64,000 nt of DNA from an uncultured Sulfurovum sp. Lineage in GTDB: Bacteria; Campylobacterota; Campylobacteria; Campylobacterales; Sulfurovaceae. The notes under the pieces were generated by a model. That model did no database searches. It worked only from the letters and a program-made list of their open reading frames with translations, and was not told the DNA's origin. Positions 1 to 64,000 of the stretch are shown one piece after another; position 1 is the stretch's first letter, and each line of letters starts with the position of its first letter. The stretch spans positions 124,001 to 188,000 of the forward strand of contig CACVAP010000086.1 in the NCBI GenBank assembly GCA_902727895.1, written 5' to 3'. The translations under genes and the position numbers were made by a program.

Positions 1-105
1 ATTATTTTCTGCTGTTTTATTGTTTTCTGCAAATACCATTGTTGGTACAGTTACTACAGCAGCTGATGTTGCCATAATGCTCTTAATAAAATTTCTTCTT
101 TCCAT
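1..105 (-). CDS. soxY: SoxY, thiosulfate-oxidation carrier subunit (N-terminus only)
   Basis: The first 35 codons run off the left edge of the window. The peptide begins MERRNFIKS and continues into a hydrophobic stretch ending in VFA, a typical twin-arginine (Tat) signal with cleavage expected after VFA. SoxY is exported by Tat and, with SoxZ, carries sulfur intermediates on a C-terminal cysteine in the periplasm; that part lies outside the window. The call rests on the Tat signal and on its position 28 bases downstream of soxX, the usual soxXYZAB order in Campylobacterota. No diagnostic SoxY residue is visible, so another Tat-exported Sox protein is possible. Confidence 0.72.
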   Translation of the reverse strand, partial: MERRNFIKSIMATSAAVVTVPTMVFAENNKTAENN

Positions 106-133
106 TTTTTGTCCTTAAATTTATTTATTCGTT

Positions 134-697
134 CTATTTTTTTCTTATTTTTTCTTTTTTAGCTTGTATAACATAAGCTGTAATGTCACAAATTTCACTC
201 TCATCAAACATTTGAGAAGTGAGGTTAATTGTCATTGCTGTTGTATTTGCGTCTACTCTTGGATCTGCAATCTTTTGATAAACAAATTGTGCATCTCTTA
301 CTTTTGTGTCCATAAAGTTTGCTTTATAACCTACTAAAGGAGGTCCAACAGTTCCACCACCTACAGCACCTTCAATATTATGACAAGCAACACAGTTCCC
401 ATATGCTTTAACTTCACCCTCTTTAGGAGCTTTCATTCCTTTGGGTAAGTTCTCTTTTTTGTCATTTTTAGAATTGAGGTTATGAAACATATATTCTCCT
501 CTGGCAATGCTCTCTAAGTCATCCAATTTACAATCTTTTGGCATTGTATATTTTGTAGCACCAGGGATTAAATCATCTTTAACTATTTGACTAGCATCAG
601 GCATTTCATATGATTTTGTCATATCTGAAGCATATACAGCTGTTACAGCTAACAATGCAAAAGAAAGAAAAGCAAATGGTCTAATACTTTTGTTCAT
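134..697 (-). CDS. soxX: SoxX, c-type cytochrome of the sulfur-oxidation system
   Basis: This is a 187-residue exported cytochrome. A signal peptide covers about residues 1-24 (cut after VYA). A single haem c site, CVACH, lies at 102-106, followed by a GTVGPPL stretch typical of SoxX. M155 or M163 could be the distal haem ligand. SoxX pairs with SoxA to form the haem enzyme that oxidatively joins thiosulfate to SoxY in the periplasm. The start is supported by an AAGGAG ribosome site about 7 bases upstream. It is the first gene of the sox operon, with soxY next. The 177-base leader upstream holds 11-base-spaced repeats that may bind a regulator. Confidence 0.88.
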   Translation of the reverse strand: MNKSIRPFAFLSFALLAVTAVYASDMTKSYEMPDASQIVKDDLIPGATKYTMPKDCKLDDLESIARGEYMFHNLNSKNDKKENLPKGMKAPKEGEVKAYGNCVACHNIEGAVGGGTVGPPLVGYKANFMDTKVRDAQFVYQKIADPRVDANTTAMTINLTSQMFDESEICDITAYVIQAKKEKIRKK

Positions 698-874
698 CTA
701 AACTCCTTACGTCTTTTTTCGAGTGCATAATAACGTATAAGTGTAAAAAAAGTGTAAAAATGTTAGTAAAAAGTGAAATTATTGATTAAAAAAAATCATA
801 TATTAAAATGTAGATAGATAATATTTTATTATTTAACAGATTCTGATAAATATAATTTAATTAATCTTAAAAAC
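698..874 (-). promoter_or_regulatory. sox promoter region with helically phased direct repeats
   Basis: This gap precedes soxX. On the plus strand GTGTAAAAA occurs at 741-749 and again at 752-760, exactly 11 bases apart, with a related AAGTGAAA near 771. One-helical-turn direct repeats are the usual layout of OmpR-family binding sites. On the minus strand a TTATTAT-like -10 sits about 19 bases downstream of the outer TTTACA, so the repeats would overlap the -35 region. The rest of the gap is A+T rich with no gene. Confidence 0.45.
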
Positions 875-2032
875 TTATTTTGTATTTAAAGGGAAAGTAT
901 AAATAAATATACTTCCTTTATCAAGCGTAGAATTCACCTTCAAAGTAATGCCCTCTTCATCTATAATATCTTTTACAATATTTAGACCTATTCCAAAACC
1001 ACCTTTGGTTTGATTTTCTCTATAATAACGTGAAAAGATATGATCTAAATTTTCAATACCAATGCCAAAGTCTTCTACAGAGAAAACAATTTGTTCATCT
1101 TCTTTATAAACTTTTACTTTTATCACCTCATCATCATGACTGTATTTAATAGCATTAGAAATGGTATTGTCCACAATACGCTGAAGTTTTGTTTTTGAAA
1201 AGTGATAGGTCAACAGTGGAAAAACTTCTGTTTCTATATCTATCTGCTTTAAATTCGCAATGCCTTTAAAATAATCCACACGATTTTCCACAAAATCTGA
1301 GACATTAATATCTTTAATTTTATGTTCAACCCTGCCTTGTTTAATCAAATAGTCCATATCATCATAAATGGTAGCCAGCGTTTTAGAAGCTGCTTTAATT
1401 CTGTGTAAATACTTACTCTCTCCATATTTGTTAGAAAATAAATCTGCATTAATGTTAATAATACTCAAAGGAGTATTAATCTCATGCATTGAATCTTTTA
1501 TAAAATTGTCCAGTTTATGGTTAATCTCTTCAAAAGGACGTGAAAAGTTTTTAAAGAGTCGTAAGGAAAAAATGAACAGTGTTACAAGAATCAATAAAAT
1601 CGCAAAAAATGCTAACATATAGATGTCATTCGCTCTATGTACTGTTGAAACTAAAAGATATTTTGCATTAAAATAATGACCCTCTTCTAAAGCATGCACA
1701 ATATAATAGTGCTGATTATCAGTATAAAACCCCGTAGCATAAGAAGAAGGTTTAAAGTCCAAGGTAGAAAAAACTGTCTCATACTCTTTAGTATATAAAG
1801 CTGTACTAAATTCTTTATACCGAGGAAAGGTATATATGCCTCCATTATCATATTCATCCATTGAAAGCATAACCCTATGTATCTGTGTTTCTAAAGCAAG
1901 TTCTATTTTTGCTTTATCAATCTGTAAAAGTAAGATCAAGTAAAAGGCAAGAGGCACAATAAGAATGACAGCCAATATAAGTGTATATTTCGTTGCGTAC
2001 TCTTTAGCAAAACTTTCAGAATCAAAGGTCAA
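875..2032 (-). CDS. Membrane sensor histidine kinase
   Basis: This 385-residue kinase has two membrane segments (about 16-37 and 139-158) around a short periplasmic domain of about 100 residues. The H box is HEINTPL with H183 as the phospho-acceptor. The ATP-binding domain shows the N box around N289-N293, DFGIG at 321-325 and GGFGIGL at 344-350. No HAMP domain is obvious. It is the last gene of a three-gene operon and overlaps the upstream regulator by 11 bases, so the two very likely form a pair. It lies directly upstream of sox, so sox control is an attractive but unproven role. Confidence 0.85.
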   Translation of the reverse strand: MTFDSESFAKEYATKYTLILAVILIVPLAFYLILLLQIDKAKIELALETQIHRVMLSMDEYDNGGIYTFPRYKEFSTALYTKEYETVFSTLDFKPSSYATGFYTDNQHYYIVHALEEGHYFNAKYLLVSTVHRANDIYMLAFFAILLILVTLFIFSLRLFKNFSRPFEEINHKLDNFIKDSMHEINTPLSIININADLFSNKYGESKYLHRIKAASKTLATIYDDMDYLIKQGRVEHKIKDINVSDFVENRVDYFKGIANLKQIDIETEVFPLLTYHFSKTKLQRIVDNTISNAIKYSHDDEVIKVKVYKEDEQIVFSVEDFGIGIENLDHIFSRYYRENQTKGGFGIGLNIVKDIIDEEGITLKVNSTLDKGSIFIYTFPLNTK

Positions 2033-2681
2033 TACTGTATCCTACCCCACGTGCATTTTTTATGAAGTCATTGGCAAGCTTTTTTCGTAAGCTTCCTACC
2101 TGTACACGAATGTTAGTAGGTTCAATCCACTCACCCCAAACTTCATCCCAAAACATTTCATAACTAACAACCGAACCTCTCTTTTTAATGAGTAGTTCTA
2201 AGAGTTTTGTTTCTGTCTTACTTAGTAAGATAACTTCTTCGTTTAGTGTAAGTTGCATTTTTTTAGTGTCATACTTATAATCAAACGCAAGTTTTATCAT
2301 ACTTTGAGAAGAAGAAAAACATTGTGTCTTAATAACCTGCTCTACTCTAAACTGTAACTCTGCTAACTCAAAAGGCTTACGAATATAATCACAACAACCA
2401 GAACTATAACCTTCAGTTAAATCTTCTATGTTATTTAATGACGTAATAAAAATGGCAGGTACTTCGATTTTTTCTTTTCTAAGTGCTGATAAAAGTTCAA
2501 ACCCATTTAACTTTCCATGTACATTAACATCAAGTAAAAGTAAATCATAGGCATTAGCATAAATAGCATCAAAAGCACTTTCTGAGTTAACCATATGCGT
2601 TACTTCATAACCCATGTCCTCTAAAAATTCTCCCATAGACTCACCCAAAGTCTTTTCATCTTCCAAAATAAATATTTTCAT
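2022..2681 (-). CDS. OmpR-family response regulator
   Basis: This is a 219-residue regulator with an N-terminal receiver domain and a C-terminal winged-helix DNA-binding domain. The acidic pocket is around E7-E9, the phospho-acceptor is D51 in DLLLLDV, and the conserved lysine is K102 in RKPFE. The C-terminal half contains the expected RVQVGSLRKKL recognition-helix region. It overlaps the Cache-protein gene by 4 bases (ATGA) upstream and the histidine kinase by 11 bases downstream, so the three genes are translated as a unit. The 11-base repeats upstream of soxX, about 1.3 kb downstream, fit the kind of site this family binds. Confidence 0.87.
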   Translation of the reverse strand: MKIFILEDEKTLGESMGEFLEDMGYEVTHMVNSESAFDAIYANAYDLLLLDVNVHGKLNGFELLSALRKEKIEVPAIFITSLNNIEDLTEGYSSGCCDYIRKPFELAELQFRVEQVIKTQCFSSSQSMIKLAFDYKYDTKKMQLTLNEEVILLSKTETKLLELLIKKRGSVVSYEMFWDEVWGEWIEPTNIRVQVGSLRKKLANDFIKNARGVGYSIDL

Positions 2682-3787
2682 TTAATTTCCCCAGTTTTTT
2701 TCTTTTTATGTGATTTTTCTAAAATAATATTGATGAGTTCTTCTTTAGTATAGTCTTCAAGTCTTGTTCGTACCACTTCTTTCAAGTGTACCTTGTCTTC
2801 TTCAAAGAGTTTAGGAAGTAGCTCTATTAGCTCTCGGTCATGAACATTCTGATAAGCACCAGATGGATTCTCCCAGCGTTTTACAAAGTTATGTATCTCT
2901 TCATCCGAAAAACGAGTTAAGAGTGAAATATTTTGACGGGATTTTTGGTATCTTGTTAACGTGTTTGGAGGTAAAACAATAAGATATTGCCCTATCTCTT
3001 GCCCCTCTCCATTGAGCATAGATTTCAAAATAAACAACATGCCGTCTTGTTTATAATAACTTACATCTACCAACTCATCCCAAGGAAGAAGTTTTGCGTT
3101 AGACATTAGCTGTGAATTGTAGTTTTCATTCGCAATAACATAGCCTTTAAAACGAGGGAAATTATTCATTAATGAGTCTTTCTCAATGATATATTCTTTA
3201 TCCATTAACGCAAATACTTCCATACCTTTTTGCCGTAATTTACCCGTAAACTCATCAATAAATTTAATGACTTCTAAATAACCAAGTTCTTCTTCTCCAT
3301 TTAGAATGGGTATGGTGGCTTTAAAGGTTAAACGTCTGCCCGTTTCCAGTCCAACTTTTGGTTTTTTATTCTCTTTTAATTGTTTTAAATCTTTTCTAAA
3401 CCATGAAATGGGCATTCCCATAGATTCTTTTTTCCAATTTTGTGCAAAAATTTCAAAGTCATTATTAAGGATTTGTAAACGAAGTTTTTTAAGGTAGGTA
3501 TTTTCAGTAAATCGTGCAGCAATGCTATCAAGAAGTCGATAGCCTTCATCTGAGTCATCTCTAATAAGTGTTTTTTTTAAAGCACCATCTTCGGCGAGTG
3601 CCAAAGCAAAAGTTAAGAGGTTTGCTTTTTCAAAAGCAAGTACTTCTTCAAAGTCTTCAACAACAAACTTTCTTATCTCTTGTAAGTTGTCATTTTTAGT
3701 TTCTTCTTTGAAAAATAGTATTGACCCTAAGAGTACAAATAAAACAATGAAGCTAATAACAAAATAAATTTTGGAGATAGATTTCAT
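2678..3787 (-). CDS. Membrane-anchored Cache-like sensor protein without output domain
   Basis: This 369-residue protein has one N-terminal membrane segment (about 6-27). The following extracytoplasmic region resembles a double Cache fold of the dCache_3 kind: the KLRLQILNNDF strand, an ARFTENTYLKK helix, a SWFRKDLKQL stretch and a later YLEVIKFI strand. No second membrane segment, HAMP, kinase, GGDEF or methyl-accepting region is visible. A lysine-rich tail ends the protein. It is the first gene of an operon with a regulator and a histidine kinase that itself has only a small sensor region, so it may be a separate ligand-binding subunit for that kinase. The Cache call is by eye. Confidence 0.6.
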   Translation of the reverse strand: MKSISKIYFVISFIVLFVLLGSILFFKEETKNDNLQEIRKFVVEDFEEVLAFEKANLLTFALALAEDGALKKTLIRDDSDEGYRLLDSIAARFTENTYLKKLRLQILNNDFEIFAQNWKKESMGMPISWFRKDLKQLKENKKPKVGLETGRRLTFKATIPILNGEEELGYLEVIKFIDEFTGKLRQKGMEVFALMDKEYIIEKDSLMNNFPRFKGYVIANENYNSQLMSNAKLLPWDELVDVSYYKQDGMLFILKSMLNGEGQEIGQYLIVLPPNTLTRYQKSRQNISLLTRFSDEEIHNFVKRWENPSGAYQNVHDRELIELLPKLFEEDKVHLKEVVRTRLEDYTKEELINIILEKSHKKKKTGEIK

Positions 3788-3846
3788 GTTTTAATTGTAG
3801 TCAAACATCCTTTAATGAAAGGTTAATACAATCTGTTAAAAAATGT

Positions 3847-4122
3847 TTACTTTTTAGCGTCTTTCTTTTTTGACTTTTTCTTAGACTTTTTCTTTTTGTC
3901 TTTAGTCTCTGTTTTTTTCTTATCAGACTTTTTAGAATCTTTTTTCTTCTCTTTCTTTTTCTCAGGTTTAGCCTCAGATTTTTTTACTTCTTTTTTTACT
4001 TCTTTTTTGGCTTTTTCTTTTTTATCTGCTTTTTTAACTTCTTTTTCTGGAGCCAACTTCTTAGCCTCTTTTTTCTCTAACTTTTTTGCTTCTTTTTCTA
4101 GTTTTTTATTGTCTTTTGCCAT
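3847..4122 (-). CDS. Lysine-rich, low-complexity small protein
   Basis: This is a 91-residue protein of extreme composition: 47 lysines by count, with most of the rest glutamate, alanine, aspartate and serine. There is no cysteine, aromatic residue or signal peptide. It should be disordered and strongly basic, like the tails of bacterial histone-H1-like proteins. An AAGGA ribosome site lies before the start, which argues that it is a real gene. It lies 30 bases downstream of two polyphosphate kinase genes and appears to be in their operon. Lysine-rich segments are known to bind, and in some cases be modified by, polyphosphate; a polyphosphate-binding or nucleoid role is inference. Confidence 0.7.
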   Translation of the reverse strand: MAKDNKKLEKEAKKLEKKEAKKLAPEKEVKKADKKEKAKKEVKKEVKKSEAKPEKKKEKKKDSKKSDKKKTETKDKKKKSKKKSKKKDAKK

Positions 4123-4152
4123 TTTTAATTCCTTATTTTAGATTGGTTTATT

Positions 4153-5088
4153 TTATTTTGCAGAAAATTTAAATACTTTTTCCATTGCTATTGCTTCATC
4201 TCTACCATACACAATAATACTATCATCTACTACTATCTCTTTTGCGTCTATCTTATCTGGATAATCCACAAAGTTTAGTATATGTTTAATAGCGTTAATT
4301 CTTGCTTTTTTCTTGTCATCACTTTTCACAATTGTCCATGGTGCAGCATCGGTATGTGTTGCACTAAGCATCATAAACTTTGCCAATGAATACTCATCCC
4401 AAAGACGTTGAGACTCTTTGTCCACAGGAGAAAGTTTGTACTGTTTTAAAGGGTCAGTCTCTCTTGCTTTAAAACGTTTTGCTTGTTCTTTTTTAGAAAC
4501 AGAGAAGTAAAATTTAAATATTTTAATATCTTCATCTACAATCATCTTCTCAAACTTAGGTGCATCTTTTAAAAACTTATGATGTTCTCTCTCCGTACAA
4601 AATCCCATAACAGGTTCAACCATCGAACGGTTGTACCAAGATCGGTCAAAAAGAACCATCTCTCCAGCAGCTGGTAGATGGGTTACGTAACGCTGAAAAT
4701 ACCACTGAGAAGACTCTTTATCACTTGGCTTTTCAAGTGCCACAACCCTTGCACCTCTTGGATTCAGATGTTCAGTAATTCGTTTAATCGTTCCACCCTT
4801 ACCAGCTGCATCTCTCCCCTCAAAAATCATAAGAATTTTTAGACCCTTATCTTTTACATGATTCTGAAGTTTTAAAAGTTCAACCTGCAATTTAATCAAC
4901 TCAGCTTCATAGTCAATCTTCTCTTGTTTTACCCAAATTTGGACTTTACCAGCAGTAGATTTCTCTTTTTTAGCTTTTGAACTTTTTGCATCTTTTATCT
5001 CATCTTCCAATGCACCTTTTACAAGCTTATTTTCTTGTCGCTCTTTAGGTGTTGGCTCATTTTTATCTAACTTCTTCTCTTTCCCCAT
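4153..5088 (-). CDS. Polyphosphate kinase 2 family protein (second copy)
   Basis: This 311-residue PPK2 enzyme transfers phosphate between polyphosphate and nucleoside di- or monophosphates. The Walker A motif GRDAAGKGGT is at 91-100, and the Walker B/lid region with FDRSWYNR is at about 147-154. Residues 1-55 form a charged, lysine-rich extension unlike a minimal PPK2. It is a diverged tandem paralogue of the next gene upstream, with a 9-base gap between them. Class (ADP- or AMP-using) cannot be told from sequence by eye. It sits in an operon with the lysine-rich protein downstream. Confidence 0.9.
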   Translation of the reverse strand: MGKEKKLDKNEPTPKERQENKLVKGALEDEIKDAKSSKAKKEKSTAGKVQIWVKQEKIDYEAELIKLQVELLKLQNHVKDKGLKILMIFEGRDAAGKGGTIKRITEHLNPRGARVVALEKPSDKESSQWYFQRYVTHLPAAGEMVLFDRSWYNRSMVEPVMGFCTEREHHKFLKDAPKFEKMIVDEDIKIFKFYFSVSKKEQAKRFKARETDPLKQYKLSPVDKESQRLWDEYSLAKFMMLSATHTDAAPWTIVKSDDKKKARINAIKHILNFVDYPDKIDAKEIVVDDSIIVYGRDEAIAMEKVFKFSAK

Positions 5089-5097
5089 ACTTACTCC

Positions 5098-6069
5098 TTA
5101 TCCTATAAATTTACCATTTTTGGTACGCTGTGCTTCCATAATCTCTATCTCTCTTGCCCCAGATATTCCAACATCTGCATTAAGTGCATAGTCTAAACTC
5201 TCATCTCTACCTTCATAGTCCACAGAGTTTAAAATCACTTTTAATGCTTCGAGTCGTGCATCTTGTTTGTTATTCGAGCGAATAACAGTCCATGGTGCTG
5301 ACTGAGAATGTGTTTGCTTAAGCATTTTGTATTTACTGTTCGTAAAGTCATCCCACTTTTCTTGTGCTTGCATGTCAATCTCACTTAGCTTCCATTGTCT
5401 TAATGGATCTGTTTTTCGTCTATCAAAACGTGCTGCTTGCTCAGCTTTGGTAACAGAAAAATAAAGTTTAACCATAATCGTACCTTGGCGTACCAAGTCT
5501 TTTTCAAAACCTTTTACCCCTTTCATAAAGTCATCATATTCTTTTTGAGTACAAAAGTTAAACACAGACTCTACCATGGCTCGGTTATACCAGCTTCTAT
5601 CAAACAGTACTATCTCTCCACCCTGTGGGAACTGTTGAATATATTTCTGATAAAACCATTGTGTTTTTTGCTCTTCAGTTGGTTTACCCAAAGCAACCAC
5701 TCGATAATGTTTCTCATTCATATAACGTGTCACACGACGAATGGTTCCCCCTTTTCCAGCAGCATCACGCCCCTCAAAAAGTATAATCATCTTTTGACCT
5801 GTGGCTTCCAAATGGTTTTGTAGTTTAATAAGTTCTGCTTGATAAGGTTTTAACGCTTGTTCATTCTCACGTTTTTGTAGAATTTTTTTATCAAGGCTTT
5901 TGTAGTCAAGGCTTTTTTTTCCATTACTTTTACGTAATTTCTTCTCTTTTTTTGCCTTTTTATAACCCTTAATCAACTTCTTAAGAGAGACTTCTTTCCC
6001 ATCAACCTCAAAGTTTTGCTCTTTTTCTAGTACTTCTTCAGAAACTTCATCTTGTTTGTTTTCTTCCAT
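5098..6069 (-). CDS. Polyphosphate kinase 2 family protein (first copy)
   Basis: This 323-residue PPK2 protein has Walker A GRDAAGKGGT at 100-109 and FDRSWYNR at 156-163. The N-terminal 70 residues are charged and lysine-rich (KKAKKEKKLRK and similar), before the catalytic fold begins near the KPYQAELIKLQ helix. It is the first gene of the PPK2/PPK2/lysine-rich operon. The two paralogues differ across most of the N-terminus and the lid region, so they may use different nucleotides. Expected role: phosphate and energy storage, or NTP regeneration from polyphosphate. Confidence 0.9.
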   Translation of the reverse strand: MEENKQDEVSEEVLEKEQNFEVDGKEVSLKKLIKGYKKAKKEKKLRKSNGKKSLDYKSLDKKILQKRENEQALKPYQAELIKLQNHLEATGQKMIILFEGRDAAGKGGTIRRVTRYMNEKHYRVVALGKPTEEQKTQWFYQKYIQQFPQGGEIVLFDRSWYNRAMVESVFNFCTQKEYDDFMKGVKGFEKDLVRQGTIMVKLYFSVTKAEQAARFDRRKTDPLRQWKLSEIDMQAQEKWDDFTNSKYKMLKQTHSQSAPWTVIRSNNKQDARLEALKVILNSVDYEGRDESLDYALNADVGISGAREIEIMEAQRTKNGKFIG

Positions 6070-6162
6070 ATTTACTCCTTCAAAATATATTAAATTTTAC
6101 ATTACATAGATAGTAACAAAATAAAATGTAAGAAAAAGGGAATGAAGAAATAATGAAAAAAT

Positions 6163-7299
6163 TTAGTCTAAATTTAGACTAATGGAGAAGCTAGCACCCT
6201 CATTTGTATTGGAAACATCTAAAGTTCCCATGCTTTTACGTTCAATAATAAGTTTTGACATATAGAGTCCGAGTCCAGAACCACCTTTTGCCCGTTTGGT
6301 CGAAAAATAGATATCAAAAATTTGACCAATAATCTTTTCATCAATACCACCTGCATTATCTTGAACGGTAATAACTACTTTATTATTGATTAACAGCGTT
6401 TCAATCACTATCTTGGGTTGCTTTATTTCTCTTTCTATTAAAATATCTTTTGCATTGTCTAAAAGGTTCAAAATAACTTGAGAAAACTCAGAAGCATATC
6501 CCTGAACAAAAAGAGGCTCTTTAGGAGAGATGACTTTAAGCTCAATATGTGAGTAAGTTAAAGAAGCTTCTATAATATGAACAGCACTTTGAATGTAGTC
6601 TTCAACATTAAACGCTTGTTCTGTTTCATTAGGCTCAAAAAAATGACGAAAGTCATCAATGGTTTGAGACATATACTTAATAAGCTCATTCCCTTTGTTA
6701 ATACGTTTTTCCAAATACTCAGGCGTTAAATCTTTATGCGCATAAGCAGCATCCAAATTCATAAATATACCACCCAACTGAGCCAAAGGCTGTCGCCATT
6801 GATGGGCAATATGTCCTATCATCTCTCCCATGGTCGCTAGTTTTGATTGTTGCATGAGTAGGTATTCATTTTCAAGACGTTTTTCTAACTGTTTATCTAC
6901 CTCTTGTTGTACTTCCACTTTAGAAATGTCTTCACCCATAAAGTCAAAGAGTCGTTCCTGTAACACAACGCCTGCAAACTCTTTCTTTTCATCAAGTAGA
7001 ACAATACGACGAATATTATGCTCTGAGAAAAGTTTAATAGCAAATTCTATGGGACGTGTTTCTTCTACTGAGATAAGTACTTGCGTTGCATAATGATAAA
7101 TACTCAAACTCAAATCAGCTTTTTCACCTAAAGCATTGATGATGTCACTCTGAGTCAACATTGCAACAGGAAAATTCTCATTTAATAATACAACTGAGCC
7201 ATTAGCATTTTTATTCATCTTCGTTATGGCTTCAGGTAATGAAGCATGATAGTCAATAAAAAAGTCTTCGTACTCAGCAATCTCTTGTAATTTAGTCAT
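6163..7299 (-). CDS. Soluble histidine kinase with CBS-domain sensor
   Basis: This is a 378-residue kinase from the chosen start MTKLQEIAEY. That start has an AGGA ribosome site and overlaps the upstream regulator stop by 8 bases; an in-frame extension to 7401 would overlap far more. Residues 1-125 look like a pair of CBS motifs (SLPEAITKM, GSVVLLNEN, IRRIVLLDE), which usually bind adenine nucleotides. The H box is AHQWRQPL with H166, the N box NLLDNAKD is at 278-285, DNAGG at 314-318 and GGSGLGL at 339-345. There is no membrane segment, so it should sense an internal signal. It is the last gene of the Septu-like operon. Confidence 0.8.
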   Translation of the reverse strand: MTKLQEIAEYEDFFIDYHASLPEAITKMNKNANGSVVLLNENFPVAMLTQSDIINALGEKADLSLSIYHYATQVLISVEETRPIEFAIKLFSEHNIRRIVLLDEKKEFAGVVLQERLFDFMGEDISKVEVQQEVDKQLEKRLENEYLLMQQSKLATMGEMIGHIAHQWRQPLAQLGGIFMNLDAAYAHKDLTPEYLEKRINKGNELIKYMSQTIDDFRHFFEPNETEQAFNVEDYIQSAVHIIEASLTYSHIELKVISPKEPLFVQGYASEFSQVILNLLDNAKDILIEREIKQPKIVIETLLINNKVVITVQDNAGGIDEKIIGQIFDIYFSTKRAKGGSGLGLYMSKLIIERKSMGTLDVSNTNEGASFSISLNLD

Positions 7300-7990
7300 C
7301 TTTGTTCCTAGAAAATTTATAACCCAAGCCACTAATATTTTGAAACAGTTTGGCAGGTACTTTTTTTCTAATGTTCCGTATTTGACTACGAATGGCATCA
7401 CGAGACATTAGCTCATCTTGCCAAATACCCTGCTCTAACTGTTCATACCGTACAACTTCATCCTCATGTTCAAGAAAGTATTCTAAAATTTCAACTTCTT
7501 TATTTCGTAGCGTCATTTCATTTTCTTCATGTATAACTAAAGCTCTATTTTTACTATAAACATAGCCTTTGCCTAACTCTATTAAAGATGCTTCTTCTAA
7601 TTCATCAGAACATTTTTCAAAAGCTTTTACTAAATCTTCATTGGTCACTGGTTTTATAAGGTAACGCGTAAGGTTGAGTTCTATGGCAGCTAACATAAAC
7701 TCTTTGTTAGAATAAGCCGTAGAAATAAGAATACGTGTTTTTTTGTCTTTTTGGCGAACATACTCTGCAAACTCAACCCCTGACATGCCACCTAAGTTAA
7801 TGTCGAGCAACAAAATATCTGGTTGATGTTTATGATAAAGCACTATCGCTTCTTCAGCCGAGTCACTCTCATAAACCTCTTTACAGTAACGTCTTAAAAA
7901 CTCTGCAATGTATTGACGTACAGAGAGGTCATCTTCTACATAGAGAACGGTGTAATTATTCATTTTTTTTGCGAAAGATTTGTGATTCAT
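7292..7990 (-). CDS. OmpR-type response regulator linked to the Septu-like genes
   Basis: This is a 232-residue regulator with an N-terminal receiver (VLYVEDD at 15-21, phospho-acceptor D63 in LLLDINL, conserved YLIKPV lysine loop) and a C-terminal winged helix with SQIRNIRKKV. The start at 7990 has an AGGTAGGA ribosome site and forms an ATGA overlap with the stop of the HNH nuclease gene. A later ATG nine codons in has no clear ribosome site. It overlaps the CBS kinase by 8 bases, so the kinase is its likely partner. Target genes are unknown; autoregulation of the five-gene operon is a reasonable guess. Confidence 0.85.
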   Translation of the reverse strand: MNHKSFAKKMNNYTVLYVEDDLSVRQYIAEFLRRYCKEVYESDSAEEAIVLYHKHQPDILLLDINLGGMSGVEFAEYVRQKDKKTRILISTAYSNKEFMLAAIELNLTRYLIKPVTNEDLVKAFEKCSDELEEASLIELGKGYVYSKNRALVIHEENEMTLRNKEVEILEYFLEHEDEVVRYEQLEQGIWQDELMSRDAIRSQIRNIRKKVPAKLFQNISGLGYKFSRNKDD

Positions 7991-8907
7991 GCTAGTCCTA
8001 CCTTTTTAAAACCCAACTCATCAGCCATATCTTTTCTAAGTTTAGAAAATGGCTCTTTAGACAAATCAGCATTATCTTCTATCAAGTTAAAAATATCTTT
8101 TTTTATCTCTTGATAAGGAATCCCTGTTAGCTCTTGTAACTCTTTTAATCTACTTTCGGGATAGAGTTCTGCATTTTGTAGCATTTCAAAGACTATGTCC
8201 TTGTGGGCTTGATAGCGTTCGTTTAGTTTAAAGACCTCTATGTATTTGTCATATTCATTTGAGTATCGTTCTTTTAGAGGTATGTCTATGTCATCTTTTG
8301 ATTTTATGTTTAGATCTTTACAGTTATCGTTTAGATGAAGTTTGAATTTTACTTTTTCATCAAAATTAAATGAGTTTAAATAAGGATTAGTGTCTTTTAG
8401 TTCAACATCTTCATAAAACGGAATACTTCCTTTTATTTTCTTAGAATTACAAACAAAACAACAAGGAATCAGGTTAAAAATAGACAGTGCTAAATAAGGG
8501 TATCTTCCTTTATCTATAAAATGGTCTAATGTAAATTTATTTTTATTGTTCTCTTCATCATAAACATTAATAAAGTCAATATTACAATAACAGCAAGTTC
8601 TTGGATTTAAATGTTTTTCAAAAAAAGATGCAATAAGTGGTTGAAACTTTCCATCATATTTAAATATCTCTTTCAATAACGCATTATCTATACCTCTTAA
8701 TTCTACATCTTCTATAAGGTCATTTATTTTATGAGCTTCTATAGTGACAATATCTTCAAAAGTATACTCTTTAGAAAATAATTCATACTCTTCATATTTA
8801 TCTTGAACACTTTTAGCATTTTTCCCATTACCAAACTTTGTACTATTCAAAAGTTCAATATATTCACGTTTCAACTCATCTGTTAATTCAAAATCTATTC
8901 TAAGCAT
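7987..8907 (-). CDS. HNH endonuclease, PtuB-like (Septu-type defence effector)
   Basis: This 306-residue protein has an HNH/zinc-finger core at about 101-160: CCYC (105-108), LDHF with D128-H129, and CCFVC (149-153) followed by NSKK. The DH pair is the likely metal-binding catalytic site and the cysteine pairs a zinc clamp. The N-terminal 100 residues and the helical C-terminus are unassigned. It overlaps the upstream ATPase gene by 8 bases. An SMC-like ATPase paired with an HNH nuclease is the layout of the Septu (PtuAB) anti-phage system. The family assignment is by motif and context, without a database search. Confidence 0.75.
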   Translation of the reverse strand: MLRIDFELTDELKREYIELLNSTKFGNGKNAKSVQDKYEEYELFSKEYTFEDIVTIEAHKINDLIEDVELRGIDNALLKEIFKYDGKFQPLIASFFEKHLNPRTCCYCNIDFINVYDEENNKNKFTLDHFIDKGRYPYLALSIFNLIPCCFVCNSKKIKGSIPFYEDVELKDTNPYLNSFNFDEKVKFKLHLNDNCKDLNIKSKDDIDIPLKERYSNEYDKYIEVFKLNERYQAHKDIVFEMLQNAELYPESRLKELQELTGIPYQEIKKDIFNLIEDNADLSKEPFSKLRKDMADELGFKKVGLA

Positions 8908-10912
8908 TAGTACTATTCTCTTTCAATGCTTGTAGTCTGGCAATCTCTTTATCTATGGCTTCATCTTTTCCAAGTAAAACTAGCTCTATCTCTTCTAATT
9001 GGTTTTTAACTATTTTTTGTAAAAATGGTTCACCTATGATTTTTTGAATTTGCCAAAACTTTTTTTGATATTTACCATAAAACTCTATATTTTCATCTAT
9101 ATTTTTTTCTTTAATAACTTTTTCATAAAACTCTTTAATCTCATTAATCTTACCCTTTGCAAACTCTCCCATTAAACCATCTTCCATGAAGAAACTATCA
9201 CTTAATAGGGTATGGATATTTGCTCCGAAAGTTTGTTCTCGCTCTTTCAATCCATTAATTTTTTTACAGTTACCATCTAACTGTTCTTTGTTCTTAACCT
9301 CGATATCATCTTTGCTATATTTATCTAAAAAAATTATATTTTCTCTAGGCATATCTGATAATATAAAAGGAGAATGTGTAACAAAAATTAAATGATATTC
9401 ATTTTCTTTTGGAATTAGTTTTTTTTCTCTGATTTCCTCAATAAACCTTATAATAATATTCACAAATTTCTTCTGCCATTGAGGATGGAATGCTGTTTCT
9501 ATTTCATCTAAAAGAACCATTCTATTTTCATATTTTGTATCAATTAAAGTATATGTCAAGTTTGTAATAAACTTTAATAACTGTTTCTCACCAGTACTCA
9601 AACTATTAAAAGTTATATGGTTTTTTTGACTATGTATAAAATTAAAATACAATCGTCCAGAAAGATGTAACTCAGTATAAAAATCATTGCTTGAAAAAAA
9701 ATCATAAAAACTAGTAATATCTGCTTGATTAATTCCATGTATTTTATTTTTTAATTTTAATGAATTTGAATCTAATTCAAAACTATCAACCATATATTGA
9801 ATTATTCCTTCATAATTATTAATACACTCAAGTTCTTTTGTATTCATATTAAAATGCTCAAGTTCTCCTGATTTATCTTTACACGCTTCATATAAAATAG
9901 ATTTATACTTACTATATATTTCTTTTATAGTATCCAACATGATTCCCATTAATATATAAAACTCATCATTATCTTTCGTTCGATTACATATTTCTATTAT
10001 TTCATTTATTTTAATAAAAAGAAGTTTTTCAAGAAATATTTCTGAAATCTTCTTTCTATCCCAAATACTAGGAGGGTCTTTAATAATATCTACAACTTTG
10101 AAGAAAAAATAAGATGTTAAAAAACTATAAATTAAAGTTTCTTTTGTAATTTCTATTCTTTTTTCGCCTAATAATATATAATTATCGTCTATATTTTTTT
10201 GAAAAAAATATTCAATTTCCTTTAACTCCTCTATATCATCATAAATATTAGAAGAAAGATTTGTTAAATCAAGTTCAATATACATACTATCAAAAACAAA
10301 ATCTTCATTAAGAATTTTAAAAATATTAGTATTGTCTTTTAATAAAACTGAAAATTTTTTATAAAACTTATACTCTTCATTTTCTCCATGATTATCACTT
10401 CCATTATAAAATGATTGAAAATGATTGCCTCTCAGAATATTTTGACCTTCTGTAAAATCAGATAAACCATTAGTAAATAATGTTAACCAAAATAAACTAT
10501 CATGCTGAATAGTATCTTTGATATCAGTTTCATAGCTACTTTTATTAACTATACTATCCATATCAAAAGATTTAAAAGAATTTCCACCATAAGTTGTATT
10601 ATAGGTTGACGGAATATATAATTTATCTTTACTTCTAAAAATCATTATTAATTTTTTTTCTTTAATATATTCTTGTAGTTTTTCAAATCGAAAGAGTGAA
10701 ATTAATTCTAAAATTCTACTCTTCCCACTCCCATTCTTCCCAACAACAGCCGTAACATTAATATTTTTACCAAAAAAATCAGGAATATGCTCAGGATTCT
10801 CTTTAATCATTAATTCTTCACCATCATAATGACAATCAAAGCGAGAAGAAAAATTAAACCCCTGATTCTGAATATTCTTATAATCCTCAACCCACAAATA
10901 AACCAGTTCCAT
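8900..10912 (-). CDS. SMC/AAA_15-type ATPase, PtuA-like
   Basis: This 670-residue ATPase carries Walker A GKNGSGKS at 58-65, an ABC-type signature LSTGEKQ near 436, Walker B VLLDEIETAFHP near 465 and a THSPF switch histidine near 512. The long middle region is helical and A+T rich with no recognisable domain. The C-terminal QTFGANIHTLLSDSFF block is the kind seen in ATPases partnered with HNH nucleases. Such ATPases (PtuA, the AAA_15/OLD-like group) act as the phage sensor or regulator of the nuclease. Its ATG overlaps the upstream stop as TAATG, and it overlaps the HNH gene by 8 bases. Confidence 0.77.
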   Translation of the reverse strand: MELVYLWVEDYKNIQNQGFNFSSRFDCHYDGEELMIKENPEHIPDFFGKNINVTAVVGKNGSGKSRILELISLFRFEKLQEYIKEKKLIMIFRSKDKLYIPSTYNTTYGGNSFKSFDMDSIVNKSSYETDIKDTIQHDSLFWLTLFTNGLSDFTEGQNILRGNHFQSFYNGSDNHGENEEYKFYKKFSVLLKDNTNIFKILNEDFVFDSMYIELDLTNLSSNIYDDIEELKEIEYFFQKNIDDNYILLGEKRIEITKETLIYSFLTSYFFFKVVDIIKDPPSIWDRKKISEIFLEKLLFIKINEIIEICNRTKDNDEFYILMGIMLDTIKEIYSKYKSILYEACKDKSGELEHFNMNTKELECINNYEGIIQYMVDSFELDSNSLKLKNKIHGINQADITSFYDFFSSNDFYTELHLSGRLYFNFIHSQKNHITFNSLSTGEKQLLKFITNLTYTLIDTKYENRMVLLDEIETAFHPQWQKKFVNIIIRFIEEIREKKLIPKENEYHLIFVTHSPFILSDMPRENIIFLDKYSKDDIEVKNKEQLDGNCKKINGLKEREQTFGANIHTLLSDSFFMEDGLMGEFAKGKINEIKEFYEKVIKEKNIDENIEFYGKYQKKFWQIQKIIGEPFLQKIVKNQLEEIELVLLGKDEAIDKEIARLQALKENSTNA

Positions 10913-12171
10913 TAATTCTTTCCTAAAACAAACTCATCAAAACTCAAAACCTCAATACCCTCAACCACTTCATTCGTATCAAATGTAATCAACTTACATA
11001 CCTGAATATCTTTGTCCTTAAAATACTTAAACGCCCCCAACTCTCTTTTTCGCGTTTTCTCATCTTCAATATCATAAGCCACTTGATAAAGCGTTTCTTG
11101 ACTATAGAAATCAACTTCATGCTTTTCTCTCCTATACGTTACACGGTTGTCATTGGCATAAAGAACATTAAAAACCTTGTTTTCCAATGCTGTACCTAAA
11201 TTTTTAGAATGTTTAGGAGCTATCTGTAAAAAACCATTGTCATTTACATAGATTTTTTTAGAAGAACGAATTTTTTCTTTGGGTTTGGTATGGTATCTGT
11301 CCATTCGTTTAAGTAAAAACACTTCTTCAAAGTAACCAATATACTCTTTGATGCTTTTATCGCTTATATTAAAAGTTTCAGCCAATTTACTGTAGTTTAA
11401 AATACCTGTTGCCGTAGAGAGTAAGTAGAAAAAGAGTCGTTCCAACTCACTGGAGTTTCGTATGCCGTACCTTGGTACAATGTCTTGGTAGATAATATTT
11501 TTAGCATAGGCTATTAATATCTCTTTTTTTATATACTCTTGTTCTTCATCAAAAACCTCATAAAAACCACCCCATTTCAGATACTCTTCTTTGGCTCGTG
11601 CAATGGCTATTCTATTACTTATTCGTTCTATCTCATTGCTATAGGTTATCTGTTTATAGTCTAAAAATTCTTTAAAGGAAAATGTCTCTAAATGAATGCC
11701 CAAGGTTCGACCACTAAGTAATGTGTTTAAATCGTTAGAGAGTAAAGAAGAATTTGAACCCGTAATAATGAATTTAATGTCTGAACTTTCATATTTACTT
11801 TTGATAAACACTTGCCAGTTCTCAAAAAACTGAACCTCATCAAAAATAACGTAAGTTTTCCCTTGAGGATTGGCAAGTTTTAAGTATTCATCATAAATGG
11901 TATTAAGATAATTAGCATCATGCTTGTACTCTAAAAAGTAAGGCTGTTCAAGATTCACAAACAAAATATTATAAGGATTGACACCCGTAGTTAGGAGATG
12001 ATTGATTGCTTGTTTGGCTAAGGTACTTTTACCACATCGTCGTATACCTGATATGGTAATCACTTGTCTAAGTGGAAGATAGTCTATAAGCTGTGTTAAC
12101 TGCTCACGTCTAATTGAACTACTAAGTTGCTTATTCCAATGAAGATTCTGCTCTATGAGTATATTTTTCAT
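10912..12171 (-). CDS. AAA_14/DUF4143 ATPase
   Basis: This 419-residue protein has the family hallmark GIRRCGKST (Walker A, about 42-50) and Walker B YVIFDEVQFFENW. The C-terminal DUF4143 region contains a nuclease-like EVDFY...QVAYDI stretch resembling a degraded PD-(D/E)xK fold. Proteins of this family are widespread, often in accessory regions, and their function is poorly known. It is the first gene of the tight five-gene operon, joined to the PtuA-like gene by a TAATG overlap, which suggests translational coupling. It could instead be an unrelated accessory gene that shares the promoter. Confidence 0.8.
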   Translation of the reverse strand: MKNILIEQNLHWNKQLSSSIRREQLTQLIDYLPLRQVITISGIRRCGKSTLAKQAINHLLTTGVNPYNILFVNLEQPYFLEYKHDANYLNTIYDEYLKLANPQGKTYVIFDEVQFFENWQVFIKSKYESSDIKFIITGSNSSLLSNDLNTLLSGRTLGIHLETFSFKEFLDYKQITYSNEIERISNRIAIARAKEEYLKWGGFYEVFDEEQEYIKKEILIAYAKNIIYQDIVPRYGIRNSSELERLFFYLLSTATGILNYSKLAETFNISDKSIKEYIGYFEEVFLLKRMDRYHTKPKEKIRSSKKIYVNDNGFLQIAPKHSKNLGTALENKVFNVLYANDNRVTYRREKHEVDFYSQETLYQVAYDIEDEKTRKRELGAFKYFKDKDIQVCKLITFDTNEVVEGIEVLSFDEFVLGKN

Positions 12172-12250
12172 TATACTTCCTTAAAAAGGTTCTTATTTAG
12201 TAACTATACTTCCTTATTGTAGCATATTTTATGGAACTATGGATTTTTTA
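12172..12250 (-). promoter_or_regulatory. Probable promoter region of the Septu-like operon
   Basis: The 79-base A+T-rich gap upstream of the DUF4143 ATPase is the only non-coding space before the five overlapping genes, so their promoter should lie here. A near-duplicate pair of ACTTCCTTA-like stretches (around 12174-12182 and 12206-12214) is visible. No firm -10/-35 call is made. Confidence 0.3.
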
Positions 12251-12724
12251 TTATATCTCTTCCCCATCATAATAAAATTCATTCAGTCCTTCTAAAAAGT
12301 CATTAAGTAATTCATCTGAACAAGCCTTAAAATTCTTACCACCCTCTTTTCTAAACAATGAACCTATTTGACGTTTTGTTACTGTTACTTCTGCTAAAGC
12401 AAATAATATAACCAATTCTGCTTCTTTTAATTCCATAGCTACACGAATTTTTTTCAAGATTAAATTATTGGTTAATTCCACCACTTCATCTTCATTCGCT
12501 ATTTTATCACTTGGACCTCTTTTTAATAGTACTAAACCATCTAAAAATACACCCAGTTCTTCAAAAGTCGCCTCTTCAAAACCTTCGTCTTGTCTACGTA
12601 TCATAATATGAGCTAGTCTATCTTTTGTCATCTCATAATCAGCTAATTTATACGCTTCTATAAGCTGCTCATCCTCTAAAGAAAGTGCTGTTTTTATTTT
12701 AAATAATATATCATTTGTTTGCAT
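12251..12724 (-). CDS. DUF1456 (YehS-like) protein
   Basis: The start MQTNDILFKIKTALSL gives 157 residues; an in-frame ATG 14 codons earlier would extend further into the NlpC gene and is less likely. Two repeats of about 70 residues are visible (ILFKIKTALSLEDEQLIEAY and LILKKIRVAMELKEAELVIL), each ending in a helical FEELGVFLDGL / SDELLNDFLEGL motif. This is the DUF1456 duplicated fold. Function is not established. It overlaps the end of the NlpC/P60 gene by 14 bases and ends the operon that starts with the TorD-like gene. Confidence 0.8.
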   Translation of the reverse strand: MQTNDILFKIKTALSLEDEQLIEAYKLADYEMTKDRLAHIMIRRQDEGFEEATFEELGVFLDGLVLLKRGPSDKIANEDEVVELTNNLILKKIRVAMELKEAELVILFALAEVTVTKRQIGSLFRKEGGKNFKACSDELLNDFLEGLNEFYYDGEEI

Positions 12725-13199
12725 TAAGTCGTTTACCCCATTTAAATTTATCTTTATACCAAGCATTTAAACTTGAAATAGTCACTGAATATGCTTTGCC
12801 AGAACTGGCATGTATAAAATTTCCATCACCCAGATAGATACCAGAGTGATTCACTTTTCCTTTTAAAGAAGTATCAAAAAAGACTAAGTCACCTTTTTGT
12901 AAATCTTTTCTTGAAACTTTTGCTCCTTGAATGCGAGATTGATTGTATGAAGTACGAGGAAGTATTATGCCAACTTGCTGGTGAACGCCATACACAAAAC
13001 CAGAACAATCAAAACTATCTGGTCCCGTCTTTCCATAGACATAAGGTTTACCTAAATGTCCACGAGCAATTTCAAGAATACTTTTTGATGCAGTGTTTAG
13101 ACTATTTCCTTGAATGACCAAAGGAACAGTCTTCTTCTGACAGGCACTTAAACTCCAAATAACCGTAATAAGAATTAAAACACAAAAAGAGTTTCTCAT
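12711..13199 (-). CDS. NlpC/P60 lipoprotein, probable cell-wall peptidase
   Basis: This is a 162-residue lipoprotein precursor. The lipobox LSAC puts the lipidated cysteine at C20. The NlpC/P60 papain-like fold follows, with catalytic C65 in DCSGF, H118 in NHSGIYLG and H130 in FIHAS as the third polar residue. Enzymes of this family cut peptidoglycan stem peptides (D-Glu to diaminopimelate type links). The domain is complete and near the minimal family length. It lies between a small unknown gene (5-base gap) and the DUF1456 gene. Confidence 0.87.
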   Translation of the reverse strand: MRNSFCVLILITVIWSLSACQKKTVPLVIQGNSLNTASKSILEIARGHLGKPYVYGKTGPDSFDCSGFVYGVHQQVGIILPRTSYNQSRIQGAKVSRKDLQKGDLVFFDTSLKGKVNHSGIYLGDGNFIHASSGKAYSVTISSLNAWYKDKFKWGKRLNANK

Positions 13200-13204
13200 A
13201 ATGA

Positions 13205-13672
13205 CTAAAAGTACTCTTTCATAATATGAGGGAAGAGTCTAATCGTACCTTCTGCCTTGTCTATTTTCTCTTGGAAAATCGGAGCAGAATGAGGAAACTT
13301 TTCAGCTATTTCTTTATAGATATCAATCTTATCTTGCATATGTTCTTCCAAGGCATCCAATACCAACTGCATACGTTCTTGACTCACTGCAAATTTCATA
13401 AGCAATTCAAACATACGTTTTCTAGGGTGAATAGACATCGAATCACCAGCTGTTCCAGCAATTCCTTTAATATCCCAACGAGAAAGGTAAATTCCTGAAA
13501 CATGAGGCGCAACCAATCGTGAATAAAGTGCTTCCGTATAAGAAGGATAATCTCTTAAGTTAATTCCCTCTTCATCTGTAGGACATGCACCATCAGCACA
13601 ATACTCATCAGGATTACTTGTCATGGCATCAAACTCAGCTCTTAACTCTTTTAAATCTTCAAAATCTTTCAT
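13205..13672 (-). CDS. Uncharacterised 155-residue protein of the ferredoxin/TorD cluster
   Basis: I do not recognise the family. The protein is soluble and acidic, with a CADGAC motif near residues 24-29 that could hold a metal, a SRLVAPHVSG-YLSRWDIKGIAG block and a helical C-terminal half. There is no signal peptide or membrane segment. It follows the next unknown gene by 14 bases in the operon TorD-like, ferredoxin, 154-residue, 155-residue. The context suggests a role in maturing or feeding electrons to a molybdenum enzyme. Confidence 0.65.
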   Translation of the reverse strand: MKDFEDLKELRAEFDAMTSNPDEYCADGACPTDEEGINLRDYPSYTEALYSRLVAPHVSGIYLSRWDIKGIAGTAGDSMSIHPRKRMFELLMKFAVSQERMQLVLDALEEHMQDKIDIYKEIAEKFPHSAPIFQEKIDKAEGTIRLFPHIMKEYF

Positions 13673-13686
13673 TTTCTCTCCTCGGT

Positions 13687-14151
13687 CTATATCATTGTTG
13701 GAATTAAATCCATATCTATCTTAGCATTGTACCAACGGTTACTCAGTAGCATCATCTTCATAGCAAGTCTTATACGCTCATCTATAAAAGCAGGGTTTTC
13801 TATGTACTCATCTATGGCATCATCAAGACAATAGCCTATGATTTTTCCATCATTTACCTCTACAAAATCTACAAACTTTTTAGCTTCGGCACAAGCATCT
13901 AATTCATCACAATAGCCAACAACATTTTCACAAAACTCATGCTCTAACATCATTCTGGTCACCCTGGACTGTGCTAGATTCTCCATAGTATAATGAAAAT
14001 GCTCATCTTTAATGTTTAAGGCAATGGCTGTTGCATTAATCTCATTGGTTTTAAGGCATCTATTAAAGTAACGTCTACAGTTTCCAGTTTGGGCATTAAA
14101 ACCTAAAATGGTACATAATTCGGTATCTGGTTTGATTTCTTCTGGTTTCAT
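13687..14151 (-). CDS. Uncharacterised cysteine-containing 154-residue protein
   Basis: Family not recognised. Cysteines occur at several points (ELCTILG, GNCRRYFNRC, HEFCENVVGYCDELDAC, IGYCLDD), enough for a metal or iron-sulfur site although no standard ferredoxin spacing is seen. It is soluble, without a signal peptide. It overlaps the upstream ferredoxin gene by 4 bases, so it is probably translated with it. A partner role in the ferredoxin/TorD cluster is inferred from position only. Confidence 0.65.
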   Translation of the reverse strand: MKPEEIKPDTELCTILGFNAQTGNCRRYFNRCLKTNEINATAIALNIKDEHFHYTMENLAQSRVTRMMLEHEFCENVVGYCDELDACAEAKKFVDFVEVNDGKIIGYCLDDAIDEYIENPAFIDERIRLAMKMMLLSNRWYNAKIDMDLIPTMI

Positions 14152-15254
14152 GACTTATTCCTTTGTCGTGCTAAAGCATGAAGCTCAATCGCTTCTTCCT
14201 CTTCAATCTTACAACGAAAACACTCTTTTTCTCCACCCGTATAGGTAAAGTAGTTACCACACTCATTACAACGTTGAATGTCAAAGGTAGCCAAAGTTCT
14301 TTGTGTCGGTTCAAACAACTCTTTAATCTCAAACCCTGGTTGTAGTTGAATGGCATTTGGTTCACAAACATCATGACAAAGGTGACACTTCACACAAAGC
14401 ATCGAGTCAAAGTTAATGAGTGAAAACTTCATGTTTGAACTCAAAGCACCTGTCGGACAGATACGGTAACAAATTTGACAATTTGTACAAGAATCATCCA
14501 CAAACTTTTGAGACGAAAAACTAATCTCTTCGGTTGGGATAATCTCATAAGATTCTTGTTTCTCAACCCGTTTTAAAACTGAAAAAAGTAACTTTCTTTT
14601 GTCGGGAATAACTTTGTTCTTAATTCGAGAGATGTCGGTAAGATCAATACCAAATTCTTTAAGCTCATCAGCATGCATAGCGTCATCAAAAGCTTGTTTA
14701 CTCTTAATAGCACCTTTTAGCGTAAAGAGTGAACGTCTACTCTCTCCCATCATCGATTCTTCTTGTTTTTTAACAAGTTCACTTGGTGATGACTTCGTTA
14801 AAATCTCTTTAGAAGAAAAAGAAGACAAGATAAAGTTTGCCTCTTCAATGTTATTTTTAAGTTGTTCTTGTAACTTGTCAGAGTCTGCACCACAAGCACA
14901 AGCATCCACATCCATCACTACTGGTTCTTCAGAAGCAATTGCCATAGAGATAAGATGTTCAACACTTAAAACAGTCAAACAACAATACAAATCTTTTTGA
15001 CAAGTCAGTTCATTACTCTCTTCTTCTAAGAACTTAAAAAAGAATTCGACAGTTGAAAAACCTGAAAGTGAAAAAGCTTCAGTAGGACAAGAACCTACAC
15101 AACCACCACAAGTTATACATTCTGAAGGGGTAAAAGCTGGAATGTTATCAACAATCTCAATGGTATTTACAGGACAAATATCAACACATTTAGTACACTC
15201 TGAAAACTTAGAAGTAGCCCTAACACAAGAAGCAACGTCAAATAGTAAATTCAT
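14148..15254 (-). CDS. Multi-cluster 4Fe-4S ferredoxin protein
   Basis: This 368-residue soluble protein has two ferredoxin modules. The N-terminal module has C10, C20, C23, C27 and C46, C49, C52, C56. A second module near 255-310 has CTNCQICYRICP and CVKCHLCHDVCEP. The linker contains ACACG. The C-terminus has a CNEC...CFRC zinc-ribbon-like knuckle. Up to four 4Fe-4S clusters would be carried. It sits 5 bases after the TorD-like chaperone gene, a pairing common next to formate dehydrogenase and other molybdenum enzymes in Campylobacterota. It is likely cytoplasmic electron transfer or cofactor handling. Confidence 0.82.
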   Translation of the reverse strand: MNLLFDVASCVRATSKFSECTKCVDICPVNTIEIVDNIPAFTPSECITCGGCVGSCPTEAFSLSGFSTVEFFFKFLEEESNELTCQKDLYCCLTVLSVEHLISMAIASEEPVVMDVDACACGADSDKLQEQLKNNIEEANFILSSFSSKEILTKSSPSELVKKQEESMMGESRRSLFTLKGAIKSKQAFDDAMHADELKEFGIDLTDISRIKNKVIPDKRKLLFSVLKRVEKQESYEIIPTEEISFSSQKFVDDSCTNCQICYRICPTGALSSNMKFSLINFDSMLCVKCHLCHDVCEPNAIQLQPGFEIKELFEPTQRTLATFDIQRCNECGNYFTYTGGEKECFRCKIEEEEAIELHALARQRNKS

Positions 15255-15259
15255 AAGAC

Positions 15260-15892
15260 CTACTTTGCTTCTAATTGTTCGTTAATGTATTCGTAATCAC
15301 TTAACATAAACTCTAATGTCAATTCTGCACCATCATGGTAAAGAGGTGTTCTTGACTCTTTTTTCATGTTAATCAAATACAAAGGCGCCCAATTTAAAAG
15401 GTGATCTTTCAAGAAGCCTCTTTGCACCAATAAAAACTCTTCTATGGCTTCTTTATCAGCAGCAATATGCGCTTTTTTCATGGCATCACAAAGTACATAC
15501 ATAAACTCTAACTCAACCCCAATATGATCAGGACTTACAACTCTAGCTTCTTCAAGATTAACCTTGAAATCCAAAATATCATAAATCTCTAGCAGAGGAT
15601 TTTCCCCTCCAGACTCAATCATCTGGTCATCACGGGTATAGAAACTCTCATAAGGAACAAGGTGCAGTAGGGAAAGGTTTGTAAAGTCAACATCTAAATA
15701 ACGCTCTTTTATAATGTTATTAGAGAACTCTTTTCTCTTTCCCCAATCTTTATAGTTAGGAAATAAGTTCAATACATCTTCATTTGACTCAATGGACTTA
15801 ATAAACTCTGCATCAACTTCTGTAATCATCAATCTTGAAACCAATGCATAAAGTGAAATACGATTTTCTATCTCTTCTAGTGTTACGTTCAT
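15260..15892 (-). CDS. TorD/DmsD-family molybdoenzyme chaperone
   Basis: This 210-residue all-helical protein has the family landmarks PYESFYTRDD near 92, GVELEFMYVLCDAM near 138-150 and FLKDHLLNWAP near 172. TorD-type chaperones bind the Tat signal of a molybdenum enzyme, protect the apoprotein and help load the cofactor. The start has an AAGAGGT ribosome site. It heads the operon with the ferredoxin. The obvious client in this window is the Tat-exported oxidoreductase at 21562-24921, though the two are in different transcription units. Confidence 0.78.
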   Translation of the reverse strand: MNVTLEEIENRISLYALVSRLMITEVDAEFIKSIESNEDVLNLFPNYKDWGKRKEFSNNIIKERYLDVDFTNLSLLHLVPYESFYTRDDQMIESGGENPLLEIYDILDFKVNLEEARVVSPDHIGVELEFMYVLCDAMKKAHIAADKEAIEEFLLVQRGFLKDHLLNWAPLYLINMKKESRTPLYHDGAELTLEFMLSDYEYINEQLEAK

Positions 15893-16042
15893 TTTTACCT
15901 CTTAATTTTCAAGGATAATTCTAAAAATTACCCCAAAATATTTATAAAGGAATAATAGCACTTTCCAAATAAATATAGCTAAAAAGGGTTATTGAATGTG
16001 AAAAAGCTTGGGCAGGTGTGGATATTTTATTCTTATTTAACC

Positions 16043-17509
16043 TTAGATAAACTGCATTCCTAAAACTGTAACATCATCACTTTGTTCATAGCCAGATGAA
16101 AACTCTATTACACTCTGTTCAAGGAGGTCTTGCTGTTCTTGGAACGATTTATTTCTATTGGAAAGTATGCATTCCCCAAATCTCTCTTGACCATACATAG
16201 AATTGTTTTTACCCTCTTGATCAATTACCCCATCTGTAAGGATATAAAGTTTTGTACCTTCCTCAATCGCTATATTATGCTCCGTATAAACTTGATCCAT
16301 TTTAGTTCGTACAAACCCTACACTAACTCTGTCACTTTTAATTATTTCTAATTCATTGTCATTAATAATATATAGTGCTGTTTTGGCACCTGCATATTTA
16401 CAAACATTAGTTTCTTTATTATAATATAAAATTCCCCCATCAAATCCTGTATTTGACTTTGAACCTTTCTCTTGCTTTAACATGACTTTAATGCTTCGGT
16501 TAAAATACTCTAAAATTTTTGCAGGACTTTTTTCTAAGGTACCTTTATTGATACTTTTCACAATTTGTGTCTCAATTGCTTTAACCAAAATCGTTAAAAA
16601 AGCACCAGACACACCATGCCCTACTCCATCTATCACCATAACTAAAACTTCATTTTCACTCTCAAGTTCAGCGACAAAATAAATATCTCCACCAACAGAA
16701 CCTTTCTGCTTCCAACATGCAAAATTATCTTTTGTATACTTATCTAAAATCTCACTTGAAGGTAAGATAGCCTCTTGAATTAGAAAAGCACACTCTATGG
16801 AAGATTGTAAATTATTATTCACCCGTTCAAGTTCTTTTCTTTGCCCTTCAATGATGTCATAATCATTAAAATCTTTATAGTTAATGTAAGAAGTAAAAAA
16901 CAATACTACAGCAAAAACAATTATGAAAGTAATGGTAAAATAAATAACTTCCGATGACAACTGATGGTTAGATGCTGCTCTAAGTGATACCTCAACTTCT
17001 ATGTCACTTTTTAGTTGACTAAAATACTTTTCTACTTCATTGAATTTTAGAATTAATGTTTCAGCATGTACTACATCTTTTTCACTTAAAGACGAACTTT
17101 TAATCATTATAAGCGCATACTGTTTAGCAATTTCAAAATACTCTTCAAAAGCATTTAAATAAACCTCAACATTAATAATATTAAGATTTTCATTCTCAAT
17201 AATAGACCTTAAATTCTTCCTAACTATTTGATTCTCAGTAATTTCTAAAACCATCTCTTCTTCTGCTGCAAGTGTTGCAAACGTAAGGTTTTCAGAAATA
17301 TTTTTGAGTAATGCCAAGTTATTATTAGACTTCTCTAATGTTGGAATTAATTCATTTTTTAAAAAAATTGTATTATCGTCAATAAGCTGTACTTGTTTAA
17401 CTATCACTACTGTCAGTATAAATCCAAATATTGATGCCATAAGTAAAGGTATGGATAACTTTTGGATTAATGATAATTTTTGATAATAAAAAGCTATTTT
17501 ATCTTTCAT
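16043..17509 (-). CDS. SiaA-like membrane PP2C/SpoIIE phosphatase
   Basis: This 488-residue protein has membrane segments at about 18-38 and 187-207 enclosing a helical periplasmic sensor of about 145 residues. A coiled-coil linker follows, then a SpoIIE-type PP2C domain with GGDIY at 273-277 and the metal-binding D294 in VIDGVGHG, plus a late YEQSDDVTVL motif with the distal aspartates. In the Sia module of Pseudomonas this type of enzyme dephosphorylates SiaC. It is the last gene of a seven-gene operon that also holds SiaB- and SiaC-like genes, and it overlaps the upstream gene by 4 bases. No HAMP domain is apparent. Confidence 0.82.
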   Translation of the reverse strand: MKDKIAFYYQKLSLIQKLSIPLLMASIFGFILTVVIVKQVQLIDDNTIFLKNELIPTLEKSNNNLALLKNISENLTFATLAAEEEMVLEITENQIVRKNLRSIIENENLNIINVEVYLNAFEEYFEIAKQYALIMIKSSSLSEKDVVHAETLILKFNEVEKYFSQLKSDIEVEVSLRAASNHQLSSEVIYFTITFIIVFAVVLFFTSYINYKDFNDYDIIEGQRKELERVNNNLQSSIECAFLIQEAILPSSEILDKYTKDNFACWKQKGSVGGDIYFVAELESENEVLVMVIDGVGHGVSGAFLTILVKAIETQIVKSINKGTLEKSPAKILEYFNRSIKVMLKQEKGSKSNTGFDGGILYYNKETNVCKYAGAKTALYIINDNELEIIKSDRVSVGFVRTKMDQVYTEHNIAIEEGTKLYILTDGVIDQEGKNNSMYGQERFGECILSNRNKSFQEQQDLLEQSVIEFSSGYEQSDDVTVLGMQFI

Positions 17510-17907
17510 TTTATTTTTATAATCTTCCAGTCTTTAGGCATATCTTTCTCTTTTGCCACATAAGCAAAATAACAACTCTCTTTGTCTGCTAAAGTTGTTA
17601 ACTCTTCTGTAGAAAGCTTTTTAGGTGGTATTTTCTTACCTGTAAAAAGCATTCGAACCCAATAGGTTTTTATTTTTCGTACAGACTTATTTAAATACGT
17701 TACAATAAAATCATTATAAAGCTTTTTATTCGTACTGTCTATTACTTTTATTTTCTCTTTACCTATTTCTGTTTTCTTCAACATAAATAATTTTTTAATA
17801 TCACTTTTAGAAATACTTTCAAGCTTACATGCCTTTGATGTAACTATCTGTACATTTGCATTAGCGAAGGTTAAAAAAACAATTGTTAAAATTATAAACT
17901 TTTTCAT
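17506..17907 (-). CDS. Periplasmic phosphate-binding-like protein
   Basis: This is a 133-residue protein with a signal peptide (cut after ANA near residue 18). The remainder resembles the small PstS-like domain of periplasmic binding proteins: SKSDIKKLFMLKK near the start, followed by FIVTYLNKSVRKIKTYWVRMLFTGK. It is half the size of a full substrate-binding protein. It lies between a porin gene (9-base gap) and the SiaA-like phosphatase (4-base overlap). It may bind an anion in the periplasm and signal to the phosphatase sensor domain; the ligand is unknown. Confidence 0.65.
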   Translation of the reverse strand: MKKFIILTIVFLTFANANVQIVTSKACKLESISKSDIKKLFMLKKTEIGKEKIKVIDSTNKKLYNDFIVTYLNKSVRKIKTYWVRMLFTGKKIPPKKLSTEELTTLADKESCYFAYVAKEKDMPKDWKIIKIK

Positions 17908-17916
17908 ATTAGCCTC

Positions 17917-19116
17917 CTAAAATACAAAATTGATGCCTGAACTGAAAATATGTAAACTATCATTCACTCTTTTCTGTTCATCATACTGAAACTTAAACAC
18001 AGCATTGTCTGCTATATCATACCTAAAACCTAATGAGACTGTTTCTAAATTTAGCTCATACTTACCACCACCAGCCATCATACTAAATACTTGATTCGCA
18101 CCCATAATTGCCCCAGCAACTTGCATTGGCATACCTTCTACAGACATTGGACTGTAATTTGAACTACTTTTAGTTTTAGAATAGGTGACAAAAGGTGTCC
18201 ACTCATCAAAGTTGTATCCACTACCGATGTACCAAGAGTTTATATCAGGCATAAAACTATCTGTATCAGCTGAGATATACTCACCTGATACATAAGCATT
18301 TTCAAACTCATACTTAGCACCAAGGTTAAGATAAGAGATTCTTTGATTTTGGTATTTATACTTTTCAATAGTATTTGAAATAATTGGGATATTCAAAGCA
18401 TTAAACTGTCCTAAAACACCCTCTGTTCGCTGATTATTTAAATCCAATGTAGTTGAAAAGTAAGAAGTTCTAAGCGTTAAATCATTATATAAAAGCTTAA
18501 CTGCCAAACCATAAATATTTTCAGCATGTATTGTAGCATCACCAACATTATTATTTGTAGACATATATTTACTATTTGTTTGACCATATAAAAAGGTTGA
18601 AGATAAAGAACCATTCTCTAAATCAGCACGATGGAAAAGCTCTATACCTTGGTATTTACTAATAGAGACCAAACCATACATATCTGGTAGACGAAGCATC
18701 TCATAAGAGTACCCAACATTCAATATGTCAGAGTTCATAAAGGTAGGAAGTCTCATCAATCCAACCTTTATATCAAAAGCATCCGTCACTTGATATTTAG
18801 CATTTGCCCATTCTGCATCTAAGTTTTTACCATTAGAATTATTTTTACTGGCTATGGCTTGTACTGTAAAACTTAATTTATGAGTTACTTTTGCATCTAA
18901 CTGTAAACCCAATGCACTATAGTTTGCAAATGAAGCTTTTCCTTTACTACCCTTTTCAGTAAAAAATGAATTTCTAAAGGTAACATCTTTATTATCTTGA
19001 AAAGCAACACCTACGGTTCCATACCCATTAACAGACAAAAAGTCCCAATCCTCTGCAAATAAAGCTGTTTTAAATAAACTGAATACAAGTAGTATTTTTA
19101 AAATATTATTTTTCAC
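17917..19116 (-). CDS. Outer-membrane beta-barrel porin
   Basis: This 399-residue protein has a signal peptide (cut after LFA near residue 21) and alternating amphipathic strands throughout. It ends in a C-terminal phenylalanine (INFVF), the usual mark for outer-membrane assembly. No specific substrate motif is seen. It sits inside the Sia-type operon between the SiaB-like kinase and the binding protein, so it may supply the ligand sensed by the system. Confidence 0.78.
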   Translation of the reverse strand: MKNNILKILLVFSLFKTALFAEDWDFLSVNGYGTVGVAFQDNKDVTFRNSFFTEKGSKGKASFANYSALGLQLDAKVTHKLSFTVQAIASKNNSNGKNLDAEWANAKYQVTDAFDIKVGLMRLPTFMNSDILNVGYSYEMLRLPDMYGLVSISKYQGIELFHRADLENGSLSSTFLYGQTNSKYMSTNNNVGDATIHAENIYGLAVKLLYNDLTLRTSYFSTTLDLNNQRTEGVLGQFNALNIPIISNTIEKYKYQNQRISYLNLGAKYEFENAYVSGEYISADTDSFMPDINSWYIGSGYNFDEWTPFVTYSKTKSSSNYSPMSVEGMPMQVAGAIMGANQVFSMMAGGGKYELNLETVSLGFRYDIADNAVFKFQYDEQKRVNDSLHIFSSGINFVF

Positions 19117-19127
19117 ACTTTCCTCTT

Positions 19128-19673
19128 TTATATAAACAATCTTTGCTTGTATACTAAAATTCCCTCTTTGTCATAAGGAGAAAATTCAACTTCCATAGGG
19201 GCACAACTTTTACGTGCCATCATTATGTACCCTAGTCCAGCCCCTTTTTCATGACTGTCTTCTTTCGATCTACTTTTTTGGCGCACTAACTTTCTTAATG
19301 CCTTATGATCCAAATCTTTTATAACTTCTAGTTTCTCTTTAATAATCTCTCTTTGATACGTTTCAATTAAATTACAACTCTCTAAAACATAAGTACTATC
19401 ACTTGTAAAACAATATAAAGAATAATTACAAAATGTTTCTAAAGAGTTATCGTCTACTATTTTATCTCTATAAGAATAATTAAGAATATTTTGTGCTGTC
19501 TCAACAAACAATTCAAAGACATTTTTGACTTTATCTTTATTGAAACAGCTTTCTAATAATAATTTTTCAATATCATTAGCTGCCTCTATCATCATTGCTT
19601 CATTTATTTTTCCTGCAAATTCATAGATGACATTATCATCTACCTTAATACATATTTTTAAACTTTTTTTCAT
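19128..19673 (-). CDS. SiaB-like (DUF6272) protein kinase
   Basis: This 181-residue soluble protein has a GHKL-type ATP site: the N box in FELFVETAQNIL with E58 and N62, and the GAGLG loop at 144-148. It fits the DUF6272/SiaB kinase group that phosphorylates SiaC. It is encoded 2 bases after the SiaC-like gene. Together with the SiaA-like phosphatase downstream it forms a kinase/phosphatase switch on the SiaC-like protein. Assignment is by motif and context. Confidence 0.75.
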   Translation of the reverse strand: MKKSLKICIKVDDNVIYEFAGKINEAMMIEAANDIEKLLLESCFNKDKVKNVFELFVETAQNILNYSYRDKIVDDNSLETFCNYSLYCFTSDSTYVLESCNLIETYQREIIKEKLEVIKDLDHKALRKLVRQKSRSKEDSHEKGAGLGYIMMARKSCAPMEVEFSPYDKEGILVYKQRLFI

Positions 19674-19675
19674 AA

Positions 19676-20056
19676 CTAATACGTCACAGCTTCTATATTT
19701 AATGTAGGAAACTCTTCTGAATAATCTTCAAAATCTTCCAAACCACTTTCACTCTCTTTATCGTAATACCAATAAATATTTATATTTTTTACTTTAGACT
19801 CTTCTATAATATCAAGAATCTCAAATATAATTTGTGTGGTCGCCGAATTAAAATATAAAAATTTAAAATTGATACAAGTTTTTTTCTCTTCATCTTTATA
19901 AGATAAGAAATAATGTTTTAACCATTCTGTAATAGGTCTGTAAAATGCAAAAGTATTTTCAGGATAAGATTTACCTTCAAACGAAATAAGCCCTTTATCT
20001 TTATTCATAACAACCTTTGGGCTATTATCTGTTTCATCTAATAAAATATTATCCAT
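19676..20056 (-). CDS. SiaC-like (DUF1987) regulatory phosphoprotein
   Basis: This is a 126-residue protein with the DUF1987 landmarks: ISFEGKSYPEN near 24-34, a FAFYRPITEWLKHYF helix and YFNSATTQIIFEILD near 68-82. The serine/threonines S71, T73 and T74 sit where SiaC is phosphorylated in Pseudomonas (a threonine in a YFNTSS-type motif). SiaC binds a target enzyme only in one phosphorylation state. It overlaps the upstream histidine kinase gene by 8 bases, so the kinase, rather than the usual diguanylate cyclase SiaD, is the likely output or input partner here. Confidence 0.76.
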   Translation of the reverse strand: MDNILLDETDNSPKVVMNKDKGLISFEGKSYPENTFAFYRPITEWLKHYFLSYKDEEKKTCINFKFLYFNSATTQIIFEILDIIEESKVKNINIYWYYDKESESGLEDFEDYSEEFPTLNIEAVTY

Positions 20057-20930
20057 GAATGTCCTTTATTGAGTTTTTTGGCACAGTAATGGTAAAAAGT
20101 GTGCCGTCTTTATGATTATGAACATTGATAGTCCCATTCATATTCTGAACTATATTATAAGTCATGCTTAAACCTATTCCAGTTCCTTTATCTTTAAATT
20201 TAGTAGTAAAATAAGGTTCAAAAATCTTATCTATAACATCATCAGGTATCCCACCAGCATTGTCTTGGACACTAACAACAACATCAAGAGCAGTTTCTTC
20301 TGTCTTTATTTCTATTACTCTTTCTTTTATATCTCTACTTACAAAAGCATCTTTAGCATTCGAAAAAAGAACCAATAAAGCTTGATTAAACTTTCCTATA
20401 TCTCCATTAATCACTAACTCTTCTACTAAGTCTTGCTTAATAATAATATGATGTTCAGTTGCTTGAAAATTAAATATATGAATTGTTTCAGCAATCGACT
20501 TTTTTAATTTAAATAATTTTTTTTCTTGATCTGAATGTGAAGAGAAATTGGTAAAATCAAGAATGGTCTTATTTAAATACTTTGTCTGATCTGCTATTAT
20601 TTCTAACTCTCTATTATCTTTCATTTCAATTTTAAGTATGGATACAAGATTTAAAATAATACTGAGTGGTTGTTTCCATTGATGTGTAATATTTTCCATC
20701 ATCTCACCAATTACGGCAAGACGTGAAGAAGTTAACATACTCTTATATGCCTCTTGAATAGCTTTTTTATTTTCTTTAACCGTGTGATTCAAAAAAGCTT
20801 TTTCTTCATCAAAGTTTTCATATGTCTCAGTAATATTCTCCATCAACTTTAATGTTTTTTCATCAAGGTCATTAGTATCAAACTGCTTTCCATATACCTG
20901 CTTGATTTGTCTCTTGAGTAATCTATGCAT
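20049..20930 (-). CDS. Soluble histidine kinase of the Sia-type operon
   Basis: This 293-residue kinase has no membrane segment. Residues 1-70 are a coiled coil. The H box is THQWKQPL with H83, followed by an ATP domain with LFSNAKDAF (N box), DNAGG and GTGIGLS. No sensory domain is present, so it probably takes its signal from a protein partner. It lies between a lone receiver protein (7-base gap) and the SiaC-like gene (8-base overlap). In known Sia modules this position belongs to the diguanylate cyclase SiaD. Confidence 0.83.
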   Translation of the reverse strand: MHRLLKRQIKQVYGKQFDTNDLDEKTLKLMENITETYENFDEEKAFLNHTVKENKKAIQEAYKSMLTSSRLAVIGEMMENITHQWKQPLSIILNLVSILKIEMKDNRELEIIADQTKYLNKTILDFTNFSSHSDQEKKLFKLKKSIAETIHIFNFQATEHHIIIKQDLVEELVINGDIGKFNQALLVLFSNAKDAFVSRDIKERVIEIKTEETALDVVVSVQDNAGGIPDDVIDKIFEPYFTTKFKDKGTGIGLSMTYNIVQNMNGTINVHNHKDGTLFTITVPKNSIKDIHG

Positions 20931-20937
20931 TGTAAAA

Positions 20938-21342
20938 CTAAGCTACTTCTTCTAAAATTTCATCAACTTTATTCACCCAGTTCTCAGGAAAAGGTTTTGC
21001 TAAAATCAAATCGGGATTCTGAGCTTTAACTTCTTTACCTATCAACTGCTTATCTTCAGATGTTGAAGTGTCTAGCCATGCCGACATAACTACAATTTTA
21101 ATATCTGGTTTGATTTTCCGTAATTCTTCAATCAATTCACTACCACGTAGGTTAGGCATTTCATAATCTGTTATAACCATAACAACATCTTCAAATTCAA
21201 GTTTAAATCTATCTAACAATACAACTGGACTTTCAAAGTCCACTACTACATAATCATGTTTAGATAATATTCCGATTGTTTTTTTTGTTGCATATGCTGC
21301 AAAAGGGTAATCATCCACTACAAATATTTTTTTCTTTGACAT
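20938..21342 (-). CDS. Stand-alone receiver protein
   Basis: This is a 134-residue protein made only of a receiver domain: FVVDD at 7-11, phospho-acceptor D59 in VITDYEMP, the switch residue near VVMSAW and a late LAKPF lysine. There is no DNA-binding or enzymatic output. It is the first gene of the Sia-type operon, and its partner kinase follows after 7 bases. It may act by binding another protein, for example the kinase, SiaB-like or motility components. Confidence 0.83.
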   Translation of the reverse strand: MSKKKIFVVDDYPFAAYATKKTIGILSKHDYVVVDFESPVVLLDRFKLEFEDVVMVITDYEMPNLRGSELIEELRKIKPDIKIVVMSAWLDTSTSEDKQLIGKEVKAQNPDLILAKPFPENWVNKVDEILEEVA

Positions 21343-21519
21343 AACTATCCTTAATAAAAATTTTCAATAACTAATTTTATTATTTTACTATAGTATTAAA
21401 GTTTAAATTTAATAAAAAATTAATATTAAAGTCAAACAAGAATATTAGGCTAAATATTTAGTATTAATTTATGGTATATGAGAATAAAAAAGAATAAAAA
21501 AGAATACTTAGAGGGAAAT

Positions 21520-21550
21520 AATATCCATAGAGCTTAGCGCTATGGATATT
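21520..21550 (-). terminator. Hairpin after the molybdoenzyme operon
   Basis: A perfect 11-base inverted repeat (AATATCCATAG at 21520-21530 and its complement at 21540-21550) with a 9-base loop lies 11 bases past the stop of the oxidoreductase gene. No clean T-run follows directly on the minus strand; a T-rich stretch begins about 14 bases further on. It may be a terminator or an mRNA-stabilising stem. The rest of the 21343-21519 gap is A+T rich and should hold the promoter of the Sia-type operon. Confidence 0.6.
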
Positions 21551-21561
21551 ATGGAGTAAAG

Positions 21562-24500
21562 TTAGTCAGTAATTTTTACTGAGTAAGCTTTATGAGAAAG
21601 AGGCACAGCTGGTCTCTTAATATGTTTTGGTCTTCTTAATGTATCAGAAGAGTTAAGAGGACGTGTTAACTTGTCTCTCCATGCTTGATAAACTTTCATG
21701 TTGTTTTCGTAATTAACATAAATGTCACCAATTTGGTCACCTTTGTGTGCTTTTTCAAGCGTTACTTTTTGGTGCCATGCATGGTTACCTGCAATTGGAT
21801 CTGGATGTGAAGGTGCTACAGCATTTTGCCATGAACCACTTAAACCATCCCACCAAATGTTGTCAAGATCTTTGTTGTACTCTTTAAACTGCCAAGAATC
21901 AGAACGTTCAAACATACCTTCATCTAATCCTTGAACTGGCGTTAATGTACCTATCTTACCATCCATTGTAAGGTCATACAATGGAGCACCAACACCCATT
22001 ACACCTAGTGCATGGTCAAACCCTGGAATATCAATGGCATTTTTAAGCTTCCATCTACCAGCATGGTGAGAGTTCGCTAAAACACCTGGCATTGTACCTT
22101 CTGTTGGAACAACCATTGCCACAAAATAACCAGATTCAAGTCCTGAAACAGTATCCGTAATGGTAACTCTAACAGCCTCACCTTGTACTAGTTTCATTCT
22201 TTTTGCATCATCTGGATTAATCCAAACAGGGTTATGGTTTTGAGAAATCTCCATAAGATGTTTTGAGTTTACTGAACGTGTATGAATATTGTAAGACAAT
22301 CTAAATACAGTATTTAATGCAAACTCATTTTTCTCAATGTCCATGTGGTCATGGTGAATATGACTTACAACATGTACCATGTCTTTTCTTCCCTGCTTCG
22401 TTGTTGGGTAAATTGGTATAGCGTACTCAGGCCACTTCCATTCAGCAAACCACTCAGAGAAGAACTCTGCTTTTTTACTTAATGAATGGAAACCTTGTAC
22501 AACTTCACCATCTACTTCAATACCAATCGCATGCTTCTCACCATGATGACCGTCTACCATTAATGCACCATACTCATCTTTAGTTACATCTTCAGCTTTA
22601 TACTCATGTCCATGAACATGATAAACATCGCCAACTTTTTTAACAGCTCTCTCTTGAGGTCTGTAAATGTTGTCTTCTTCAAGCCATGTTCCCATGTCTC
22701 TCATCATTTCATAGTTAGGGTACTTCGCTTTAGGGTAATGCTTTTTAGCAATAGACTTAAGGTTTGGTAAGTTATCAAATGCAGCTTGATACCATTCTGG
22801 AATGGTTACAGCTCTTGTTGGATCTTCTTTTGAAGCCCAGTGATCACGAACACCAAGTTTTCCATCTGGATCAACATAATCAACCATAATGTTTGCCCAA
22901 AATTCTACTTCTTCCCAAATTTCACCAAGACCTGCAGCCATGTGTGCTTCAAGTGTAGCTCTTTCTGGACGTTTAGCTTTCCAACCAAGTTTTTCAAGTG
23001 CAACTCTAAGTGCTGGTTGTCTAAATGATAACCATCTTGAAGGTTGTGTCGCTTCTGAATGTTGATCATGACGCTCACCAGCAAGACCTGTTGGTAAAAT
23101 GTAATCACAATACCAGTTAGTCTCTGACCAAGTTGGAGAAAGGTTAATACTTAATTCAATTAACTTCTCATCTTTAAGTGCTTCAATCCATCTAAAACCA
23201 TCTGGGTTAATCCAAACTGGGTTGTACATTCTTGGAACATAAACACCAATTTTTTTAGGAATATTAAGCCCTTTGGCTTTCCATTTCTTATGCCACTCAT
23301 CATCCATAAGTAAGTGAGGTAAGATATGACTCATTTCATATGAACTTAATGGATACTCAGGTGGCCATGCAAGCTCATTCCATACATCAACTTTTTTAGG
23401 TTTTTCACCTGAAACTGTCGCTTTATGACCTTTACCATTAACTGAAATAACATGCCAGTGGTGCATTCCTACCCCACCTTTGTCTCCAGCCATTGCTCCA
23501 CGAAGGGCAAATGGTAAGAATGCTGAACGTGCAATCATCCAACCACCACGGTTAGCAATTGGTCCTGCTCTCCAGATGTATGTTGCTACTCTTGTACCAG
23601 CATCGATGAACATGTCAAATAATTTTTCAACAATTCTAGCTTCAATTCTACACTCTTTAGTAACAAAGTCAAGTGTATATTTAGAGTACATTTTAGAAAT
23701 CATATCTATGAAGTCTTCGTAAGAATCACCTTTTGGTAATTCGTCAATGTATCCTTTTTCAACAAGAAGGTCTAACTGTTTTGGATTAGCCATAAGTCTA
23801 TCCCAGTTCATCCAGTTTTTAACCCATGCATGATTAACTAAATCTTTACCGTTAATTCCTTTTTCATTAAGAATTCTATTTGCAAGGTAAAGGTACAGAG
23901 CTGTCTCTGTTCCTGGCCAACATGGAACCCAAAGGTCAGCCATACCAGCAGAGTTAGACATACGAGGATCCATAACAACAAGTTTAGCCCCTCTTTTTCT
24001 TGCATCAGCAATTCTACCAGCAGCTTGCTGGAAGTAGTGACCTGCATCAGCAGCGTGAGAAGACTGAAGAAAAATTAAATCAGCATTCGACCAATCTGGT
24101 GAGTTTCTGTCATCATTAAACCACTGAATTGTACCTTGTCTAGCACCTGCTGAACAGATATTTGTATGTGAGTTATACCCATCACAACCCATAGAGTGAG
24201 GAACACGGTGACCAAATCCATTTTCGTTTGGACGACCAACTTGGTGCATGAAAAGTTTCTTAGACATTTCATCACCTTTTTCAAGGATAGTATGGATTTT
24301 TCCACCAATATCTTTCATGGCATCATCCCATGAAGTTCTTATCCATTTACCTTCACCTCTTTTAGAACCTGGCGCTCTTTTTAAAGGGAAAGGAATTCTA
24401 TCTGGATCGTACATTTGTGATTGTGTCGCATAACCTTTAGCACAGTTACGTCCACGTGAACCAGCATGTAAAGGGTTACCCATGTACTTAATAACTCTTA

Positions 24501-24921
24501 AGTCTTTTGGATCATTAGATTTTTTAAAGTCCCCAATGTTTACCCATGCAGTTAAACCACAAGAAGCTTCACAGTTTGAACAAGATGTTGGTACCAACAT
24601 ATATTCTGTTGCTTTAATTCCATCTTTATTATCTTCTGATTTAACACCTTTTCTACCAACACCACCACGTTTCCAGTCATCTCCACTTAATTCAGTAAAA
24701 GAATCCCATTGCGCATGTGGTGGATAATGTTCTGGTGTACCATTAGACATTGGAACAACATCGTAACCTAACTCTTCGCTAGCAGCATCTTCTGAAGCCA
24801 CTGCACTTGAAAATACACCTTTTGCAACGACTGCACCAGCCACTGCATAACCTGTTCCCTTAAGAAACGTACGTCTACTTTCAAAGAAAGAAGACTTATC
24901 ATTATTCATTTTCTTAACCAT
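21562..24921 (-). CDS. Tat-exported molybdopterin oxidoreductase, catalytic subunit (Psr/Phs/Ttr-like)
   Basis: This 1119-residue enzyme has a Tat signal (SRRTFLK at about 15-21, cut after AVA near 42). A 4Fe-4S site is formed by C114, C117, C121 and C160. The NICSAGARQG motif supplies a likely cysteine ligand to molybdenum. The molybdopterin-binding C-terminal domain is visible with NPVWINPDDAKRM. An AAGGAG site supports the start. Export places it in the periplasm, as for polysulfide, thiosulfate, tetrathionate or arsenate reductases; the cytoplasmic sulfite enzyme SoeA lacks such a signal. It is larger than typical PsrA, so the substrate is uncertain. It is the last gene of a B-C-A operon. 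Confidence 0.85.
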   Translation of the reverse strand: MVKKMNNDKSSFFESRRTFLKGTGYAVAGAVVAKGVFSSAVASEDAASEELGYDVVPMSNGTPEHYPPHAQWDSFTELSGDDWKRGGVGRKGVKSEDNKDGIKATEYMLVPTSCSNCEASCGLTAWVNIGDFKKSNDPKDLRVIKYMGNPLHAGSRGRNCAKGYATQSQMYDPDRIPFPLKRAPGSKRGEGKWIRTSWDDAMKDIGGKIHTILEKGDEMSKKLFMHQVGRPNENGFGHRVPHSMGCDGYNSHTNICSAGARQGTIQWFNDDRNSPDWSNADLIFLQSSHAADAGHYFQQAAGRIADARKRGAKLVVMDPRMSNSAGMADLWVPCWPGTETALYLYLANRILNEKGINGKDLVNHAWVKNWMNWDRLMANPKQLDLLVEKGYIDELPKGDSYEDFIDMISKMYSKYTLDFVTKECRIEARIVEKLFDMFIDAGTRVATYIWRAGPIANRGGWMIARSAFLPFALRGAMAGDKGGVGMHHWHVISVNGKGHKATVSGEKPKKVDVWNELAWPPEYPLSSYEMSHILPHLLMDDEWHKKWKAKGLNIPKKIGVYVPRMYNPVWINPDGFRWIEALKDEKLIELSINLSPTWSETNWYCDYILPTGLAGERHDQHSEATQPSRWLSFRQPALRVALEKLGWKAKRPERATLEAHMAAGLGEIWEEVEFWANIMVDYVDPDGKLGVRDHWASKEDPTRAVTIPEWYQAAFDNLPNLKSIAKKHYPKAKYPNYEMMRDMGTWLEEDNIYRPQERAVKKVGDVYHVHGHEYKAEDVTKDEYGALMVDGHHGEKHAIGIEVDGEVVQGFHSLSKKAEFFSEWFAEWKWPEYAIPIYPTTKQGRKDMVHVVSHIHHDHMDIEKNEFALNTVFRLSYNIHTRSVNSKHLMEISQNHNPVWINPDDAKRMKLVQGEAVRVTITDTVSGLESGYFVAMVVPTEGTMPGVLANSHHAGRWKLKNAIDIPGFDHALGVMGVGAPLYDLTMDGKIGTLTPVQGLDEGMFERSDSWQFKEYNKDLDNIWWDGLSGSWQNAVAPSHPDPIAGNHAWHQKVTLEKAHKGDQIGDIYVNYENNMKVYQAWRDKLTRPLNSSDTLRRPKHIKRPAVPLSHKAYSVKITD

Positions 24922-24932
24922 CTATATTCTCC

Positions 24933-25877
24933 TTAACTTAACGGTAACAACTGTGGTATTTCTAACCACGTACTTTTTGCGAAATAAAGACCTATAAATG
25001 TCGTTACTGCTGCGAATTTCATCATTGTTCTGTTATCACTCATTGTTGTAGCAACAAAGAATGGAATAATGTAACCTAAAATCATTCCTGCCCAGAATTG
25101 AGTAAAATATGGACCACCAGAGTGAACATATGCTAACGTAGCTTCAACTTCTGCTGCTTTGTAAGAGAAGAAGTACTCACCCATGTACATAATAAATGAA
25201 AATAAAACTGAAAGAGCCAAGATCATTGCTAAATCTTTTTTAACTGTCTCAGCCCATTTACCACCAATTAAAATAAATGTTGCTGAACCAACCATAAAGG
25301 CTGCCAGTAACATTTGAATTAATTCTGCACCTGGAACCCAAAGTTCTCTTGCTGCCGATTGTGACATAATAATGGCTGTATACATTGTAACTGGAAATGC
25401 AAGAAACACAGTAAATGGAAATACTTTTTCGTAAAGTCCATCTTTAGATCTCACAGCTTTAGCAATAGCACAATCTTTTCTAAACTCAGAAAAATGTGTA
25501 AATAAAGACGTAAACATCATAATTGAAACAAGTACTAAGAAGATTGACGCCATCCATGCACCAACGGTAATAGACGAAGTCCAGTGTGGGTGTGTAAAGA
25601 TATGAATCATTCTCCATGGTTGATGTAAGTCAATTAATGTAAAAAATAAGAAAGCATTTAATGCAATAAATGAGATAAGAGGCATTAACCATCTTAAACT
25701 AGGCATATCTTCATGCTTATGCCTGTAAAGTAAAAAAGCACCTACAAGAATAACACCTGTACCAATACTCTTAGCCCACATGTTAAGCGTAATCATCCAA
25801 CCCCAGATAATTCCAGTGTGTGCAACATCCATAGATACAATGGCTTTTGTTGCTTCTATTGTACTAACGTGATCCAT
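24933..25877 (-). CDS. NrfD/PsrC-type quinone-interacting membrane subunit
   Basis: This is a 314-residue protein with about eight membrane helices, the first near residues 22-47. It has the NrfD family pattern, including conserved polar residues in the helices (for example the DLHQPWR segment near 103-109). These subunits anchor the periplasmic A/B subunits and exchange electrons with the quinone pool. The start forms a TAATG overlap with the iron-sulfur subunit stop, and the catalytic subunit follows after 11 bases. Confidence 0.86.
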   Translation of the reverse strand: MDHVSTIEATKAIVSMDVAHTGIIWGWMITLNMWAKSIGTGVILVGAFLLYRHKHEDMPSLRWLMPLISFIALNAFLFFTLIDLHQPWRMIHIFTHPHWTSSITVGAWMASIFLVLVSIMMFTSLFTHFSEFRKDCAIAKAVRSKDGLYEKVFPFTVFLAFPVTMYTAIIMSQSAARELWVPGAELIQMLLAAFMVGSATFILIGGKWAETVKKDLAMILALSVLFSFIMYMGEYFFSYKAAEVEATLAYVHSGGPYFTQFWAGMILGYIIPFFVATTMSDNRTMMKFAAVTTFIGLYFAKSTWLEIPQLLPLS

Positions 25878-26641
25878 TAGTGACCTCCTTTATCTTCAGC
25901 TTTTCCAGCATTAGCATTCGGCATATCTAAGAAAGATTCATTCCCTAAATCATCATTTGGATGACCAAAAATAGGTTCTAAAAATCTATCTAAAATCGAA
26001 CGGTTTGGATTACCTGGATGATCAAGTGTTGTAATATTATTAAAGAGTCCATATCCTTCAATTCTTTCATGAGCTAGAGGATTAAGCGTATTATTACCAC
26101 CACCTACATAGTAGTGAAGAGGATTAGTATGCTTCTCAGGTTTTCTTACCTGAACATTACCTTGATGCTCCATGATGTATCTTGAAATCTGAGAAGTCTC
26201 ATCTTCAACATCACCAAAGATATTTGCTTCAACTGGACACGCAACAACACAAGCTGGCATTAAACCACCTTCAATTCTATGGGCACAGTAAGTACATTTA
26301 TCAGCAGTATTTGACTCTGGATCCATATAAATAGCACCATAAGGACAAGCCATCATACAACCAGCACAACCAATACATCTTTCAGAATCAATATTTACAA
26401 TACCATTATCAAGATAATGTAAGGCAGATACTGGACAAATTCTCTCACATGGAGCATTTTCACAATGATTACATCTTAACGGTGTAAATGAACGTGATGT
26501 ATCAGGGAAAGACCCCATATCTATATATTTTACACGCAAACGCCACGAACTAAGTGGTACTTCATTTTCAACTTTACAGGCAATCTCACAACCTTTACAA
26601 CCCATGCAAAGGTTTAAATCAACTAAAAAACCTAACTTCAT
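25877..26641 (-). CDS. Four-cluster 4Fe-4S electron-transfer subunit (PsrB/NrfC-like)
   Basis: This 254-residue protein carries four ferredoxin-type cysteine groups, beginning with C12, C15, C18 and C22, then CNHCENAPCERICP, CIGCAGCMMACP and CTYCAHRIEGGLMPACVVACP split across the usual pairs. It has no signal peptide of its own and would be exported bound to the Tat-carrying catalytic subunit. It shuttles electrons between the catalytic and the membrane subunit. It is the first gene of the operon. A glycine/asparagine-rich C-terminal tail of about 80 residues is longer than in minimal PsrB. Confidence 0.88.
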   Translation of the reverse strand: MKLGFLVDLNLCMGCKGCEIACKVENEVPLSSWRLRVKYIDMGSFPDTSRSFTPLRCNHCENAPCERICPVSALHYLDNGIVNIDSERCIGCAGCMMACPYGAIYMDPESNTADKCTYCAHRIEGGLMPACVVACPVEANIFGDVEDETSQISRYIMEHQGNVQVRKPEKHTNPLHYYVGGGNNTLNPLAHERIEGYGLFNNITTLDHPGNPNRSILDRFLEPIFGHPNDDLGNESFLDMPNANAGKAEDKGGH

Positions 26642-26940
26642 GTTTCCTCCTATTTATTTTTAATAAAATTATCAGTACAAAAAGTACTTAAATAACAACT
26701 TTAATTAATCAAAGAATAATATCATTTTTTACAAATTATTGTCATTAAACAAAATACTTTTCTTCATTCTATCTTCTAAAGTATCGCTTTCTCACTCACT
26801 TTTTTACTCACTCACTTTTAAACAAATATTATTAATTAAAAATATGAATTTCATTCATCAAAAAAATTGATATATAAAGATTCATCTCAAATTAACAGTA
26901 AAGAATATATCATCGTTCCTAAATAAAAAAAGGGGATACT
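26642..26940. promoter_or_regulatory. Divergent promoter region with a 13-base direct repeat
   Basis: This non-coding gap separates the minus-strand oxidoreductase operon from the plus-strand DUF309 gene. It contains two exact copies of CTCACTCACTTTT at 26791-26803 and 26807-26819, 16 bases apart and about 150-180 bases upstream of the iron-sulfur subunit start. They look like a tandem regulator site. The rest is strongly A+T rich; an AGGGGA ribosome site for the DUF309 gene lies at its right end. Confidence 0.4.
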
Positions 26941-27282
26941 TTGTTAAAAGAAAATCATGATTTAGAAGGCGCTTTAAAAGCTTATTTATACTTATTAGAA
27001 AAAGAAGAATACTTTGATGCCCATGAGGCACTAGAAGAAGCATGGCATCCACTACGTAAACAAAATCACCCTTTAAAAAATCTAGCAAAAGGCTTAATTA
27101 ATGGTGCTATCTGTTTTGAACACCTTAAACGTAATCGTACAGATGCCCTACGAAAAGCAAGTACTGTCTTAAAATCTTTTGAACGGCATAAAAGTTTATG
27201 TGTTGAGGAAATAGAGTACTTTGAATTATTTAAAGAAAGTTGTAAAAAAATAGAAGATTTAAAAAAGTTACATAAGCTATAG
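26941..27282 (+). CDS. DUF309 family protein
   Basis: This 113-residue helical protein starts with TTG, supported by AGGGGA 5 bases upstream. The DUF309 hallmark EYFDAHEALEEAWHPLR lies near residues 28-44, followed by LAKGLINGAICFEHLKR. The family is common and metal binding has been suggested from its conserved H and E residues; the function is not established. It is a single plus-strand gene between two long minus-strand operons, and its stop codon overlaps a hairpin. Confidence 0.85.
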   Translation: MLKENHDLEGALKAYLYLLEKEEYFDAHEALEEAWHPLRKQNHPLKNLAKGLINGAICFEHLKRNRTDALRKASTVLKSFERHKSLCVEEIEYFELFKESCKKIEDLKKLHKL

Positions 27283-27301
27283 GTTCGATAAAATCGAACC
27301 T
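27281..27301. terminator. Bidirectional hairpin between DUF309 and fabH
   Basis: AGGTTCGA at 27281-27288 pairs with TCGAACCT at 27294-27301 around a 5-base loop. It begins at the DUF309 stop codon and lies 8 bases past the fabH stop on the other strand, so it can serve both convergent genes. Flanking A- and T-rich stretches are short. Confidence 0.65.
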
Positions 27302-27308
27302 AAAAACT

Positions 27309-28307
27309 TTATTTAGACTCTCCAGCGAAGGGAAGCAAAGCAGAAGCCCACGTTAGTCCACCACCAAAAGTATCAAGTAACATTAGCTCACCTTTTTTCA
27401 AACGACCAGACTCCCAAATATCATTGATTGCCATAGGAATAGAAGCAGCAGAAGTATTTCCATATTTACCAACTGTTAACACAACTTGTTCTTCTTTCAT
27501 CTTTAAAGAATCACCTACAGCTTTTATAATTCTGTAGTTTGCTTGATGAGGGATAAAGTGAGGAATGTCTTCTGAATTGATTTCATTCTTAGCCAAAATA
27601 TCTTTTACATCTTTTGTTAATGTTTTAACAGCCAATTTAAAAGTCTCATTCCCTTTCATCTGAACAAAGTTAAGACCTTCGTCAATAACCTTTTGCGAAA
27701 CAGGATGAATACAACCAGGAGCTGGAGTCGACAAAAAGTCACCATAAGAACCATCAGCAGAAGCATGAAGATCAATAAATGCTTCCGATTTATCTTCAGT
27801 AGCTGAAATAACAGCTGCACCTGCACCATCACCAAATAAAATACAAGTACCTCTATCTGTATAGTCTATAATAGAAGAAAATTTTTCAGCCCCAACAATA
27901 AGAACATGCTTTTTCATACCAGACTCAACAAATGCTTTAGCTACTGAAAGTGCATATACGAAGCCTGAACAAGCTGCTGAAATATCAAAAGCTTGTACAT
28001 TGTTAATACCTATCTTATCCGAAATAATACAAGCTGTAGCTGGCATATTAAAGTAGTCAGGAGTTACTGTGGCACAAACCACTAAGTCAATCTCTGATAC
28101 ATCCAAGCCTGCTCTTTCAATCGCAATTACAGAAGCTTTTGCAGCCATATCACTTGTATATTCATCTCTTTCTGCAATCCTACGCTCAGAAATTCCTGTA
28201 CGTTTTAAAATCCACTCATCACTGGTGTCAACCATTTTTTCTAGGTCGGCATTACTTAATACTTTAGAGGGAACATATGCCCCAATGGAATGGAATTTTG
28301 CGTACAT
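27309..28307 (-). CDS. fabH: 3-oxoacyl-ACP synthase III
   Basis: This 332-residue enzyme condenses acetyl-CoA with malonyl-ACP to start fatty-acid synthesis. The catalytic triad is visible: C113 in ISAACSGF, the histidine in FIPHQAN and the asparagine in KYGNTSAAS. The length is normal for the family. It follows plsX by 8 bases in the common rpmF-plsX-fabH order. Confidence 0.97.
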   Translation of the reverse strand: MYAKFHSIGAYVPSKVLSNADLEKMVDTSDEWILKRTGISERRIAERDEYTSDMAAKASVIAIERAGLDVSEIDLVVCATVTPDYFNMPATACIISDKIGINNVQAFDISAACSGFVYALSVAKAFVESGMKKHVLIVGAEKFSSIIDYTDRGTCILFGDGAGAAVISATEDKSEAFIDLHASADGSYGDFLSTPAPGCIHPVSQKVIDEGLNFVQMKGNETFKLAVKTLTKDVKDILAKNEINSEDIPHFIPHQANYRIIKAVGDSLKMKEEQVVLTVGKYGNTSAASIPMAINDIWESGRLKKGELMLLDTFGGGLTWASALLPFAGESK

Positions 28308-28315
28308 TATTTACC

Positions 28316-29308
28316 TTATGCGTTATTGTTTTTAACGAGTAGCTCTTCAATTGCTTTGTTCACACCTGACTCACTATAAGTTATGGCCTGAAAAATTGCA
28401 TTTTTAATTGCCTTAGAATTACTCTTCCCGTGTGATATGATAGCACAACCTTTTACTCCAAGTAAAGGTGCACCACCATATTCTGCATAATCTACTTTTT
28501 CTTTCAGTTTTTTAAACACTTTTTTCTTCATCATAAATGCCCCAATCTTAGCAGGGATAGATTTCTTAATATGTGTCTTCATTAAAGAAAATACGGTTGA
28601 GACTACACCTTCACTGGCTTTTAAAACAATGTTACCTGTATATCCATCACACACAACTACATCTACAGAAGCATTAAAGATATCAGAACCTTCAACATTT
28701 CCTTTAAAGCCAGGAACATTTTGCATAAGTTTAAATGCTTCTTTAGTTAAAGCATTTCCCTTAGAATCTTCTTCCCCATTAGAAAGTAAACCCACGCTTG
28801 GTGCCTCTAAACCAATTACTTTTTGAGCATAAACTTCACCCATAATTGCAAATTCATAAAGGTTTTGAGCTGTACAATCTGTTACAGCACCAACATCTAA
28901 AAGTAAAGTCTTTGAAGCTATAGTAGGCATAATAGTTGCTAAAGCTGGTTTAGAAATACCTGGTAATCTTCCAATTCTAAGTGTAGCCAATGTCATAGTT
29001 GCACCAGAGTGTCCAGCAGAAACAACGGCATCTGCTTGTCCATTACGTACTAGTTCTACAGATTTAAAAATAGAAGATTCTTTTCTTTTAAGTGCATGTG
29101 TTGCTTGGTCAGACATAGAAATAACATCAGAAGATTCTACAATTTCTACTTTATCAAGATAAAATTCGGGGAGGAATGAAATAATTTGTTCTCTGTTTCC
29201 TACAAGTATAGGAAGAAATTTTTTTTCGTCAAGTGCATCAACCACACCTTCAATTATAGGTTCAGGACCGAAGTCCCCACCCATTGCATCAATAGCAATT
29301 CTAATCAT
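28316..29308 (-). CDS. plsX: Phosphate acyltransferase PlsX
   Basis: This is a 330-residue soluble enzyme that makes acyl-phosphate from acyl-ACP for phospholipid synthesis. It starts IRIAIDAMGGDFGPEPI, the family N-terminus, and has the conserved AVVSAGHSGATM and VVCDGYTGNIVLK stretches. It lies 13 bases after rpmF and 8 bases before fabH. Confidence 0.97.
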   Translation of the reverse strand: MIRIAIDAMGGDFGPEPIIEGVVDALDEKKFLPILVGNREQIISFLPEFYLDKVEIVESSDVISMSDQATHALKRKESSIFKSVELVRNGQADAVVSAGHSGATMTLATLRIGRLPGISKPALATIMPTIASKTLLLDVGAVTDCTAQNLYEFAIMGEVYAQKVIGLEAPSVGLLSNGEEDSKGNALTKEAFKLMQNVPGFKGNVEGSDIFNASVDVVVCDGYTGNIVLKASEGVVSTVFSLMKTHIKKSIPAKIGAFMMKKKVFKKLKEKVDYAEYGGAPLLGVKGCAIISHGKSNSKAIKNAIFQAITYSESGVNKAIEELLVKNNNA

Positions 29309-29321
29309 TCAGAACTACTTT

Positions 29322-29483
29322 TTAAGCTTTTGTTGTGTTATATTCACCAGTTGTCATGTTCATGTGGTGAGGCATTCTCCATGTACCATCTGCATCTTTT
29401 ACAGGTCTTGGTAATGTTAATTTGTAATGCGTTCTTCCTTTTGCTGCTCTTGTCTTAGAGTGACGTCTTTTAGGTACTGCCAT
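29322..29483 (-). CDS. rpmF: Ribosomal protein L32
   Basis: This short gene encodes 53 residues, [16 protein letters not shown] at the start and ending YNTTKA. The N-terminus is diagnostic for bacterial L32; the usual zinc cysteines are absent, so this is a cysteine-free form. It lies between the YceD-like gene and plsX, the standard position, where it links ribosome and lipid synthesis genes. Confidence 0.97.
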
Positions 29484-29505
29484 AATATTTTCCTTTGTTT
29501 AAGTA

Positions 29506-29880
29506 TTAAAACTCTTGTTCAAATTCTTCATCATCACTATTACACTTTTCACAATAATGATATGAGTTTGATATAGAAGCTATTTCACTTTGAACAATAA
29601 ATTCAAGATCAATAACTCCATCAATAAATTCGATTATATCTAAATCATCTTCAGTCTCAATAACTTCATCTGACAGGGTCAAATGAAGGGGTGATTTCAT
29701 GTCATAATGATACTCATCACCACATCTATCACAAGCGAGTTCAACTTTACCTGCTAGGTTTCCCTTTAAAGCAAGTCGATGATAACCACTTTTTGCCAAA
29801 GAGCCTTCTAATCTAACACCATTAACGGTTAAATCAAAAGGTTTCTCACTTTGACCAATTTTATCAAAAACTATTTTCAT
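29506..29880 (-). CDS. YceD/DUF177 family protein
   Basis: This is a 124-residue acidic protein with the DUF177 landmarks: GSLAKSGYHRLALKGNLAGKVELACDRCGDEY with a C-x2-C pair, and a later YHYCEKCNSDDEE pair that may bind zinc. The family is linked to 23S rRNA and L32 accumulation in plants and bacteria. It sits directly before rpmF, as usual. Confidence 0.85.
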   Translation of the reverse strand: MKIVFDKIGQSEKPFDLTVNGVRLEGSLAKSGYHRLALKGNLAGKVELACDRCGDEYHYDMKSPLHLTLSDEVIETEDDLDIIEFIDGVIDLEFIVQSEIASISNSYHYCEKCNSDDEEFEQEF

Positions 29881-29892
29881 AGCTTTAAGACC

Positions 29893-30306
29893 TTATACAA
29901 GCTCTCTTTGTGCAAAGAAGAAGTTAATTTCATTAACTGCATTCTCAACTGAGTCAGAACCATGAACAGCATTAGCGTCAATGCTTTCTGCAAAGTCAGC
30001 TCTAATAGTACCAGCTTCTGCTTCAGCAGGATTTGTAGCACCCATTAAGTCTCTGTTTGTTTGCATTGCATTGTCACCTTCAAGTACAGTTACAACAACT
30101 GGACCAGAAATCATAAACGACACAAGATCTTTAAAGAAAGGTCTCTCAGCATGAATTGCATAAAATTCTTCAGCATCTGCTTGAGATAATTGAATTTTTT
30201 TAGTTGCTGCAATTCTAAGGTTTGCTGCTTCGAATCTAGCAAGAATTTGCCCTACTACATTTTTAGCTACTGCATCTGGTTTAATAATTGATAATGTTTG
30301 TTCCAC
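29893..30306 (-). CDS. ndk: Nucleoside diphosphate kinase
   Basis: This 137-residue enzyme balances NTP pools through a phosphohistidine. The active-site H115 lies in NAVHGSDS, and the family N-terminus [15 protein letters not shown] is clear. It is 12 bases upstream of the YceD gene and begins the ndk-yceD-rpmF-plsX-fabH run. Confidence 0.97.
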
Positions 30307-30442
30307 GAATTTGCTCCATTAAGCTTAGCGATCTATTTAAAAAATAATCACTACTAAAGTATTTTGAGCTGGAATTATATCTGAAATAGTTTAATAAAAA
30401 GATTTATTTATAGGGAGAATTTAAAGAGAGAGGGAATTAATT

Positions 30443-30472
30443 GTAAATTATGGCTAGAAAGCCATAATTTAC
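30443..30472 (-). terminator. Long hairpin after the ferredoxin gene
   Basis: This is a perfect 13-base stem (GTAAATTATGGCT at 30443-30455 with its complement at 30460-30472) and a 4-base loop, 11 bases past the ferredoxin stop on the minus strand. It lacks a clear T-run, so it may stabilise the transcript or terminate with help. The remaining 30307-30442 gap should hold the ndk promoter. Confidence 0.6.
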
Positions 30473-30483
30473 GAGGTTAGGAC

Positions 30484-30759
30484 TTAGTCTTCAACTGCGT
30501 CTGTACCTGGCTCACCTCTTTCAGGGTGAAGAGTTAAACCTTCTTTTGGTTCATCCCATACGATACATTCATCAGTTGGACAAGCTTCAGCACAGGCTGG
30601 TTGGTCAAAGTGACCTACACACTCAACACATTTATCTTCGTATACGTAATAAATATCTTCTTCTAGTGGGTTATCATCCTCATCTACAATTGCTTCTGTT
30701 GGACATTCGTCAATACACGCTGCACAGTTGATACAAGTATCTAAAATCTTTACTGCCAT
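30484..30759 (-). CDS. 2[4Fe-4S] ferredoxin (YfhL-like)
   Basis: This is a 91-residue acidic ferredoxin with two cysteine groups: CINCAACIDECP (from C9) and CVECVGHFDQPACAEACP, the second with the insertion between its second and third cysteines typical of the YfhL/FdxA-like group. It is a single-gene unit upstream of ndk with its own hairpin. Electron partner unknown. Confidence 0.9.
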   Translation of the reverse strand: MAVKILDTCINCAACIDECPTEAIVDEDDNPLEEDIYYVYEDKCVECVGHFDQPACAEACPTDECIVWDEPKEGLTLHPERGEPGTDAVED

Positions 30760-30819
30760 TTTAATTCCTTAATTTTAAGTTACCAAACTATAACCAAAGT
30801 AGATTAAAAAAATCTTTAA

Positions 30820-30840
30820 TAGAGCCATTTTAAGGCTCTA
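30820..30840 (-). terminator. Rho-independent terminator of the dxs-metK operon
   Basis: TAGAGCC at 30820-30826 pairs with GGCTCTA at 30834-30840 across a 7-base loop. On the minus strand it is followed after a few bases by a run of seven T residues. It lies about 80 bases beyond the metK stop. Confidence 0.7.
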
Positions 30841-30921
30841 GACTGATACAAATAGTAGCAAATTATCATATTCCTCAATTACAAAATTGATAATCATTTC
30901 CATAATCAAATAATAAAGTTT

Positions 30922-32079
30922 TTACTTATTTAAATAACTTTTTATATCTTCTACACGGTTAATTTTTTCCCATGTAAAACCCATGTCTTCTCTACCAAAG
31001 TGTCCATACGCTGCTGTTTTTTTATAAATAGGTCTTAGTAAATCTAACTCTTTAATGATTCCAGCTGGAGAAAGGTCAAATAACTCTTTAACACAATTTT
31101 CAATTAGCGATTCGTCAAACTTAGAGGTTCCATGAGTATCAACCATAATAGAAACTGGTTGCACCACTCCAATAGCATAAGCCACTTGAATAGTTAGCTT
31201 ATCAGCTACCTCTGCTGCTACTAGATTCTTCGCTACGTACCGTGCTGCATAAGCTGCTGAACGATCGACTTTTGTAGGATCTTTTCCTGAAAAAGCACCA
31301 CCACCATGAGGACATGAACCACCGTAAGTATCTACAATTATCTTCCGACCTGTTAATCCAGCATCACCTTGAGGTCCACCAATAACAAAACGTCCTGTCG
31401 GATTAATATGATAAATAATGTCATCAGAAAATAATTCAGCAGGAATTACAGCTTTAATAACTTCTGTCATAATTGCTTCTTTTAACACCTCTTGTGACAC
31501 CTCTTCATCATGTTGTGTTGAAACAACAATCGTATCAATAGATACTGGTTTATCATCAATATATTTAATACTGACTTGTGCTTTACCATCTGGTCTTAAA
31601 AAAGGAACTGTTCCATTTTTACGCACTTCTGCTAGTTTAGCTGTAATCTTATGTGCTAAAGAAATTGGCAAAGGCATAAGTTCAGGTGTTTCTCTACAAG
31701 CATAACCAAACATTAAACCCTGATCACCAGCTCCAATTTCACCAGAAACTTGATCTACTCCTTGATTAATATCTGGACTCTGCTCTCCTATCCCATTTAA
31801 AACAGCAGCAGCACGATAATCGAAACCAAAAGCTGCATTCGTATAACCAATTTCACGAACTACTTCACGGGCTATCTCTTGCATTGGTGCATAGGCTTTT
31901 GTTTTTAACTCACCAGCTATAATACAAAATCCATTTGAGAGTAGTGTCTCACAAGCAACTCTAGCTTGTGGATCACGCTCGATAATATAATCTAAAATTG
32001 CGTCAGAAACTTGATCTGCCATCTTATCTGGATGACCTTCTGTTACTGATTCAGAAGTAAAAATATACTCTTTTGCCAT
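30922..32079 (-). CDS. metK: S-adenosylmethionine synthetase
   Basis: This 385-residue enzyme makes S-adenosylmethionine from ATP and methionine. Family motifs are present: [11 protein letters not shown] near 14-24, [12 protein letters not shown] near 116-127 and [15 protein letters not shown] near 260. Length is normal. It lies 56 bases downstream of dxs with a good ribosome site. No SAM riboswitch is evident upstream. Confidence 0.97.
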
Positions 32080-32135
32080 TGTTTATTTCCTTATCTTAAT
32101 CTATTGTGGCAATATTATCACAATAAATAATATTT

Positions 32136-33962
32136 TTAATTAATTTGTTTTGCTAGTTGTTCAGGTAGAAGTCCTAAAGACTCTTCTACCAGTTTTGTAT
32201 TTCCATGGGTAATAAAATTGTCTTCATATTCAAATGTTACTAGTTCAATATCTTGAATCTTCTCTTTAGATAAAAGTTCTAAAAGGGCAGATCCTACCCC
32301 ACCCATTTGTACCGTATCAGAAAAAACATACCATTTTTTATGTGTTTTAGCCAGCTCTACTAAAACTTCTTTATCCAAAGGTTTTACAAATCGTAAGTCC
32401 AAAATAGTCGGATTGGTTTCGATAAGTTCAGCTACTTGTTCTGCTCGACCTACGCCATTTCCATAACCAATAAAGAGAATTTCTTCGCCCTCTTTAATTT
32501 TATTTGACTTTCCTAGTTCAAAAGGTGTAATATCTTCAGATTCTGAGCTAAAGGCCCCTCTTGGATATCTAAATGCACATGGTGTGGGGAACTCTTTTGC
32601 AAATAACATTGCTTCTTTCATACTTGCATTTGAAGAAGGTGCAAAGATTGTCATATTTGGTATGGCTCTTAAATAAGAAACATCAAATACCCCTTGATGT
32701 GTTTCACCATCTTCACCAACTATCCCTGCCCTATCAATGGCAAATGCAACACCTAGGTTCATTAAACAAATATCATGAATCAGTTGATCATACCCTCTTT
32801 GTAAAAAGGTTGAATAAAGTGTACAAAAAGGTTTAAAACCCTCTTTAGCTAAAGGACCCATGGAAGTTACTGCATGCTGTTCAGCAATAGCAACATCCCA
32901 AAAGCGTTCAGGGTACTTAGCCATAGCAGCAGACATACCTGTACCACTTGGCATTGCAGCTGTTACCCCAACTACTTTCTCATCTTCATCAGCCATTTCA
33001 ACTAAAGTCTCTGAAAAAATAGCTGTAGATGCTTTAGCCCCTGCTTTCTTTTTAGACACACCTGTCTCAACATCAAACACACCTACACCATGCCAATGTT
33101 CTTTGTCAGAACCTGCACCTTCAGCTACTTCATAACCTTTACCTTTGGTCGTTTGCGTATGTATAATAACAGGCTTGTTCATACTTTTGGCAATTTTCAA
33201 GGTTTCAATCAATGACTCAATATTGTGTCCATCAATAGGGCCAATATATTCTAAACCCAACTCTTCAAAGAGTATTCCTGGGGTAATCAAATGAAAAGAT
33301 TCTTCAAAACGTTTTGCTAAATAAGTTGCTCCCTCGGGTAAGGACTCCAACATTTCTTTTGTTTTAGATTTTATTTTTTGGTAAAAGGGAGAAGCCATTT
33401 TTTGAGAAAGAATTCGACTTAATGCACCAATAGGAGAAGCAATACTCATCTCATTATCATTTAAAATAATAATCGCTGGATATTTTCTATCACCTAGTTC
33501 ATTCATTGCTTCATAAACCATACCAGCAGACATAGATCCATCACCAATCACAGCTAAAGGAACACGTGTTTCCTCTTCACCTTTTAACGCAATAGCCTTT
33601 GCAGCACCCGTTGCCAATGAAATTGAAGTAGAAGAGTGTCCAGCCATATAATAATCACACTCAGATTCTTTAGGTTTTGTATAACCAGAGAGACCACCAA
33701 ACTGACGTAAGGTATCAAATGAATCCCATCTGTTTGTTACCAATTTGTGTGCATAAGCCTGATGTGAAACATCAAAAATAAAGGGGTTTTCTTTAGCATC
33801 AAAAACAGCATGCATCGCCACAATAATGTCTGTCGCACCCAAAGTTGAACTTAAATGTCCACCATTTTTACTAACCGTAGAAAGAATCTTTTCTCTTACT
33901 TCTGTAGCAACTACTTCCAATTCCTCAATACTTTTTGTTTTTAAATCCCCAAACTTATTCAT
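32136..33962 (-). CDS. dxs: 1-deoxy-D-xylulose-5-phosphate synthase
   Basis: This 608-residue thiamine-diphosphate enzyme condenses pyruvate and glyceraldehyde-3-phosphate, the first step of the MEP isoprenoid route. The N-terminal cofactor-binding block includes [17 protein letters not shown] and LNDNEMSI, and the pyrimidine-domain motif [18 protein letters not shown] is also present. It overlaps the hisC stop by 8 bases. In Campylobacter jejuni I recall fliF, fliG and fliH between hisC and dxs; here they are missing. Confidence 0.96.
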
Positions 33963-35052
33963 CCAATACCTTTCTCATCACTTCAAAGAGTCTATCATTT
34001 TGTTCTTTAGTTCCGATAGTAATACGTACAGCATTCATCTTGTATGAAGCTAAGTTTCTAATAATCACACCTTCTTCTAAAAGCTTATCTGAAACAGTAG
34101 TTGAATTAATATTACCATTAAAAAGATAAGTAATAAAGTTAGTATAACTCTCTATATAAGAAAAACCATTTTCTCTAGCAAAATCTTCATAACGACTTAT
34201 CTCTTGCGTATGTAAAGCTATAGACTCTTCTACAAATGTTTCATCTTTACAAGCTTCAATGGCTGCGACTAATGAAAGTGTTGTAATGTTAAAGGGTGGT
34301 CTCATTTTATAAAGTTCTGAAATTAATGGGCTATTTGCTATTCCATAACCAACACGCATTCCTCCTAAACCATATGCCTTAGAAAATGTTCCCAAATAAA
34401 TAACATTTGAATAAGCCATTAAGTCCTTTGGACTAAGTGCATAAGCTTCATCTTTTGCAGCAGCATATTCCATATAGGCACCATCAACTACAACTAATGT
34501 TTCTTTATCTATGGCTTCGATAATCTTTAAAACATCTTCTCTTATTGTTGCATCACCTGTTGGATTATTAGGCGTACAAAGATAAACAATTTTAGGTTTA
34601 TGTTCATTGTAAGCCTCAATAAACTCATCTACTTTATGCTCATAAGAAGGTGTACGTACTATCTTAGCACCCATCTGCTTAGCATAAATTTCATACATTG
34701 CAAAAGTAACTTGTGACATGAGTACCGAATCGTTAGGCATAAGTAAGGCACGAGAAACAAATTCTAAAACTTGGTCAGAACCAGCCCCGATAATGATATT
34801 GTCACTTGTCACTGAAAACTTAGAGGCCAATGCATCTTTTAATTCAAACATTGAATCATCTGGATATAAAAATGCCTTATGCGCATTAGAAGCAATTGCT
34901 TCTGAAACTTTTTTGCTACAACCTTTAGGATTTTCATTAGACGCTAATTTAACTACATTTTCAGGTTTTATGCCAAACTCTCTAACTACCAATTCAATTG
35001 GCTTACCAGCTTCATAAATTTTTATCTCTTTTAGTGCTTCATTAAATTTCAT
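33955..35052 (-). CDS. hisC: Histidinol-phosphate aminotransferase
   Basis: This is a 365-residue PLP enzyme of histidine synthesis. The PLP lysine lies in [16 protein letters not shown], and the NPTGD and [10 protein letters not shown] motifs match the class. It follows pheA by 8 bases and overlaps dxs. The neighbouring pheA raises the possibility of a second use with aromatic keto acids. Confidence 0.93.
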
Positions 35053-35060
35053 TTTTATTC

Positions 35061-36119
35061 CTAAATATCATCATTTTCTTTTACATAAGAGCCTAGAATC
35101 TTAATCACATCGCTATTTCGTTTCATTATATCAACTATATGTAAATCATCTTGATGTCCATTAAACTCAATAAAGAAAATAGATTCACCTTCTACAATGT
35201 GTGATTTAATTTTAGTTAAATTCACCTCACAACGTTCAAAATCATTTAGAAATTCAACCAATGCACCTGGTGTATTGGAAAGACGTACTAGCATAGAAGT
35301 TTTATCATCTCCAGAAGATAAGTTGTCAAAATTACTGATAATAAAGAAACGTGTTTTATTGTCAGTACAATCTTCAATATTTTCAAATAAAATTGGCAGA
35401 TTGTACATCTTAGCAGCCACATCAGCACAAATAGCAGCTGAACCCTCTTCATCCATAGCAATTTTTGCAGCTTTCGCCGTAGAGTCTAAAAAGACATATT
35501 CAACTTCATCTAATCCACAAGACTTTAAAAATACAGCACACTGATCAAATGCAATGTCTCTAGAATAAATCTTTTTAATCTCTTGAATAGAATTGCATTT
35601 AGTTGCTAAAGTATGATGTATCCCAACGAACACTTCTGCAATAATTTTTAAATCATACTCTTTAAGACAATTAATAGTCTCAGAAACAATTCCATTGGAT
35701 GAGTTTTCAATAGGAATAACACCAAACTTGGCTGTTCCTTTATTAACCTCTCTGAAAACAGAAGAAATAGAATCCATCGCTAAGTAAGCACTCATAGCAC
35801 CAAACTTCATTTCAGCAGCTTGATGTGTAAACGTAGCTTCTGGACCAAGATAAGCAATGGCTTCTGGACGCTCAAGATTTCTAGCGACAGCAAACATTTC
35901 TAAAAATAAAGCATCAATTGCATTATCAGTTAATTTACCAGAGTTTTGTCGCTTTAAACGATTGAGTATTGATTGTTCTCGTTCAGGTCTATAAATTGGT
36001 GCACCCGTAGTATTTTTCAGTTCACCCACTTGATGAACATACTCCATACGTTTATTATATAGTTCTAGTAACTGATTATCTATACTATCAATTTCAACGC
36101 GTAGTTCATCTAAGTTCAT
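35061..36119 (-). CDS. pheA: Bifunctional chorismate mutase/prephenate dehydratase
   Basis: This 352-residue protein of phenylalanine synthesis has an AroQ-type chorismate mutase domain (1-85, [22 protein letters not shown] region), a prephenate dehydratase domain from about 90 ([25 protein letters not shown]) and a C-terminal ACT domain from about 270 ([15 protein letters not shown]), which usually gives phenylalanine feedback control. It sits between lysA and hisC. Confidence 0.95.
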
Positions 36120-36146
36120 AATTATTCCTTTATTATCGAAGAGTTT

Positions 36147-37367
36147 TTAGTTCTGCCAACTTGTATCACAAGACTCTTCTAGTCTTATTTGGTCTTCAAA
36201 TGTTTCACGTTCACGAATTAAATAGTCTTTTCCATCTAATATCGCAACTTCAGCTGCACGTCCACGCGTATTATAATTACTTGCCATGGTAAAACCATAA
36301 GCACCAGCAGAATGAACAACCAATACATCATTGTGTTCCATAATAGGAAGTTCCACATCTTTACCTAAAAAGTCTCCACTTTCACAAACAGGACCTACAA
36401 TATCAGCTTTAGACGTCTCACCCTCTTTTTGAACAGCTTCAATCTTATGGTAAGCATTGTAAAGACTTGGGCGCAATAAGTCATTCATTCCACCATCAAT
36501 AACCACAAAGCGCTTATCACCATTCACTTTTTCATAAAGTACTTTGGTTAAAAAGATTCCTGAGTTCGCCATCATGTATCGTCCTGGTTCAGAAAGAATG
36601 GTAACATCAAGCCCTTTAATTTGACTAAGAATTGCAGTTGCATAATCAGCAGGAGCAATAGTTACTTCATCATCATAAACAACCCCTATTCCTCCACCAA
36701 CATCAAAGAATTTAATCTCAATTCCAATAGCATCTAAAGAACGTACTAAGTCAGCTACTATGCCACAAGCTTCTCTAATTGGTGCTAATTCAGTTAATTG
36801 AGACCCAATATGAAAATGAATCCCTACTGGACTTAAATTTTTAGATTTTTTAGAATAAATGTACATACGTTTTGCAGAGTCTAAACTCACACCAAATTTA
36901 TTTTCATGTAAACCTGTTGAAATGTATGGATGTGTCTTAGGGTCAACATTTGGATTAACTCTAATAGAAATTCGTGCTTCAATATCAAGCTCTTTAGCTA
37001 TCATTTCTACACGCTTCATCTCAGCTTCACTCTCAAGGTTAATCAGTAAAATATCTTCTTGTAAAGCTTCTCTAATCTCAGCATCTTTTTTACCAACACC
37101 CGAAAAAATAATCTTATATCTTTTCACGCCAGCTTTTAAAGCACGTCTAACCTCACCAATACTCACACAGTCAGCACCAGCACCAAGGTTTGCTAGGTGA
37201 CGAATAACAGCTAAGTTAGAGTTTGATTTAACAGCATACGCTACTAAAGATTTTTTACCAGAAAAAGCATCTTTTAGCTCATCATATCGGTTTGTAATAT
37301 TATTAAAATCATACACATAAAGTGGTGTATTATATTTTTCTACTAAAGTTTTAATATCTACGCTCAT
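36147..37367 (-). CDS. lysA: Diaminopimelate decarboxylase
   Basis: This 406-residue PLP enzyme makes lysine from meso-diaminopimelate. The cofactor lysine is K47 in AYAVKSNSN; the GGGIGV phosphate loop, EPGRYMM and CESGDFLGKD motifs are present. It heads the lysA-pheA-hisC-dxs run. Confidence 0.96.
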   Translation of the reverse strand: MSVDIKTLVEKYNTPLYVYDFNNITNRYDELKDAFSGKKSLVAYAVKSNSNLAVIRHLANLGAGADCVSIGEVRRALKAGVKRYKIIFSGVGKKDAEIREALQEDILLINLESEAEMKRVEMIAKELDIEARISIRVNPNVDPKTHPYISTGLHENKFGVSLDSAKRMYIYSKKSKNLSPVGIHFHIGSQLTELAPIREACGIVADLVRSLDAIGIEIKFFDVGGGIGVVYDDEVTIAPADYATAILSQIKGLDVTILSEPGRYMMANSGIFLTKVLYEKVNGDKRFVVIDGGMNDLLRPSLYNAYHKIEAVQKEGETSKADIVGPVCESGDFLGKDVELPIMEHNDVLVVHSAGAYGFTMASNYNTRGRAAEVAILDGKDYLIRERETFEDQIRLEESCDTSWQN

Positions 37368-37427
37368 AAGTAAATCCCATTGTTATAATTGTCGCGATTC
37401 TATCTAAATGTTGGTTACAGATGGGTT

Positions 37428-38483
37428 TTATATTCTTTTTTGAGATTGTCCTAAGCTATAAAGTGCATATATCCATAAAAGGACGACGGGTAATATAATT
37501 GCTAATTCAGGACTTAATATTCCATTTTTTCCGATACTCTGAAAAGAAAAAAGCATTCCCCAAACAAATAAAGTACCACCAATGGCTTTTGTGGTCGTCA
37601 TTGCAATGTTCATATACCTAGCATGAAAAGGAAAAGTAAAAAGTAAAATCATCAGTAAAGCAATAGAGAACAGAGGCATTACCACTTTTCCATATATATC
37701 GGCTCTTAATGTGTGTGTTTCCAAGTCTTGATTGTTTAAAAGTTGTATCGCCTTAATATTTTCATATAAAGTTAATACTTTACCATCATAAATAGATTTT
37801 AAAATTTTAGGTTGATACTCTTTTAAGGTATATAATATTCCTACATTTTCAACTTGTAAACGCTGTTTTCCATCTTCATCTATAACTATTGTCTTTTTTA
37901 ACGCATTCGTAGCTACCCATTCATGAATATTATACCAAGCTTCTTTAGCTGTAAATGTTTCAGTGACCTTATTGTTCTTCATTTTAAATATTGTTAAATT
38001 TTCAAGTTTATATTTTTTTGGGATTAATGCCCCAATATAAACAAAACTATCATCATATTTAAAAAAAAGGTCTCTGGTTTCACTAACATCATAAGAATTT
38101 GAAAATAACTGTTTTGCAGAATCACGTGCTGTTGAAAAAGAGGTAAAATAAAGTGATACAAAAAACAAATACGTCAACATACCAACAACAAAGAAGGGTT
38201 TAAAGAGTTCTTTTCTAGTCACCCCTAAGGCATACATAGCAGAAATAGAGTTTTGTTTAACAAAGGATATTTTTGTCCAAACTCCCCCAAAAACTATGGC
38301 TAAAGGAAAAAGTAAAGAGAGTGCTTCTTGCCATTTAAAAAAAACATATAATACTTTAACATTAAAAGAAGAGAGAGAGGTAGCATTCATAAGAAAGTCT
38401 AAACCAGCAAAAAGTCCTGAAAGACCTAAAAGAATAATTAACATATTTTTTAAATAATGAAAGGCAACATATTTAAAAAGCAT
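37428..38483 (-). CDS. LptF/LptG-family LPS-transport permease
   Basis: This is a 351-residue YjgP/YjgQ protein. Membrane helices lie near 12-32 and 53-75, with further ones near 100-120 and three between about 270 and 345. The large middle part is the periplasmic beta-jellyroll region. With LptB these permeases pull lipopolysaccharide from the inner membrane. It lies between pth (5-base gap) and lysA, the position of the Campylobacter LptG-like gene. LptF versus LptG is not decided. Confidence 0.85.
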   Translation of the reverse strand: MLFKYVAFHYLKNMLIILLGLSGLFAGLDFLMNATSLSSFNVKVLYVFFKWQEALSLLFPLAIVFGGVWTKISFVKQNSISAMYALGVTRKELFKPFFVVGMLTYLFFVSLYFTSFSTARDSAKQLFSNSYDVSETRDLFFKYDDSFVYIGALIPKKYKLENLTIFKMKNNKVTETFTAKEAWYNIHEWVATNALKKTIVIDEDGKQRLQVENVGILYTLKEYQPKILKSIYDGKVLTLYENIKAIQLLNNQDLETHTLRADIYGKVVMPLFSIALLMILLFTFPFHARYMNIAMTTTKAIGGTLFVWGMLFSFQSIGKNGILSPELAIILPVVLLWIYALYSLGQSQKRI

Positions 38484-38488
38484 CTGAA

Positions 38489-39052
38489 TTATTCTTTAAA
38501 CGATTTAAGTGAGTATTTTGATTTTACCTCATTAAGCGTGTTTGTTCTCAATTCTTTTACAGCGTGTGCTGTATGTTTAATCCAAGGATTTAATATTTTA
38601 TTTTCTTCATCTGAAAAATCATGTAAAACATAGTCTGCGACTTGTGACTTATATTCTGGCTTATCAACACCCATTCGTACACGCGTATAGTCTTTTCCAA
38701 TCATCGCATCTATAGAACGTAAACCATTATGACCACCATGTCCACCACCTGTTTTAAAGCGCAATGCCGAAAAAGGTAAATCTATGTCATCATGAATAAC
38801 AATAATATCTTCTAGTTCTATTTTGTAAAAGTTTTTTACAGCTTGTACCGAATCACCTGATAAATTCATATAAGTTGTGGGTTTTAAAAGTAAAAGATTG
38901 GGAGCTTTAAAAAGTTCGCCCTGAAAAGAGCTTTTGGAGATTTCATTGGCTCCAAAGTCAGCGACTAAATTGTCAATGACTTTAAAACCTATGTTATGTC
39001 GTGTATCTTCGTATTGTCTTCCTGGGTTACCAAGTCCTACAATTAACAACAT
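38489..39052 (-). CDS. pth: Peptidyl-tRNA hydrolase
   Basis: This 187-residue enzyme frees tRNAs from stalled peptidyl-tRNA. LIVGLGNPGRQYEDTRHNIGF carries the catalytic H20 and N21 in RHNIGF; GGGHGGHNGLRSI is the second conserved block. It follows the L25 gene by 15 bases, the typical rplY-pth pairing. Confidence 0.97.
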   Translation of the reverse strand: MLLIVGLGNPGRQYEDTRHNIGFKVIDNLVADFGANEISKSSFQGELFKAPNLLLLKPTTYMNLSGDSVQAVKNFYKIELEDIIVIHDDIDLPFSALRFKTGGGHGGHNGLRSIDAMIGKDYTRVRMGVDKPEYKSQVADYVLHDFSDEENKILNPWIKHTAHAVKELRTNTLNEVKSKYSLKSFKE

Positions 39053-39067
39053 ATTTATACGCTAAAC

Positions 39068-39604
39068 TTATTTAGCTTTAATTACACCAACAACAGCAAC
39101 GTCTGGTCTGTCCATTAGTCTACATTCAGCTGGAACTTCCATATCTCTAATAAGAATAGATTCATCTCTGTCAAGGTCACTTACATCAAGAGTAAATAGA
39201 TTAGGGATGTTTTCAATAGCACCTCTAACTTTTAGTCTTTTCTTTTGTAACATAAGAACACCTTTATTCTTAATACCCTTAGCTAAACCTGTAGTTTCAA
39301 CTGGTACTAGGAAGTTTGTTACTTGCCCTGGTACAGCAACACGTAAATCTACATGCTTAACATCACCATTTACTGGGTGAAGTTGATATTCTTGAATAAC
39401 TGTTTTAAACTCTGTACCTGCAACTGTAAATGAAAGTGTTAATCCACCTTTAGCTCTTACGGCTTTTAGAAAATCACCTCTTTTAAACGCAGCTTGTACA
39501 TTCTCTACACCATTAGCGTAGATGTTAGCTGTTAGATAACCATCTCGTCTTAACTTCTTAGCTGAAGCCGATCCGATACTCTCTCTAGTAATACCTTCTA
39601 ACAT
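39068..39604 (-). CDS. rplY: Ribosomal protein L25/general stress protein Ctc
   Basis: This is a 178-residue long-form L25 (TL5/Ctc type) that binds 5S rRNA. The N-terminal L25 domain (1-90) includes LRRDGYLTANIYANG and QLHPVNGDVKHVDL; the C-terminal TL5 beta domain follows with GVLMLQKKRLKVRG. It is directly upstream of pth. Confidence 0.95.
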   Translation of the reverse strand: MLEGITRESIGSASAKKLRRDGYLTANIYANGVENVQAAFKRGDFLKAVRAKGGLTLSFTVAGTEFKTVIQEYQLHPVNGDVKHVDLRVAVPGQVTNFLVPVETTGLAKGIKNKGVLMLQKKRLKVRGAIENIPNLFTLDVSDLDRDESILIRDMEVPAECRLMDRPDVAVVGVIKAK

Positions 39605-39652
39605 ATTTGATCCTTAAATTAAAAATTAGAGCGAATTCTAACTAACTTTTAA

Positions 39653-40492
39653 TTAAGACTTCGTAATTTTCTTGTATGTTTCCCTAAATACTTTAACTAC
39701 TGAGCTATCATCGTTTTCTTTTCTCAACTTATCCACAACTTCTTTCTCCAAGCTTTCCTCATCCACCTTCACTTCACTCATAGTTCTTTTAGCTTTTAAC
39801 TCACTGTTTTTATGTTTTAATTCAACGATTTCTTTTTGATATATTTCCAATTGTTCTTCAATCTTCAGAAATTGATCCTTAGAAATTATAAATTCAGAAT
39901 CAGCTTTTCCAGCTTCATATAATTTTAGTTCTTTTTCAAGATCAGCTATGTTTTTTTGGTAAACATTAATCTTCTCTTCTTGAGTCTTACTAAGTAAAGT
40001 TAACTTCTCAATTTCTTGATCTAAATTTTTTAAAACTTGCTTATAATTCCTCTCATTTTCTTCCATTTTATTTTCAGAATGTACCAATACTTCTTCAAAA
40101 GAGAGTAATTCTTTAAGTCTCTCATTATCAACTTTTTTTAACTTTTTAAGTTCCAACTGTAGCAGACTATTCTCATGCTTTAAATTTATACTATCATCTG
40201 TATTATCTACTTTATGTTGCAATGTAGTTAATAACGAAGTCTTCTCAGCCAATCCCTTTTGTGAATTCTCGAAATCATTAGAGAGTCGTTCAAACATAAG
40301 CTTTTCATCGCGAAACTTTTTTTCTAATTTCTCAATCATATTATTTCGTTCAAAAATAATAGCAGAGAAAGAGTCTTCCTTCATATTATATTTTCTTGAA
40401 TAAAATAATTTAGACAATAACCAAGCCACAATAAATCCTAATGCCATTGCAGCTACAAGCCATGATGTCATTTTCAACATAAGTTCTATCAT
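39653..40492 (-). CDS. Membrane-anchored coiled-coil protein
   Basis: This 279-residue protein has one N-terminal membrane segment (about 9-31), followed by a long, almost uninterrupted heptad-rich coiled coil (50-240) dominated by lysine, glutamate and leucine. No enzymatic motif is seen. It lies between a small exported protein gene and rplY. A structural or scaffolding role in the envelope is possible but not shown. Confidence 0.72.
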   Translation of the reverse strand: MIELMLKMTSWLVAAMALGFIVAWLLSKLFYSRKYNMKEDSFSAIIFERNNMIEKLEKKFRDEKLMFERLSNDFENSQKGLAEKTSLLTTLQHKVDNTDDSINLKHENSLLQLELKKLKKVDNERLKELLSFEEVLVHSENKMEENERNYKQVLKNLDQEIEKLTLLSKTQEEKINVYQKNIADLEKELKLYEAGKADSEFIISKDQFLKIEEQLEIYQKEIVELKHKNSELKAKRTMSEVKVDEESLEKEVVDKLRKENDDSSVVKVFRETYKKITKS

Positions 40493-40521
40493 TTTTTTCT
40501 CCTTATTTCAATTCGTTTCTA

Positions 40522-40701
40522 TTAGTAGGTGTATTTATAAGAAGTTCTATCACGTAATACAATCTCTGGTTTACTATTGAACTTTATACTTGATGCTATT
40601 TCTACTTTACTATAAAATTGAGAAGCATTAAGAGAAATACATGAAAAAATCAACAAGGTACCCAAGCTAATCCCCATAGTTATAATTGAACCAATCTTCA
40701 T
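40522..40701 (-). CDS. Small exported protein, 59 residues
   Basis: This short reading frame has ATG at 40701 preceded by an AGGATT ribosome site. The first 26 residues (MKIGSIITMG...SLNA) form a signal peptide. The mature part of about 33 residues is basic and tyrosine-rich (ending TSYKYTY) with no cysteine. It is preceded by a 70-base A+T-rich gap after pilT and followed 29 bases later by the coiled-coil gene. Function unknown; the ribosome site and signal peptide argue that it is translated. Confidence 0.55.
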   Translation of the reverse strand: MKIGSIITMGISLGTLLIFSCISLNASQFYSKVEIASSIKFNSKPEIVLRDRTSYKYTY

Positions 40702-40771
40702 AATAATCCTTAAATAATTAATAATTGTTTAATTATATTATAAAAAGTTTTAAAATAAGTATAAATTTATT

Positions 40772-41908
40772 CTATTCAAGCTCTTTTAAATCAAATATAT
40801 CTAGAGAAGTATTGTCTTCATTATTATTCACCTTTTCATTAGCATGTACATCATCTAGCTTTAATTTCATATCAGAAGGATTCGTAGCATGTTCAAACAC
40901 TACCTCATCTGAAATCTTTTTATCTCGATATAAACTAATTAATGCCTGATCAAATGATTGTGAACCATAAATTTCACTACCCTCTTCAATAGTATCCAAT
41001 AACTCACTATCTCTATTTTGAGCTATTAAATCAACTATTCTTGGTGTCTGTATCATAATTTCAAGTGCTGCAGCTCTTTTACCATCTATGGTCTTAACTA
41101 ATCGTTGACAAATTACCCCTGAGAGAACAGAAGCCAAAGTAATACGAATTCTATTTTGCTCTTCTTGAGGAAACATACCAATAATTCTATTGATGGTCTC
41201 TTTTGCATCAAGTGTGTGTAAGGTAGAAAATACCAAGTGACCCGTATTCGCAGCATGTAAAGCAATCTCAATCGTCTCCAAGTCACGCATCTCACCAACC
41301 AAAATAATATCGGGGTCTTCACGTAATGCACCTTTAAGAGCATTGGCAAAAGATAGTGTATCTTGCCCTACCCCTCTTTGCGAAACAAGTGACTCTTTGT
41401 CTGGGTGTACAAACTCAACTGGATCTTCCACCGTTATGATGTGCTTTTTCATTGTAGAGTTAATATGATTTAGCATTGCTGCCAAAGTTGTAGACTTACC
41501 TGAACCCGTAACACCAGTAACCAATATGAGTCCTCTATGCATTTCAGATAATTCTGAAATCACTGCTGGTAACTTCAACTCTTCTAGAGTCAAGATTTTT
41601 ACAGGAATAATTCTCATAACAGCCGAAAGTCCATCAAGCTGATAAAAAAAGTTTACACGAAAACGATTGTTCTCATCTAAAACATAAGTACAATCTAACT
41701 CTTTAGTCGTTGTTAACTGCTCATATTGTTCTTTTGTTAAAATTGCTTGAGCTATGCCATCTAACTCCTCATGAGAAATTTTTTTATCCCCCAACTTAAG
41801 TAAGTCACCACTTACACGTAAACGAATAATAGAGCCAGATTTTAAATGTAAATCACTCCCTCCATTATGCACAAGATTTTTAAGATAGAACTGTAGTTTT
41901 TTTTCCAT
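40772..41908 (-). CDS. Type IV pilus retraction ATPase, PilU/PilT-like
   Basis: This 378-residue secretion ATPase has the PilT-class GSDLHL at 17-22, Walker A GVTGSGKST at 132-140, an Asp box, Walker B with LVGEMRDLETIEIAL near 203, and HTLDA. The C-terminal FDQALISLYRDKKISDEVVFEHA segment resembles PilU more than PilT, which instead carries an AIRNLIRE motif; I do not see that motif. It powers pilus retraction at the inner-membrane base. Single gene, no pilin genes adjacent. Confidence 0.85.
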   Translation of the reverse strand: MEKKLQFYLKNLVHNGGSDLHLKSGSIIRLRVSGDLLKLGDKKISHEELDGIAQAILTKEQYEQLTTTKELDCTYVLDENNRFRVNFFYQLDGLSAVMRIIPVKILTLEELKLPAVISELSEMHRGLILVTGVTGSGKSTTLAAMLNHINSTMKKHIITVEDPVEFVHPDKESLVSQRGVGQDTLSFANALKGALREDPDIILVGEMRDLETIEIALHAANTGHLVFSTLHTLDAKETINRIIGMFPQEEQNRIRITLASVLSGVICQRLVKTIDGKRAAALEIMIQTPRIVDLIAQNRDSELLDTIEEGSEIYGSQSFDQALISLYRDKKISDEVVFEHATNPSDMKLKLDDVHANEKVNNNEDNTSLDIFDLKELE

Positions 41909-41981
41909 TATATATACTTTATTAAAATTTTATTAAAGTATATCATAAGTATTTTAATTAATATTCCTATAAAATAAAAAC

Positions 41982-42269
41982 CTATTTCTTCTCATCCATT
42001 TTACCAATAGCGCAAGAGACAAAACTCTTAGCTGTTGTTCCAACCGTTTGAAACGTAGAAAGTTCATCTGTAGTCAAAGGGTAACCCAAAGAACGAAGCT
42101 TTAATTTTAATACTTCCATTTGCCCCTCTTCTACCTCAAGTGTAATTTTTCGTGGTTCAACTTCAAGGTTAACTTCTACTTCACCAAAATCTTGGGCTAA
42201 AGCTTTTTTCAAAGTACCTGCACATCCACCACACTTTACATTTTTTACTTCAAATGTTTGTTTCATCAT
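41982..42269 (-). CDS. HMA-domain heavy-metal-binding protein
   Basis: This is a 95-residue CopZ-like protein. The HMA fold covers about 1-68 with the metal site C13 and C16 in KCGGCAG. A further cysteine, in FVSCAIG near the end, is outside the fold. Such proteins carry copper or similar ions to P-type ATPases, but none is next to it here. An AAAGGATAG ribosome site precedes two consecutive ATG codons. Confidence 0.85.
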   Translation of the reverse strand: MMKQTFEVKNVKCGGCAGTLKKALAQDFGEVEVNLEVEPRKITLEVEEGQMEVLKLKLRSLGYPLTTDELSTFQTVGTTAKSFVSCAIGKMDEKK

Positions 42270-42315
42270 CTATCCTTTTCTTCTAAAGTTAAAGTCTATA
42301 TGTTAAACTCCAACC

Positions 42316-42669
42316 ATGAAAACTATATTATACATTCTAACACTTCTCGCCATAATTATTACTTTAGCTTTAGGCTTAGAACAATCCTTAGCATTTGGCT
42401 ATCTAGCTTTTGCTATTGTTCCTTACTTAACTACCCTTTATATTCTAAAAATATCAAACCACCCTACAGCTAAATACACAGCTTATGCAACAGCAATTTT
42501 TATTATTTTCGTAGGACTTTACTTTTTAATAGACACAACCTACATGGAAGATAACCTAGAACATAAATTTTCTTTTTTATTTATACCTATGTGGCAATTA
42601 ACGATGTTACTCGTTTCGGGGTTGGTGGTTTATTTTAGTAATGGGAAAGAGACTTCAAATAGCTTATAG
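42316..42669 (+). CDS. Four-helix membrane protein
   Basis: This 117-residue protein is almost wholly hydrophobic, with membrane helices near 2-20, 23-44, 52-74 and 88-108. No known motif. It is transcribed away from the HMA gene across a 46-base gap, and no partner gene follows on its strand. Function not recognised. Confidence 0.65.
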   Translation: MKTILYILTLLAIIITLALGLEQSLAFGYLAFAIVPYLTTLYILKISNHPTAKYTAYATAIFIIFVGLYFLIDTTYMEDNLEHKFSFLFIPMWQLTMLLVSGLVVYFSNGKETSNSL

Positions 42670-42692
42670 GAATTCTTTTTTATTAACTACAG

Positions 42693-43100
42693 CTAGTTTC
42701 GTATGGCTTTAATACAACAATCAACAGCTAATTCTTTGTCTAGCTTATTTGTAGCAATAAATAACATAAATTTTGTTTTTTCTTTTTGAGATACATCACT
42801 ATTAAAAGAAGAACCATTAATGTGAAGAAAGAATTCAAAGGCACTTAAAGCTACTCTTTTATTTCCATCAGGGAATGCTTGAGATTGTTCAATTCTCATT
42901 AAAATATAAATTGCTTTATCACAAAGTGTAGGATAAAGCTCTTTTCCAAAAACATATTGGTCTATATTTTCAAGAATAGACTGTAAGTGACTTTCTTTAT
43001 TAGCTGGTAAAGGTAAATATTCTTGTCCATCATTTTGCAAAATTTTAAAATGGAATAATTTTAATTGAGTAAGAGTTACTTGCTTATACTTTTTATGCAA
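42693..43100 (-). CDS. Fic/Doc-like protein lacking the catalytic histidine
   Basis: This is a 135-residue protein of Doc size. The Fic core reads QAFPDGNKR at 74-82, whereas the active family motif starts with histidine (HxFxD/E-GN-K/R). Here glutamine Q74 takes its place; the codon is CAA, and the reading frame around it is intact. Without the histidine, AMP- or phosphate-transfer should be lost, so this may be an inactive toxin, a variant enzyme or a regulator. It overlaps the upstream partner gene by 8 bases. Confidence 0.78.
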   Translation of the reverse strand: MHKKYKQVTLTQLKLFHFKILQNDGQEYLPLPANKESHLQSILENIDQYVFGKELYPTLCDKAIYILMRIEQSQAFPDGNKRVALSAFEFFLHINGSSFNSDVSQKEKTKFMLFIATNKLDKELAVDCCIKAIRN

Positions 43101-43602
43101 GTGCTTCTAAGACCTCTTGATTATTAGAGATAAAAGTATTCATAAACTTTGATGCTGCATCTGCTTCTTTAGCTCTTGGTAAATATTCATTTATAAACTT
43201 AATAGCACCATTATTCAACTCTATCAATTCATCTAATTTTGAAGATAAAGAGGGATAGCCCTTAAAATGTCTTTTCCCTCGTATATATTCTTTATCAAAT
43301 TCTTTTTTTATATTCAATAATTCATTTATTGCAAAAAATAAATTATCACTATCTTCTACTTCCCATCTATCGAAATTATTAATAAAAACTTCTTGTGCTA
43401 AAGGAATATTTTTTCTCTGAGACTCAAGAAAAGTTACTAGAAAATCATTTGTTTCATTTTTGAGTTTCTCTGAAACCTTTACATACTTATTCTTACTTTT
43501 CTCAATTTTATAAATTGGTTGTTTAGCAATAATCTTTTGATAATCTTCTAATGATACATCACTACTATTTATAGCTAATGCACTTAAAGCTTCTGTAAGC
43601 AT
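43093..43602 (-). CDS. Helical partner protein of the Fic/Doc-like gene
   Basis: This 169-residue soluble helical protein was not recognised as a known antitoxin (Phd is about half this length). It contains charged helices (ELLNIKKEFDKEYIRGKRHFKG) and no DNA-binding motif that I can identify. It overlaps the Fic-like gene by 8 bases, the layout of a toxin-antitoxin pair with the partner first. A role as inhibitor is inference from position. Confidence 0.6.
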   Translation of the reverse strand: MLTEALSALAINSSDVSLEDYQKIIAKQPIYKIEKSKNKYVKVSEKLKNETNDFLVTFLESQRKNIPLAQEVFINNFDRWEVEDSDNLFFAINELLNIKKEFDKEYIRGKRHFKGYPSLSSKLDELIELNNGAIKFINEYLPRAKEADAASKFMNTFISNNQEVLEALA

Positions 43603-43755
43603 TTATTAATCCTTTCATATTTTAAAGAGTTTTACTCTATTATAACTTATAATCACTTTATAGAAGAAATATAGCTATAGAGGTTCAAACCTAATTTTTC
43701 ACCCACTCCTAAAAATAAATATGTTATATTCAAACAAATAACTATAGGAGTAATC

Positions 43756-43983
43756 ATGCAAACCCTTAAAATAGAAGTTAGCAATAGTATCTATGAACAT
43801 ATCATCTTTTTTTTGCAAAGTTTACCTAAAAACCTCATCAATATTTCATATGAAAACAATACAAAAGAGATACCTAAGGACTCTATTAAAAACCAAATGG
43901 AAGAACTCTTTAAAAACTCTAATATTAATACATTTAAAGAAATAAAAGATCCAGTTTCTTGGCAACAAAGTATACGTAACTAA
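43756..43983 (+). CDS. Small antitoxin-like protein
   Basis: This is a 75-residue protein beginning MQTLKIEVSNSIYEHIIFFLQSLP, the short beta-strand/helix start seen in antitoxins of RelE/ParE-type pairs in Campylobacterota, and ending in KDPVSWQQSIRN. A TAGGAG ribosome site precedes it. No toxin gene follows; dnaE starts 45 bases later on the same strand. It may be an orphan antitoxin. Assignment is tentative. Confidence 0.5.
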   Translation: MQTLKIEVSNSIYEHIIFFLQSLPKNLINISYENNTKEIPKDSIKNQMEELFKNSNINTFKEIKDPVSWQQSIRN

Positions 43984-44028
43984 TACATAATTTTAACATT
44001 TTAAGAATAAGATACAAAAGGCAAACCC

Positions 44029-47000
44029 ATGTCACAAGAACCAGAAGATTTACCAACTTTAAGTAAAACCAAATTCACCCACCTACACCTACATACTGAA
44101 TACTCCATGCTAGACGGGGCAAATAAAATAGACGTTCTAGCAAAAAAAATTAAAGAGCTAGGCATGGATTCTGTTGCCATGACGGATCATGGAAATATGT
44201 TTGGAACCATTACTTTTTATAACACTATGAAAAAAGCAGGAATTAAACCCATAATCGGAATGGAAGCCTACATACATAATGAAGATGAAATAGATGACCG
44301 ATCTACCCGTAAACGTTTTCACCTTTGTCTTTATGCGAAAAATGATGTAGGTTATAAGAACTTAATGTATTTGAGTTCACAAGCTTACATGCATGGTTTT
44401 TACTACTATCCTCGTATTAACTGGTCAATGCTAAAAGAACATTCTGAAGGACTTATCTGTTCTTCTGCTTGTCTTCAAGGTGAAGTTAACTGGCATTTGA
44501 ACCTCTCTGAACGTAATGTTAAAAATGGAGCATTGGGTTATGATGAAGCAAAAAAAGTAGCTCTAAAATACAAAGAAGTATTTGGCGAAGACTACTACAT
44601 GGAGCTTATGCGTCATGGGATTGACCATCAGTTTAACATTGACAAAGACATCATGAGAATTTCTAAAGAAACTGGGGTTAAAATCATTGCGACCAATGAC
44701 ACTCACTACACTTTACAAGAAGATGCAGATGCCCATGAGGCGTTTATGTGTATCGCGATGAACAAACTTTATGATGACCCCAACCGTATGCGTCACTCGG
44801 TACATGAGTTTTATGTAAAATCACCCGACCAAATGGCTGAACTGTTTGCCGACATGCCAGAAGCCATTGCCAATACCCAAGAAATAGCCGACAAATGTAA
44901 CCTAGAAATTAAACTGGGAAACCCAACGCCACCAAACTTTAAATTTGCTAGAGAAACGGCAGAAGATGAAGGTGTTGCACTTCCAGAAGAAGCAGAATAT
45001 TCTTTAGAAAATGACATTGTTATCTTTAACCACTTATGTAAAAAAGGGTTAGAGAAACGTTTAAAAATAGTTCCAGAAGAACGACACCAAGAGTACCGTG
45101 ACCGACTGCAAGTTGAAATGGACATTATTAACAACATGAAGTTTCCAGGGTACATGCTCATTGTTTGGGAGTTTGTTATTCAAGCTAAAAAAATGGACAT
45201 TCCTGTAGGACCAGGAAGAGGTTCGGCAGCTGGTTCCTTAGTTGCTTACTCATTAGAAATTACTGATATTGATCCCATTCCTTATGGTTTACTCTTTGAG
45301 CGTTTCTTGAACCCTGAACGTGTTTCCATGCCAGATATCGACATGGATTTCTGTCAAGCACGTCGTCAAGAGATTTTGGATTATGTAATTGAAAAATATG
45401 GTCGTGTGAACGTTGCCCAGATTATTACTTTTGGTAAATTACAAGCCAAAGGGGTCATCCGTGATGTGGCACGTGTGCTTGACATGCCTTATTCACAAGC
45501 TGATGCCATGGCAAAACTTATCCCCGATGAATTGGGAATTAACCTAACAGATTCTTATGCTAAAGAGCCTAAAATTGCCGAACTATGTGCTACTAATCCT
45601 TTAGCTAAAAGAACATGGGACTATGCTTTAGCCCTTGAAGGACTGAACCGAAATGCAGGAACACACGCTGCTGGTGTTGTTATTTCCAATGAACCTCTTT
45701 GGAAAAAAACTCCTCTTTTTAAACCAACAGGACAAGATACTTTAGCGACCCAATATAATGGTAAATATGTTGAAGATGTCGATTTAATTAAGTTTGACTT
45801 CTTGGGTCTTAAGACCCTAACCGTTATTGAAGAAGCTTTAAAACTCGTTGAACAGCGTCATGGAAAACGTATTAACTTTGTTGAAGAAGACGTTAATGAC
45901 AAAGAAGTTTACGAATACATTTCAACTGGTGATACTTTAGGACTATTTCAAATTGAGTCGGCTGGTATGCAAGAGTTGGCAAAAAAGCTTAAACCAAATG
46001 GTTTTGAAGACATCATTGCGATGCTCGCCCTCTACCGACCAGGACCTATGGAATCGGGAATGCTCGATGACTTTGTTGAACGTAAACATGGACGGGCAAA
46101 AATTACTTACATGTTTCCAGAACTTGAACCCATTTTAAAACCTACTTATGGGGTTATTGTTTACCAAGAGCAAGTTATGCAAATTGTACAGACCATTGGT
46201 GGATTTAGCCTTGGTGGGGCTGACTTAGTTCGGCGTGCAATGGGTAAAAAAATTAAAGAAGAGATGGACAGGCTCAAAGAAGAATTTGCCATAGGGGCTG
46301 GTAAAAAAGGCTTTGACATGACCATAGCCAGAGAGCTTTTCGATCTTATTGTTAAGTTTGCTGGTTACGGTTTTAACAAATCTCACTCTGCTGCTTATGC
46401 TTTAATTACTTTCTATACTTCATTCTTAAAACACTACTATCCTACCGAGTTTATGGCTGCGATTTTAACGCTGGAAAAAAATAATACTGACAAAGTTATT
46501 AAATATGTAGATGAATTAAAAAATCTAGATATTGAACTTCGTCCACCCAATGTTAACCGTTCCCTTCTTGTTTTCCAAGCCGATGAAATAGAAGATAAAA
46601 AGATTGTTTTCTTTGGTATGGGTGCTATTAAGGGTGCTGGAGATGTGGCTATTAGTTCTATTATCGCTACGCGTGATGAAGGTGGAGAGTTTAAAGACAT
46701 GAACGACTTTGTCTCACGAATTGATGCTTCAAAAGTCAATAAAAGGGTTATAGAATCACTGGCTAAATCAGGTGCCTTTGATGACTTTGGACATTCTCGT
46801 TGTGCCTTAATTAGCCAAGTAGAAGCCATTACCGAAGCTGCTGGAAAAGCAATGCTGGCTAAAAAACAAGCTGTAGGTTCACTCTTTGGTGATGCAGAAG
46901 AGATGACCACTGTTACCGTAAACATTAGTGATATGCCAGAATATCAACCACTTGAAATACTCGCTCTTGAAAAAGAGTCACTCGGATTTTATGTTTCGGG

Positions 47001-47613
47001 TCATCCTCTTGACCAATATCGTGAACAATTAGATAACATAAAATACACTTTAAGTTCAGAAATAGATGACTTAGCAGATGGTTCACAGGCCCTTTTTATT
47101 GGTAAAATTGAAGAGATAAATACCCGTATTTCCAAAAAAGGAAATAAATTCGGTATTGCCAACATTATGGATTTACACGGAAACATTGAGTTAATGCTTT
47201 TTGAGAATCGTTTGGTTGAGTTAGATGAAGACTTTGACTTAAACAAACCCATTGCCTTTAAAGTAAAAATTACCAAAGATGGTGATTTTACGCGTATGAA
47301 TATTTTAAATATTTCATCACTCAAAGATGCTAAAAAATCTAAAGTAAAAGTAGTAAAAGAACAAAAGCATACACCTGAACCACCAAGCGAACCTGTGGTA
47401 TTAGCCATGAGTTTGTTACCTGATATAAAAATGATTGAAGAGCTTTACTGTTTGGCACAAAAGTACCCAGGAAGACATCCTCTTCAACTGGCTATAAAGT
47501 CTAAACTTTCTAATGTAATGATTGAATCAAAAATGAAAGTGAGTCGTTCTATTTTAATGGAAGCTAAGGAACTTGGGGTTTATGAAGAAGAGAAATTAGT
47601 AATTAATGGGTGA
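44029..47613 (+). CDS. dnaE: DNA polymerase III alpha subunit
   Basis: This 1194-residue replicative polymerase has the N-terminal PHP domain (LHLHTEYSMLDG near 18-29), a palm domain with the catalytic aspartates in MPDIDMDF near 434-441, the GPGRGSAAGSLVAYSL loop, fingers and duplicated helix-hairpin-helix region, and an OB-fold domain (LFIGKIEEINTRIS) near 1024. Length is normal. It is a single plus-strand gene ending in a hairpin. Confidence 0.98.
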   Translation: MSQEPEDLPTLSKTKFTHLHLHTEYSMLDGANKIDVLAKKIKELGMDSVAMTDHGNMFGTITFYNTMKKAGIKPIIGMEAYIHNEDEIDDRSTRKRFHLCLYAKNDVGYKNLMYLSSQAYMHGFYYYPRINWSMLKEHSEGLICSSACLQGEVNWHLNLSERNVKNGALGYDEAKKVALKYKEVFGEDYYMELMRHGIDHQFNIDKDIMRISKETGVKIIATNDTHYTLQEDADAHEAFMCIAMNKLYDDPNRMRHSVHEFYVKSPDQMAELFADMPEAIANTQEIADKCNLEIKLGNPTPPNFKFARETAEDEGVALPEEAEYSLENDIVIFNHLCKKGLEKRLKIVPEERHQEYRDRLQVEMDIINNMKFPGYMLIVWEFVIQAKKMDIPVGPGRGSAAGSLVAYSLEITDIDPIPYGLLFERFLNPERVSMPDIDMDFCQARRQEILDYVIEKYGRVNVAQIITFGKLQAKGVIRDVARVLDMPYSQADAMAKLIPDELGINLTDSYAKEPKIAELCATNPLAKRTWDYALALEGLNRNAGTHAAGVVISNEPLWKKTPLFKPTGQDTLATQYNGKYVEDVDLIKFDFLGLKTLTVIEEALKLVEQRHGKRINFVEEDVNDKEVYEYISTGDTLGLFQIESAGMQELAKKLKPNGFEDIIAMLALYRPGPMESGMLDDFVERKHGRAKITYMFPELEPILKPTYGVIVYQEQVMQIVQTIGGFSLGGADLVRRAMGKKIKEEMDRLKEEFAIGAGKKGFDMTIARELFDLIVKFAGYGFNKSHSAAYALITFYTSFLKHYYPTEFMAAILTLEKNNTDKVIKYVDELKNLDIELRPPNVNRSLLVFQADEIEDKKIVFFGMGAIKGAGDVAISSIIATRDEGGEFKDMNDFVSRIDASKVNKRVIESLAKSGAFDDFGHSRCALISQVEAITEAAGKAMLAKKQAVGSLFGDAEEMTTVTVNISDMPEYQPLEILALEKESLGFYVSGHPLDQYREQLDNIKYTLSSEIDDLADGSQALFIGKIEEINTRISKKGNKFGIANIMDLHGNIELMLFENRLVELDEDFDLNKPIAFKVKITKDGDFTRMNILNISSLKDAKKSKVKVVKEQKHTPEPPSEPVVLAMSLLPDIKMIEELYCLAQKYPGRHPLQLAIKSKLSNVMIESKMKVSRSILMEAKELGVYEEEKLVING

Positions 47614-47626
47614 AATACCCATTAAT
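47602..47626 (+). terminator. Hairpin at the end of dnaE
   Basis: ATTAATGGGT at 47602-47611 pairs with ACCCATTAAT at 47617-47626 around a 5-base loop. The stem includes the dnaE stop codon. A weakly T-rich tail (TTTTATTTT) follows about 8 bases later. It may also serve the convergent CAP-domain gene. Confidence 0.65.
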
Positions 47627-47636
47627 TAGGAATGTT

Positions 47637-48530
47637 TTATTTTGGTGTCCCAAAGTTTTGTGACCAATAATGTGTGTATAAAGAGTTATCATCTTTTATC
47701 ATTGCCATTCCAACTTCTGTAAAATTTGGATCCATCAAATTTTCACAATGACTGTCACTCTCTAACCAAGCATTAATTGCCTCTTCAACCTCATCCATGG
47801 AAGTTCCTCCAGCAAGATTTTCACCTAAATGACTCCAAATATAACCATATGCCTCCGAACGACTGATTAAGTCACTCTGTATACTTGCTTTATACCCTGT
47901 CCAATCCGACTCCGTTCCAGAACCTTTATGTGCAAAAGTCTGACTAGCAACTAAATCTTGTAAATGTTCATAAGAAGCACTATATAGTTTATCACTCCAA
48001 GTTAAAGCTGTCGTTGCTGAGTACTCTCCTCTGCTTCCACAATCTTGTGCTTGAGCTCTTGCTGCATTAATGGCTGATATATATGCTTCTTTTGAAACTG
48101 TACTAACAGTTGGTATATTTAAATTAATAGCTATACTTGTCACAATGATATTAATTGTATCATTTACAATAGTCCCATCACTATACTGAACTGAAAAATC
48201 AAGTGTGTTAACCCCTAAAGTTGTTGGTGTATAAGTGAATTCTCTTGTTGTTGCTAGAGTTTTTCCTTCATACTCCCACTTATAAGAAGAGACACTCTCC
48301 GTATTTGAAACTTTTTCGACATTAAGAGTGATATTTTCATTTACTTTTACCCATTGTTCTATTCCTAAATCAAGTGCTAATTCAGACGCAATTTCAGCGA
48401 TATCATTCGCTGAACCAACAATATCATTAGTTGAATCAACAAGAGGACTTGTATTGTTATCTTTACTCTCTCCACAAGCACTAACAAAATTAATAATATA
48501 TAAAAATAAAATAAAATGAAATATACGCAT
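47637..48530 (-). CDS. CAP-domain lipoprotein
   Basis: This is a 297-residue lipoprotein precursor with lipobox VSAC (C19). A PKD-like beta-sandwich segment spans about 55-135 (YKWEYEGKTLATTREFTYTPTTLGVNTLDF). The C-terminal CAP/SCP domain (150-297) carries NAARAQAQDCG, HKGSG, GENLAGG with the conserved E and H sites, and TEVGMAM...YTHYWSQNFG. Bacterial CAP proteins are exported and mostly of unknown function. Single gene. Confidence 0.85.
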   Translation of the reverse strand: MRIFHFILFLYIINFVSACGESKDNNTSPLVDSTNDIVGSANDIAEIASELALDLGIEQWVKVNENITLNVEKVSNTESVSSYKWEYEGKTLATTREFTYTPTTLGVNTLDFSVQYSDGTIVNDTINIIVTSIAINLNIPTVSTVSKEAYISAINAARAQAQDCGSRGEYSATTALTWSDKLYSASYEHLQDLVASQTFAHKGSGTESDWTGYKASIQSDLISRSEAYGYIWSHLGENLAGGTSMDEVEEAINAWLESDSHCENLMDPNFTEVGMAMIKDDNSLYTHYWSQNFGTPK

Positions 48531-48703
48531 ACTAAACTCCTTAATAGTTTAAATATATTTTACCATTATTAAATTAAAATTAATTTATTATTTAATTATA
48601 TAATTTAATAAATATAAAATTAATTCATACCAAACTTATATTTGACATTTCTTGACTTCTTTATTCTATACTTTGACTGTTAGAAAATTAATTAAGGATT
48701 AAC

Positions 48704-48976
48704 ATGAAAAAAACAATTATGATTTTGTCAGCTTTAGCAATTATTCCAGTAGCTAGTTTTGCATCAAGTTTTAAACTTGTCAACGATACAGGAAGTAAAA
48801 TTAGCATACATACAGGGACAGGAGTTTCGAACCTAAACAAAGGAAGTTCAACTTCAATAACTTGTAAAGTAGGTAGAAGTATTTATACGGCAACTCGTGG
48901 AACCAAAGATAATTTTCTTTTTAAAATAAGTTCTTCTCACTGTGGAAAAACTGTTAAACTTTCATCAGTAATGTAA
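48704..48976 (+). CDS. Small exported protein, 90 residues
   Basis: A signal peptide covers residues 1-20 (cut after SFA). The mature 70 residues form a likely beta-sandwich with two cysteines (ITCKVG and SSHCGK) that could make one disulfide. The start has a GGATTAAC ribosome site. No family is recognised with confidence. It precedes the 7TMR-DISM kinase by 90 bases on the same strand. Confidence 0.65.
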   Translation: MKKTIMILSALAIIPVASFASSFKLVNDTGSKISIHTGTGVSNLNKGSSTSITCKVGRSIYTATRGTKDNFLFKISSSHCGKTVKLSSVM

Positions 48977-49066
48977 TTTACTCTGTCTTCAACTCATTTA
49001 ATTGAGTTAAGCTTAGTAAAACAAAATAAAGTATTATTAAGGCTTATTCGGTATTCTCTTTTTACT

Positions 49067-50890
49067 ATGAAATACCTTATAATCCTTGTTATTATTTTCT
49101 CCAAACTCTCTCTTTATGCTGTAAATATAGATGAAAATAGCTCTAATCTTTCGATTTTAGAAGAATCATCTATTTTTATAGATAAAACCAATAAACTAAC
49201 AAAAGAAGAGATCTTAAGCAAAAAATTTTTAACCAACCCCTCAAATATTGTATCTTTAGGGTTTGTGACTGACACTTCACTTTGGACAAAAGTAATTCTC
49301 AAAAATACAAGTTCAAAACCTATTAATAAAATTTTGGAATATGATAATTCATATGAGAATTCAAAAGTAGAAGAACTTCTATTTTATGATGGAAATCTTA
49401 CTGTTCGTCGAGGATTACTACATATAAGTAAGACTAGAGCATCCATTAACCCTATCTTCTATTTAACTTTAAAGCCCTATGAAAGTAAGACTTACTATCT
49501 TAAGAACCATTCTAGAATAAATATAACACAAGCAAAATTGATACTTTGGAATGAAATTGATTTTATTAGAGCAGAGTCGAAACGTCAAATGTATATTTTT
49601 ATTTTTTTAGGAATTATGTTAACTCTTTTAATCTATAATTTTATGCTTTTTTTATTTACTAAAGACAAATCATATTTTTATTATGTTTTTTACATCCTCT
49701 CCCTAATGTTAAATAGTGCTTTTTATTCGGGAATGCTTTCTCTCTATATCCCATCACAAACCATAAGTAATTTCTTATTAAAAGCTACAGGAAGCTTTAC
49801 CATTATACTTGTTCTTGCTACACTTCTTTTTACACAAACCTTTTTAGAAACTAAAAAGTTTAAAAAATTAAATACTGTACTCAATATTATTTTATGGACA
49901 TTACCTCTTTTAGCCATTTTAAGTTACGATGCATGGATGCTAAACGAGTCAGTACACTATATCAGTCTTTTATTTGGTCTATATATAGTATACGTTGCAT
50001 TTTATGCTCTTTTTAAAGGGGTAAAACAAGCAAGGTTTTACGTTTTTGGTTGGAGTATTATTATGATTGGTTTTGTTCTTCAAATATTTCAATCAATTTT
50101 TGACTATGACTTAAGAACCTATAATTTAACGTATCTTCAAGACCTAGCTTTAGTTCTTGAAGCCCTACTTTTCTCTATAGCTTTAGCACATAGAATCAAG
50201 CTTAATAATGAACAATTAATTCTATTTAAAAATGAAGAACAAACTCGACTAGAAATAATTGTTTCCGAAAAAACTAAAGCATTAACAGCTTCCTTAAACG
50301 AAAAAGAAATTCTTTATAAAGAGTTAAACCACCGAATTAAAAATAACTTGATGATGATTATCTCCTTACTTAAACTACAAATTAAAAGAACAAAAAATAC
50401 TGAAACAACCTCATCACTCTTAGTAACAAAAAATCGAATTGAATCTATTTCAAAACTTTATGAAATGCTATTACTTAATGATGAATCACTCAATCTTAAC
50501 ACAGAACTCTATTTGCAAGGTATTTGTAATAATATTTCTATGGGTTTCGTTAAAGATATTAATATAAATTATGACATTCAACATAATCTAAAAATAGATA
50601 ATCTTATTTATATTGGTCTTATCGTCAATGAACTTATAACCAATAGTTTTAAATATGCTTTTGATGAGAAAGAAGAGAAAGGAGAAATTTCAATTGTTAT
50701 TCAAAATAATAGAGATACTATTATTGCCTCTATTACTGATAATGGCAAAGGTTTTAAAGAAAGACGGAAAAATTCTCTGGGCTTAAGTATTGTAAAGATT
50801 TTAGTTGAAGGACAATTAGAAGGAAGCCTAACCATCAACTCAAAAGAAGGAACAAACGTACAAATAAAATGGAAAGATGAAAGCTTATAA
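49067..50890 (+). CDS. 7TMR-DISM histidine kinase
   Basis: This 607-residue sensor kinase has a signal-like N-terminus and an extracytoplasmic 7TMR-DISMED2 beta domain (about 25-170), then seven membrane helices (about 180-385), a coiled coil, and a HisKA_2-type kinase with H422 in LNHRIKNNLMMI. The ATP domain shows NELITNSFKYAF and DNGKGF. Kinases of this kind respond to carbohydrate-like or other small ligands. Its stop overlaps the convergent regulator gene by 6 bases, and the regulator is the obvious partner. Confidence 0.87.
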   Translation: MKYLIILVIIFSKLSLYAVNIDENSSNLSILEESSIFIDKTNKLTKEEILSKKFLTNPSNIVSLGFVTDTSLWTKVILKNTSSKPINKILEYDNSYENSKVEELLFYDGNLTVRRGLLHISKTRASINPIFYLTLKPYESKTYYLKNHSRINITQAKLILWNEIDFIRAESKRQMYIFIFLGIMLTLLIYNFMLFLFTKDKSYFYYVFYILSLMLNSAFYSGMLSLYIPSQTISNFLLKATGSFTIILVLATLLFTQTFLETKKFKKLNTVLNIILWTLPLLAILSYDAWMLNESVHYISLLFGLYIVYVAFYALFKGVKQARFYVFGWSIIMIGFVLQIFQSIFDYDLRTYNLTYLQDLALVLEALLFSIALAHRIKLNNEQLILFKNEEQTRLEIIVSEKTKALTASLNEKEILYKELNHRIKNNLMMIISLLKLQIKRTKNTETTSSLLVTKNRIESISKLYEMLLLNDESLNLNTELYLQGICNNISMGFVKDININYDIQHNLKIDNLIYIGLIVNELITNSFKYAFDEKEEKGEISIVIQNNRDTIIASITDNGKGFKERRKNSLGLSIVKILVEGQLEGSLTINSKEGTNVQIKWKDESL

Positions 50891-51586
50891 ATACTTAGCT
50901 TTCAAAATATACCCTTGTTTACTTTGAGACGATATTTCAATCCCCTTTAAATTTTTTCGTAACAAATAAATCACTGTTCTAATTCCTGAACTACTCTCTT
51001 CTTTTATGCCCCAAATACGAGAAGCAAGTGATTCTTTAGACACAACTACATTTATATTTTTCACTAAGGTCTCTAATAAGATTCTTTGATTATACGGTAG
51101 CGTTATTAAGTTATTAAAAAGATAAAGACTTTCTGTTTCTAAATCATAATAGCAATTATCATACAGCTCTATTTTTGTCTTAGTTCTCTTTTCTTCCACA
51201 GTATTTTTCTCAGAAAAATTCTTTATTGCTAGTTGTAGTGCAATATAAAGCTCACGCTCATTAAATGGCTTACTAATAAATCCATACAACGAAACATTCA
51301 AAACTTCACTTATTGTTTTATTGTCATTATACGCACTCATAAAGATAATTGGCGTATTACAAAACTGTAAAACTTCTGTAGCAGTTTGAATACCATCTTT
51401 TGCACCTTTAATATTAATATCCATTAAAATTAAATCAGGAATAATACCATTTTTCACACTATCAATAATATCTTGTCCACAAGCATATTCTAAAATATCT
51501 TTACATCCAAATTCTTCTAATGTCTCTGTAATAAACATCATGGTTAAATTCTCATCTTCAACAACCATAATTCTTTTTTCTGTCAT
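50885..51586 (-). CDS. Response regulator with DNA-binding domain
   Basis: This is a 233-residue regulator: receiver with VVEDE at 8-12, phospho-acceptor D56 in LILMDINI and a later SKPFN lysine; the C-terminal half is a winged-helix domain (ESLASRIWGI...GIRTVIYLLRKNL). It is convergent with the 7TMR-DISM kinase and overlaps its end by 6 bases, so the two transcripts are antisense at their tails. Confidence 0.85.
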   Translation of the reverse strand: MTEKRIMVVEDENLTMMFITETLEEFGCKDILEYACGQDIIDSVKNGIIPDLILMDINIKGAKDGIQTATEVLQFCNTPIIFMSAYNDNKTISEVLNVSLYGFISKPFNERELYIALQLAIKNFSEKNTVEEKRTKTKIELYDNCYYDLETESLYLFNNLITLPYNQRILLETLVKNINVVVSKESLASRIWGIKEESSSGIRTVIYLLRKNLKGIEISSQSKQGYILKAKYL

Positions 51587-51603
51587 CTTTAATTCTTTAA
51601 TTT

Positions 51604-52068
51604 TTAAATAGAATAGCGTAAGCTACATCCCAACCAAATTTGCTTATTTAAGAACGATGAACTTCGAGGGTCAGTACTTGTTCTATCTATAATCGCATTA
51701 AAGTTATAGTAGGCTTCAAAGCCCTCTTTTTTCTTCTTTTTCATACTCTTAGGTAATGCATAAAACTTCAAAACAGTACCCTTATTATCATTATAGACTA
51801 AACTGTAAACCCCTTCTTTCATATTAACATTCATCCAAGAATAAGGAAAATCTTTATTTGTCTCATAATTGTTTTGAGGATGATACTTGATACTCTTTTT
51901 ATCAATTATAAATGTTCCTCCTTGAAAATGTCCTTGTATATCTTGATCTAAAAACTTAAGACTCGTTCTTCCTGTTCCTGATTTACACTCAATAATAGCA
52001 TCTGAACTACCTGCATATATAGCCAATGGTGTTAATAGTAATAATAAACCTTTTTTAATATTCATCAT
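51604..52068 (-). CDS. Exported protein of unknown function
   Basis: This is a 154-residue protein with a signal peptide (cut after IYA near 19). The mature part is beta-rich with two cysteines (IIECKSG and WLGCSLRY) and a KKKKKEG turn. No family recognised. It is 17 bases upstream of the regulator gene on the same strand and probably co-transcribed with it. Confidence 0.65.
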   Translation of the reverse strand: MMNIKKGLLLLLTPLAIYAGSSDAIIECKSGTGRTSLKFLDQDIQGHFQGGTFIIDKKSIKYHPQNNYETNKDFPYSWMNVNMKEGVYSLVYNDNKGTVLKFYALPKSMKKKKKEGFEAYYNFNAIIDRTSTDPRSSSFLNKQIWLGCSLRYSI

Positions 52069-52332
52069 CTTTTTCCTTAGAAGTTTTAATTTTTTACTTA
52101 CAATATATATTGTATTAAAATAAAGTCAACAATTGTCAATCAATTTTTAACTTTATTGATCTACAGAATAAATATTAAGTTTTATTTATAATTAAATCAA
52201 ACTTTTTCTTATAAGCTTGTTTCAAAAAGAAACAAGTACTCAATATAGAATTCTGCAATTATCTCTTTAAATTTGCTATTTAACTAAAAAGGCTAAAATC
52301 ATGCTACAAAATCTACACACTAAGGAAGACTT
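52069..52332 (+). promoter_or_regulatory. icd upstream region with an 8-base hairpin
   Basis: This 264-base A+T-rich gap carries the promoters of icd and of the minus-strand exported-protein gene. CTTGTTTC at 52216-52223 and its complement at 52229-52236 form a hairpin with an A5 loop about 100 bases upstream of icd. It could be a regulator site or a leader stem. An out-of-frame ATG at 52302 lies in the leader. Confidence 0.35.
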
Positions 52333-54510
52333 ATGTCATTACCTAAAATTATTTGGTCAAAAATTGATGAAGCACCAGCACTAGCAACTTATTCGTTGTT
52401 ACCAATTGTAAACGCATTTACACAAGCAGCAGGAGTTTCAGTTGTAACTTCAGATATTTCACTTGCAGGTAGAGTTCTTGCAGCTATGGGACTAGCAGAA
52501 GATGAATTATCTAAACTTGGAGAAGTTGTTTTAGAAGCAGATGGAAATATTATTAAACTTCCAAATATTTCAGCATCAGTAGGACAATTAAAAGATTGTA
52601 TCGCAGAACTTCAAGGTCAAGGTTACGATATTCCTAACTACCCTGAAAACCCAGCAAATGCCGATGAGGAAGCTATTCAAGCTAAATACGCTGGTTGTCT
52701 TGGTTCTGCTGTTAACCCAGTACTTAGAGAAGGTAACTCAGACAGAAGAGCAGCAAAAGCTGTTAAGAAGTTTGCACAAAATAACCCACATAAACTTAGA
52801 GCATTCCCAGAGAATCCAAAGTCTTATGTAGCACACATGGAAGGTAACGGAGACTTCTTCGGAAATGAAAAATCTGTAACTTCTGACAAAGACCAGTCAG
52901 TAACCATTGCGTTAAATGGTAACACATTAACAACAATCGATGCACTTGCTGGAGAGATTCTTGATGGTACATACATGTCAGTTGCTGCACTAAATTCTTT
53001 CTATGCAAAAACAATTGAAGATGCAAAAGCAAATGATGTTTTATGGTCACTACACCTTAAAGCTACTATGATGAAAATTTCTGATCCAATTATGTTTGGT
53101 CATGCTTTCAAAGTATTCTTCAAAGATGTATTCGCTAAACATGCAGACACATTTGCAGAATTAAATGTAGCACCTAACCAAGGTATGTCTGATTTAGAGA
53201 AAAAAATTGCTGGTCATGCTAAAGAAGCTGAGATTAAAGCTGATTTCCTAGCAGCACTTGAATCTGATGCTCCTAAACTTGCAATGGTTGATTCTGATAA
53301 AGGAACAACAAACTTTAACGCTTCTAACGATGTAATTATTGATGCTTCTATGCCAGTTGTTGTTCGTGAAGGTGGTAAACAGTGGGACAGAACAGGTGCA
53401 GCAGTTGAATGTGTGGCTGTTATTCCTGATTCTACTTACGGTATGTTCCATGCTGAAATGGTAGCTGACTGTGTTGCGAATGGTCAATACGACGTTACAA
53501 CTATGGGTGCAATGCAAAATATTGGTCTTATGGCACAAAAAGCAGAAGAGTATGGTTCACACCCAACTACATTTGAACTGGCTGAAGCTGGTACTGTAAC
53601 TGTAACTGGTGCAGATGGTGTATTAATGAGCTTTGAATGTGAAGCTGGTGATATTTGGAGAATGTCTAGAACAAAAGATATTCCAATTAAAGACTGGGTA
53701 AGACTTGCTGTTGAGAGAACAAGACTTGAAGGTATTCCTGCAATTTTCTGGCTAGATGCAGACAGAGCGCATGATGCTGAGATTAAAAAGAAAGTAGATG
53801 CTTACCTTACAGACCACGACACTGATGGTTTAGACATTCAATTCATGAATGTTACTGATGCTACTAGATTTACAAATGGTAGAGTTAGAGAAGGTAAAAA
53901 TACAATCGCTGTTACAGGTAACGTTCTTAGAGATCACCTTACAGACATGTACCCAATTTTAGAGCTTGGAACATCTGCTAAAATGCTTTCAATCGTTCCT
54001 TTAATTGCTGGTGGTGGACTTTATGAAACTGGTGCTGGTGGATCTGCTCCAAAACACGTTGACCAATTCCTAGCTGAAGGTCACTTAAGATGGGATTCAC
54101 TTGGTGAGTTCTTGGCATTGGCTGAGTCATTAAGATTTATTGGTCAAAAACATTCAGATGCAAAACTAGCTGCACTTACAGCTGGACTAGATGCTGCAAA
54201 TGAAGGTTACCTTGACAACAACAAAGAGCCAGGAAGAAAAGTTGGTCAACCAGACAACAAAGCTTCTCACTTCTTCGTAGCACAATACTGGGCTGACGCA
54301 CTTGCAAATGGAGCTGATGCTGAATTGGCTGCTAAGTTTGCACCTGTAGCTGCTGAACTTAAAGCAAAAGAAGCAACTATTATTGAAGAGCTTCTTGCTG
54401 TTGAGGGTCAAGCTCAAGACATCGGTGGTTACTTCCATCCAAATGACGAGTTAGCTGAAAAGGCAATGAGACCTTCTGCTACTCTTAATGCTATTATTGA
54501 CGCTATCTAG
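52333..54510 (+). CDS. icd: Isocitrate dehydrogenase, NADP-dependent monomeric type
   Basis: This 725-residue enzyme of the TCA/reductive TCA cycle converts isocitrate to 2-oxoglutarate. The sequence is the monomeric (IDH-II) type, distinct from the dimeric Icd family: SKIDEAPALATYSLLPI at the start, NPVLREGNSDRRA near 135-147 for substrate binding, and ETGAGGSAPKH near 562-572. The last 177 codons and the terminator occur again, altered, 4.3 kb downstream. This copy is full length and appears functional. Confidence 0.95.
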   Translation: MSLPKIIWSKIDEAPALATYSLLPIVNAFTQAAGVSVVTSDISLAGRVLAAMGLAEDELSKLGEVVLEADGNIIKLPNISASVGQLKDCIAELQGQGYDIPNYPENPANADEEAIQAKYAGCLGSAVNPVLREGNSDRRAAKAVKKFAQNNPHKLRAFPENPKSYVAHMEGNGDFFGNEKSVTSDKDQSVTIALNGNTLTTIDALAGEILDGTYMSVAALNSFYAKTIEDAKANDVLWSLHLKATMMKISDPIMFGHAFKVFFKDVFAKHADTFAELNVAPNQGMSDLEKKIAGHAKEAEIKADFLAALESDAPKLAMVDSDKGTTNFNASNDVIIDASMPVVVREGGKQWDRTGAAVECVAVIPDSTYGMFHAEMVADCVANGQYDVTTMGAMQNIGLMAQKAEEYGSHPTTFELAEAGTVTVTGADGVLMSFECEAGDIWRMSRTKDIPIKDWVRLAVERTRLEGIPAIFWLDADRAHDAEIKKKVDAYLTDHDTDGLDIQFMNVTDATRFTNGRVREGKNTIAVTGNVLRDHLTDMYPILELGTSAKMLSIVPLIAGGGLYETGAGGSAPKHVDQFLAEGHLRWDSLGEFLALAESLRFIGQKHSDAKLAALTAGLDAANEGYLDNNKEPGRKVGQPDNKASHFFVAQYWADALANGADAELAAKFAPVAAELKAKEATIIEELLAVEGQAQDIGGYFHPNDELAEKAMRPSATLNAIIDAI

Positions 54511-54547
54511 TCGATAATACTTTTTCTACCCCTTTTCTTTGGGGTGG
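53977..54547 (+). repeat. Direct repeat, left copy (icd 3' end plus terminator)
   Basis: This segment (icd codons 549-725 and the following hairpin) is repeated at 58260-58826 in the same orientation. By eye the coding parts differ at about 14 of 535 positions, nearly all silent; the right copy has A-to-T and E-to-A changes. The 3.7 kb between the copies holds the hipA, hipB and LRR-MBL genes. Confidence 0.9.
54526..54547 (+). terminator. icd terminator
   Basis: CTACCCC at 54526-54532 pairs with GGGGTGG at 54541-54547 (one G-T wobble) around an 8-base T-rich loop. It ends 3 bases before the hipA stop on the opposite strand, so it may serve both. A T-rich stretch lies before the stem. The right-hand copy is a tighter hairpin. 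Confidence 0.65.
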
Positions 54548-54550
54548 AAA

Positions 54551-55831
54551 TCAAAGATAAGATACCAAAGGTATTTCTAACGCAATCTCTTTAAATTTCA
54601 AAGTTCTTTCAAAAATAAATTTAGATAGCTTCTCTATAAAATCAAACTCTTCTTTTGTTAATAACCTTCTATCTACTATATTTTCTTTCAAAACTTTAAT
54701 AATCATATCACATTGCTTTAATAAAATCTTAGAGACAAGTTTATAATTTACTCCCACATCTTCGGAAAACTCTCTTAACTGATAAGCAAATACCTTATTC
54801 GGGTTAAATTCATCTCCATACGCCATGGCTAGGTTGTGGTCAAAGTCATACATCATGACACAGAGAAGGTCATAGAATGGTGTAGGCTTTATACCTTTTT
54901 TATCAACAAAAAAAGAGAAATTCTTACCATGAGCATCAGAATTACCAATGATAAGATTAAACATCGCCCAGTTAAGTAGTTCAAGTTGTGCAACAGCAGG
55001 AACAGAACAAAGTTTGGTGGCTTCAAAAAGTTTTTCAAAACTTGCACCTTCTCGAATATGTTCTACATCTCTGCTTGAACCAAAGTTTTGTTCATATTTG
55101 TAGGTTGGTGGTAGGTTCGTTATTTGACATGCATCAATGATGTGAAGACGTTCCACAAAATCATTTTTATAAATCCTATCAAATCGTTCTATTAAAAGCG
55201 TTGGGTGTGTAGCAAACTTTTTCATTTCAACGTTTGCTACGTTTAAGCCAATTTTTTTTGCTAAAGTCATACAAAAAAGTTCATTGGCTACAATATGTAA
55301 ATACTTTTTAGTTTGAAACTTCATAATATGCGTTGAGCTTAGTGTTCCATTAGCTAAGCCGATCTTACTCTCTTTAATAATCACAGGTAGTTTAGCCTGA
55401 ACTCCTGCCAAAGAGAGTCGTACTTTTTTATCCCAAATTGCAATGCTTTTACTCTCTAACTCCTCAATTCGTCCCGTTAGCTCCTTCAAACTAATCTCAC
55501 GAAAAATAGGCTCATTCGCTTCACTTTTATTACCAAAAAATAATGCTCCTGCTGTGTCGTAACCAATAGAGTGTATAATGGCAAAAGTATTATTTTTAGA
55601 AATATGTGCAAAAGAAGCAATATCTTCTAAACCCTCTCCCTCAGGAATAAGATTTTCCAAAAATCTCTTAATCGTTATGGATGAAAACTCTTGGTCAAAT
55701 GGTAAATGAGGAGAGATAGAAAAACCTTTTTCTATCCAAGGTTTATCATACTCAAAATGGTATTTTTCTTCACTATCGATAGAGAGCTTTCCGACTACTT
55801 GGTTTTGCATACTAACTTTTAAACTATTCAT
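54551..55831 (-). CDS. hipA: HipA-family serine/threonine kinase toxin
   Basis: This 426-residue HipA has all the catalytic landmarks: the glycine-rich loop region RLSLAGVQAKLP (138-149), in which S140 matches the autophosphorylated serine of E. coli HipA; D299 in IIGNSDAHGKN as catalytic base; and D321 in FYDLL for metal. The N-terminal HipA domain includes FLENLIPEGEG. HipA proteins stop growth by phosphorylating glutamyl-tRNA synthetase or other targets. It overlaps hipB by 8 bases and is the last gene of the LRR-MBL/hipB/hipA operon inside the icd duplication. Confidence 0.9.
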   Translation of the reverse strand: MNSLKVSMQNQVVGKLSIDSEEKYHFEYDKPWIEKGFSISPHLPFDQEFSSITIKRFLENLIPEGEGLEDIASFAHISKNNTFAIIHSIGYDTAGALFFGNKSEANEPIFREISLKELTGRIEELESKSIAIWDKKVRLSLAGVQAKLPVIIKESKIGLANGTLSSTHIMKFQTKKYLHIVANELFCMTLAKKIGLNVANVEMKKFATHPTLLIERFDRIYKNDFVERLHIIDACQITNLPPTYKYEQNFGSSRDVEHIREGASFEKLFEATKLCSVPAVAQLELLNWAMFNLIIGNSDAHGKNFSFFVDKKGIKPTPFYDLLCVMMYDFDHNLAMAYGDEFNPNKVFAYQLREFSEDVGVNYKLVSKILLKQCDMIIKVLKENIVDRRLLTKEEFDFIEKLSKFIFERTLKFKEIALEIPLVSYL

Positions 55832-56090
55832 AACTATCCCAATCTTTCATGCTCATCTCCATACCTAAAGCTTCCATGATTTGAAGTAAAGTATTGAGCC
55901 TTACACCCTCGAAACCATTTTCTATTTTGTTGAGGGTGTGGGCTGATATGTTACAGAGCATGGCACAATCAAGAGTATTTAAACCTTGTTGTGTTCTTCT
56001 TGCTTTTATGAATTTTCCTATGTTTTCTAGGCTTATGGGTTCGTTGAATAATGGTGCTTGGGTTGGTTTTACTTTTTTACCGTTAGACAT
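55824..56090 (-). CDS. hipB: HipB-like HTH antitoxin
   Basis: This is an 88-residue protein with an XRE-type helix-turn-helix at about 25-80 (IGKFIKARRTQQGL, CNISAHTLNKIENG, LLQIMEALGMEM). It should repress its own promoter and restrain HipA. The ATG lies one base after the stop of the LRR-MBL gene (TAAAATG), and the end overlaps hipA by 8 bases, so all three are coupled. The N-terminal 20 residues are a short extension. Confidence 0.87.
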   Translation of the reverse strand: MSNGKKVKPTQAPLFNEPISLENIGKFIKARRTQQGLNTLDCAMLCNISAHTLNKIENGFEGVRLNTLLQIMEALGMEMSMKDWDSYE

Positions 56091-56091
56091 T

Positions 56092-58023
56092 TTATCTCCA
56101 CCTCCGATTACACTTTTCTAAAAAATTATATTTTTTATACATACCTAAAGAGTAACTCAAACCAATACATTCAACAAAACCTGAATTTAATTGTTTAGTA
56201 ACCAAAATAGGATGACTATTTTGAGCATAAATATCATCAATAACACTTTTTGAAGGATGATACCCTAAACTTTTAGTACTAACTGACATTGGACACATAT
56301 ATACATTATTATCAAGTATAGCTTTATCTAAATTTTTAACTGAACCATGATGTGGTATTTGAATTGTTCCAATACTATCCCATAATCGACTAAACTGTAG
56401 TTTTGGATTAACTTTTTTTAATTCTATATCACCTAATTCTGTATCACCTGTATAGAGGCAACTAACTCGATTTGTATAATTTCCTACTTGTTCTATATCT
56501 CGTATTCGTATATCTTCAAAATCAACTAAATAACTTCTTTTTATCAAATGAGTGTTAGGAAAATTTAACACTCCTGAATATAACAGCATAGAGTTTTGAT
56601 TTATTTTTCCATCTACTTCATTGTATATATTTTTTATTTTATTTTTTATTTTTACAGTTTTTTTATAATCTTCAAATATAACTGCTAAAGTATAATCTAC
56701 ATCTGTTTTTAATTTATCAATATCTAAATCTGTTCTTTCTTTGAGTAGTTCTACTAACTCTTTTTGTCTATCTGTATATTCATGATTATAAGGAATAAAT
56801 ACCCAATCTAAATCATTGGAAAGTTTTAAAGGAATGCCACTATCAATTTCACTATTATGTGATATATTTTCAATATTTATAGCTTCCATATTCTCAATAG
56901 GTCGCTCTTCATTATTACTAGGTTTTATTCTAATAATTTTTGTCTCTTTTCCAAAAAACTGTTCAGGGTTTTTTAGTAAACCTAAAATATTCACATTTAA
57001 TACTCTATATAAATTTATAAGAAAAACAATCTCTTTTTCTTGAAGTAAAGGCATAACTACTTGTTTTATCTTTGTACGATTCTTTAAGAGTTTGATTTTA
57101 TTAACATGGTCAGCATCAAAATGAGAGATAAACAAAATATCTATCACTTCATCTTGTTCAAAAGCTTTTTCAATTATGGGTTGAACAGTATCTTTGCTTG
57201 ATCTACTTCCACAGTCATATACAATTGTAAAATTTGAATTACGGTATTGATGCTTCTCAGCATAAAAAGCACCGTGACCAATTGGATAAAAAAAGCGTTT
57301 TATAGATATTTTGAAATCAGGAGTAAGGTTTCCTATCTTTTTTGGTAGTTTAGCTATTTTATTATTCCCTAAATCTAATTCTTTTAAGTTTTTTAATTCA
57401 AAAATACCATTTGATAATTCCTCAATCTCATTTGATGACAAATATAGCTCTTCTAATTGTGTAAGTTCAGAAATTTTATTAGGTATTTTTTCTATTAAAT
57501 TTTCTCGTAAATCAAGAGTTTTTAAATTATTCAATTGAAATAAATTTTTAGATATAACATTTAGTTCATTATTGTCTAAATCTAGTTCGTTTAAATTTAT
57601 AAGTTTTGAGATATGACTAGGGATACTAGTTATTTTATTACTACTTAAATCTAATTTTTCTAAGTTAATTATTTTTGCTATACCATTAGGAATAGAAGTT
57701 AAGTTATTTCTACTTAAATCAAGTGTTTTTAAAGAAGTTAATTTTGATATTTCATCAGAAATTTTTCCTATTTTATTATTATCTAAATTAAAATATTCTA
57801 ATTTAGAAAGGTTTGATATTTCATTGGGTATTTCAGTTATATTATCTGTTGAACGTAATTCAAGATATTTTAAATTACTTAACCGTAATATGATTTTAAA
57901 TAGTGAATCATTAATATTTTTACCAATAATTCTAAGCTCAATAACTTTATCATTTTCTAAAGTATGACTAGTTAATTTAATACCTTTATCTTCTAATTCT
58001 TTAATAATTTCTAAATCACTCAC
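56092..58023 (-). CDS. Leucine-rich-repeat plus metallo-beta-lactamase fusion protein
   Basis: This is a 643-residue protein starting at GTG with an AAGGGAAG ribosome site. Residues 46-233 form about eight leucine-rich repeats of 23 residues (LxxLDLxxNxIxxIPxxIxxL). Residues 240-620 form a ComEC/Rec2-like metallo-beta-lactamase domain: SHFDADH (H301, D303, D305, H306) for metal, LYTGD at 523-527 and PHHGS at 557-561. There is no membrane segment, so it is not a DNA-uptake channel. It is the first gene of the operon with hipB and hipA. An LRR recognition part joined to a hydrolase is reminiscent of defence proteins; the activity is unknown. Confidence 0.85.
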   Translation of the reverse strand: MSDLEIIKELEDKGIKLTSHTLENDKVIELRIIGKNINDSLFKIILRLSNLKYLELRSTDNITEIPNEISNLSKLEYFNLDNNKIGKISDEISKLTSLKTLDLSRNNLTSIPNGIAKIINLEKLDLSSNKITSIPSHISKLINLNELDLDNNELNVISKNLFQLNNLKTLDLRENLIEKIPNKISELTQLEELYLSSNEIEELSNGIFELKNLKELDLGNNKIAKLPKKIGNLTPDFKISIKRFFYPIGHGAFYAEKHQYRNSNFTIVYDCGSRSSKDTVQPIIEKAFEQDEVIDILFISHFDADHVNKIKLLKNRTKIKQVVMPLLQEKEIVFLINLYRVLNVNILGLLKNPEQFFGKETKIIRIKPSNNEERPIENMEAINIENISHNSEIDSGIPLKLSNDLDWVFIPYNHEYTDRQKELVELLKERTDLDIDKLKTDVDYTLAVIFEDYKKTVKIKNKIKNIYNEVDGKINQNSMLLYSGVLNFPNTHLIKRSYLVDFEDIRIRDIEQVGNYTNRVSCLYTGDTELGDIELKKVNPKLQFSRLWDSIGTIQIPHHGSVKNLDKAILDNNVYMCPMSVSTKSLGYHPSKSVIDDIYAQNSHPILVTKQLNSGFVECIGLSYSLGMYKKYNFLEKCNRRWR

Positions 58024-58181
58024 ATCTTCCCTTTAAATACAATTTTACTTTATCTTTAAAAAAGTATATCACAATATATTACAAAATACAATTATAGCTA
58101 TATAAATAGTATAATAAAAACTTTTTTCCTTAAAATATATTTATAGTCGTATTTAAAATAAAATTATTACAACTTCAACTA
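58024..58181. other. A+T-rich cassette edge and promoter region
   Basis: This gap between the LRR-MBL start and the icd remnant is very A+T rich and should hold the minus-strand promoter of the LRR-MBL/hipB/hipA operon. No inverted terminal repeat, target-site duplication or integrase gene is visible. Confidence 0.4.
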
Positions 58182-58793
58182 GTTGATTCTGACAAAGGAA
58201 CAACTAACTTCAATGCATCTAACGATGTAATTATTGATGCTTCTGTACCTGTTGTTGTTGCTAAAATGCTTTCAATCGTTCCATTAATTGCTGGTGGTGG
58301 ACTTTATGAAACTGGTGCTGGTGGATCTGCTCCAAAACACGTAGACCAATTCTTAGCTGAAGGTCACTTAAGATGGGATTCACTTGGTGAGTTCTTGGCA
58401 TTGGCTGAGTCATTAAGATTTATCGGTCAGAAACATTCAGATGCAAAACTAGCTGCACTTACAGCTGGACTAGATGCTGCAAATGAAGGTTACCTTGACA
58501 ACAACAAAGAGCCAGGAAGAAAAGTTGGTCAACCAGACAACAAAGCTTCTCACTTCTTCGTAGCACAATACTGGGCAGACGCACTTGCAAATGGAGCTGA
58601 TGCTGAATTGGCTGCTAAGTTTACACCTGTTGCTGCTGAACTTAAAGCAAAAGAAGCAACTATTATTGAAGAGCTTCTTGCTGTTGAAGGTCAAGCTCAA
58701 GACATCGGTGGTTACTTTCATCCAAATGACGAGTTAGCTGCAAAGGCAATGAGACCTTCTGCTACGCTTAATGCTATTATTGACGCTATATAA
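58182..58793 (+). pseudogene. Truncated, internally deleted second copy of icd
   Basis: The remnant matches icd codons 319-344 (58182-58259) and then jumps to codons 549-725 (58260-58793), leaving out 204 codons exactly in frame. The 5' half and the middle of the gene are missing, so no active enzyme can result, though a 175-codon open frame survives from 58266. The 5' piece is about 90% identical to the intact gene by eye, the 3' piece about 97%, so the two parts have different histories or the 3' piece has been gene-converted. Confidence 0.88.
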
Positions 58794-58826
58794 TCAATAA
58801 TCCTTTTTCTACCCCTTTTGGGGTAG
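58260..58826 (+). repeat. Direct repeat, right copy (icd 3' end plus terminator)
   Basis: This is the partner of the left copy at 53977-54547. The homology runs past the stop codon through the hairpin and then stops. With the left copy it brackets the hipA/hipB/LRR-MBL cassette, as expected after single-crossover integration of a circle carrying an icd segment, or after duplication followed by insertion. Confidence 0.9.
58809..58826 (+). terminator. Terminator of the icd remnant
   Basis: CTACCCC at 58809-58815 pairs perfectly with GGGGTAG at 58820-58826 around a TTTT loop. It is a cleaner form of the intact icd terminator. The following 266 bases up to the CHAT gene are A+T rich and should hold that gene's promoter; nothing else is seen there. 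Confidence 0.7.
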
Positions 58827-59092
58827 TTAAAAAACTAAACTACTTTAATCAATTCTCCAATTTAAGCTTAATTGCTACCTCTAATAACTTTTCTAGAAAT
58901 TTACTAAAAATTTACTAACTTTACTATCTATAAAAGTATAAAATATAGAAACTCTAGTAATAATCGTAATTATAGAAAAGTACTATCAAGAAGAAAAAGA
59001 GTTTCACCACTTTATTCATATTTCTCATCGTTAGAGATTAACTTATCTATTTATAAAAATGCTAGTATGCCATGACTAAAGGATCCTTCACA

Positions 59093-61909
59093 ATGAAAAA
59101 AATAATCTTAATGATAATATTCATAACGAATATTATCTACGCCAATACTGTACAAGAGTTATGTGATACAGAAAGTCAAAAAGAGCAACCAATACAGAGT
59201 ATTTTAACAAAGTACTGTCTACCTATAGCAGAGAATTATGAGGGAAACAAGGAGTATGCTTATGCCTCTTGGTACTATCTTATTGTGGGTAAAAATAAAC
59301 ATAATCAAGAGGTACTTGCACCCCAAATGACTCAAAATGATAATCTGGCAAATATTGCACACAGTTTTGTTTTGAGTGCTAATTTTAAAGAAGCTGAAAA
59401 ACTCTATCACTATTTTTTAGCAGCACATAATGATAAAGAGTCAGATGAAGGAATCAGAGCAGACTATCAAATGTTAATGAGACTTTATCCTCAGCATCAT
59501 GAACGGCTTAATCAAGGTTTAACACTGTGGCACACAATCTATACTCAAATAGAAAGAAATAGCTCAACCATAGAGGGTTATAAGACATTGGTTTCAAAAT
59601 ATAATAAAGAAGGAAAGCATCAGCAGTTATTAGACCTTTATCAAAAGATGTTACCTTTGTATCAAGAGAGTTTCGGAGAAGAGAACTATAATATCGCTAC
59701 ACTGTATGATAATATTGGAGCAAGTTATAACTCCCTTGGTCACAATAGTCAATCGTTAACGTATGCTAAAAAGGGTCTACAATTACGAGAAAAAATTCTA
59801 CATAAATATGATGAGAAATTAGCACACAGCTATAATAATGTGGGGCTATCCTATCAAATCTTAGGCAATCAAAAAAAAGCATTAAACTATTTTGAAAAAG
59901 CGTTTATTATACAAAGTAAAACAAATGCATTGGAAAACAAATTTACAGCACAACTCTATAGTGCTATAGGAAAATCATATGAAGAGCTAAGAGTTTACAA
60001 TAAATCATTAAGTTATCACCAAAACGCCATCGCAATGTATGAAAAAGTTTTGGGTAAAGAGCATATCGATACAGCCACGGCTTATAATCATCTAGGAAGC
60101 TATTACCTTGTAACCAAAGAGTATGCTCAAGCAATAGAATATTTTAACAAGACATTGAGAATACGAGAAAAAAAGCTTTCTTCTGAAGATATTGCTTTAA
60201 TTCAAAGTTATGCTAACTTAGGAGAAAGCTATAAACGTTTGGGAGAGAGTGATAAAGCCCTACCCTATTTTTTAAAGAATCTAGAGATAAGTGAAAAAAT
60301 TGAAGGCGTCGGCAGTACTGTTTTGGCTTCTAATTATGAAAGTGTTGGTTGGACTTATTTTACTCAACAAAAATATGATAAAGCCTATACCTATGCGAAA
60401 AAAGCATTTGATATTTTTTTAAAAAATAGAGAGAGCTACTTTAACCAACTAAATGCTATTGATAAAGAACACTATTTAAAAAAGAGCCAAAGTAGTATGT
60501 TTCTATTGATTGAAAGTGCCTATTTATCAAAACAGAAGCATCTTTTACCCCTTATGTTGAATGATTGGCTACGGTACAAAGGGTCTCTTTTTGACAGTGA
60601 GAACATGGTTGCTACACTTTATAATAGAACCGAAGATACCCAAATTAAAGCTCAAATCGATAGACTTAACAGCAAAAAAAGAGAGCTTGCTCACCTTTAT
60701 CAATCTACGGCAAAGGATGTTCACGCTATTAAAGCATTAGAAGAACAAATATCCACCACACTAACAAAGTTAAATCATTTAAGTGACGTGGATAGATTAG
60801 AAAACATAAGTTATCAAGATATAGCTAAAAATTTAAAAGAGCATGAACTCTATATTGACTTTGCAAAAGTGGCTGAAAACTATTTTATTTTTACCATTGA
60901 TCAACAAGAGAACATTACGGTAAACTTTATAGATGTTCTGCAAACTAAAAGCATTAACAAAGCAATATTATCCTTTAGAAGAGAAATAAAACAAGCATCA
61001 CAAAACTCAAAAGAAAATTTGGACACACTCTATAACTTATTAATGAAAAAGTTTATAGAAGAAGATACTTTTAAAGATAAAAAGAGCTTGATTGTATCAA
61101 CAGATGGGCTATTAAATATTCTACCTTTTGAAGTACTTTATAGTTTAAATGAAGAGAACTACCTTATTGAAAAAAGAGAGCTGCGATATGTCCCAAGTGG
61201 AAAAGAGTTATTGCGACTCTATCAACAACCTACTGCCCAAGTAAATAATGAAATGATTCTCTTCTCAAATCCCGATTTCAATAGCAATGTTCTAACTTCT
61301 AATAGGAGTTCAAGACTAATTAGTAGTTCGTTACAAAAAATGAACTTCTCAGCCCTTCCAGGAACAGAAGCTGAAGCTAAAGCCATAAAACAGCTATTAA
61401 CAGCTCAATCAATCAAAGAATATCAAGGTACACAAGCCACAGAATATAATCTGCTTCAGGTTAGACAACCAAAAATATTACATATTGCCACACATGGTTT
61501 TTTTATTAAAAGTCATCAACCCAATCCCATGTTAAAATCAGGTATTGCTCTTGCTGGTGCGAATCATCACAATGAAGGTGTAGTTACAGCACTTAAACTC
61601 TCGGGATTAAATTTAAAAGGAACAGAGTTGGTTGTTTTATCTGCTTGTGAAACAGGTCTTGTCAACATCAACTCAATGGATAGTATTAGTGGACTAAGTA
61701 AAGCCTTTATACAAGCAGGTGCAAAAAATATCATTGTTAGTTTATGGTCAGTTAGTGATATGGGAACCAAAGATTTCATGAGCCTTTTTTATCAAGAGAT
61801 TCAAAGTGGGAAAACCTATCCAGAGGCACTTAGAGAAGCAAAGTTAACAATGATAAAACAAAAAATACCACCCTTTATTTGGGCTCCATTTATTATGAAT
61901 GGAATATAG
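59093..61909 (+). CDS. Exported TPR-CHAT protein (caspase-like protease)
   Basis: From the chosen start MKKIILMIIFITN (AGGA ribosome site; an upstream in-frame ATG at 59072 would spoil the signal peptide) the protein has 938 residues. A signal peptide covers about 1-17. Many tetratricopeptide repeats follow (about 180-460, e.g. ATLYDNIGASYNSLGHNSQSL-type units), then a helical linker, then a CHAT domain with H801 in HIATHGFF and C852 in LSACETG as the catalytic dyad. CHAT proteases act in defence and regulated proteolysis, but most are cytoplasmic; this one should work in the envelope. A membrane-protein gene follows after 6 bases. Confidence 0.88.
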   Translation: MKKIILMIIFITNIIYANTVQELCDTESQKEQPIQSILTKYCLPIAENYEGNKEYAYASWYYLIVGKNKHNQEVLAPQMTQNDNLANIAHSFVLSANFKEAEKLYHYFLAAHNDKESDEGIRADYQMLMRLYPQHHERLNQGLTLWHTIYTQIERNSSTIEGYKTLVSKYNKEGKHQQLLDLYQKMLPLYQESFGEENYNIATLYDNIGASYNSLGHNSQSLTYAKKGLQLREKILHKYDEKLAHSYNNVGLSYQILGNQKKALNYFEKAFIIQSKTNALENKFTAQLYSAIGKSYEELRVYNKSLSYHQNAIAMYEKVLGKEHIDTATAYNHLGSYYLVTKEYAQAIEYFNKTLRIREKKLSSEDIALIQSYANLGESYKRLGESDKALPYFLKNLEISEKIEGVGSTVLASNYESVGWTYFTQQKYDKAYTYAKKAFDIFLKNRESYFNQLNAIDKEHYLKKSQSSMFLLIESAYLSKQKHLLPLMLNDWLRYKGSLFDSENMVATLYNRTEDTQIKAQIDRLNSKKRELAHLYQSTAKDVHAIKALEEQISTTLTKLNHLSDVDRLENISYQDIAKNLKEHELYIDFAKVAENYFIFTIDQQENITVNFIDVLQTKSINKAILSFRREIKQASQNSKENLDTLYNLLMKKFIEEDTFKDKKSLIVSTDGLLNILPFEVLYSLNEENYLIEKRELRYVPSGKELLRLYQQPTAQVNNEMILFSNPDFNSNVLTSNRSSRLISSSLQKMNFSALPGTEAEAKAIKQLLTAQSIKEYQGTQATEYNLLQVRQPKILHIATHGFFIKSHQPNPMLKSGIALAGANHHNEGVVTALKLSGLNLKGTELVVLSACETGLVNINSMDSISGLSKAFIQAGAKNIIVSLWSVSDMGTKDFMSLFYQEIQSGKTYPEALREAKLTMIKQKIPPFIWAPFIMNGI

Positions 61910-61915
61910 TTTAAA

Positions 61916-62476
61916 ATGAAAGTAAAATTGACTTCTATTTTAGGGGTACTACTCTTCTTTTCAGTAAATCTTCTTTTTTCTGATGAAGAAGGTGATATAT
62001 TTGTACCCTATGATGATGAAGGTTTTTATGCTGGGAGCATTATTATTTTGTTTATTATCTATTTCCTTACCCCTTTTATAACTCTTTTAATCATAGGAGG
62101 AATTACTTATGCCATTGCACCTTTTGTCTTTCAAGAATTTAAAAGATTGATTCAATTGTACGATGATTTTCAATTTAAAGAGGCTTTTTTTAAGCATTTT
62201 ATACACTTTTTACTCTTTACCCCGATTGCTGTTTTGTTGCTTTATTTTGCCTATAGCTTAGAAAACACTACTCTCTATCTTTTTGCTTTATTTATTTTTT
62301 TATATAGTTCATTTATTGGATTTTATGTTACTTTGTATTTTATATACGCAACATATACTAAGAGGCTAAAAAGAATTTTCATATCACTTATTTTAGGTGC
62401 AGGAGTATTTCTATTTTTTGCTTCAAGTGCATATGTTGTTTTTGAGCCTATCTATAAAAAGTTTCATAATATTTAA
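61916..62476 (+). CDS. Membrane protein coupled to the CHAT gene
   Basis: This is a 186-residue protein with a signal-like first helix (5-22), further membrane helices near 40-68, 98-118 and 120-148, and one near 155-178. An acidic EEGDIFVPYDDEG stretch follows the first helix. No family recognised. The 6-base gap to the CHAT gene suggests one transcript and possibly a joint function. Confidence 0.68.
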   Translation: MKVKLTSILGVLLFFSVNLLFSDEEGDIFVPYDDEGFYAGSIIILFIIYFLTPFITLLIIGGITYAIAPFVFQEFKRLIQLYDDFQFKEAFFKHFIHFLLFTPIAVLLLYFAYSLENTTLYLFALFIFLYSSFIGFYVTLYFIYATYTKRLKRIFISLILGAGVFLFFASSAYVVFEPIYKKFHNI

Positions 62477-62571
62477 TATAACACTCACCCCCTCTTAAAT
62501 TTACCAACTATTTACAAACTTTAACATCAAAAAAACGTATAATAACCTATTAAATTAAAAGAGGAAAATTA

Positions 62572-63357
62572 GTGAAAAAAATAATAGGATTAGTAAGTCT
62601 TCTACTAAGTATAAGCATCTACGCAGGTGAATTTGAAGATGATCAAAAATCATGTAACGATGGAAATATAACAGGGTGTTACAATCTTGGAGTAGACTAT
62701 GCTCAAGGAATAGGCACAACTCAAGACAATGTAAAAGCATTAAAATATTACCACATAGCTTGTGACAAAGAGCATATGGCAGGATGTTACAATATTGGTT
62801 CTACTTATTTACAAGGTATCGAAGTTAATAAAGATATAGAAAAAGCTAAAGTGTATCTAACCAAAGCTTGTGAAGGAGCTTTTGATTTAGCTTGTTATGG
62901 TTTAGGAGTACTTCATCTTAGGATTGAGAAAAATTATCCAAAAGCTAAAAAGCACTTTACGCAATCATGTCAATTAGAACATGTTGAAGGATGTCGAATG
63001 GCTGGTATTAGTCATTATGATAAAAGTGTAGGAACAAGAGACATTAGCAAAGTAGTCCATTTTTATACTAAAGCATGTGAACTTGGTGATGGACTTTCAT
63101 GTAATAATATTGCTAGTTTTTATGAAATAGGTAAAGAAGTAAAAGAAGATTATAGTAAAAGCTTAAAATTGTACCAAAAAGCGTGTGACTTGAATTATGC
63201 AGATGGATGTTCTAACCTAGGAACTATGTATCACTTTGCTCAAGGTACACCTAAAGATGATGTTAAAGCACTAAAGCTCCTAAAAAAAGGGTGTGATGGT
63301 GGTAGTGCGAGAGGTTGTAAAGGGTACAAAATCATTTCAAGAAAGCTACTGAAATGA
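62572..63357 (+). CDS. Hcp-like cysteine-rich Sel1-repeat protein
   Basis: This 261-residue exported protein starts at GTG with a GAGGAAA ribosome site; the signal peptide ends at YAG near residue 18. Six or so Sel1-like repeats of about 36 residues each carry a pair of cysteines eight apart (for example SCNDGNITGCYNLG), the mark of Helicobacter/Campylobacter Hcp proteins, in which the pairs form disulfides. Hcp proteins bind penicillin or peptides, or interact with host cells; role here unknown. The small membrane-protein gene overlaps its stop by 4 bases. Confidence 0.88.
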   Translation: MKKIIGLVSLLLSISIYAGEFEDDQKSCNDGNITGCYNLGVDYAQGIGTTQDNVKALKYYHIACDKEHMAGCYNIGSTYLQGIEVNKDIEKAKVYLTKACEGAFDLACYGLGVLHLRIEKNYPKAKKHFTQSCQLEHVEGCRMAGISHYDKSVGTRDISKVVHFYTKACELGDGLSCNNIASFYEIGKEVKEDYSKSLKLYQKACDLNYADGCSNLGTMYHFAQGTPKDDVKALKLLKKGCDGGSARGCKGYKIISRKLLK

Positions 63358-63578
63358 GAACATTTCTAGCCACTATTCTTGCATTAGTCGTCTCTATAAT
63401 CATTTACAAAGCTCTTTTTCTAATAGTAGGAATCATCATAGCGCAATTCGATATTGTAGCCGATTCAGAATTAATACATAATTTGGAAGCAGGTAAGACT
63501 ATCATTCCGTTTATGATAGCTATTTTTCTTAGTATTAAGGTTTTTAAAAAAGTAAGAAAGCAAAATTTAAATAAATAA
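63354..63578 (+). CDS. Small two-helix membrane protein
   Basis: This is a 74-residue protein with membrane helices near 5-30 and 48-66 and a basic C-terminus. The ATG overlaps the Hcp-like gene stop (ATGA), so it is translated with it. No family recognised. Confidence 0.6.
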   Translation: MRTFLATILALVVSIIIYKALFLIVGIIIAQFDIVADSELIHNLEAGKTIIPFMIAIFLSIKVFKKVRKQNLNK

Positions 63579-63591
63579 AGGAAATAAATCA

Positions 63592-64000
63592 ATGAAAAAA
63601 ACAATATTATTAATAAATCTCTTACTCAATACATATCTATGTGCAGGTGAGTTTGAAGATAATCAAAAGGCATGTGAACAAAAGGAGTCTTATGCTTGTT
63701 ATAACCTTGCACTCCACTATTCAAGTGATGAAGCTGGTCAAAAAGACATGAATAAGACAATGGATTTTTTTGATAAATCTTGCACTTTTGGAGACATTGA
63801 TGCTTGTAAAGCTTCTGCAAAAATATATCTAAATGGTCTTTATGGGATTACTTTGAACAAGAAAAAATCAATCAACTTTTATGAAAAGGCTTGTGAATTA
63901 AAAGATAGTGCTTCATGTATGCTTTTAGCTTATGTATATGATGCTCAAAGTAAAGGAAAATCCCTTAAAAAATTTAAAGAAATAGAGAAGAACAATAATA
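63592..64000 (+). CDS. Hcp-like Sel1-repeat protein, cut by the window end
   Basis: The reading frame stays open to the right edge (136 codons seen). A signal peptide (MKKTILLINLLLNTYLCAG) is followed by GEFEDNQKACEQKESYACYNLA, nearly the same start as the Hcp-like protein 1 kb upstream, then further cysteine-paired Sel1 repeats (FDKSCTFGDIDACKA, YEKACELKDSASCM). An AAGGAAA ribosome site supports the start. It is a tandem paralogue of the 62572 gene. Confidence 0.85.
   Translation, partial: MKKTILLINLLLNTYLCAGEFEDNQKACEQKESYACYNLALHYSSDEAGQKDMNKTMDFFDKSCTFGDIDACKASAKIYLNGLYGITLNKKKSINFYEKACELKDSASCMLLAYVYDAQSKGKSLKKFKEIEKNNN

Follow-up and report, generated by a model that had tools for sequence, protein, structure and literature searches.

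An LRR–metallo-β-lactamase gene behind a HipBA-type promoter in an uncultured Sulfurovum: a putative HipB-controlled defense operon

ComEC-like metallo-β-lactamase (MBL) proteins act as gated pro-nucleases in several defense systems, namely as HamM of Hachiman, Avs1a of AVAST, the MBL proteins of Lamassu and DRT, and CanC of canu. Proteins of this type are DNases that are activated in Hachiman, AVAST and Canu (Tuck et al., PMC12799240). The characterized gated MBL nucleases require a partner protease. The same paper states that the nuclease is in all cases encoded by its own gene, and its main text mentions neither HipA nor leucine-rich repeats (LRRs) (PMC12799240). Hip kinases are encoded in HipBA type II modules such as those of the structures 4pu3 and 4pu5, and tripartite Hip modules known as HipBST also exist (PMC8262856). 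The locus reported here combines features of these systems. It was found in a 64,000-nucleotide stretch of DNA (the window) of an uncultured Sulfurovum sp., the source assembly of which is a draft of 105 contigs with 4% contamination.

The cassette consists of three genes on the minus strand. The first, LRR-MBL (58023-56092), starts with GTG and encodes a protein of 643 aa. A spacer of 1 bp (position 56091) separates it from hipB (55824..56090), which encodes an antitoxin/repressor of 88 aa and overlaps by 8 bp the gene hipA (54551..55831), encoding a kinase toxin of 426 aa. This gene order and spacing had been given in the initial annotation and are confirmed. The residues named there also exist: the MBL motif contains D303 and H306, and D299 is part of the HipA catalytic loop. 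The putative Shine-Dalgarno sequence of hipB (GGAGGTGGAGA / GGAGGTGGAGATAAAATG, about 56095..56105, minus strand) is embedded in the last codons of LRR-MBL, and the C-terminal approximately 20 residues of the LRR-MBL protein run past the end of most homologues. Read from the sequence, LRR-MBL is translationally coupled to hipB. The reading frames and the catalytic residues of the cassette are all intact.

The product of hipB is an HTH protein according to Pfam and matches the NCBIfam model couple_hipB (4e-13). The product of hipA contains the Pfam domains Couple_hipA (5e-21) and HipA_C (2e-49) and aligns with its solved relative 4pu5/4pu3 over 4-404 (E 1e-98), including the catalytic loop NSDAHGKN (D299, N304) and the FYDLL motif, both of which align with 4pu5. 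The HTH antitoxin gene thus stands first and overlaps a kinase gene with N-terminal and C-terminal Hip domains. The order hipB–hipA, the 8-bp overlap, the full HipA domains with the catalytic loop and operator-like boxes ahead of the operon are shared with HipBA type II modules. Unlike in these modules, in the genus Sulfurovum a foreign effector gene is located between the promoter and hipB. HipBST modules (e.g., at locus L099) also comprise three coupled genes including an HTH gene and a Hip kinase gene; their third gene encodes the split-off N-terminal HipA domain, whereas that of the cassette encodes a predicted LRR-nuclease.

The MBL half of the protein (residues 238-643; 56092..57312, minus strand) is a ComEC-like metallo-hydrolase according to Pfam (Lactamase_B, 7e-7), PADLOC and Foldseek. 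Its motifs HFDADH (301-306), TGD (525-527), PHHG (557-560) and HP (589-590) are intact and are kept across 46 aligned sequences. The PADLOC profiles LmuA (4e-12), PDC-M48B (6e-12) and RTasMBL (1e-6) give weak, local matches, and the Avs1a profile is matched by several homologues. The spacing between HxDxDH and PHHGS is approximately 125-130 residues longer than in ComEC, and this insert is mostly predicted to be ordered, with a few low-confidence loops. In the gated nucleases, insertions of this kind would block the active site and contain protease sites. The MBL half is a member of the ComEC-like defense-nuclease superfamily, as are LmuA, RTasMBL, Avs1a and PDC-M48. It has in common with the gated pro-nucleases the ComEC-like motifs, an MBL unit of about 360-400 aa, the extra length of about 125-130 residues, the PADLOC profile matches and the defense contexts. 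This relationship to anti-phage effector nucleases supports part of the earlier proposal, in which the MBL half would make or remove a signal or attack nucleic acid. It is rather unlikely that the enzyme cleaves a phosphodiester other than DNA, such as RNA, a signal nucleotide or a phosphorylcholine-type ester. The next-best structural matches, phosphorylcholine esterase Pce, RNase Z, CPSF73 and RNase J, would fit such a substrate; however, the DNase domain of ComEC is the top match in fold (Foldseek, 9ic4, E 7e-9) and profile, and the PADLOC relatives come from systems with an MBL protein shown to be a DNase (PMC12799240). Unlike the gated pro-nucleases, the LRR-MBL protein carries an N-terminal LRR fusion and is coupled to HipBA. 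No trypsin-like or caspase protease gene was found in its operon, in which hipB and hipA are the only partners. Assignment to Lamassu, AVAST or DRT was rejected in the absence of LmuB/SMC, a STAND Avs protein and a reverse transcriptase.

The LRR half (residues 1-237; 57313..58023, minus strand) is an intracellular-type solenoid with the Pfam families LRR_8 (1.6e-35) and LRR_4. In the model of the full-length protein this half was poor because the other alignment rows lack the LRR, and it was therefore modelled separately with AlphaFold, which gave a pLDDT of 87 and a pTM of 0.86. Similarity to the LRR type III effectors XopAC, XopAE and XopL is limited to the repeats, with scores of 79-89 bits against NCBIfam cut-offs of 450-600, and this assignment was dismissed. 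NLR/STAND receptors likewise unite an LRR and an effector domain in one protein. No NACHT/STAND NTPase domain was found in LRR-MBL with Pfam, and its LRR is N-terminal to the effector; since the core NTPase domain is missing, the protein was not classified with these receptors.

The region upstream of LRR-MBL (58024..58154, minus strand) contains a HipBA-type promoter/operator. It consists of three operator-like boxes at 58141-58154, 58084-58097 (exact AAATACAATTATAG) and 58035-58048, and of a sigma70-like element, TTGTAT-17-TATACT, within a conserved core (58044-58097). In G1195, which has a plain hipBA operon, the box-bearing promoter directly precedes hipB. The boxes are placed at -131/-74/-25 before LRR-MBL and at -132/-74/-25 before hipB of G1195, and the two promoters are 92% identical over 63 aligned columns. 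In a second Sulfurovum species (G1197), the HipBA-type promoter precedes an MBL gene instead of hipB and is 90% identical to that of LRR-MBL. Three occurrences of the promoter core were detected in 34 genomes of the genus, each at the head of a hipBA operon, and it was found at no further site in these genomes. Five hipBA loci from this and a neighboring genus have conserved boxes at corresponding positions, and the internal hipB genes are not preceded by them. HipB is the putative ligand of the boxes, an assignment made from conservation only. A generic terminator scan gave nothing useful.

The 34 genomes of the genus contain only two genes of the MBL family, and both are located directly upstream of orthologous hipBA genes, at a distance of 1 bp (LRR-MBL) and 16 bp (G1197). 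The hipB orthologues of the genus are 74-89% identical. The HipA proteins of the two loci share 76% identity and their MBL proteins 31%. A sister relationship of the two MBL proteins was rejected in a tree test (p-AU 3e-5), which indicates that the MBL genes were captured independently ahead of hipBA in the two species. With a conserved promoter and a second case of the linkage in the genus, the coupling of LRR-MBL to hipBA exceeds what chance would give. In a third species an ATPase-TOPRIM gene overlaps hipB by 8 bp, and Mokosh-like genes, 222 bp upstream, are a further cargo. The GC3 of LRR-MBL (0.115) is the lowest in the window and differs from that of hipA (0.258) and hipB (0.348); the joining of LRR-MBL and hipBA may therefore be too recent for co-adaptation. 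This composition, the variation of the cargo between species and the existence of hipBA alone elsewhere, which is the rule outside the genus, could also be explained if HipBA were a mere addiction or stabilizing module beside defense cargo, with HipA and HipB uninvolved in the action of LRR-MBL. Defense genes would then drift to this site because their loss is punished by hipBA. We regard this explanation as possible but doubtful, since the cargo is not beside the operon but behind the hipBA promoter, with junctions of 1-16 bp or overlaps, and since the promoter is kept at the operon head in two species with cargo.

We propose, with a probability of roughly 0.55, that the locus is a HipBA operon in which LRR-MBL fills the slot between promoter and hipB, and that it provides HipB-controlled defense of the abortive-infection type. 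HipB bound to the operator boxes would keep the expression of the three genes low. Upon infection or stress HipB would be lost and the operon derepressed. Recognition of a protein by the LRR would release the MBL half, which would then degrade DNA, and HipA would act as a second arm by arresting growth, the net result being abortive-infection-type defense. The antitoxin-repressor thus probably controls both a predicted nuclease and a growth-arrest kinase, and the capture of another MBL gene in the same slot suggests that the HipBA operon runs anti-phage weapons. More tentatively, HipBA might in this genus be a regulatory socket into which foreign defense effectors are inserted between a HipB-controlled promoter and hipB, and LRR-MBL a protease-independent, LRR-gated DNA nuclease in one protein, the counterpart of an LRR immune receptor. 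If so, the antitoxin HipB would also serve as a nuclease safety switch, and a toxin–antitoxin operon of debated purpose would be a control unit for interchangeable anti-phage effectors. Chromosomal HipBA would gain a directly testable role, and the family of gated nucleases would be extended by a member in which a recognition domain takes the place of the activating protease.

The cassette is bracketed by direct repeats of idh. The complete gene for monomeric isocitrate dehydrogenase lies on the left (52333..54510, plus strand) and a partial second copy of its 3′ end on the right (58171..58819, plus strand); in the latter, 545 of 561 positions are identical to 53976-54536 and a further block of 89 bp matches 53276-53364. 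These repeats, the draft state and contamination of the assembly and the low GC3 of LRR-MBL could point to an assembly or binning artefact or to a recent meaningless insertion. This is highly improbable, as the promoter/LRR-MBL and LRR-MBL/hipB junctions lie in unique sequence, the gene order is repeated in G1197 with another MBL gene, and no frame or catalytic residue is damaged. Approximately 1 kb from the cassette, on the opposite strand, a TPR-CHAT gene (59072-61909) encodes a caspase-like protein. The MBL relatives in canu are caspase-activated (PMC12799240), and activation of the nuclease by this protein could be imagined. It is scarcely credible, since the gene is on the other strand behind the intervening idh fragment, its product has an exported-looking N-terminus, and it does not adjoin idh in the relatives examined, whereas in canu CanA precedes canC within one operon. 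The protein was set aside as a canu-type caspase for its strand, the idh fragment and its N-terminus.

In approximately 99 homologous loci from many phyla the MBL protein is encoded alone. None of 94 homologous MBL ORFs was found to be fused to an LRR, and hipBA is near the MBL gene in one of the approximately 99 loci, so that a widespread LRR-MBL–HipBA trio was rejected. The repeated linkage to hipBA that the initial annotation had named as support exists within the genus, for both MBL genes and in an independent copy, and not across the family. Homologues mostly without hipBA, which it had named as evidence against the cassette, are the case for the family as a whole and not for the genus. 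A location away from defense islands, which it had also named as evidence against the cassette, does not hold for many of the homologues, the neighbors of which include type I restriction-modification (R-M) operons, AAA_13 ATPases, NACHT genes, prophages, BrnTA and other toxin-antitoxin genes, and RloC/PrrC-like ATPases. An effector is likewise embedded, with overlapping junctions, where type I R-M operons contain an MBL gene (L032, L036, L044, L080) or PrrC-like ATPases; the host operon there is hsdMSR, and both LRR and HipBA are absent.

The single locus with a Hip module is L099, where a hipBST set is followed after 20 bp by the MBL gene. Hip modules are common in the lineage of L099, and with one case in approximately 99 loci a linkage beyond chance is unproven. 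This locus, the tripartite HipBST precedent (PMC8262856) and the coupling in translation to hipB would be consistent with LRR-MBL being a third toxin–antitoxin component, acting as regulator, substrate or extra HipA inhibitor rather than as a weapon. Such a role is very unlikely, given that most members of the MBL family stand alone or are linked to R-M or other defense genes and that HipA orthologues of 53-84% identity persist without LRR-MBL. LRR_5 genes adjoin the MBL gene in seven Bacteroidales loci; their repeats differ in type from those of LRR-MBL, and some of the proteins, at least, appear to be secreted. As the LRR fusion is unique, comparative support for LRR sensing is confined to these seven loci. 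The MBL protein had no match in phage records or, in a single-sequence search, in viral contigs; alignment searches of viral contigs did return matches to it.

The three genes of the cassette were found where the initial annotation had placed them, all on the minus strand: the LRR-MBL gene (58023-56092), the antitoxin gene hipB (56090-55824) and the kinase toxin gene hipA (55831-54551). LRR-MBL and hipB are separated by a 1-bp gap, and hipB and hipA overlap by 8 bp. The ribosome-binding site of hipB is formed by the final codons of LRR-MBL (AAT CGG AGG TGG AGA TAA A ATG), and the C-terminal ~20 residues of LRR-MBL extend past the end of most homologues. Both features are expected if LRR-MBL was joined to a hipB start that already existed. 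The catalytic centres encoded by the operon are intact. According to Pfam, the LRR-MBL protein (P0001) contains five LRR_8 stretches and a Lactamase_B domain, in which all metal motifs are retained. HipB contains an HTH domain, and HipA the domains Couple_hipA and HipA_C. HipA can be aligned over its length with the solved HipA-family toxins 4pu3 and 4pu5 (E 1e-98) and retains the catalytic loop NSDAHGKN.

The operon is headed by a promoter that also precedes hipBA genes in related genomes. In an alignment of 63 columns that ends at the ribosome-binding site, the sequence upstream of LRR-MBL matches the region upstream of an MBL gene in the genome G1197 at 90% and the region upstream of hipB in G1195 at 92%. 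The box AAATACAAYTATAG occurs at positions -131, -74 and -25 in the window, at -132, -74 and -25 in G1195, and similarly in G1197, G1177 and G1222; internal hipB genes lack it upstream. With up to two mismatches, the box has six matches in the window against 4.3 expected and is by itself too short to be unusual. It is regarded as evidence because four of the six matches fall within the 120 bases ahead of LRR-MBL and because the boxes keep their spacing. Across the 34 genus genomes searched, the promoter core is present in three places, all of them at the start of a hipBA operon; the reversed pattern, used as a control, has no match. HipB is known to regulate its own operon at operators in the promoter. 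Judging from this habit and from the conservation, HipB is probably the protein that binds these putative operators. Most simply, LRR-MBL and the MBL gene of G1197 would have been inserted between the promoter/operator of hipBA and hipB, and hence have come under the control of the antitoxin repressor.

Such capture has occurred repeatedly in the genus. The search of all 34 genomes with both proteins yielded only two MBL-family genes, one in the window genome and one in G1197. The latter encodes a protein of 352 aa without LRR and lies 16 bp upstream of hipB. HipB and HipA of the two genomes are 86% and 76% identical, whereas the two MBLs share 31% identity, and a tree joining them is rejected (p-AU 3e-5). 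Thus, two distinct genes of this rare family have come to lie ahead of one hipBA lineage. The window MBL groups with copies from Patescibacteria and marine Flavobacteriaceae, the G1197 MBL in another group. A third kind of cargo ahead of the same hipBA lineage is an ATPase-TOPRIM gene in G1187 (L199:2-799; PADLOC ATPase-Toprim_I-B 8e-20), which is cut by the contig end and overlaps hipB by 8 bp (hipB side, L199:792-2331). In G1195, hipBA is preceded by a promoter of its own and lies 222 bp downstream of Mokosh-like genes; in G1177 and G1201, hipBA has no assessable upstream gene. A coupled upstream gene was found at three of the six hipBA loci of the genus, but at none of about 22 assessable loci from the family, the phylum and plasmids (p about 0.006, calculated by hand; 0.005 with 24 loci). 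Chief among the alternatives is a role of hipBA as no more than a stabiliser of useful cargo. However, the cargo lies behind the hipBA promoter rather than beside the operon, and this position speaks for regulation.

The GC3 of LRR-MBL (0.115) is the lowest in the window and is low in both halves, while neither hipA (0.258) nor hipB (0.348) is as low, which suggests that the fusion came in as a single gene from a donor of low GC. On one side the operon is flanked by idh, the gene for monomeric isocitrate dehydrogenase, and on the other by an incomplete second copy of the idh 3′ end (53276-54536 and 58171-58819; 97% over 561 bp). On reading the sequences of relatives, the genes directly 3′ of idh appear to be for methyltransferase/restriction functions or a VapBC-like pair, and the idh 3′ end thus resembles a site of exchange. 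At a distance of about 1 kb from LRR-MBL, a caspase-like TPR-CHAT protein with an exported-looking N-terminus is encoded (59072-61909, plus strand; CHAT 9e-74).

The top PDB fold match of the MBL half is the MBL domain of ComEC, and its PADLOC matches are LmuA, PDC-M48B and RTasMBL; several homologues match Avs1a. For relatives of this type, recent work has demonstrated DNA nucleases that insertions hold inactive until a partner protease releases them (PMC12799240). Judged by motif spacing, the span from HxDxDH to PHHGS is ~125-130 residues longer than in ComEC, a size that would be compatible with such gating, but most of the insert is predicted to be ordered. The LRR half modelled alone is predicted to be a regular solenoid (pLDDT 87). 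We propose that HipB represses the whole operon and that its loss would raise the levels of LRR-MBL and HipA. The LRR may bind a protein of an invader or of the damaged cell and free the MBL to cut DNA, while HipA would halt growth by phosphorylating its own target. Each module is known, but neither the LRR-MBL fusion nor the placing of effectors in a HipBA operon behind its promoter was found in the open-access papers searched.

The MBL family is rare, matching four of 397 genomes in the phylum of the window, presumably Campylobacterota to judge by gene content and relatives, three of 395 in the Winogradskyella phylum and one of 369 in the Psychrobacter class, the window or centre genome counted in each. 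It is also widespread: of 98 loci in the genome collection 80 were retained, and further members lie on viral contigs and plasmids. None of 94 readable homologous ORFs carries an LRR; they start at the MBL itself. The contexts are of defence type. The repeated linkage to hipBA across distant genomes, named as support in the initial annotation, was not found: HipBA lies near an MBL gene at one locus only, in a Bacteroidaceae MAG (hipB-hipS-hipT, 20 bp upstream; L099:8488-11119). The type I restriction-modification gene hsdM is near 13 MBL loci, and Psychrobacter has overlapping hsdS-MBL-hsdR genes. AAA_13/PrrC-like ATPase genes overlap or abut the MBL gene in L042 and L055, a NACHT gene precedes it in L008, and BrnTA follows 3′ of it in L027, the closest homologue. 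Prophage-type contigs with integrase-like genes nearby also carry the MBL. At seven Bacteroidales loci, the same-strand neighbour encodes an LRR_5 protein (7/114 close same-strand genes vs 6/1155 other genes, p 4e-5). As at least some of these proteins look secreted, this parallel to LRR-MBL is suggestive only.

In an Alistipes MAG, a gene for a PLD and LRR_5 protein overlaps the MBL gene by 4 bp (L074:8007-9992), a second LRR-MBL coupling, in separate genes. At five loci (L032, L036, L044, L080 and L022) the MBL is embedded ahead of hsdR, and in all five a YgjP-like metallopeptidase gene, a possible protease partner of the MBL nuclease in type I operons, lies directly 3′ of hsdR. Another nuclease-protease neighbourhood is formed by Peptidase_S8 (subtilase) genes 2-30 bp 3′ of the MBL (L071:11189-15361, L104:11187-13235 and L089:2964-6938). 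A genome of the same order as the window has an MBL-family gene (L012:9146-10324, minus strand) amid what read as CRISPR-Cas-like genes.

Elsewhere in the window, three overlapping minus-strand genes (7987-12171) form a Septu-like candidate defence cluster, encoding an HNH protein (PADLOC PDC-M62B 4e-50), a PtuA-like AAA ATPase (PDC-M62A 1.5e-83) and an AAA/DUF4143-type ATPase (PDC-S01 1.6e-101). A Fic/Doc-like gene (42693-43602, minus strand; PADLOC PDC-S23 2.5e-15) overlaps a small partner gene that matches no profile.
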